Shown one piece after another: positions 1 to 30,919 of a stretch of DNA of 30,919 bases (position 1 is the stretch's first letter; each line of letters opens with the position of its first letter). Origin of the DNA: a virus; IMG/VR virus record IMGVR_UViG_3300005582_000061, positions 1 through 30,919 of that record; one strand, 5' to 3'. The position numbers and the translations under genes are program-made. The notes beneath the pieces are model-generated. The model was not told the DNA's origin. It was given only the letters and a program-made list of their open reading frames with translations, and searched no databases.

Positions 1-3000
1 GTAACACCTGACCAAGAATATTGAGTCCACTTACCTGGAAAACTTATATCAGCTAACACAATTACAGTGTATGGTCTTACCAACAATAACGGAGGAGTTA
101 CAAATCCATATCCGGGTTCAATAATCTCAGCAGAGATAACTTGTCCGTTTTCATCAATTGATGTTTTAATCCTAGCTTCGTTGTTGTTGATAATTGAAAC
201 ACTAGGAGCTATTTTATAACCAAATCCTGGGTTAATGATCTCAACTGAAACAATTTTTCCATTTAACACATCACAAGACAATTGTGCTTTTTTTAATTTT
301 TTAGTTAAAATTACATCTCTACCTTCTATGTCTTCAACTAGTTGGTCATATTCTCCCAATAGTACATCAGGCACAGGGTCTTTAGAATTTAAAATGTCAA
401 AATTAACAATACCTGTTATTAATTTGCCTTCTAACGTAGTATTAACAAAATCAAAAGCATTTCTTAATGCCGCTGTTCTATCAACAAACATTGTTTGACG
501 AGGGCGCACTTCAACGCCGTATCGTAATCTAGCTGGCAATACAGGATCAGGTACTAGGTTTCCAAGGCTATCTTTACCTAGCAGACTATCAAATAATTTT
601 CTTTCAATGTATTCGTTAGGGAAACTATTTTCACTGTTTTCTTCAACCAGTAGCCATTCTGTATGCTTATTGATGTTATTATTAATTGTATCAGATGAGA
701 CATTTAAATAAATTCTTTCTCCTATCAAATTAGACTTAAAGTTGGTAACAACTAATGAATCTTTTGAAATTATTGACAGATATTTTAATCCATACGACTT
801 TGGATTTTCTATAAGTGTTGCAACTTCTTGAGCAGTAATTCTTCTATCTTGCGCTCTTGGCACAATAGTTTTTCCCTTAACCCAGAAATAATAACTTACT
901 TCAAAACTATTATTATTTGGGTTAAAAACAGAACGTGTGCTATATACTGTATCATCGGAAAATCTTGGCTGGCCGCTTATTCCCTGTGTTAACCCCTCGT
1001 TGGTATCGGCAATGGCCGCCCATTGACTAGGAAGATATGCAGATTCCACCCATTCATATATGTCAATTGACGACCCTGGAAATATTTTGCCCCAGGTATT
1101 TTTTCTATATGCTGGCTCTCCTTGTTCATACCATACATATTTTACAGTACTAAGATCCCACCACAATTCACCTACCTGAGTCGATGACCATTTAGATGAG
1201 ATATCAATAACAACTTCGTTGGTTCCGATTTCGTACACCGCGGGGTCAAAAGAAGTTTTATATCTAATTTCTTGGTCAGCTAATCCCGGAATACGACCTT
1301 TCAACGGGTCAATAATATCAAGATAATCAACAACTTCTTCTTTAAAAGAATCTATAGTAGATGCGTTTTTAATTTTAAATGTATCTACAAGATCTTCTTG
1401 TTGGCGATAAACTGCCCAGGTATTCAATTCTGGAATTATTTCATTCCATATATAAACAGAACCGTTAGGATAACCGGACACTAGAGAACCAGGACTACCA
1501 ACAAGAATTTCGTTATCGTCTACTAATACAGATTTACCGTAATGACTTCCTGAATCTACTGTGCTGTCAAACATCTCTTGAGCTAATATAAATTTCTCAT
1601 TATATCTATTATAAACATAAGCAGTGCCAGATTCTGGTTTTAGTTCTCCAAATATGCAAGCCTGTGCATCAAATGTTGTTACGCCGTCGTCAAATGTAAT
1701 ATTGTTAAACTGGTTAGTACCTTGAGATGTGATAGACAATATATCGGCCGCGGCATTTATACTAACAGCATATCCAAAGTTTAATAATGGTTCTCTTGAA
1801 GGGTTGTGTAAGATTTGTAAGAATTTAAATTCTGTCCCGTTCCATTTGTAAGCGTACACTTTTCCAAATCTAGTGTATCCATCGTTTACTGTTGTAGATG
1901 ATATAAACAAATACGTGCCTAGTTCGTTCATGCAAATTTCTGAACTTAATTTGTCGCCGGCCCTTATTAGATTTTTATATTCATCAGTTGTACTATCAAT
2001 AGTTTGAATTAATGAATAATTATTATTCACTAACTGGTAGACAAATACTGCTCCTTTTTCGTCTGCATAGCCAGGCGATGCAACTGCGATAAGGGTTCCT
2101 TCTTTATTACCTACAATCTTATTACCAAATCTAGATTTAGTTGCTAGATTAGAGATAGGTAATGTCAATTGTGTTCCGGTTGTTATATCAAATACCCGGT
2201 GTGCTGATGTTCCTGTGGTTGTATAAGAAAGAATTGATCCGTTAGTTCCGGTTGATGCAACACGAATGATTAGATCGTTTCTAGGATGGGCTCCACCTAA
2301 TTGATTACCATAAATTATTATCTGAGAAGAAGTGTTGTAATTTGTTCCAGAATTAACAATACCGGTAACTGTGTATGTTACATCTGATCTACTGATATCA
2401 AATTTTGCATCCTGGCCAACTGTACAAGTAGAAGCAACATTTAGATAAGATTTAGTACCGGTAGTAATGTCTACTGTATATCTATAGACAACTCCGGTAC
2501 TGGTATTTTGTCCAGGGGTGCCAACTAATAATGTTTTTGTTGAAGTAGTTCTACTGACAAATAACCCTTTAGAAAATTCTGCTTTATTTTGAGGAACAGG
2601 ATTGACTAATACTGCATAAGGAATTTCTGAATAAGGACGAATCCTGTCAATACCAGATATTTTTAATAGACCTTCAAATGCTCTAGATGATTCTGCATTT
2701 GCTCCCTTGGCATATCTTATACTACCGGTAGTATCAACACGAACTTTGCTAGCGTCTGGAGAACTGGCAAATACTAGGTCGTCTGTCTCATCATGTATGA
2801 TTGTATCACCAAAAGATGCGGTGTCTGCCAAGGCTTTGTATATGTTAAAATATTCGTTAACAAATTCATTCAACGTGTAATTTACTAAAGGTACAAGCGT
2901 CCCTTCAACTTTAGTATAGATATAAATTTTTCCATAGCCGATAGTAAGATCTTTATACGTCGGCGCTGTTACTAATACTGTATTATTTCCGTGTTGTTTA

Positions 3001-6000
3001 GAAAATTTAGATCCGTATTGCTGATTAATGTTACTGTTAGGTGCGGTAAACTCAACCTTATCATAATTTTCAATCTTTTTATAAACTGCCCATTTACCGT
3101 TAACATCTTCATCTACCCAAAATAATTCATTAAGAGAAACATCTGCAATAGTAGGGAACGCAGTAATATCGTCAAATGTTTTAAATCGTGTACTAATAAA
3201 TTTAAAAAGTACACCAGAATTAAAAGTTGTAGGAACATTAACAACAGTTGATTTTACTGTAAATTTGTTTAGAGCATTAACTTTAGTTACATAGTATATA
3301 CCATTGACCGTATCTTCAAATCTTGTAATGCCTATTATATCTCCAGTATGTAATCCGTGATTACGATCAGTTGTTAATATAATTGTTTGAGATTCCGATC
3401 CAGTTGCAATATTTGTAACTATTGGTATTTGTCTTGTATATCTAAATACATCCCAACTACCGTTTCCAGCAAATCCTAGCCAGAATGTATCACCTTCTTT
3501 TACTGAATTTACATTATTAATACTAAGCAACGCAGTAATATCAGTGATGGTATAATTTATATCGTCTAATCGTACATATCCTGCTGTACTTAATATAAAA
3601 ATATTATCGTTGAATGTTCCTTCTACTGTAGGGAACGATTCTGCAGGATTATAATTTTTAGGGAGTATTGTTGCATCAACAGGGGTGATATAAGAAATTA
3701 AACTATTAGCATCCGCAGGGATAGAATCCACTAGTTGAATAATCTGATTGCTTTCAACAAATTCTTCTTCTCTCAACGGAATCTCTAATTGTTCAAAACT
3801 ACTATAAGATCCAAAAGAACCTATTCTAAACGCCCACTCTTCAGAAAATTCTATTTTCCCCTGAAGATTTTGTAGGCTAGCTTTTTCTAATTTTGTTATA
3901 GCATTTCTAGTTCCCTTTTCTTTTATAAATCCTTGATAAAACTTGTATTGACTTATTGCGTCTGGGAAAATATTATTGAGATATGATCTCGGTGTATACC
4001 CAACTAAATGTTGAGACATACGCTGTTGTCCGAGATCAAAATTATCTACATCTAGACTATAAAAATCTTCAAATTCATTTATTTTATAATCAAAATTTGG
4101 CAATAATTGCGGTGTTGGCTTTTCGGGTAATTTATACCAATAGGCAAAAGTAAACTGAGCAGAGCCTGTTACCTTTTTAATGGCAGAAAAATAGTTGTCA
4201 ACATATCGAACAATATCGCCAACTTTATAATCAGCGTATGGTTTCCAATCTGTTATAGAAGCGGTATCATATATAAATCCAGGACTTATAAAATCACCGT
4301 TCCAATCTGCTGTCTTAAACCCTTTTAATTTAATTCGTCTTTGTCTATATCCAGTCTCAATATCATATATGATATCACTAAAGATAGTTTTATTATTAAA
4401 GACTAGTACATGTTCTTTTTGTACTAAATTTAATCTTGCAAAGAAAAATCCTTCAAGTGTATTAACCGCAGAAATTGTAAATATTCCATCGACCCTAGAT
4501 ATAGAAAAGTTCTTAGATGGAAATATTTTTCCATCGGCTTTTAACAAACTATATTCATAAAAATTATCTAGTATATTATCAACTACAGCATCTGAATATT
4601 TAAAAGATAACACATCGGCAAATGGGCTGAGTGTAATTACGCTATTATCTGCCCAATTTTGAGTTGACCAATATAAGAATTCTTGGCAACTAAATTCCCA
4701 ATTAACGACTTGAGAAAAATCTTGGTTGTAATTATCGAAAATAAATCCTTGAGCTTCTAGCCAGCGACCGTAACCAAGAATAAAATCACAAACTTCCTGG
4801 ATTGATGTCATCCTAGTTCCGTAAGAAACTATTGTTTCTGCCGATTCAAATCGTGTTGGCTTGATTACAGATATGCCTCCTACTTTAGGTAAACTAGATA
4901 ATGCTTTATAATAACTCTTTACAAACAACGCATCTGTCTTGTGATTAGTTATTACGCTATAGTAGACATTTGTATAATATACAATCTGTCCCTTCTGGTA
5001 ATAAGAATTAGAAGACCATGTTAAGAATGATTCAAACGTATCACCAACAGAAATAATAGAGTCACTAACTTGGCGAAGCGGTTTATTAATTTTAAAATAT
5101 AAATTTTGTCTGTCATACCCTCTTATTACATAAGCAGATTGGTATTTTTGAACAATAACACCAGATATAGCAATAGTTTCAATAGGATTGCTTGTGTCAA
5201 ACTGTACAACATAATCTTCGGGAGGAAGGAACGGATTAGGATTGTAGGAGCCTAATTGAACAGAATCTATAATTACTGACAACTTATCTTTGTTTACGAA
5301 TCCCCCCACTTTATTAATTAAATTAAAAGTAGCATTTGTTAAATCTTGAGATAGGTTAGTTAAATACCCATTATTTTTTTGTGTCCCATATTCGATCACA
5401 TACACACTATATCCCGACGATCTTATAATAGTCGAATCAACGGTGTTTGAATATAGTGACATTTTAGAAGAAGATAAGAATTCAAAGTTAGTACCATATG
5501 TATACTGCCCTGCAATATTTTTTTGAATCCTACTAGTATCAAACAGGACAGATGAATATGTTGCAGGTTTGCAAAGTGCTAGAATAATTTGTACCGCAAA
5601 TGGCCAATTACTGGTTCTACGCCATGCATTTTCTACTGGACCACAATCTCCGAATGACCATCGTTGATCAGTGTCGAGGATATGATCGTTAAGGCCGAGA
5701 CTTGCCCAACTCCTAGGATCAACTATGTTTCCATTTTCGTCTACGGGAATAATTTGACTTAGCCCGGGTCTTGCGTATGTTGTGTCTATTCCCGCCCGTG
5801 ACCCCTGTGCTATTTTACCTAATTCTAAATCTTGCCATAGTCTCATATTACCGGATGTGTACGGAATAGGTCCGTATTCGGACTCCCACCATTCTGGTTT
5901 AATGTAAAAACCTAACATCTCCCAAGGATGGGTTTCGGGGCGATCAGTATCGAAGTAATACTTATAAATTGCACGCCAGTTACCTGGTATTGTTTTATTA

Positions 6001-9000
6001 AAAATATAATCTACAGCAGATTTATAATTATAAGTTTTATGATTATCTATGAAATAAGTATTATTGGTTTCGTAATCAATTCCGTATAGACCTGTCCATT
6101 TTAAGAACAAACCTTGTACAATGCTATAAATTTCTTGGTATGAATATTCACTATTCCTAAATACGCCCGGAAGTACATTGTTAATGTCTAACAGTTCGGG
6201 GTTATAATCAGTTTTAATATTATTAAAAATTCTCTTTTCAAATTCTAAAATAATGTCGTCTCTATAATCGTCAAACGCAACTAACAAACTACCGTCGTGT
6301 CCTTGTATAACATTTCTCGGTTCTTCTGCAAACGTTTCGTCGAGATATTTAGATGGAATAAACTTAGGATACAATCCTAATTTAGTTGGTGTAGGCGGAA
6401 TATAACACCCGTCGGTATTAATAAATTCATTAATAACAATTACATCATTTTTAACTAGCGAAACTAACATATGAACAGTTGTATCGTATTGATCAAATGT
6501 ATAATCTCTACCATATACTAATTGTTCATTGTTTAAATAAACTAATATGGCTGTGTTTGTTACAATATTAGGATTATATACAGATGTAATTGAATAGGCG
6601 GTATTCCTTGGATCAGTAACAATGTATGTTCTAATTTTTTTATTAGTTCCGTACGGAACAGTTCCACTTAACAAATACGGAAATGTTATATTTTTATTTT
6701 CATTTAATGTAGTTAATGTTATGTCTAACGCTTCACTAGGACTATAATTTTCTCCTAAATCTGCAATGAGTTTAATAATATTTAATTTTATCTGATTGTA
6801 TTGTTCGCTTGCTAATCTAATAGCTTCTATTATATTATTATCTTGATCAGATATAAAATGATGTGCAAAAGATATAGGATTTTCATTACTAATTAATCTA
6901 GTTCCGTATTTTGAAATGAACGGTAACTCATTAATATTACTAAGTCCGGGGAATACTCCTATAAAATTAGGATCTCTATCTACCATTGTACCAACGTGGT
7001 CGCCGAGCTCACTAAGTGTAAATTCAGATATTGGTCCATTTAATGGGTTGTTAGTTAACCCTAGTGGAGTTTCGTAATTTCCATTACTGTTAGGCGTCAG
7101 TGTGGTTCTGATTTTAAATAAAATTTGACTAGTATCTAATAGTGATTTTCTTAACACCACATATAATGATTGTAAATTAATTTCTAGTGTGTAATCAGTA
7201 GTATGTGTTATTTTTGTGTCATTAACAAATACCTCAATTTCAAGATTGTTATTCTGATATGCAACATAACTATTGTCAACACAATTTATTTCTATTCTAT
7301 CAGTAACAGGTTCAACCACTTGAAACTGTAAAATAGGAATTTGGTATTCAGCAGCCGGTGTCCATACATTAGTATATTCGATTGTGTCTTCCTTATTAAT
7401 TTTAAGGTAGCCTACTGATGTTGATAGCGTTCTAGCTAGATCCGGATACACAAAAGTTAACGTGTCGGTTGAAAAATAATTAGAAAATAAGTAAGAACTC
7501 TCAATGCCTGTTTGATATTTTAAATTTAATCCGAGTACGGAATCATACACTAATCCTTCTGCATATCCAAAGATTTTAGTTCCCACAAAATCAGATGTAT
7601 ATGTAGATCCGCCGTAACTATTCCCGTCAGTATCATATAAATCAAATAATGGAGCTTGGTTAATGACTGTTTTTTGTTGCCCTAACTTCCAGGCGCCAGA
7701 ATTTAACCACCATATAGTTCCGTGATTCTCTACACCCCTGGTAACTACTACTGACGAACCCTCAACCGGTATATGGTCGTCTGTTTCTAATAAACTAATA
7801 ACTCTCTTATTGTCAATTTCAACAAAATGTACTTCAAAGACTCGACCTTTTACATAAGGATCGGGGTCAGCATTAAAAATTACTCGATAACCTTCATCAA
7901 GCAATGTGTCATCTATAAAGTATCCAGGAGATTTTTCAACAACAGAAAATGCATCAGTTGTTATATTATCTATAAGATCAATGCTTGAAATTCCAATCTG
8001 TCCGTAATTAAACAATTGAATATTAGGTTTAAATTCAATAATAGGTCTCTTAGCCCTAGAATCAATAGGAAGAATAATTTCATTTCCGTTTGCTTGTGCC
8101 GCAATTTCAATTACACTTCTATGAAACCATCGATTATATCGAGACCAGGAATTACGATCTCTACTGGCTCTATTAATTGTAATATATTCAGGAGTTAATG
8201 GTACATTTTTAAAATTATCAAAAGGAAATTTGTCAAAGCTTTCTGCATCAAAATCAACATCATATTGAGTTGCAACAATTTCGGGAGTATCTAATTTGTC
8301 AATATCGATTAATTCTATTTTATCGCCAACGCCTTCTACAATAAATTCTTTATCTATGTATCCTGTAGGGAAAATATTTCCTCCAAAACTCACTCGTAAA
8401 CCGTTGACAAGTTTAATTCCTGAACCAGATGTAAATTGTTGTTTTCCTATAATTTCTTTCTCAACATTAATTGAACTGTCTTCTGCAATAGTTTTAACAA
8501 CTATTTGTCCGCCAGCAATCTGATCAGTGTCGGATCCATAGTATAAAGTATTTGGGGTATTGCTATCAACAGTAAAAATTATTTGACCATTATCAGTTCC
8601 ATTACCTTGAATATTATTATTAAATAAATTTTCAATTCCGGTGCCTGAAGTAAATTTAATAAAAAATTTATGTTTAGAATTTACATCAAATATATAAGTA
8701 ACTCCCCTGTACAAAGTAAGTAACGGATCAGGGGTTAGTCCATCGGGAGTAAAAAGGAAAAAGTTTCCATCGGAAGTTGTACCAACAGTGTAGGCACTAG
8801 TTGTATTCCTTTGAGGTCCGGTTATTAGTACAACAGCCGGACCTGTAGGTAACCAAAAATATTCTCTAAAATTAACTAGTTTATCCCAGTCGACGTGAGG
8901 GTCGTAACTGTAGAAATCGCTTCTAAATAGTCTATCTAAATTTGAAATGTGGCCGCCGTGGAATTTAATCTGATTAATTAAATCATCGTAACCAAAAATC

Positions 9001-9254
9001 TTAGATATCTCTTGAGAAAGAGTTTTAACTACAAGACCCGGTTCTAACTGATATGCAGAACGTAGTGGGTGTGTTTCATTAATATAGTCATCAGTAGCTG
9101 GATTATAATTTTTACTCAATTTACTACCGACAAATCCATTTAATCTTTCTAGAGCGGGAGTCTTAATTAGTTGATCAATGGTGCTTGCTAAAAATTTAGA
9201 ATTTTTATCAGTACGAAAGTATACCGGTAATAAATTAACTGATTTTTTGGTCAT
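1..9254 (-). CDS. Giant virion structural protein, baseplate-associated (C-terminus beyond the left edge)
   Basis: One open frame runs from an ATG at 9254 to the left edge with no stop, so the protein has at least 3,084 residues. The ATG overlaps the gp6 stop (TGATG), and AGGGA lies 8 bases upstream. The N-terminus reads MTKKSVNLLPVYFRTDKN, followed by a motif FRSDFYSYDPHVDWDKLVN and, near residues 1100-1170, a WWE..YGPIPYTSGN / ARPGL..IIPVDENGN stretch. From memory, these motifs recur in very large structural ORFs of marine T4-like phages. Residues about 2373-2603 hold FG-GAP-like repeats. The last visible part has two PG-[FY]-GY/F-x2-P repeats. T4 gp7 (1,032 residues) occupies the same position after gp6, so a wedge or peripheral baseplate/fibre role is likely, but I see no convincing gp7 similarity. 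The role is inferred from position and family resemblance; the reading frame itself is certain. Confidence 0.85.
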   Translation of the reverse strand, partial: MTKKSVNLLPVYFRTDKNSKFLASTIDQLIKTPALERLNGFVGSKLSKNYNPATDDYINETHPLRSAYQLEPGLVVKTLSQEISKIFGYDDLINQIKFHGGHISNLDRLFRSDFYSYDPHVDWDKLVNFREYFWLPTGPAVVLITGPQRNTTSAYTVGTTSDGNFFLFTPDGLTPDPLLTLYRGVTYIFDVNSKHKFFIKFTSGTGIENLFNNNIQGNGTDNGQIIFTVDSNTPNTLYYGSDTDQIAGGQIVVKTIAEDSSINVEKEIIGKQQFTSGSGIKLVNGLRVSFGGNIFPTGYIDKEFIVEGVGDKIELIDIDKLDTPEIVATQYDVDFDAESFDKFPFDNFKNVPLTPEYITINRASRDRNSWSRYNRWFHRSVIEIAAQANGNEIILPIDSRAKRPIIEFKPNIQLFNYGQIGISSIDLIDNITTDAFSVVEKSPGYFIDDTLLDEGYRVIFNADPDPYVKGRVFEVHFVEIDNKRVISLLETDDHIPVEGSSVVVTRGVENHGTIWWLNSGAWKLGQQKTVINQAPLFDLYDTDGNSYGGSTYTSDFVGTKIFGYAEGLVYDSVLGLNLKYQTGIESSYLFSNYFSTDTLTFVYPDLARTLSTSVGYLKINKEDTIEYTNVWTPAAEYQIPILQFQVVEPVTDRIEINCVDNSYVAYQNNNLEIEVFVNDTKITHTTDYTLEINLQSLYVVLRKSLLDTSQILFKIRTTLTPNSNGNYETPLGLTNNPLNGPISEFTLSELGDHVGTMVDRDPNFIGVFPGLSNINELPFISKYGTRLISNENPISFAHHFISDQDNNIIEAIRLASEQYNQIKLNIIKLIADLGENYSPSEALDITLTTLNENKNITFPYLLSGTVPYGTNKKIRTYIVTDPRNTAYSITSVYNPNIVTNTAILVYLNNEQLVYGRDYTFDQYDTTVHMLVSLVKNDVIVINEFINTDGCYIPPTPTKLGLYPKFIPSKYLDETFAEEPRNVIQGHDGSLLVAFDDYRDDIILEFEKRIFNNIKTDYNPELLDINNVLPGVFRNSEYSYQEIYSIVQGLFLKWTGLYGIDYETNNTYFIDNHKTYNYKSAVDYIFNKTIPGNWRAIYKYYFDTDRPETHPWEMLGFYIKPEWWESEYGPIPYTSGNMRLWQDLELGKIAQGSRAGIDTTYARPGLSQIIPVDENGNIVDPRSWASLGLNDHILDTDQRWSFGDCGPVENAWRRTSNWPFAVQIILALCKPATYSSVLFDTSRIQKNIAGQYTYGTNFEFLSSSKMSLYSNTVDSTIIRSSGYSVYVIEYGTQKNNGYLTNLSQDLTNATFNLINKVGGFVNKDKLSVIIDSVQLGSYNPNPFLPPEDYVVQFDTSNPIETIAISGVIVQKYQSAYVIRGYDRQNLYFKINKPLRQVSDSIISVGDTFESFLTWSSNSYYQKGQIVYYTNVYYSVITNHKTDALFVKSYYKALSSLPKVGGISVIKPTRFESAETIVSYGTRMTSIQEVCDFILGYGRWLEAQGFIFDNYNQDFSQVVNWEFSCQEFLYWSTQNWADNSVITLSPFADVLSFKYSDAVVDNILDNFYEYSLLKADGKIFPSKNFSISRVDGIFTISAVNTLEGFFFARLNLVQKEHVLVFNNKTIFSDIIYDIETGYRQRRIKLKGFKTADWNGDFISPGFIYDTASITDWKPYADYKVGDIVRYVDNYFSAIKKVTGSAQFTFAYWYKLPEKPTPQLLPNFDYKINEFEDFYSLDVDNFDLGQQRMSQHLVGYTPRSYLNNIFPDAISQYKFYQGFIKEKGTRNAITKLEKASLQNLQGKIEFSEEWAFRIGSFGSYSSFEQLEIPLREEEFVESNQIIQLVDSIPADANSLISYITPVDATILPKNYNPAESFPTVEGTFNDNIFILSTAGYVRLDDINYTITDITALLSINNVNSVKEGDTFWLGFAGNGSWDVFRYTRQIPIVTNIATGSESQTIILTTDRNHGLHTGDIIGITRFEDTVNGIYYVTKVNALNKFTVKSTVVNVPTTFNSGVLFKFISTRFKTFDDITAFPTIADVSLNELFWVDEDVNGKWAVYKKIENYDKVEFTAPNSNINQQYGSKFSKQHGNNTVLVTAPTYKDLTIGYGKIYIYTKVEGTLVPLVNYTLNEFVNEYFNIYKALADTASFGDTIIHDETDDLVFASSPDASKVRVDTTGSIRYAKGANAESSRAFEGLLKISGIDRIRPYSEIPYAVLVNPVPQNKAEFSKGLFVSRTTSTKTLLVGTPGQNTSTGVVYRYTVDITTGTKSYLNVASTCTVGQDAKFDISRSDVTYTVTGIVNSGTNYNTSSQIIIYGNQLGGAHPRNDLIIRVASTGTNGSILSYTTTGTSAHRVFDITTGTQLTLPISNLATKSRFGNKIVGNKEGTLIAVASPGYADEKGAVFVYQLVNNNYSLIQTIDSTTDEYKNLIRAGDKLSSEICMNELGTYLFISSTTVNDGYTRFGKVYAYKWNGTEFKFLQILHNPSREPLLNFGYAVSINAAADILSITSQGTNQFNNITFDDGVTTFDAQACIFGELKPESGTAYVYNRYNEKFILAQEMFDSTVDSGSHYGKSVLVDDNEILVGSPGSLVSGYPNGSVYIWNEIIPELNTWAVYRQQEDLVDTFKIKNASTIDSFKEEVVDYLDIIDPLKGRIPGLADQEIRYKTSFDPAVYEIGTNEVVIDISSKWSSTQVGELWWDLSTVKYVWYEQGEPAYRKNTWGKIFPGSSIDIYEWVESAYLPSQWAAIADTNEGLTQGISGQPRFSDDTVYSTRSVFNPNNNSFEVSYYFWVKGKTIVPRAQDRRITAQEVATLIENPKSYGLKYLSIISKDSLVVTNFKSNLIGERIYLNVSSDTINNNINKHTEWLLVEENSENSFPNEYIERKLFDSLLGKDSLGNLVPDPVLPARLRYGVEVRPRQTMFVDRTAALRNAFDFVNTTLEGKLITGIVNFDILNSKDPVPDVLLGEYDQLVEDIEGRDVILTKKLKKAQLSCDVLNGKIVSVEIINPGFGYKIAPSVSIINNNEARIKTSIDENGQVISAEIIEPGYGFVTPPLLLVRPYTVIVLADISFPGKWTQYSWSGV
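1440..2140 (-). repeat. FG-GAP-like beta-propeller repeats within the giant protein
   Basis: Translation of this segment (residues about 2373-2603) shows about four repeats of a pattern seen in integrin-alpha type FG-GAP propellers: a [FY]G-x-[SK] start, a strand such as LIAVASPG or ILVGSPGS, then a G-x-[VA]-[YF]-[VI] strand. Examples are RFGNKIVG with LIAVASPGYADEKGAVFVY, NFGYAVSI with SGTAYVY, and HYGKSVLV with ILVGSPGS and NGSVYIW. The second blade is degenerate (LSSEICM, FGKVYAYKW). Spacing is about 50-70 residues. Such propellers usually mediate binding or adhesion. The repeats are protein-level, not DNA-level. A full seven-blade propeller is not visible here. Confidence 0.6.
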
Positions 9255-12200
9255 CACTGGGTCCCTGCTGTATTAGTGGTAATTGAATAGGCTTTAAGTT
9301 CTGATGCGGTAATAGCTGAAATAATTTCAATATCGTTTACAGTAGCTCCGTTAATAAAAATTTCGTTGCTCTGACAAGTGATCTCATACAAACTGCCAAA
9401 ACTCTTTTCTATCTTAGGTACTATAACAAAGTTTGTAATATCTGGTGTTAGTATGTTCATTACATACGTTGCTAACTCGCTAAAATAAAATGTTTGTCCA
9501 AAGTCCCAATTTTCAACACTAAAAAATGCAGTAATGGCTAATATGATTCTAGTTTTAAGATCATTATCGCTTGTTACCCTAGATGAATTGCGTACTGCCT
9601 TAAAGGTAGCCTGTAAAGAGGAACTAGCAACATTTCCGAATAAAACTTTATATTTTGTTGGTTGAAAAATTAATTCATCACTGATACTTTTAATAGCGTC
9701 AAGGGATCTTGAAAAACTTTCTTCTAAACGTTGACTAGTTGGCGATAATGGCTCATCTCCGATTCTAGTTAACAACCAATTCCTGTATTCAGTATCATAT
9801 GTTTTTGTTAATAGATAAACTTCAATTAAATTTGTTTTGGCAGGGTCTAATCTCCTATCTTGTCCACTATTATGAACATAATGAAATTTTAGATTGTTAC
9901 GGCCTGCTCTAGCATAGTAACTTGGTTCTAGAATATATTGTTGGTCAATCTCAGACCAATATTTTATAACATCGATATCAGGATTATAAAAGTAAAATAA
10001 CTGTCCATCTGTAGGAGGTAGAACAGCGGATACAAGATCCTCTGACGGAAATGCAGTAATTAAGTTGTCGGAATTATCTACAACTTCATACCTATCACCG
10101 TCACCTAAAATATTAAAATATACAAAGTTACTTCTGTATCCAGTATTTGGATCAATATTATCCGGGGCAACAATAGTATTAAAAGAATCCGGGTCGTCAA
10201 TTTGTCCGTCATTGTCTGAGTCAAATAAACTAACTGATACCTTTTTAGGATTGATATACCCATCAGATTCTACAATAGCAGAGTCAATTTGCCATTGAAA
10301 ATCTTTTCCTAAACTTACTTTTTGTTCTATAGAAGATTCATATATTTTAAAATCTTGATTTAAAGAAACATCTAAGTATGTAGGAACAAATGTTATTGCA
10401 CTGCTAGTAGAAATTGAAGAGGCTAACGGTTTGCCAAGTGTTACCGAAGTTGCATCTTTATCTATAACAAGCGCAGAACCACCCGGGATAGACGGATGAA
10501 TAGCATAGTGTCTAGCAATCACAATTCCATAGGTACTTGTAAAAGAAATTAATACAGAACTCTGCGATGCTGTTCCGGACGGTGTTAACGTAATTAAATC
10601 TACAGTACTAGTAGTTGACGTACTAGACACTAATATAGTAGGCTGTGTGTCAACTATAGAATTAATAGACAACACATCTATATGATCTTTAATAATTGTA
10701 TTATTAACAAAATCATAATTAGTTTTGTTTTTGTCAACAAAGAAAGAAGTTTGTATTGTACTTTCAAATATATATTCTAGTGTTCTATAGCGTACTTTAT
10801 AATTTCTACCAGTCCACTCAAATGCAACTAACCAGCTGTTGTCTTTGCCAATATTAGAAACATCTTTCTGATAGAACAAACTAAATGAACTTGTTAAATC
10901 AAGATTCGAATCTGTAATTATATACCATTGCCTAGTAGTAGAGTCAAAACTTAAACCTAAATTCCTTTTACTTAAACATATATTAACAATCTCGCTTTCG
11001 ATTCCAGGAGATAATACATTTAAGAATCTAGGAATAATTTCATCTGGGGAACATCCAGTGGGTAAATTTCCATTTAGTTTAACAGGGCCTGTTCCGTCAT
11101 CTAAGAGCCCAAGGCCGTTGTTTGCGCCGTCGCCTGTTACCTGTACAATCTTTGACCAAAAATAATTTCTTGTATTATTAGACTGCGAGCTGGTTATTTT
11201 ACCGGAAGGTAAAAAATAATATCCCGAAGGTGGAGAAAATTTTATAAGTGCACCGGCTGTAACATACTGAAGTGAATTTCCTGAAAATGCGCCTACCGCA
11301 ATAGGACCAACAAAAGAACTAAAAAATCCTTTAGATTGGTTTGCAGATTTTTGAGTTTGTGTCCATGAAAAGTCTTCAACTACTGAATTAATTCTAGGAT
11401 AATTATCTAAATAAAAACTTCTCATTGCTTCAGAAGCAATAATAGGAGCTAGCTGATTTTTTACAGCACCTAAAATTTCATTTTGACTTGTAAAATTAAA
11501 CTCAAAATTATTTTCGATCCTATGTTTGTATAACATTCCATCATCAGCAAATATATTTGTATTACTGTATCTACCACTAATGTCTGTTAGATCAAAAAAT
11601 TTGCTTACTCCGCTACTAATCCTATTGATACTTTTTATTTTTAATATGTCAGAGCTAGAAGTTAACGGAGCAATATTATAATCTTCCGCAGTAATCATCC
11701 TATTTTGTACATAATAATTCTGCGGTGCTTTTGTTTTAATACTATCATTAGTTTCGGAAGTTACAGAATTACTAACTGTATCTTGTAATCCTAAAATCAA
11801 TGACAATGTGTTTGTTTGACCTTGTTTATTTTTATAAGAAACTTGAAGACTTATATTAGCTAACTGTTCAGGTTTAATAACATATGACAATCCGTTACTC
11901 TGTCTATAAAATAATCTAAATTGTCCTTTAGGCAGATTTCCAAAATTTCCATCGGAGAAAGTTAAATCAATTTGATCATTTTCTCTAGTAATTACAGAAT
12001 ACACATTCCTAACATCGTTTGTTAAACTATTATATATAATATTAGGCCCTACTAGATCAGTAACTTTAGTCCACGGGTTGTCAGGATAAGTTCCATTCTG
12101 ATTAATTTGCCATAACCAAACGTCGTCATTATTAATGCCGGGAGCATCTATTCCTATAATAGTATTAGGACTAGGACTGTCAATATTAAATGTTGTAGAT

Positions 12201-12988
12201 GTTAATGTTCCTTGTTTAAATTGAAGGAAAAACCCTGTATTGCTACTGCTATTTCCTTGATTATCATTTTTGTATATGTAGGAAAATTTATTTCCAGGGC
12301 GTGGATACTCTTCGTATACTGAAGACGAGTCAGCGAACACCGAAGAAACAATTTCAAACGCTATACTGGTACCACCTATATTGCTAGAAAAAGCATAGGC
12401 AGGCACGTTAGTTGAATCAGAATTTACCTTATATTGTTGAGTCTCAATTCCATTAATAATTGCTTTACTATACGGTTTTCCAAATACAAAACTACCATCC
12501 ATTGTACTATTAATGATAGAAATAAATTGCTGGTACCAGTTTGTATTTGTTGGATCATTCCATGTTATAGAGCTATTTGCTACGTTAATACCGTTAGCAT
12601 CAATAACATTATCTGTTGTTTGCACTGCTATAATCTTTAAAAATCCGCTAGCCGGTATATTTCTTTTTGCATTATAGTTAATTAATCGAGCGAGACGTAA
12701 TACGCTTTCTCTACGCTCAGCTGTTTCAAGAAAGTTTTCTCGAGCGTTTAGATCAATACGGAAACTTAAATTCTGACCCAAGTAAGCTATAAGATCAACT
12801 AACGCAATGTACTCGCTAGATTCAATAAAGTCATTAAAATCTTCGGGGTAATTTTCTCGAAGATACGCAATCATGGTCCTGCGCAATGTTTCAAAATCAT
12901 AAGATTTGAAGTCTGCGTTTCTGTAGCTCTGATAGATCTTTTTCCAATCTTCAGCTATTAACAGTTTATTTGTAGTTGATGGTATCAT
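9254..12988 (-). CDS. 6: Baseplate wedge protein gp6-like
   Basis: This is the T4 gp6-type wedge protein, which in T4 forms the ring-shaped scaffold of the baseplate periphery. The N-terminal 110 residues (IAEDWKKIYQSYRNADFKSYDF, a LVDLIAYLGQNLSFRIDLNARENFLETA segment, LINYNAKRNIPASG) have the gp6 pattern of a buried helical region followed by an entry to the beta-rich body. A second hallmark is the APQNYYVQNRMITAEDYN motif near residue 430, with an SSSDILKIKSINRISSG stretch after it. At 1,244 residues it is nearly twice T4 gp6 (660). The extra length is mostly after the mid-region. A DSDNDGQIDDPD loop near residue 920 resembles a calcium-binding DxDxDG loop. No good ribosome site precedes the ATG, but a late-type octamer lies 21 bases upstream. 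It lies between gp25 and the giant gene in one operon. Confidence 0.9.
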   Translation of the reverse strand: MIPSTTNKLLIAEDWKKIYQSYRNADFKSYDFETLRRTMIAYLRENYPEDFNDFIESSEYIALVDLIAYLGQNLSFRIDLNARENFLETAERRESVLRLARLINYNAKRNIPASGFLKIIAVQTTDNVIDANGINVANSSITWNDPTNTNWYQQFISIINSTMDGSFVFGKPYSKAIINGIETQQYKVNSDSTNVPAYAFSSNIGGTSIAFEIVSSVFADSSSVYEEYPRPGNKFSYIYKNDNQGNSSSNTGFFLQFKQGTLTSTTFNIDSPSPNTIIGIDAPGINNDDVWLWQINQNGTYPDNPWTKVTDLVGPNIIYNSLTNDVRNVYSVITRENDQIDLTFSDGNFGNLPKGQFRLFYRQSNGLSYVIKPEQLANISLQVSYKNKQGQTNTLSLILGLQDTVSNSVTSETNDSIKTKAPQNYYVQNRMITAEDYNIAPLTSSSDILKIKSINRISSGVSKFFDLTDISGRYSNTNIFADDGMLYKHRIENNFEFNFTSQNEILGAVKNQLAPIIASEAMRSFYLDNYPRINSVVEDFSWTQTQKSANQSKGFFSSFVGPIAVGAFSGNSLQYVTAGALIKFSPPSGYYFLPSGKITSSQSNNTRNYFWSKIVQVTGDGANNGLGLLDDGTGPVKLNGNLPTGCSPDEIIPRFLNVLSPGIESEIVNICLSKRNLGLSFDSTTRQWYIITDSNLDLTSSFSLFYQKDVSNIGKDNSWLVAFEWTGRNYKVRYRTLEYIFESTIQTSFFVDKNKTNYDFVNNTIIKDHIDVLSINSIVDTQPTILVSSTSTTSTVDLITLTPSGTASQSSVLISFTSTYGIVIARHYAIHPSIPGGSALVIDKDATSVTLGKPLASSISTSSAITFVPTYLDVSLNQDFKIYESSIEQKVSLGKDFQWQIDSAIVESDGYINPKKVSVSLFDSDNDGQIDDPDSFNTIVAPDNIDPNTGYRSNFVYFNILGDGDRYEVVDNSDNLITAFPSEDLVSAVLPPTDGQLFYFYNPDIDVIKYWSEIDQQYILEPSYYARAGRNNLKFHYVHNSGQDRRLDPAKTNLIEVYLLTKTYDTEYRNWLLTRIGDEPLSPTSQRLEESFSRSLDAIKSISDELIFQPTKYKVLFGNVASSSLQATFKAVRNSSRVTSDNDLKTRIILAITAFFSVENWDFGQTFYFSELATYVMNILTPDITNFVIVPKIEKSFGSLYEITCQSNEIFINGATVNDIEIISAITASELKAYSITTNTAGTQ

Positions 12989-13008
12989 AATTTGTAGTTG
13001 TTATAACA

Positions 13009-13016
13009 TATTTATT
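13009..13016 (-). promoter_or_regulatory. Putative late promoter (AATAAATA) for gp6 and the giant gene
   Basis: The minus-strand octamer AATAAATA lies in the 48-base gap between the gp25 stop and the gp6 ATG. It matches the TATAAATA-type element used by gp55-directed polymerase in T4 and fits the other octamers found here. AT-rich sequence makes chance matches possible. Confidence 0.45.
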
Positions 13017-13036
13017 TGTTAAATTAACCATACAGA

Positions 13037-13474
13037 TTATCCAACAGCAAGGCCGGTGGCTTTATCAAATGCTAATTTCATTTGGGCTGTTTGATCTGTT
13101 CCAACATATTCTAATGTAATTTCTAATAACATTCCAAAATTTTGTTCTATTACATTTATTAATGTTGCGTTAACTCGAGGATCACTATTAACAATACGTG
13201 TTACATCTTGTGCTATTTCAGCTTTAATTGCATCTGTAAATGGTTCAAAAATTGAATCCCAAATCACTGTTCCAAAATTAGGATTCATCACTCGTTCATT
13301 TTTTCTAATAGAAAACTGGTTAACGATATCTTGTTTAATTAACTCAAAATCGTAAAGTCTAACATCCCTAGACATAGGATCAACTGTACTGAACCCTTTA
13401 TAGAACTGGCTCTGTTTAGCAGTTTGTGTTTCAGAATACTGTGTTGGTTTAATAACTAAATTTTTATAAGTCAT
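13037..13474 (-). CDS. 25: Baseplate wedge protein gp25-like
   Basis: A 145-residue protein of the gp25/W/TssE family (T4 gp25 is 132 residues). In these systems it links the wedge to the sheath base near gp53 and the hub. The diagnostic core is visible: a DVRLYDFELIKQDIVNQFSIRKNER segment around residues 36-60, then VMNPNFGTVIWDSIFEPF around 62-80, where the N-x-x-[FY]-G motif of the family falls. It ends with a beta hairpin region containing LLEITLEYVGT. It sits 8 bases downstream of the gp5 stop, as part of the leftward baseplate operon. The gp25-gp6 order matches the conserved wedge pairing in T4-like and T6SS clusters. Confidence 0.93.
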   Translation of the reverse strand: MTYKNLVIKPTQYSETQTAKQSQFYKGFSTVDPMSRDVRLYDFELIKQDIVNQFSIRKNERVMNPNFGTVIWDSIFEPFTDAIKAEIAQDVTRIVNSDPRVNATLINVIEQNFGMLLEITLEYVGTDQTAQMKLAFDKATGLAVG

Positions 13475-13482
13475 AGTGTTAT

Positions 13483-15468
13483 TTACTCGCTAGGTTTTCC
13501 GCCCAATTGTATATGTACTGGGTCTTTAGGGAATGGTCTAGAAAGTCCATATGTTGACAATATCCCTCGTCGATCTAGATCATCTGCAACAGTTTTATCA
13601 ATATCTACTGCTAATCCTTGATTATGCGCAGAAGGCCATCCTTTTCCCCTAGGCTTAACTGGCATATAGATACCGCCGGCATAAGGAGTAGTTGGACCAC
13701 CACCTGCGGCTAGCCATCTATCGTATAGTATCTGTTGTTCTTCTTCACTTCTTAATCCGCTGTTTATAACTATAGGAATTCCCGAGTCTTTCTTATATTG
13801 TATGGCCGCGGCTATTATAGCTGCCTGTAGAGATTTCTGTAGTGCTAAGAAATGATCAATATCTCCAACTCCCGTAGTGAACACAATGGCCCCTATTTGT
13901 TGTGCTTTTCCAAGGGCCGCAGGAATATTTTTAGATACTTCTGCAATATCTGTATTGGCCGAATCATCAGATACTGCCGCTGGATTTAATCCGCTATCTT
14001 TAAAGGTAGCGTTAGGAGGGAATCCTCCCGGGTACGCTGTATCGTGTTGACTCCACGGTTCGTGCATAGGCACACGTTGTAACATACTGCTCAGTGTTCC
14101 TGCACTAAAGAATCGATCGTTTGCCCATCCAGCAGATGATAAATTCTGAGGAACTGCTCCTATAAAGAACGGAGACGGTAATGAGTACTGTGCGGCGGCT
14201 GCAATTTTTGTATCTTTATATTTGTTTTTTGTGCTCTTTGAATAAGTTCTAAATTCGTTTTGGGCAAAAAGATCAAGGGTGTCAATACCGGTAAACTTAA
14301 TCTGATTTGCTAATACATCAAACCCCTGTTGCGAATACATTGCAACATTTGTAGAATTTAAATCAATTCGATCTTTTCCCGAAACATAAAAATTCTTACC
14401 TGCATATATCTTTCCATCACTTGTTGCTCTAATACCAAAATCTTTTTTAGCTTCTATATTAACATTGCCAAATGCATGTAGGTTTATGTTGTTGCCTGCT
14501 TCTATGTTTACATCTCTATTAGCCCTAAAATTAAAATCCACTTCGGAATGAACACTTACACTATCAGCCGCATATATGTCAATCTTTCCAGATTCGGTCA
14601 TTTCTATCCAAGCTGTACCTTCGCCATTGGCTATGTAAATTAATTTTTGTGTATCGTGCATCAATATCTGATGACCAGTTCTTGTACGAATTCTAATTAG
14701 TTCGTTATCTCCGTTAACATCGCCATCATCCATAACAAACGTACTACCCCCGAGTCTACTTACTCCTTGAGTAATTGTTTGATCTCCGTACTTAATACCC
14801 CATTTTTTACCGCTCGGATCAATTGGGCCCGGAGTGCTAATGCCAAACACAGAACTGGGACGTTCTCTTTGACCGCTACTAGAAGTGACTCCCCGAACTC
14901 TATCTTTTAATAATCCTTGAGCCGCAAGCCGGTCGGCAAACGGATGCACCGCAAAACTATTTTGTCCAGTAGTTTTTGCATCAGATTTAAATGCTTCAGC
15001 AACAGGCAAATAGTTTACTCCGGTGCCATATTTTTTAATTTGTTCCGATGTTAGACTAGTATTAGGTACACTATTTGCGGCTAACCCAGGAACCATATGA
15101 TTCTGAAATCTATCAGGCACACATCCAATCCAATACCCCTGGTTATATTCGCCGTCAATGAATATAACCATAACGGTTGTGCCAATGTCTGGCGGAATAA
15201 ACCACATACCATAACTTTTTTGTACATCATCGTAAGTATTAGGGCTTTTTGCGCCAGTTCCTTGAAATGCAATCGAAGTTGAACCAAAGAACGGACTTAG
15301 ATATCGTACAATTATTCCTTCGTTTACATTAGTGATATCACCGACATAATTTTTTATCAGTACTACTTCTAATCCCCCCATATACGAAGGATCGAGATGG
15401 TTTTTTACCACAGCAAGGTATGGGCCGGGTCCTGAAATTTTATATCGAGCTCGTGTTTGTGTAACCAT
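13483..15468 (-). CDS. 5: Baseplate central spike gp5-like with C-terminal M15 peptidase domain
   Basis: This is the tail-tip spike that pierces the envelope. Residues about 5-130 form the gp5/VgrG-type OB-fold (PPDIGTTVMVIFIDGEYNQG, then YWIGCVPD). Residues about 290-400 carry the alternating V-x-V-x8 pattern of a triple-stranded beta-helix (VNIEAGNNINLHAFGNVNIE). T4 gp5 has a lysozyme between these parts. Here there is none; instead residues about 520-661 form a VanY/M15-like peptidase. Its motifs are SGLRSEEEQ, SAHNQGLAVD with zinc-ligand candidates His615 and Asp622 (H-x6-D), and PVHIQ with His652. It would be expected to cut peptidoglycan cross-links during injection. The gene follows the hub gene by 8 bases. 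Identity of the spike is firm; the peptidase assignment rests on these motifs. Confidence 0.92.
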   Translation of the reverse strand: MVTQTRARYKISGPGPYLAVVKNHLDPSYMGGLEVVLIKNYVGDITNVNEGIIVRYLSPFFGSTSIAFQGTGAKSPNTYDDVQKSYGMWFIPPDIGTTVMVIFIDGEYNQGYWIGCVPDRFQNHMVPGLAANSVPNTSLTSEQIKKYGTGVNYLPVAEAFKSDAKTTGQNSFAVHPFADRLAAQGLLKDRVRGVTSSSGQRERPSSVFGISTPGPIDPSGKKWGIKYGDQTITQGVSRLGGSTFVMDDGDVNGDNELIRIRTRTGHQILMHDTQKLIYIANGEGTAWIEMTESGKIDIYAADSVSVHSEVDFNFRANRDVNIEAGNNINLHAFGNVNIEAKKDFGIRATSDGKIYAGKNFYVSGKDRIDLNSTNVAMYSQQGFDVLANQIKFTGIDTLDLFAQNEFRTYSKSTKNKYKDTKIAAAAQYSLPSPFFIGAVPQNLSSAGWANDRFFSAGTLSSMLQRVPMHEPWSQHDTAYPGGFPPNATFKDSGLNPAAVSDDSANTDIAEVSKNIPAALGKAQQIGAIVFTTGVGDIDHFLALQKSLQAAIIAAAIQYKKDSGIPIVINSGLRSEEEQQILYDRWLAAGGGPTTPYAGGIYMPVKPRGKGWPSAHNQGLAVDIDKTVADDLDRRGILSTYGLSRPFPKDPVHIQLGGKPSE

Positions 15469-15476
15469 AATTAATT

Positions 15477-17567
15477 TTAAGCTATATCAAAATCTATATC
15501 AAAGATAAATGTGGAGGCGGCGGCAGTGGAAGGCAGAGTTGGCGCAACTACCGGACCTTCTTGGTTTGGCAGTCTTAACAATTCTAATGTTTGCTTAAAT
15601 TGTCCTTCTGAAAATCTACTGTTAATAGAAGCCACATAATAAACTCCGCTAAAAGGAGTGTTTTGATTGAGTTTCATTAGTCCTGTAGATTTATCATAAT
15701 CTACAGGATTCTGAAAATTTAAATATACGTGAATATCTCCCGATATATGATTCGCTTCTCCGTCAGTTGTAATTTCAAACAAGGATGCCTTATCAAGGGC
15801 CGTTGGTCTCGTATTTCCTATTCCGCCTTGTACTATATAAAAAGGATCTCCTATTATTTCTAAATTCACTTTATATGCAGATACGTTATCTAATATAGCC
15901 CTATGTAAATTCCTAGATAGTTGTAGATAAGGATTATTTTCAAATCCCAGAGCGCCGCCGGCTCCTGTGGCTTGAGCACCAATTAGGCGGCTATCGACTC
16001 CCGTTGCTACATTATATCCTTGTTCTTTTGCAGTAGCGTCGTCTGTGTCTTTAGCATTAGAATTTATTCTAGCCACGGGCGGTGATATGTTTACCGCCGA
16101 ACCTCTTGCATCACCGTCATCAGAACTAGTACCAAGAGACTTAGGAACTGCTTGAAAATAAAGATAATTTAAATCTAAGTTAAATTTTAATATATCAATA
16201 TTTTTTCCTGTATAAATCCAATTATATGTCCTGCGTATTCGAGATTTTAAATTATCAATTCTTTGAATTTTTTGGTTATTTGATCCCCAAATTTTTGTAT
16301 AATGTATTTTGTACGGAATAACAGAAAAAGTAATTTCATAAAAATACCGTTGCAGTTCTTGACTCCATTTGTCACTATATTTTACATCGCAGTGAACATA
16401 AAAATATTCAACAAGTCCGTAAGAATCAATTGACGCCTCTTTATTTTTAAAAATATCTTGTATCGAAGAACAATCTCGTAATATAGAAGTAATACAGTCA
16501 TGAATGTTAGTGCCGTCTTTAAATTGAGCCACTAGCGTTTTTCCGTTTATAGTACTTGCAATACTACCTCGTGCGCTGTTAGATTTTTTTGCGGCATCCC
16601 TCACAGGTATATCAAATTTGTAATTAAGATTGTCAAGGCTTAAATCTGCAACTTTTGCACTGTAAAATCTATTTTTTGTTGTAGAAGTCGGGTCGCTAGG
16701 ATCTTCCGGAAATAATATCTTATACGTGTCAGTTTGTACAGATTCGTTATGCTTACTAGTGTAATTTTGTTTGACAGAAGCATTAACTCCTTTTATAAAA
16801 TCTTCTAATATTGCACCTACAGTATTTCCCGACATCTTAATACTAGTTGTTAATTTGTTTAAATCGCCAAATCCTAATTCATTCACGGGCAATGTTTTAC
16901 AAGAATACCGTGCGCCGCCCTCGTCAAAAGATACCGCCATGTCGCTAAACACCACAGGAAAATATCTTGAAGCAGGTTCTATTTTCATTGGTTTAGCTGG
17001 ATCACCTGTTGCCGAGTCTGGGTACCCGATAAATTCAATTTTTAAAAGATAAGTCGCTAGTCTAAAGGTGGCATATCCAGCGGAAACTGCCGCTGCCTGC
17101 AGGGCTTCCATAAATCCATTAATGCTATAAGGCTCGATAATTGTAAAATTAATACTGGTTGCCTTACTCATGCCCGAGTTCTCATTGGCTGTTAATAAAT
17201 TATTAAGTTCAACATCAGAAAAATAAAAATCAAACCTACCAGGACTAGATGTATTAAAACCTTCTAGCAAGTCTGCATTTTTGTTAGCCAACGCAAGATT
17301 ATACCCTCGACCGCCACGGGGGTCGGTTGATGTTTTTTGTTTGTTGAATACATCAGAGTTTAAACCCTCAAATCCTTTTCCGCTACTTTTTGCTATAACG
17401 TATTTTAATTCTGAGTCTGCATAATTTTTTCTAGATCTAATTTCAGATTTTTCTAGGCAGGCCAGTGTAAAAACATAATTGTAACTTCTAAAACCGTGGA
17501 GAATATTTTCAGTTTTAACCCGTTGATTTAATAAACTTTGAGAAAAAACGCTGATGATGTCATCCAT
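15477..17567 (-). CDS. Baseplate hub protein, probably gp27-type
   Basis: A 696-residue protein lying between gp53 and the gp5 spike, where a hub component is expected. The N-terminal 150 residues contain a predicted beta barrel segment with INFTIIEPYSINGFMEALQA, followed by a segment with LLKIEFIGYPD. The C-terminus has FSGVYYVASINSRFSEGQF and KQTLELLRLP, a strand pattern typical of phage hub proteins (gp27 / gpD class), where the last barrel ends with a G-x-Y-x-V...FS-x-G-x-[FY] hairpin. T4 gp27 is 391 residues, so this one is much longer. The start ATG is preceded by AGGAA inside the gp53 end and lies 1 base after the gp53 stop. Direct similarity to T4 gp27 cannot be shown by eye; position and fold-like motifs carry the call. 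Confidence 0.65.
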   Translation of the reverse strand: MDDIISVFSQSLLNQRVKTENILHGFRSYNYVFTLACLEKSEIRSRKNYADSELKYVIAKSSGKGFEGLNSDVFNKQKTSTDPRGGRGYNLALANKNADLLEGFNTSSPGRFDFYFSDVELNNLLTANENSGMSKATSINFTIIEPYSINGFMEALQAAAVSAGYATFRLATYLLKIEFIGYPDSATGDPAKPMKIEPASRYFPVVFSDMAVSFDEGGARYSCKTLPVNELGFGDLNKLTTSIKMSGNTVGAILEDFIKGVNASVKQNYTSKHNESVQTDTYKILFPEDPSDPTSTTKNRFYSAKVADLSLDNLNYKFDIPVRDAAKKSNSARGSIASTINGKTLVAQFKDGTNIHDCITSILRDCSSIQDIFKNKEASIDSYGLVEYFYVHCDVKYSDKWSQELQRYFYEITFSVIPYKIHYTKIWGSNNQKIQRIDNLKSRIRRTYNWIYTGKNIDILKFNLDLNYLYFQAVPKSLGTSSDDGDARGSAVNISPPVARINSNAKDTDDATAKEQGYNVATGVDSRLIGAQATGAGGALGFENNPYLQLSRNLHRAILDNVSAYKVNLEIIGDPFYIVQGGIGNTRPTALDKASLFEITTDGEANHISGDIHVYLNFQNPVDYDKSTGLMKLNQNTPFSGVYYVASINSRFSEGQFKQTLELLRLPNQEGPVVAPTLPSTAAASTFIFDIDFDIA

Positions 17568-17568
17568 A

Positions 17569-17868
17569 TTAAATTCCTAGAGTTGATTTTAGATAAGATA
17601 ATTTAGGAATGTAAATCACTGTACCGGGAATCATATCATATACAGGATCTTTAATTATATCTTTATTTCGTACGGCAAATACCCACCATAATCTACTGTC
17701 GTTGTAAAAGTCATGTGCAAGTAGATCGGGACGATTTTCATACTTAGGCTCTATTTCGTATTGTTGATCATCTATAATGTTTTCGATATTTTTAAATGAA
17801 ATAACATCTAGATGATTGTTAACTATAGGTGTATTTGAATAAGGGCTTGTTGAATTAAAAATTGACAT
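17569..17868 (-). CDS. 53: Baseplate wedge protein gp53-like (LysM-like)
   Basis: A 99-residue protein with the gp53/LysM-like signature: RPDLLAHDFYNDSRLWWVFA (residues about 46-65) and DPVYDMIPGTVIYIPK towards the end. T4 gp53 (196 residues) shows the comparable RPEELANAIYGNPQLYWVLL stretch. This protein is essentially that conserved domain without the T4 C-terminal half. In T4, gp53 joins adjacent wedges around the hub. The start codon overlaps the previous stop (TAATG), with GAGG as ribosome site inside the upstream gene, so translation is probably coupled. Confidence 0.85.
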   Translation of the reverse strand: MSIFNSTSPYSNTPIVNNHLDVISFKNIENIIDDQQYEIEPKYENRPDLLAHDFYNDSRLWWVFAVRNKDIIKDPVYDMIPGTVIYIPKLSYLKSTLGI

Positions 17869-18626
17869 TATAAGTATCCTCGTCCCGGACTACCTTTTGA
17901 AAAATCATCCCCTTTATACGCACCATTTAGCCAATCAGGAATATTAAATCCCAACTGTTCTAATCTACTGTACATTGGTAATAACGTTATTGTTATAGAC
18001 GATATTGTAGGAACCATTGTTCCTCCACCGCCGCCTCCACCAAAACCGGATCCCCAAGAGTAATAGTCGACATCGTTAGGTAAATCTGTTCTAAAACTTG
18101 AAACTACTACAGGAACATTTTCTATTAGGCCGGGCCCATAGGCTTGTAATTTACAAACAGGAGGCGGCGACCCTGCAAAGTCTTCAATGCCTGTCCGCAT
18201 TTTAATAAGAGCTCTTAAAAGATGCACAGCCGCTAGATAATACTGTGCATCAAAATCATTTTGCACAGTAAATCTTGCTGTTAATGATATGGCTCCTATT
18301 TTACTCGATTTATATGAATAGATCGAGTAATTACTCTGCATTAGATTCATTTCAGAATAAGATGCAGAAGAATCATAAGCAATAGTTGGAGTATAAGGAA
18401 ACAATAACCCTTTTCTAGACTCGAAAATCCAAGTGGGGCCGAAACCATTAATATAACTCATAGGCACCTCTAGTAACACTCTACGGTCCGGCAAGGCACC
18501 AGAAAATACAACCTGCCCTTTGCCAGACGCTGCTTTTTCGCTATTTTTTTTGCCAAGTAACCGTTTAGCAATCCCTGCACCAATAGCTAACCCGGCTGCT
18601 ACCTTAGGGTTTATGTTCAATGCCAT
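17868..18626 (-). CDS. 48: Baseplate tail tube cap / tube initiator, gp48-like
   Basis: A 252-residue protein that starts the leftward baseplate operon. After a Gly/Ala-rich basic N-terminus (residues 1-35) it has a tube-like beta domain: IGAISLTARFTVQNDFDAQY, a helix LAAVHLLRALIKMRTGIED, then PPPVCKLQAYG and NVPVVVSSFRTDLPNDVDYY. This strand-helix-strand order is seen in tail tube and tube-cap proteins of T4-like phages. A poly-Gly loop (GSGFGGGGGGG) lies near residue 195. The choice between gp48 and gp54 is based on recalled cyanophage order and is not certain. The start is well supported: AGGAGA lies 6 bases upstream, with a late-type octamer GGTAAATA about 20 bases upstream. Confidence 0.65.
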   Translation of the reverse strand: MALNINPKVAAGLAIGAGIAKRLLGKKNSEKAASGKGQVVFSGALPDRRVLLEVPMSYINGFGPTWIFESRKGLLFPYTPTIAYDSSASYSEMNLMQSNYSIYSYKSSKIGAISLTARFTVQNDFDAQYYLAAVHLLRALIKMRTGIEDFAGSPPPVCKLQAYGPGLIENVPVVVSSFRTDLPNDVDYYSWGSGFGGGGGGGTMVPTISSITITLLPMYSRLEQLGFNIPDWLNGAYKGDDFSKGSPGRGYL

Positions 18627-18644
18627 GTTTTATCTCCTGTATCA

Positions 18645-18652
18645 TATTTACC
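18645..18652 (-). promoter_or_regulatory. 48: Putative late promoter (GGTAAATA) of the baseplate operon
   Basis: Minus-strand GGTAAATA, about 20 bases before the gp48-like ATG and just upstream of the AGGAGA ribosome site. It is the natural late-promoter candidate for the 18.6-kb leftward operon. The match to TATAAATA is imperfect at the first two bases. Confidence 0.45.
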
Positions 18653-18653
18653 C

Positions 18654-18661
18654 AATAAATA
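18654..18661 (+). promoter_or_regulatory. Possible late-type octamer (AATAAATA) facing gp55
   Basis: Plus-strand AATAAATA, 74 bases upstream of the gp55 ATG and back-to-back with the leftward octamer at 18645-18652. If active, it would add late transcription, and so autoregulation, to gp55. The AT-rich context makes this weak. Confidence 0.25.
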
Positions 18662-18683
18662 AAGTATACAGTTAATTGATTGG

Positions 18684-18711
18684 TTGACAAGCTCAATTTC
18701 TATGTTATACT
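18684..18711 (+). promoter_or_regulatory. 55: Sigma-70-like promoter for gp55
   Basis: TTGACA at 18684-18689 and TATACT at 18706-18711, separated by 16 bases. This is a near-consensus host-type promoter, 25 bases before the gp55 ATG. It is the best such promoter I see in the window and implies that gp55, gp47 and gp46 can be transcribed by unmodified host polymerase before late genes. Confidence 0.7.
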
Positions 18712-18735
18712 TGTTATAAAGGAAGTCACCCCAAG

Positions 18736-19644
18736 ATGACAACAATAATTAATACCACCGGACGTAAAGTCAAATATCTCAATAACAGAGATCTATTAGC
18801 CGAGATACATAAAAGCAAATGTAGTTACAGTAGTTTTATAAGTCCAGAATATACACAACATGATATAATTCTACCCAACCTGGACAAAATTAACATTCGT
18901 ACTATTGCAGATGCCAAACGTGCCAGGGCAAAAAGGATGGGCATTGCGGCATTTATGGCTGCTCGCATTGCCGGAGATAAAAAGAGTAAGCTGGCAGAAC
19001 TTACACCAGACTATAAGAAAATAGTTAAACAAGATATTATTATACGAATAATGACGTTTGAACATATTCCGTTATCTCCTGGACGTAAAAAAACTTTAAA
19101 AAATACCGCAGACAGTCATGATAAAGTAAATTTTCCGCCTTTCCAACACTGGAAATTTAACGATGAAGACGAATTAATCTGTGTAGGAAAGAGTCATTGG
19201 AAAGGTAGTTTAGAAACTGGTCATTTTTCCAAAGATCACGGACGCATTACTGAAGAACTTGGAAAAATGTATATTAAACTATCCGAGCGATATGCGCAAC
19301 GCAGTAACTGGCGCGGGTACACCTATGTTGAAGAAATGAAGGGACAGGCCATTTTACAATTAAGTCAGATTGGTTTACAGTTTGACGAAAGTAAATCAGA
19401 GAACCCATTTGCTTACTACACAGCCGCAGTAACTAATAGTTTTACAAGGGTGTTAAATCTCGAAAAGAAAAATCAAAATATACGAGATGACCTCTTGGAA
19501 AATGCTGGATTAACTCCTAGTATGACTAGACAACATAGTCAAGAGTTTGCCGAAGAAATAGCCAGGCAGGCAGAGATTTATAAAAATATGCGTATGCCGA
19601 AAAGTGAACAAACTGCTATAGAAGATGAAGAGGAAGAGACTTGA
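18736..19644 (+). CDS. 55: Late-transcription sigma factor gp55
   Basis: gp55 replaces the host sigma factor on RNA polymerase and directs it to TATAAATA-type late promoters. The N-terminus YLNNRDLL (residues 14-21) parallels T4 YVNNKELL. The core YIKLSERYAQRSNWRGYTY, then QAILQLSQIGLQFDESKSEN and PFAYYTAAVTNSFTRVLNLE (residues about 179-247) parallels the T4 region-2-like helices ([21 protein letters not shown], then NPHAYITQACFNAF). At 302 residues it is much longer than T4 gp55 (185). About 120 extra residues separate these two blocks, with motifs such as RIMTFEHIPLSPGRKKT and ELICVGKSHWKG. The C-terminus is acidic (EDEEEET). AAAGGAAG provides the ribosome site. Its own promoter lies just upstream. 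Confidence 0.93.
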   Translation: MTTIINTTGRKVKYLNNRDLLAEIHKSKCSYSSFISPEYTQHDIILPNLDKINIRTIADAKRARAKRMGIAAFMAARIAGDKKSKLAELTPDYKKIVKQDIIIRIMTFEHIPLSPGRKKTLKNTADSHDKVNFPPFQHWKFNDEDELICVGKSHWKGSLETGHFSKDHGRITEELGKMYIKLSERYAQRSNWRGYTYVEEMKGQAILQLSQIGLQFDESKSENPFAYYTAAVTNSFTRVLNLEKKNQNIRDDLLENAGLTPSMTRQHSQEFAEEIARQAEIYKNMRMPKSEQTAIEDEEEET

Positions 19645-19681
19645 CAAATGCCTATTAACTCTGCTAAAGTAGCAGTAGGAG
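19641..19681 (+). promoter_or_regulatory. gp55-gp47 junction: possible promoter, hairpin and ribosome site
   Basis: TTGACA (19641-19646) overlaps the gp55 stop. The best -10 is a weak TAAAGT at 19665-19670, 18 bases on. A perfect 5-bp hairpin CTGCT-AAAGT-AGCAG (19661-19675) ends one base before the gp47 ribosome site AGGAG (19677-19681). The hairpin could tune translation of gp47. The promoter part is weak because of the poor -10 element. Confidence 0.35.
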
Positions 19682-19692
19682 AATAATAATTA

Positions 19693-20706
19693 ATGGCATT
19701 GTTTAAGAAAGTCGCTTGTTTTACAGACATTCATTTTGGATTAAAATCAAATAGTCAAACACATAATCAAGATTGTGAAGAGTTTGTTGACTGGTTTATT
19801 AGTAAGGCTCTAGAAGAAGGTGCAGAAACTTGTATCTTTTTAGGAGACTGGCATCATAATCGCAATAGTATTAACCTAATTACTCTAGATACCAGTATAC
19901 GATGTTTGGAGAAATTAGGGGCGGCTTTTGAACAGTTCTTTTGGTTTCCGGGCAATCACGATCTATTCTATAAAGACAAGCGTGACATTCATTCCAGTGC
20001 CTTTGGTCGGCACATTCCAGGAGTTACCGTTGTAGACGGTCTTACAACTCTTGATGATGTTACCCTAGTCCCTTGGCTAGTAGGAGATGAGTGGAAGGAA
20101 ATGAAAAAGTTAAAGAGTCGATATGTATTTGGTCACTTTGAACTTCCTAGCTTTTACATGAATGCTATGGTGCAGATGCCGGATCATGGTGAGCTACAGC
20201 GTAGCGATTTATCTGGTCCAGAGTATGTGTTCTCGGGACACTTTCATAAAAGACAGCATAACGGTAACGTTGTTTACATAGGTAACGCATTTCCACATAA
20301 CTTTGCAGACACATGGGACGACGAACGAGGCATGATGACCTTAGAATGGGGCAGTAAGCCTGAATACTTTACATGGACAGATGCTCCTAAATTTAGAACA
20401 CTTAAATTAAGTGAGCTAATTGATCGTGAAGACGAGGTTATGAAATCTAAGATGTATTTTAAAGTGCATCTTGATATTGACATCACATATGAAGAAGCAA
20501 ACTTCTTAAAAGAGACATTTATTGCAAAACACAATATTAGAGAAATTAGTCTAATACAAGAAAAAAATTCTGTAGAAGGACTAATTGAGGACAACCCCGA
20601 TGCTAAATTTGAATCAGTAGACCAAATTGTTACAGATCAACTAGTAAACATAGAGTCAGATACCATTGACAAAAACAAATTATTAGAAATTTACCTTGGC
20701 CTATAA
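19693..20706 (+). CDS. 47: Recombination endonuclease subunit gp47 (Mre11/SbcD type)
   Basis: The nuclease half of the gp46-gp47 complex, which resects DNA ends for recombination-dependent replication. All calcineurin-like phosphoesterase motifs are readable: FTDIHFG with Asp12 and His14, FLGDWHH with Asp52, GNHD at 87-90, then FGHFELP and SGHFHKRQ in the 145-187 range. At 337 residues it matches T4 gp47 (339). AGGAG lies 11 bases before the ATG. The stop overlaps the gp46 start by one base (TAATG), which suits equal production of the two subunits. Confidence 0.96.
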   Translation: MALFKKVACFTDIHFGLKSNSQTHNQDCEEFVDWFISKALEEGAETCIFLGDWHHNRNSINLITLDTSIRCLEKLGAAFEQFFWFPGNHDLFYKDKRDIHSSAFGRHIPGVTVVDGLTTLDDVTLVPWLVGDEWKEMKKLKSRYVFGHFELPSFYMNAMVQMPDHGELQRSDLSGPEYVFSGHFHKRQHNGNVVYIGNAFPHNFADTWDDERGMMTLEWGSKPEYFTWTDAPKFRTLKLSELIDREDEVMKSKMYFKVHLDIDITYEEANFLKETFIAKHNIREISLIQEKNSVEGLIEDNPDAKFESVDQIVTDQLVNIESDTIDKNKLLEIYLGL

Positions 20707-22484
20707 TGTTTAAAATTAAAAATATAACTGTAAAGAACTTTCTTAGCGTGGGTGCGCAGACTCAAGCTGTGGATTTTGACAAAGAACACCTAACACTGGT
20801 ATTGGGTGCAAACTTAGACCTCGGTGGGGACGATAGCGGTAGTCGTAACGGCACTGGGAAGACCACTATAATTAACGCACTCAGTTATGCTCTTTATGGA
20901 CAGGCTCTAACCAATATACGAAAAGAAAACTTAATTAATGCAACAAACAGCAAGCAGATGCTGGTTACTGTTGAATTTGAAAAAGACGGAATGAAGTATA
21001 AAATCGAACGAGGTCGTAAACCTAATGTTCTTAAATTTTATGTAAACAACGAAGAACAAGAAGCCAAGGACGACGATGCACAAGGTGATAGTCGTGAAAC
21101 GCAGAAACAAATTGAACAACTGTTAGGCATGAGTCACACTATGTTCAAACATCTTGTTGCATTAAACACTTATACTGAACCTTTTCTTAGTATGAAAGCA
21201 TCGGATCAAAGAGAAGTTATTGAACAACTGTTGGGTATCACGTTATTAAGTGAAAAAGCCGAATTGCTAAAAGAACTAGTTAGACAAACTAAAGATTCTA
21301 TTCAAGCAGAAACATTTAAAATAGATAGCATTAAGACTGCAAACGAAAATATTCAACGAAGTATTAACAGTTTAGAATTAAAAAGTTCAGCATGGGAACA
21401 GAAAAAAGAAACAGATGTTAATAATCTAGTTAACGCTATTGTAGAATTAGGCACAGTTGACATCGAAAATGAATTAATCTTACATACAAATCTAAAAGTA
21501 TGGGAAGAAGACAATAAACGAATACAAAATCTTAATAAGCAAAGAGCCACTTTAGAAAATGCGGTTACACAAGCTGAAAAGACTGTTAAGAAATACGAGA
21601 AAGAGCTAGCAAGTCTTGCGGACAAAACATGTCATGCCTGTGAACAAGAACTGCATGATCATAAACATGAAGAAATGACTGCTACCGCTACAGGACATCT
21701 AGCCGAGGCACAAATATATTTTGAAAAAGTCGGCAGCGATTACCAGAAGGTAGTTGAAGAATTAGGACACGGGGATCAAACAGCAAGACCGCCTACTCCT
21801 TATTATGAGACTGAAGCAGAGGCATTGGGTCATCAAAATAATCTTTCTAACCTAGAACGCAGTTTTACAGCTAGAGATGCAGAATTAAATCCATATGATG
21901 AACAGATTGAAGAACTAAAAAATTCTGCTCTACAAGAAATTAATTGGGAACCTATTAACGACCTAGTTAAACTAAAAGACCACCAAGAGTTCTTACTTAA
22001 ATTATTAACCAATAAGGACTCGTTTATTCGTAAGAAAATTATTGATCAAAATTTAAGTTTCTTAAACAAACGATTAGGCTATTATGTTGACAAATTAGGA
22101 TTACCACACACAGTTGTATTTCAAAATGATCTAACTGTATTAATTACTCAGCTGGGACAAGACCTCGATTTTGATAATCTAAGTCGAGGAGAACGTAATA
22201 GACTAATTTTATCTTTAAGTTTTGCCTTTAGAGATGTATGGGAGAGTTTATATCAGCATGTAAACTTGTTATTTGTCGACGAACTTATTGACGCTGGCAT
22301 GGATAGTGCAGGTGTCGAAGCAGGGTTAGCTGTATTGAAGAAGATGGGGCGAGAAAGAAATAAAAATATATATCTAATATCTCACAAGGACGAACTAGTA
22401 GGACGGGTGAATAATGTGCTTAGGGTTATTAAAGAAAACGGTTTTACCAGTTATTCAAATGACATAGACTACGTAGAGGCATGA
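20706..22484 (+). CDS. 46: Recombination endonuclease subunit gp46 (Rad50/SbcC type ATPase)
   Basis: The ATPase partner of gp47. Walker A is GSRNGTGKT (residues 45-53). It is followed by a Q-loop region with NTYTEPFLSM and by the long charged coiled-coil arms. The zinc-hook tip is C309-H-A-C312 (CHAC). The ABC signature is LSRGERNRL near residue 492 and Walker B is LLFVDEL near 522-528, followed by a D-loop and ISHKDEL. At 592 residues it is close to T4 gp46 (560). The arms are short compared with cellular Rad50, as usual for phage. It shares the operon with gp55 and gp47. Confidence 0.96.
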   Translation: MFKIKNITVKNFLSVGAQTQAVDFDKEHLTLVLGANLDLGGDDSGSRNGTGKTTIINALSYALYGQALTNIRKENLINATNSKQMLVTVEFEKDGMKYKIERGRKPNVLKFYVNNEEQEAKDDDAQGDSRETQKQIEQLLGMSHTMFKHLVALNTYTEPFLSMKASDQREVIEQLLGITLLSEKAELLKELVRQTKDSIQAETFKIDSIKTANENIQRSINSLELKSSAWEQKKETDVNNLVNAIVELGTVDIENELILHTNLKVWEEDNKRIQNLNKQRATLENAVTQAEKTVKKYEKELASLADKTCHACEQELHDHKHEEMTATATGHLAEAQIYFEKVGSDYQKVVEELGHGDQTARPPTPYYETEAEALGHQNNLSNLERSFTARDAELNPYDEQIEELKNSALQEINWEPINDLVKLKDHQEFLLKLLTNKDSFIRKKIIDQNLSFLNKRLGYYVDKLGLPHTVVFQNDLTVLITQLGQDLDFDNLSRGERNRLILSLSFAFRDVWESLYQHVNLLFVDELIDAGMDSAGVEAGLAVLKKMGRERNKNIYLISHKDELVGRVNNVLRVIKENGFTSYSNDIDYVEA

Positions 22485-22490
22485 CGATAA

Positions 22491-22763
22491 ATGTTAGATG
22501 AGTACAACGAATTGCATTCAAAGTTTTTAAAAGAATTTTTAGAATATCACAATGCTCATATTAGTTTTATATATTCAAAACAGGGTAGAGATAAGAACGA
22601 TGCTGTTAAAAGAGCATTGAGACAATTAAGAGAAACTGCTAAGGCGCTTAACAGCGAATTAACTGCTTTTAAGAAAAAGAAGTCGGAATATTACAAAGAC
22701 CATTACCAACAACAAAGGAAAAATAAAAATGGAAACAAACAATCAGATGAAAACACAATTTGA
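22491..22763 (+). CDS. Small basic helical protein, possible distant paralogue of the next gene
   Basis: A 90-residue, strongly charged, helix-rich protein. Residues about 38-65 (AVKRALRQLRETAKALNSEL, then TAFKKKKSEYY) share a spaced pattern with the Hc1-like protein encoded next: K/R-A-L-x2-L-x4-K-A-x3-E-[LI]-T-A-x-K. The tail is Lys/Gln/Asn-rich. Its last 35 bases overlap the next gene in another frame. The overlap and the gp46 spacing (6 bases) place it in the gp55-gp47-gp46 operon. Nucleic-acid binding is a guess from composition. No family is recognised with confidence. Confidence 0.7.
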   Translation: MLDEYNELHSKFLKEFLEYHNAHISFIYSKQGRDKNDAVKRALRQLRETAKALNSELTAFKKKKSEYYKDHYQQQRKNKNGNKQSDENTI

Positions 22764-22923
22764 AGAATTTTTAAAAGAGGACGAAAAATTCACTTCTGGC
22801 AATAGTGCCGCAGGTACTCGTGCTCGCAAAGCATTAGCCGAACTGTCAAAGTTAATTAAAGCTCGTCGTAATGAAATTACTGCTGAAAAGAATGCTCGCA
22901 AAGAAGCCAAGGCAACAAAATAA
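22729..22923 (+). CDS. Histone H1-like (Hc1-type) DNA-binding protein
   Basis: A 64-residue basic protein with the segment SGNSAAGTRARKALAELSKL followed by IKARRNEITAEKNARKEAKA. This resembles the N-terminal domain of chlamydial Hc1 (GNKAAAQRVR...KEVAKLYRKESIKAEK), a family also seen in T4-like marine phages. Such proteins bind or condense DNA. It lacks the long Lys/Ala-rich tail of bacterial Hc1 and ends in a short basic stretch. The start is backed by AAAGGAA 8 bases upstream. It overlaps the previous gene and ends 2 bases before the next start. Confidence 0.75.
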   Translation: METNNQMKTQFEEFLKEDEKFTSGNSAAGTRARKALAELSKLIKARRNEITAEKNARKEAKATK

Positions 22924-22925
22924 TT

Positions 22926-23768
22926 GTGTATACTACCTATGAGATTACAATAGGTAATGATACCAACCAGTATCAGTTACAGTATCAGCTGTATTCTCAT
23001 AGGCCTGCACAAGTATGGGCAGAAATAATTAACAATTTAACAGTAAATGATCTGCGTTCTACATTAGACCCGTGGCGAGGACTTACTAGGTCATGGGATC
23101 AAAAGTTTAATGAATTTAAACAACTAATAAAAGACCTTAATCAGTGGGTTCCAGAAAAAATAAATGAGGATTGGTATGACGGAGATATAGGACAGAGCCT
23201 AAATAACCTGCATACTTCTTGGCCAGAACCGTATGAACATGTTACTGATCTCATTAAAGAACAGCAGTTGGTTAGGTTCAACGATCTTATTCACGGATTG
23301 CAGGTAATTAACTCATCTAAAAATGCAGGTAAAGATAGGTTATATCTTTTATTGTGTTCAGATAAGTCTGATCGTATCCCGTTTGAACAGGATGACTATC
23401 AGTATTTCAAACCCAATATAGCGTTTGGTGATTTAACATTACATTATACAGAAGTAGGAAGACATCCGTTAGAATTGTATATTAATAATGATACCAACTG
23501 CCCACCGGATCAAATTGTACCTCAAAGTGTGATATCATCTTATCACACATTAAGATTTTTTGACATTCCTGCAACATGGGAGGGGTTTGCTGAGTTTTAT
23601 CAGTCAAGCGGAATTGCATGGCCTTATCAATTAGAAGATCCAAAACTAGCAGTAGGGTATATATCATTAGGAAAACTCAACTCAATAAACAACAATTATT
23701 ACACTAGAGAAGAAGCATTTAATACTGTATACTCGTGTAATCAGATCATAGGTTGGTCAGTGCATTGA
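22926..23768 (+). CDS. Protein of unknown function (280 residues)
   Basis: No family recognised. It is a soluble-looking protein without signal peptide or membrane segment, rich in Trp, Tyr and Asn (for example VWAEIINNL, TLDPWRGLTRSWDQKF, WEGFAEFYQSSGIAWPY). An early helical half (residues 25-130) is followed by a beta-rich half with GDLTLHYTEVGRHPLELYIN. The only usable start in frame near the beginning is GTG at 22926. The nearby ATG at 22939 is out of frame. A weak AAGG lies about 13 bases upstream. It lies between the Hc1-like and GIY-YIG genes in the same rightward run, so it is probably an early or middle gene. Confidence 0.8.
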   Translation: MYTTYEITIGNDTNQYQLQYQLYSHRPAQVWAEIINNLTVNDLRSTLDPWRGLTRSWDQKFNEFKQLIKDLNQWVPEKINEDWYDGDIGQSLNNLHTSWPEPYEHVTDLIKEQQLVRFNDLIHGLQVINSSKNAGKDRLYLLLCSDKSDRIPFEQDDYQYFKPNIAFGDLTLHYTEVGRHPLELYINNDTNCPPDQIVPQSVISSYHTLRFFDIPATWEGFAEFYQSSGIAWPYQLEDPKLAVGYISLGKLNSINNNYYTREEAFNTVYSCNQIIGWSVH

Positions 23769-23783
23769 CACCATAACTAAAAT

Positions 23784-24212
23784 ATGTCATGGACTTACCA
23801 AGGTGCTATTATCGAAGAATTACCTGAAGATTGTGTTGGATTTGTTTATCTAATCACTAATACAACTACAGGACGGAAATACATAGGCAAAAAATTAGCA
23901 AAATTTAGTAAAACGACCTACAAGACTGTAAAGTTAAAGAACGGCAACAAGAAAAAAAAGAAAATCAGAGGCAAAATAGACAGTGACTGGAGAGAGTATT
24001 ATGGCTCTAGTCCTAACTTAACAGCAGATATCAACACCTTAGGCAAAAACAACTTCACTCGCGAAATACTATACTATTGTAAAAGTAAATCCGAAACATC
24101 TTACATTGAGGCCCGCGAACAATTCGACCGCAAAGTATTAGAATCCGATGATTATTATAACGGGCATATACAAGTCCGTGTCCATGGCTCCCACATTAAA
24201 ACAAAAATTTAA
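23784..24212 (+). CDS. GIY-YIG nuclease-like protein
   Basis: A 142-residue protein with an N-terminal GIY-YIG-type motif: FVY at residues 20-22 and YIG at 33-35, within GFVYLITNTTTGRKYIGKK. A Lys-rich insert (residues 44-62) follows, then WREYYGSS, an NFTREIL strand, and an ELK-like helix with IEAREQFDR whose Glu/Arg could be catalytic. Proteins of this shape are widespread in T4-like phages as free-standing putative nucleases. It may be a homing-type or DNA-processing enzyme. Activity is not certain because the usual GIY-YIG catalytic Arg is not placed with confidence. The gene ends where the structured non-coding region begins. Confidence 0.75.
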   Translation: MSWTYQGAIIEELPEDCVGFVYLITNTTTGRKYIGKKLAKFSKTTYKTVKLKNGNKKKKKIRGKIDSDWREYYGSSPNLTADINTLGKNNFTREILYYCKSKSETSYIEAREQFDRKVLESDDYYNGHIQVRVHGSHIKTKI

Positions 24213-24658
24213 GGCACCTTAAGCGGTAACAGCAAGCGTCAGCTAATATCAGACGCCCTAAACCTGGATCACGGATCGCAGGGATGGAAAACTCTCGCCG
24301 CTAAGAGTACTCAACCACTATCCTTTACAGGACGAGGATCGCAAATTCGCCGCGGTTTGGTTGTTTGAAGCAAGAAAATAGGCAAAATGAGGGGATAGAG
24401 ACACCCCACGTTTGTATGTATGTTAGCGTATATGTACAAACCGCCGCTGGATAAAGACGTAGCTCGTGGTACAGGCCAACCGCCACTGTAATGCTATAAC
24501 GCTAGGTGACACATGTTCGACTCGGATAATGTTGTTTTTTACTTTGCCCGTCCAGGGCAAAGTGTGACTGAACGATCTGGATAATACTTAATCATCTACG
24601 ATGAGACAATCAGCTTCGAGCGTAAGCGATGAAGCAAGTGAACGCAGTTCACTTTTAT
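24213..24658 (+). ncRNA. Candidate structured non-coding RNA (no family recognised)
   Basis: These 480 bases hold no reading frame of useful length and differ from the flanks: by my count GC is about 46% over 24241-24660, clearly above the AT-rich genes. Many local helices are exact: GCGTC/GACGC (24236-24256); CCTGGATC with GATC-G-CAGG (24263-24282); GGGG/CCCC (24391-24407); a 14-bp stem with G.T pairs closing a TAGC loop (24410-24441); GTGGT/GCCAC (24466-24486); 9-bp ACTTTGCCC/GGGCAAAGT (24541-24563); GCTTC/GAAGC around a GTAA tetraloop with facing GA steps (24613-24635). It ends in a terminator. Alternative pairings exist, such as GCGGTTTG (24352) with CAAACCGC (24437). The strand is inferred from the terminator and gene direction. 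The 5' end is unknown. It could also be a regulatory leader or replication/packaging site. Confidence 0.55.
24636..24658 (+). terminator. Rho-independent terminator at the end of the RNA candidate
   Basis: Perfect 8-bp stem AAGTGAAC / GTTCACTT with a GCA loop (24636-24654), running into TTTTAT. It lies immediately before the late promoter of orf265, so it insulates the upstream transcript. The U-run is short. Confidence 0.6.
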
Positions 24659-24660
24659 AA

Positions 24661-24668
24661 CATAAATA
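24661..24668 (+). promoter_or_regulatory. Putative late promoter (CATAAATA) for orf265
   Basis: CATAAATA, 28 bases before the ATG of orf265 and just after the terminator. The same octamer occurs before gp26 on the other strand. It implies late expression of orf265. Confidence 0.6.
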
Positions 24669-24695
24669 AATTCAGTATACCTTTAAGGAATAGTT

Positions 24696-25493
24696 ATGAA
24701 GATCGATCAGTTATTAGAATATCCACAGGCAGTTGCTCCTGATAGTCCGTTAGCTAGGGCTAGAGAAAGAGAAGCCTCTAAGAAAAAATCTACTTCAGAT
24801 ATTAATCTTGGTAAAGATCCTTCTGTAGTTCCTGATACAAGTGCAACTCCTGTACAATGGGGAACTGGACAAGGTGCATATAGCTCTCAAAGTCCTTACA
24901 AAGATGTTAAAACTTCAGTAAACGGTACACCTGTTGCTACAACAGGTAATGCAGTAGCGCCTATGGGCAACACAGCACCTAAAGCTATATGGAAAGATAA
25001 AGCTGTAGACGCAGCCAGGGGTGTAGGTAATGCATTAACCACTGGAGCCAAAGCAGTTGCTAAACATGCACCGGCAGTTGGCCAGGGTATCAGCAATGTT
25101 GCCCAAGGAGTAGGTACAGCAGGAACAGGTATTGCCAAAGCAGCCGGTGACATAGCTTCTCAAACAGCAGGTGGAATTACACAGACAATTGGAGCCGCAG
25201 GTGGCGGTCTAGTTCATGGATTTAAAACAGCATCTAGAGGCAATAAGTTTATGTCTAAAGATCCCAACGTTAATCCTATTGATCGTGCTAGAGAGATTAC
25301 AGGATATCAACCAACTTATCAGCAACAGGTTGCCAACAAAGATAAAGAAGATGCTGAAAGAATGGAAAAATATAAAAGAGCATCAGGCGGTTCTAGTAGT
25401 AATGATGTTGACCTAACTGCTCAGCAGTCAGATGAAATTGATCAACTTAAGGCTAGACTAGACTCTATAGAACAGCTGGTAAGAGCTAGATAA
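24696..25493 (+). CDS. Ala/Gly-rich protein of unknown function, possible internal head protein
   Basis: A 265-residue protein with no recognised domain. The N-terminus MKIDQLLEY resembles the short capsid-targeting propeptides of T4 internal proteins (MKTYQEFIAE), and LLE-Y would fit the L/I-x-E cleavage rule of the prohead protease. The middle (residues 100-180) is Ala/Gly/Thr-rich low complexity with amphipathic repeats (GVGNALTTGAKAVAKHAPAV). The end (about 245-262) is a short coiled coil (DEIDQLKARLDSIEQLV). It has its own late promoter and an AAGGAA ribosome site 5 bases before the ATG. It converges with the gp26 unit with no base between the stop codons. The head-protein idea is inference from the N-terminus and late timing; a structural or scaffold role is equally possible. 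Confidence 0.75.
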   Translation: MKIDQLLEYPQAVAPDSPLARAREREASKKKSTSDINLGKDPSVVPDTSATPVQWGTGQGAYSSQSPYKDVKTSVNGTPVATTGNAVAPMGNTAPKAIWKDKAVDAARGVGNALTTGAKAVAKHAPAVGQGISNVAQGVGTAGTGIAKAAGDIASQTAGGITQTIGAAGGGLVHGFKTASRGNKFMSKDPNVNPIDRAREITGYQPTYQQQVANKDKEDAERMEKYKRASGGSSSNDVDLTAQQSDEIDQLKARLDSIEQLVRAR

Positions 25494-25700
25494 TCAAAAG
25501 AACGGTAGTTTAGTTTCTTTAGTTGTTTCGAGATTGCTTTCTACAATCTCTGCAATAATAGCTCTGCTGTCATAATCTAGCATATATGCCTGCTCTATAT
25601 TAAGAGCGCCTCTCATAAACCAAGCTAATCTGTAAAGTTCTTTTATTATGGCTTTTGACTCAACTTCTAGTTCTTTAACTACCTCATGTATCTCTGACAT
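25494..25700 (-). CDS. Small tail-assembly chaperone-type ORF, probably made as a -1 frameshift extension of gp26
   Basis: A 68-residue frame from ATG at 25700 (open further upstream through TTG 25712 to the gp26 slippery site). It is helical and has a WFMRGALNIEQAYML segment and a conserved-looking end NLETTKETKLPFF. From memory, small proteins of this type follow gp26 in marine T4-like phages. No ribosome site is within reach of the ATG, and the ATG falls inside the 3' arm of a 6-bp hairpin. The frame is -1 relative to gp26 and has no stop between the slippery site and its own end, so a fusion of 288 + 76 = 364 residues is predicted. It may correspond in role to T4 gp51 or the lambda T domain. 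Confidence 0.7.
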   Translation of the reverse strand: MSEIHEVVKELEVESKAIIKELYRLAWFMRGALNIEQAYMLDYDSRAIIAEIVESNLETTKETKLPFF

Positions 25701-25730
25701 AGTTAATGTCAAAAGCCTTAGCCGAAAAAA
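25695..25730 (-). promoter_or_regulatory. Candidate -1 ribosomal frameshift site at the end of gp26
   Basis: On the minus strand, T TTT TTC (25730-25724) fits X XXY YYZ in the gp26 frame (codons GAT TTT TTC), two codons before the gp26 stop. Twelve bases later a 6-bp hairpin TGACAT-TAACT-ATGTCA (25711-25695) could stimulate slippage. A -1 shift enters the open frame of the next ORF. The 12-base spacer is longer than the usual 5-9. Confidence 0.6.
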
Positions 25731-26587
25731 TCTGAATTATTGAATCCTATAGGAACAGAGTATGTTTCCGGAGCACCTGCTTCTCTTTGTTCTTCAGTAC
25801 TGGTAAATTCTAAAGGTTTTATCTCGTTAGCTGTTTTAAGATCACTTAGATGCTTTTGCACCTTGTCAAATAATTCTTTATCGGCGTTGGCCACAAATTC
25901 TGCAATGTGTTTTTTATCAGCAACTTCGGCATCTGGTGTTATGATTTTAAAAATACTCTCCGACATGAGATCTACTGTGACTTTGGTTAGATTATTAAAA
26001 CTAGAATTAAACATTTCTAATTTTTTATCGTCGGGTATAGAATTGTCGTTGACCATGTTAAGAATTCTAGTTGTTTCAAAACTCTTCATGCTAGTCTGTG
26101 TTAGGTGTTTAAAAGTTAACGGTCTAACACACACAGTAAAATCTGGAGTTATTTCCACATCTTCAGCCCAATAGTTTTGTTGTTGTTGATCTAGTAAAAC
26201 CCTGAGGTCAATTTCAAACTCTACATCTTCAGTTGTTCCCGGAACTTTATGAGTAAAGGGCATTTTTTCACCGTAGGTTGCTAGTCTAATAGCAATAAGA
26301 ATAGTGTCTAGGTCCAACGTAGGGCAATCCCATGCATTTTTAATATTAGGCATACAGCTCTGAATAACATCGACCATGGCTTGCCCGTTCATTAGCGCAT
26401 CCGGCGTTTTAAACATTAGCTCATCACGTGCTGTCATTGAGTACACTGGAAAATCTCCATTTTCTGGTATAACAATACTACGAGCGGGCCAATATTGTCC
26501 TTGGCTGGGCAAAGCAATATAAATTTTTGGCTGACGCATGTAGTTTGTCAGCGGGTTGTTTCTACTAGGGGCGGTGTTTGTCTGCAT
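25718..26587 (-). CDS. 26: Baseplate hub / tail assembly protein gp26-like
   Basis: A 289-residue protein of the T4 gp26-type family, which helps hub and tape-measure assembly. Readable family features are NPLTNYMRQPKIYIALPSQG, the PVYSMTARDELMFKTPDALM block and VIQSCMPNIKNAWDCP, all in the first 110 residues, then ILIAIRLATYGEKM. Relatives I recall carry a CxxC pair just after this point; here the corresponding stretch (HKVPGTTEDVEFE) has none. GGAGA lies 7 bases before the ATG, and a CATAAATA late octamer lies 42 bases upstream. It is encoded divergently from the tape measure gene and ends at a probable frameshift site. Confidence 0.8.
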   Translation of the reverse strand: MQTNTAPSRNNPLTNYMRQPKIYIALPSQGQYWPARSIVIPENGDFPVYSMTARDELMFKTPDALMNGQAMVDVIQSCMPNIKNAWDCPTLDLDTILIAIRLATYGEKMPFTHKVPGTTEDVEFEIDLRVLLDQQQQNYWAEDVEITPDFTVCVRPLTFKHLTQTSMKSFETTRILNMVNDNSIPDDKKLEMFNSSFNNLTKVTVDLMSESIFKIITPDAEVADKKHIAEFVANADKELFDKVQKHLSDLKTANEIKPLEFTSTEEQREAGAPETYSVPIGFNNSDFFG

Positions 26588-26598
26588 ATTTTATCTCC

Positions 26599-26606
26599 GA
26601 TAAATA
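26599..26606 (+). promoter_or_regulatory. Putative late promoter (GATAAATA) for tape measure and portal
   Basis: GATAAATA in the 76-base divergent gap, 57 bases before the tape measure ATG, facing right. Confidence 0.5.
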
Positions 26607-26628
26607 ACCGTATAGGATTATTCTAATC

Positions 26629-26636
26629 TATTTATG
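26629..26636 (-). promoter_or_regulatory. 26: Putative late promoter (CATAAATA) for gp26
   Basis: Minus-strand CATAAATA in the same divergent gap, 42 bases before the gp26 ATG. The two octamers point away from their neighbours, so the resulting transcripts overlap for about 20-30 bases at their 5' ends. Confidence 0.55.
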
Positions 26637-26663
26637 TACATATATTATGGCGGTTTTTAAACT

Positions 26664-29003
26664 ATGAACGGTGCAACAGAAGCAACACTACAAGAATTAC
26701 TTGATGTAGCAAGAAGACAAGATGCTAAATTGGCTCAATTGATAGCCGCTATGCGAGCTATGTCTGCTGCCAGTGGTGGTGGAGGAGGTAGTGGGTTAAG
26801 TGGTCTTGCTTCTGCCGCGGCAGCTGCCGCGGGTCCGTTAGGCCTGGCAGCAAAAGCCGCTAGCGTAGTCGCCGGCTCGTTTAATATGCTCAGTGATCTA
26901 GTCAGTGGTGTATTTGCCGCAATGGGTGCAATATTAGGAAAAGTTGTTACAGGACTAGCTAATACTGCCGCAAACTTGTTTGAGTTTGCAATAAGTGCGG
27001 CCAAAGGCAGTGCTAAACTAAGTGAATTCTATAATGCATTTAGGGATCTACCATTTTATCTAGGAGAAATTGCTTCTGTATTTGCAAAACTTACTAGATA
27101 CTCAGAAGGCTTACTAGAATCATATCTAAAGATGACTAACTCTGGAGCTAGTTTTAGTGGTAATTTATTCCAAATGGCACAAACGGCAACTCGAGCCTAC
27201 ATGTCCATGGATCAGTTTACAAAAGTAGTAAATGATAATAGTGATTATTTTGCAACTATGGGAGGCAATGTGCAACGAGGAGTTGACAGATTTGTACAGT
27301 TGCAAAGTCAGTTTATGGGTCCGGGCAGTCGATATGCTAATGCAATTCAAGGATTAGGTATCAGTGCCGACGAAGCCGGCGGATATTTACTTTCCATGAT
27401 GAAGTCCGGTGTTATGATGAGTAACATGGAACAGCAAAATGATCAAAAGTTATTTGCGGCCACAGCGCAGTACGTTCAAGAATTAGATGCACTTAGTAAA
27501 ATAACAGGACTACAACGTAGTCAAATTGCAGAGGCAGTGGCCAAAGCAGAAGCTGATCAAATGTGGAAAAACTTTATGGAAAGCGTCACTAATCCTGGTC
27601 AGCAAGCCTACATAAAAGCAGGTCTAGCTCAAGCGTTTGCTACTGGGGGGCAAGGTGCTGTTGATCAATTTAAAGGTAGTGTAAGAGGATTAGATACGCC
27701 GCTAACCGCTCTGCAAAAGTCATTAGCTGTAGCTTCTGGAGGTATTAGTGTTCAAGGAGAAGACATAAGAAGAGGTTTTGCAATGGCCAAAACTGATCTC
27801 GAAGGAGCCATAGGAATAATGACTGAACAGCAAGTAGCCACTGCTCGAGCAGCTGGTACCTTTGCTAAACAATTTGGAGAAATAGGACAGGCAGCAGACA
27901 TAGCAAAACAATATAATATTGATGCATCGATAAATTTTAACAGAATACTAGAGTCAGTAGGTGGCGATTGGAAAAAAGCATTACAGTTAGCGGCACAACA
28001 ACAAAATCAACAAGCTGGCGGAAGCGCCGCCGCATTATTAAACGCAACAAAAAACATACAAATATTTGGTTCAACGCTAATGGGCGTAATAATTACTGTA
28101 GTAGAACCGTTGGCTGCTAGCTTGGCCAAATGGGGCACTAAACTAACAGAAGGTCTTCCTGGTATAGTAACAAGATTTAAAGATCCTATTGAAGCATTTG
28201 CTACTTTTATGGATAAGGTATTACTGCCAAAGATAGAAGTAATAGGAAATTGGTTAGGCACTTGGTTTAGTAAACTTAAAAACGTTGATAATATGTCAGA
28301 TTTCTTTTCAATACTAGGAGATGCATTTAAGGATGCATGGAAAAATATTTCAGCTGAATTAATGCCATTATGGGAGAATACTATTAAGCCTGGAATGATA
28401 AGCATATTTGAAAGTGTTATAGACTTTTTAGAACCTTATATGAAGGGTGCGTTAGATATGCTGTTTGACCAATTGTCGTTCTTTATTTGGAGGAAAACCG
28501 GAATCGGTGATGATCCTAGAAGTGCATCTAGACAGCGTATATCCGACGATAAACAATTAGAAATAGACAATTTAAAAACCAAGGCAGCTACCGAAACAGA
28601 CTCAGCAAAACAAAAAGCACTCCTAGAGAAAATAGATAAAATGGAAAAGCAGTTGCGCGACTGGAATATGGCCGCCATAGCGATTATTAAAGATAAAGAA
28701 CAAAAAGATGTTCCTTTACCGAGTCTCAGAAGGTTCTCAGAAGGTACGTTAGGTGTAACTGGTAAATTATTTGAAAATTTTGGTAAAGGTGAGATAGTTG
28801 AACTACACGGAGATGAAGCTGTGGTTACACCTAGCCAAATGTCAGAACTTACCAATGCCTCGTTAATTAATAATTTGATGGCCAGCTCGCAACGGTTAAA
28901 TACATTAACAGCGGAAGTACTTGCAGTAATGAGAGACAATAATGACATTAACAGAAAAACTCTCACAGCTACTAAGTCACTAAGCGGAAACTTATACTCA
29001 TAA
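26664..29003 (+). CDS. Tail tape measure protein (gp29-type)
   Basis: A 779-residue protein that sets tail length and fills the tube. It has a coiled N-terminus, a Gly/Ala-rich run (residues 37-60), and repeated hydrophobic helical stretches (residues 50-120 and about 470-500) that could act in membrane passage. Long helices follow. The C-terminal motif EGTLGVTGKLFENFGKGEIV then ELHGDEAVVTPSQM is typical of tape measure C-termini. T4 gp29 is 590 residues, so a somewhat longer tail is possible. It is next to the gp26 chaperone-type unit but on the opposite strand, unlike lambda, where chaperone and tape measure are co-directional. No strong ribosome site precedes the ATG. Confidence 0.88.
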   Translation: MNGATEATLQELLDVARRQDAKLAQLIAAMRAMSAASGGGGGSGLSGLASAAAAAAGPLGLAAKAASVVAGSFNMLSDLVSGVFAAMGAILGKVVTGLANTAANLFEFAISAAKGSAKLSEFYNAFRDLPFYLGEIASVFAKLTRYSEGLLESYLKMTNSGASFSGNLFQMAQTATRAYMSMDQFTKVVNDNSDYFATMGGNVQRGVDRFVQLQSQFMGPGSRYANAIQGLGISADEAGGYLLSMMKSGVMMSNMEQQNDQKLFAATAQYVQELDALSKITGLQRSQIAEAVAKAEADQMWKNFMESVTNPGQQAYIKAGLAQAFATGGQGAVDQFKGSVRGLDTPLTALQKSLAVASGGISVQGEDIRRGFAMAKTDLEGAIGIMTEQQVATARAAGTFAKQFGEIGQAADIAKQYNIDASINFNRILESVGGDWKKALQLAAQQQNQQAGGSAAALLNATKNIQIFGSTLMGVIITVVEPLAASLAKWGTKLTEGLPGIVTRFKDPIEAFATFMDKVLLPKIEVIGNWLGTWFSKLKNVDNMSDFFSILGDAFKDAWKNISAELMPLWENTIKPGMISIFESVIDFLEPYMKGALDMLFDQLSFFIWRKTGIGDDPRSASRQRISDDKQLEIDNLKTKAATETDSAKQKALLEKIDKMEKQLRDWNMAAIAIIKDKEQKDVPLPSLRRFSEGTLGVTGKLFENFGKGEIVELHGDEAVVTPSQMSELTNASLINNLMASSQRLNTLTAEVLAVMRDNNDINRKTLTATKSLSGNLYS

Positions 29004-29007
29004 AATT

Positions 29008-30711
29008 ATGTCTTGGAAAAAATATTTTACCCCCGTTTCAACCGGCCAGATGAGCCCAATATCTGGAGGAGCTGGTCTTAGACCTAATCCTAGTCGCACC
29101 AACTATTCCAGCTATCTACCAGATGTGTATTCTGGTCATCCGAATCGTTTAGAACGTTATGGACAATATGATACTATGGATATGGACAGCGAAGTTAATG
29201 CCGCACTGGATATACTAGCAGAGTTTTGTACACAACTGAACGAAGAAAATTCTACCCCATTTCAAATATTTTTTAAAGACGGTGCTACCAGTTCAGAAAT
29301 TACCATTATAAGAAAGTACCTGCAACAGTGGTGCAAGTTAAACAAGTTCCCAAGTAAGATTTTTAAAATTGTACGCAATGCGTTCAAATACGGAGATAGC
29401 TTTTTTATTAGAGACCCAGAAACACAGGCTTGGTTTTATGTAGATCCTAGTAAAGTAGATAAGATTATCGTTAACGAAAGTGAAGGTAAAGAGCCTGAGC
29501 AGTATGTTGTGCGGGACTTAAACATTAATTTTCAAAGCCTTAGTGCCACGCAAATTACTCCTACACACCAGAACAATACAGTAGGTGGTACCGGTTATGT
29601 AACCAGCGGTGGTGGTGGTGGAGTCGGTGCTTCACCCCAAGGTAACCCTGGTAGTAGATTTTCAATGAATCAAAATCAGTGGGCAATTGAAGCTAAACAT
29701 GTAATTCATTTGAGTTTAAGTGAAGGGTTAGACAACAACTTTCCTTTTGGAAATAGTCTTTTAGAATCAATTTTTAAGGTCTACAAGCAGAAAGAACTGC
29801 TTGAAGATGCTATTATTATCTACCGCGTTATGAGAGCACCGGAGCGCAGAGTGTTCTATATTGACGTGGGAAATATGCCCAGTCATTTGGCAATGGGCTT
29901 TGTTGAACGTGTTAAAAATGAAGTAAATCAGCGCAGAATTCCTAGTGTAAGCGGTGGCGGACAGAGTGTTGTTGACAGCAGTTTTAACCCATTAAGCATC
30001 ACAGAAGACTATTTTTTCCCGCAGACTAGCGAAGGCAGAGGTAGTAAAATTGATGTATTGCCAGGCGGTACTAACCTAGGAGAGATTGACGATCTACGTT
30101 ATTTTACTAACAAGCTGTTCAGGGCTCTGCGTATTCCTAGCAGTTATCTACCTACTGGTCCCGACGATGGAGGAAGTTCATTTAATGACGGTCGTGTTGG
30201 AACAGCATACATACAAGAACTACGATTTAACAAGTATTGCGAGCGGTTACAAAGTCTTTTAAATGAAAATTTTAATGCAGAATTTAAGTTATATCTAGAC
30301 AAACGTGGCATTAACATAGATTCTAGTATATTTGATCTTAAGTTTAATCCACCGCAAAACTTTGCAAGTTATCGTCAAGCAGAGATGGATACGTCTCGTG
30401 TTGGTACTTTTGGAACACTAGTTGCTGTACCTTTCTTAAGCAAACGATTTGCTATGAAACGTTTCTTAGGACTAACTGCTGAAGAAATTGCAGAAAATGA
30501 ACGTCAATGGCGCGAAGAAAATATTGACAAAGGTACTAATCTAAGTGCGCAGGCAGAATTAAGATCCGCCGGAGTTACTACGGGTGGACTATCTGCAGAT
30601 GCTGATGCGTTAGGTCAATCAGGCGAGGCTCCTGAAGGTATGGAAGATATGGATACAGGAATGGAGGCTGCGCCTCCTGCCGGAGCAGTTGAACCTGCTG
30701 GAACACCGTAA
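29008..30711 (+). CDS. 20: Portal vertex protein gp20
   Basis: The dodecameric portal through which DNA is packaged and to which the neck attaches. T4-like gp20 features are clear: RLERYGQYDTMDMDSEVNAA and LDILAEFCTQ (residues about 48-77), FKIVRNAFKYGDSFFI, AIIIYRVMRAPERRVFYIDVG and the DVLPGGTNLGEIDDLRYF block with RALRIPSSYLPTG. At 567 residues it is close to T4 gp20 (524). A Gly-rich insert (about residues 190-215) and a Pro/Gly/Glu-rich tail are extra. It starts 4 bases after the tape measure stop. It is directly followed by head-morphogenesis-type sequence. Confidence 0.95.
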   Translation: MSWKKYFTPVSTGQMSPISGGAGLRPNPSRTNYSSYLPDVYSGHPNRLERYGQYDTMDMDSEVNAALDILAEFCTQLNEENSTPFQIFFKDGATSSEITIIRKYLQQWCKLNKFPSKIFKIVRNAFKYGDSFFIRDPETQAWFYVDPSKVDKIIVNESEGKEPEQYVVRDLNINFQSLSATQITPTHQNNTVGGTGYVTSGGGGGVGASPQGNPGSRFSMNQNQWAIEAKHVIHLSLSEGLDNNFPFGNSLLESIFKVYKQKELLEDAIIIYRVMRAPERRVFYIDVGNMPSHLAMGFVERVKNEVNQRRIPSVSGGGQSVVDSSFNPLSITEDYFFPQTSEGRGSKIDVLPGGTNLGEIDDLRYFTNKLFRALRIPSSYLPTGPDDGGSSFNDGRVGTAYIQELRFNKYCERLQSLLNENFNAEFKLYLDKRGINIDSSIFDLKFNPPQNFASYRQAEMDTSRVGTFGTLVAVPFLSKRFAMKRFLGLTAEEIAENERQWREENIDKGTNLSAQAELRSAGVTTGGLSADADALGQSGEAPEGMEDMDTGMEAAPPAGAVEPAGTP

Positions 30712-30715
30712 TTTA

Positions 30716-30723
30716 AATAAATA
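30716..30723 (+). promoter_or_regulatory. Possible late promoter (AATAAATA) after the portal gene
   Basis: AATAAATA ends only 5 bases before the next ATG (30729). With T4 late spacing, transcription would start at or near the ATG, giving a nearly leaderless message. No ribosome site is visible between them. Confidence 0.35.
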
Positions 30724-30728
30724 CAAGT

Positions 30729-30919
30729 ATGCATTTATTAGAATTCATATACTTTGACAAAGAACATTCAGAACCTACTGAAGATCTTCGCTATGATAGC
30801 GATAAAGATACTAGTATTTTAAAGTCCACTGACCTAAGGAAAAGTCGGTTAACACTTAGAATGCTTAGTGATTTACGCAAAGCAGGTGACGCAAGAGAAA
30901 AAGAAACTAGAGAAGATCT
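30729..30919 (+). CDS. Small post-portal protein, probable prohead core (gp67-type) component, cut by the right edge
   Basis: The ATG at 30729 opens a frame of 63 codons that runs off the window: MHLLEFIYFDKEHSE..., with a basic helical segment STDLRKSRLTLRMLSDLRKA. From memory, small proteins with an [ST]D-x-RK-x-RLTLR pattern lie between portal and prohead protease genes in T4-like cyanophages. T4 has the prohead core gene 67 at this position. The function is inferred from position. Real coding is supported by the open frame and tight placement after gp20. Confidence 0.65.
   Translation, partial: MHLLEFIYFDKEHSEPTEDLRYDSDKDTSILKSTDLRKSRLTLRMLSDLRKAGDAREKETRED

Follow-up and report, generated by a model that had tools for sequence, protein, structure and literature searches.

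A gp26-type gene of an environmental virus with a predicted programmed -1 frameshift, and its counterparts in jumbo phages and other T4-like phages

Background

Phage lambda makes a short tail assembly chaperone, G, and a long one, GT, which arises by a -1 frameshift at a slippery heptamer, GGGAAAG, near the 3' end of the gene for the short one. In phage T4, gp26 and gp51 are listed as hub assembly chaperones (review, PMC3004832), and their assignment as tail chaperones has been published (Vladimirov, Gautam, Davidson 2022, Virology 566:9-15, as cited in PMC10885494). Poly-T slippery sites in the chaperone genes of T4-like phages are credited to the same work (Vladimirov 2022, as cited in PMC12846349). 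As far as these citing papers relate it, the kind of system described below is therefore already known. In the Vandenendeviridae and Andersonviridae, a tail assembly chaperone (TAC) gene adjoining the tape measure gene carries a conserved poly-T -1 frameshift, with a GTTTTT motif (PMC12846349). Cyanophage gp51 has been described as short and Aeh1 as being without gp51, and frameshifting was not invoked (Sullivan 2010, PMC3037559); the annotation of KVP40 already notes that its small ORF is similar to gp51.

Leaving aside what Vladimirov 2022 covers, we found no description in the literature of the site in RaK2, Atu_ph07, PA5oct or the window lineages. The window is the whole 30,919 nucleotide stretch analyzed here, IMG/VR record IMGVR_UViG_3300005582_000061. 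Possibly new are thus the RaK2, Atu_ph07, PA5oct and window jumbo lineages, together with a covarying RNA stem.

The gp26-type gene and its slippery site

The gp26-type gene is encoded on the minus strand (Table 1). Its short form matches PF12322 (T4_baseplate; 1.4e-11, 44.9 bits, cut-off 24.5), which places it in the T4 gp26/gp51 family, and phrog_150, baseplate hub (3e-14). The structure model (pLDDT 87) matches T4-like baseplate hub assembly proteins in BFVD (E 2.7e-21). A fold search of the PDB and sequence searches of the PDB gave no match for gp26, and we therefore claim no fold link to solved chaperones. Larger unnamed proteins of about 440-690 aa from other giant phages, among them RSF1, RP12, Special G and phiEaH2, also match the gp26 fold in BFVD, and the models suggest that they too contain a gp26-like domain.

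Table 1. Features of the window discussed in the text
Feature	Coordinates	Strand	Remarks
gp26-type gene, short form (G / TAC-N)	25718..26587	minus	289 codons
Slippery heptamer T TTT TTC	25724..25730	minus	in gp26 frame
-1 frame T-like domain	25497..25724	minus	76 codons; stop TGA 25494-25496
Predicted frameshift product, long form (GT / TAC-NC)	25494..26587	minus	364 residues; stop included; fusion predicted
Internal ATG of -1 ORF	25698..25700	minus	no Shine-Dalgarno; partly paired in nested hairpin
Stem 5' arm, GGCTTTTGAC	25708..25717	minus	starts 6 nt after heptamer; pairs with 3' arm over 10 bp
Stem 3' arm, GTCAAAAGCC	25650..25659	minus	loop of 48 nt with nested hairpins
Candidate tape measure/structural protein	26664..29003	plus	divergent neighbour of gp26; by synteny
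GIY-YIG SegE-like homing endonuclease family protein	23784-24212		PF19835, 1e-33
ORF converging on the T-like domain	24696-25493	plus	stop codons abut (25491-25496)
Portal gene	29008-30711		567 codons

The original prediction placed T TTT TTC in the gp26 frame near the stop codon, and there we found it. The 3' end of the gene on the minus strand reads TCA GAT TTT TTC GGC TAA GGCTTTTGACATTAACT ATG TCA, so that a single sense codon (GGC) separates the heptamer from TAA. This is an in-frame X XXY YYZ heptamer near the end of the short gene, as looked for in a -1 frameshift chaperone. The -1 frame, read as RLRLLTLTMSEIHEV...LPFF, is open across the heptamer and, as had been proposed, from the slip to the end of the ORF, 76 codons on. 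By translation, gp26 residues 1-288 plus these 76 give the predicted fusion of 364 aa, the length first suggested.

The locus resembles lambda G/GT in having a short form and a predicted -1 frameshifted long form, a heptamer near the end of the short gene and a small C-terminal extension. It differs in its heptamer, TTTTTTC, in the PF12322 N-terminal part, in a long-loop stem and in the divergent candidate tape measure gene.

Conservation of the heptamer

The gp26-type gene has 80 relatives on metagenomic viral contigs (identity 45-74%), and all 80 carry the heptamer and a -1 ORF. Both are also present in Phosso, Atu_ph07, PA5oct and RaK2, and ten further jumbo isolates have TTTTTTC or TTTTTTT followed by a -1 ORF. 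Across the window, the 80 relatives and these 14 isolates the heptamer is TTTTTTC, except in two that have TTTTTTT, and a heptamer is invariably present in the 71 distinct junctions of the window lineage and jumbo phages (71/71). The pattern used for the first scan, GFNNSDFF, covers the slip site and may have biased detection. The patterns used for cyanophage and KVP40-type loci do not cover the site, and still the heptamer and a -1 ORF were found in 82 of 82 loci. In additional loci the count was 29 of 30, the remaining one (L210) having a broken ORF. Aeh1 and DLP6 have TTTTTTC, and phiM12 TTTTTTT, each with a -1 T domain.

The original prediction called for a comparison of the junction across related phages. 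Heptamer and -1 relation are kept in all intact relatives; in none of them is the small ORF set off by a spacer or found in a different frame, and there is no consistent ribosome site before it. Any of these would have spoken against a frameshift. The heptamer is also rare elsewhere. Of the 94 other Phe-Phe pairs in related loci, just 4 are spelled T TTT TTC, and none of these falls within the final 15 codons of any of 278 other genes. Within the window, one other long ORF has the heptamer in frame, namely the portal gene at codon 335; this occurrence is probably due to chance.

Such an arrangement could in principle be mimicked by a short ORF that has nothing to do with gp26, or by an indel in a single contig, and a -1 continuation of at least 55 codons occurs in about 10% of other genes. 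The same anatomy is repeated in about 200 loci, many of them closely related and some from finished isolate genomes, and codon conservation follows the -1 phase. Conservation across loci rules out chance or sequencing error, to which we give practically no weight.

The -1 frame domain

The -1 domain is exactly 76 codons long in nearly all intact window-type loci, with five invariant residues, R1, W35, M37, R38 and G39. Entropy by codon phase in the -1 frame is 0.96/0.61/1.42, with substitutions falling mainly on third positions of the -1 codons. The ORF is thus both open over the site and conserved as a protein, as expected of a G/GT-type frameshift chaperone.

The -1 segment is modeled as helical (pLDDT 87). 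Scans of the window T domain against Pfam and PHROGs gave no credible family, and a profile of the jumbo T domain matched neither gp51 nor its cyanophage counterpart significantly. A BFVD fold search with the T domain returned only unnamed phage proteins of 60-73 aa (E 0.01-0.06). The small chaperone domain of the original prediction holds up as a T-like extension of a chaperone; it is not a chaperone by itself.

The small ORFs of two RaK2-type loci (L088, L091) show that phrog_18291, listed with function unknown, is the T domain of RaK2-type phages; this family could be renamed. In the window, a plus strand ORF converges on the -1 T domain with zero bases between the two stop codons.

The downstream RNA stem

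In the window, the region downstream of the heptamer folds with an MFE of -25.9 kcal/mol (z -5.87; 0/200 shuffles as stable). The stem at +6 lies within the 5-9 nt spacing looked for in a frameshift signal. The internal ATG had been described as buried in a downstream hairpin; it does lie inside a nested hairpin, but is only partly paired.

Throughout the window lineage a stem of 10-18 bp is found, usually starting 6 nt past the heptamer. Over the 71 distinct junctions the mean score of the best stem was 27.4, versus 13.7 in synonymous-codon shuffles and 12.7 in dinucleotide shuffles, and for 65 of them no more than 3 of 60 shuffles scored as high. In an ungapped alignment of 61 sequences, we counted 66 double-changed cells, versus 28 +/- 3.4 when shuffled (0/500) and 16-27 in slid controls. 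One covarying pair, for example, is A-U in 25 sequences and U-A in 21. This covariation supports the frameshift independently. In loci L021, L042, L043 and L063-L066 the 5' arm pairs with a different part of the coding sequence across a loop of 24-28 nt, indicating that the pairing is kept and not the position. Since the stem covaries within coding sequence, it is a signal that could be used for finding further cases automatically.

At about this distance from the heptamer the cyanophages form another stem, AGTATGGCTCA/TGAGTCATACT, and S-PM2 forms one of 14 bp whose sequence is unrelated. Most RaK2-type isolates show a weak stem or none; that of XacN1 is 11 bp.

Long runs of A or T can cause bacterial RNA polymerase to slip. 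The site being a homopolymer, the fusion might also be made by transcriptional and not ribosomal slippage. The run is only six long, however, and the base before it is T in only 2 of the 71 junctions, so there is no sign that longer runs were favoured. The covarying RNA stem at +6 is in keeping with ribosomal frameshifting, and we regard transcriptional slippage as very improbable.

Start codons of the small ORF

Alternatively, the small ORF could be a gene in its own right, on which ribosomes re-initiate at TTG or ATG in a manner coupled to termination at the gp26 stop. Annotators have treated cyanophage 'gp51' and Phosso 319 in this way. An ATG overlaps the gp26 stop in Phosso, Atu_ph07 and loci L001-L004, L012 and L019. 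The cyanophages keep a conserved ATG two codons past the stop, and a separate product is therefore also possible in these phages. The window has a TTG at codon 4 of the -1 frame and an ATG at codon 8.

These potential starts are, however, conserved neither in position nor in kind, and the internal ATG of the window is not conserved among its relatives. Upstream of codon 25, and hence of the conserved part of the domain, ATG, GTG and TTG are all missing from 12 of 85 loci, and ATG is missing from 38; the -1 frame of PA5oct is without any start codon. The small ORF had been said to lack a ribosome site, and we likewise found no Shine-Dalgarno sequence before the TTG or the ATG of the window. Before the first -1 frame start of the other loci there are weak 4-base matches in a few only; in L006, AGGAGG stands before codon 18, an ATG that already belongs to the domain. 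Re-initiation would also leave the invariant heptamer and the covarying stem unexplained, and T4 gp51 has the domain fused to a gp26-type domain. We consider re-initiation very unlikely to account for the small ORF.

One gene or two in T4 and its relatives

The original prediction saw gp26 and its fusion as the T4-like counterpart of G/GT, and the T4 genes bear this out. T4 gp26 and gp51 both match PF12322, and gp51 is a simple fusion of a T domain to the gp26-type domain. T4 pairs a short protein of gp26 type with a longer one ending in a T domain, as predicted for the window with its T-like domain. It differs, as does 44RR, in having two gp26-type genes and no heptamer, whereas the window has one gene and a predicted frameshift. 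Sixteen whole phage records with the heptamer, from nine jumbo and seven smaller phages, have a single gp26-type gene.

Cyanophages, HTVC008M and KVP40 have one PF12322 gene with TTTTTTC or TTTTTTT and a -1 ORF. Their T domain profile matches the C-terminus of T4 gp51 (E 8e-7), and members of the cyanophage-type T domain match phrog_634, 'baseplate hub assembly catalyst'. The -1 domains of Aeh1, phiM12 and DLP6 resemble the gp51 C-terminus as well. The gp26 and small 'gp51' of cyanophages and KVP40 share with the window the heptamer, the frame relation and a stem at similar distance; unlike the window, they have a T domain clearly related to gp51, a shorter loop and the conserved ATG after the stop. 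Aeromonas phage Aeh1 (L240), reported in 2010 as being without gp51, has its TTTTTTC and -1 T domain at the end of gp26.

In Salmonella phage Vi01 (L106), a T-like -1 ORF (GYSIFEISESMPWHLDLL) directly follows the one PF12322 gene, and there is no X XXY YYZ heptamer. Vi01 is an exception to the pattern of one gene with the heptamer or two genes, and the Ackermannviridae may use another slip site or re-initiation. On a T4-like IMG/VR contig (L202) the gp51 frame breaks after 120 codons and the tblastn match continues, which is either a sequencing error or a real interruption.

Proposed mechanism

The heptamer, its frame, the conserved -1 protein, the covarying stem, the missing starts and the pattern of one versus two genes lead us to a G/GT system in the window. 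On these sequence features, gp26 is very probably a tail assembly chaperone of this type, with its long form made by programmed -1 ribosomal frameshifting. The simplest reading of the sequences is one chaperone system with a short and a long form, obtained either by frameshifting from a single gene or, as in T4, from two genes.

From the above we infer the slip itself, its efficiency, its product and its role. In brief, most ribosomes would end at the gp26 stop, giving the short form as main product. A minority would pause at T TTT TTC against the stem 6 nt downstream, where both tRNAs would slip back one base (TTT TTC to TTT TTT), and would then translate 76 more codons to give the long form. 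By analogy with lambda G/GT, the two forms together should cover the tape measure protein and bring in subunits of the tail tube; the short part would hold the tape measure and the helical T segment of the long form would recruit the tail tube protein. In T4, the same two forms come from two genes, gp26 and gp51.

Tentatively, and with slightly less than even confidence in the whole, we speculate that the TTTTTTC frameshift is ancestral in the T4 superfamily and the two-gene state of T4 derived; that phages described as being without gp51, such as Aeh1, frameshift instead; that in the jumbo branch the T domain was replaced or is no longer recognizable after divergence; and that the distinct, covarying long-loop stem of this branch has a 3' arm that is mobile within the coding sequence.

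The frameshift is mostly unannotated in jumbo phages. The proposed system would give a function to small ORFs whose T domain is left unannotated in the records of RaK2 and PA5oct, truncated in CBB and Atu_ph07 and called 'hypothetical' in other jumbo records, and would put right the gene calls of a large group of environmental viruses. It also offers a natural comparison in which one protein ratio is set in two ways, by a frameshifted single gene or by two genes.

Neighbouring genes

The original prediction placed gp26 next to a tape measure gene, as in lambda. The neighbouring gene is a candidate by synteny, its place between the portal gene and gp26 being the same in RaK2, PA5oct and Phosso, and it has a weak match to the RaK2 neighbour (BLASTP 31% over 68 aa, E 4e-4); it is divergent from gp26, however, and not downstream as in lambda. 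It gave no family match in Pfam or PHROGs, and tblastn was without matches. The gene beside gp26 differs in Atu_ph07; the one that follows gp51 in S-PM2 has a match to a tape-measure family. On the other side in the window, the region separating gp26 from the gp46/gp47-type genes contains a gene for a member of the GIY-YIG SegE-like homing endonuclease family.
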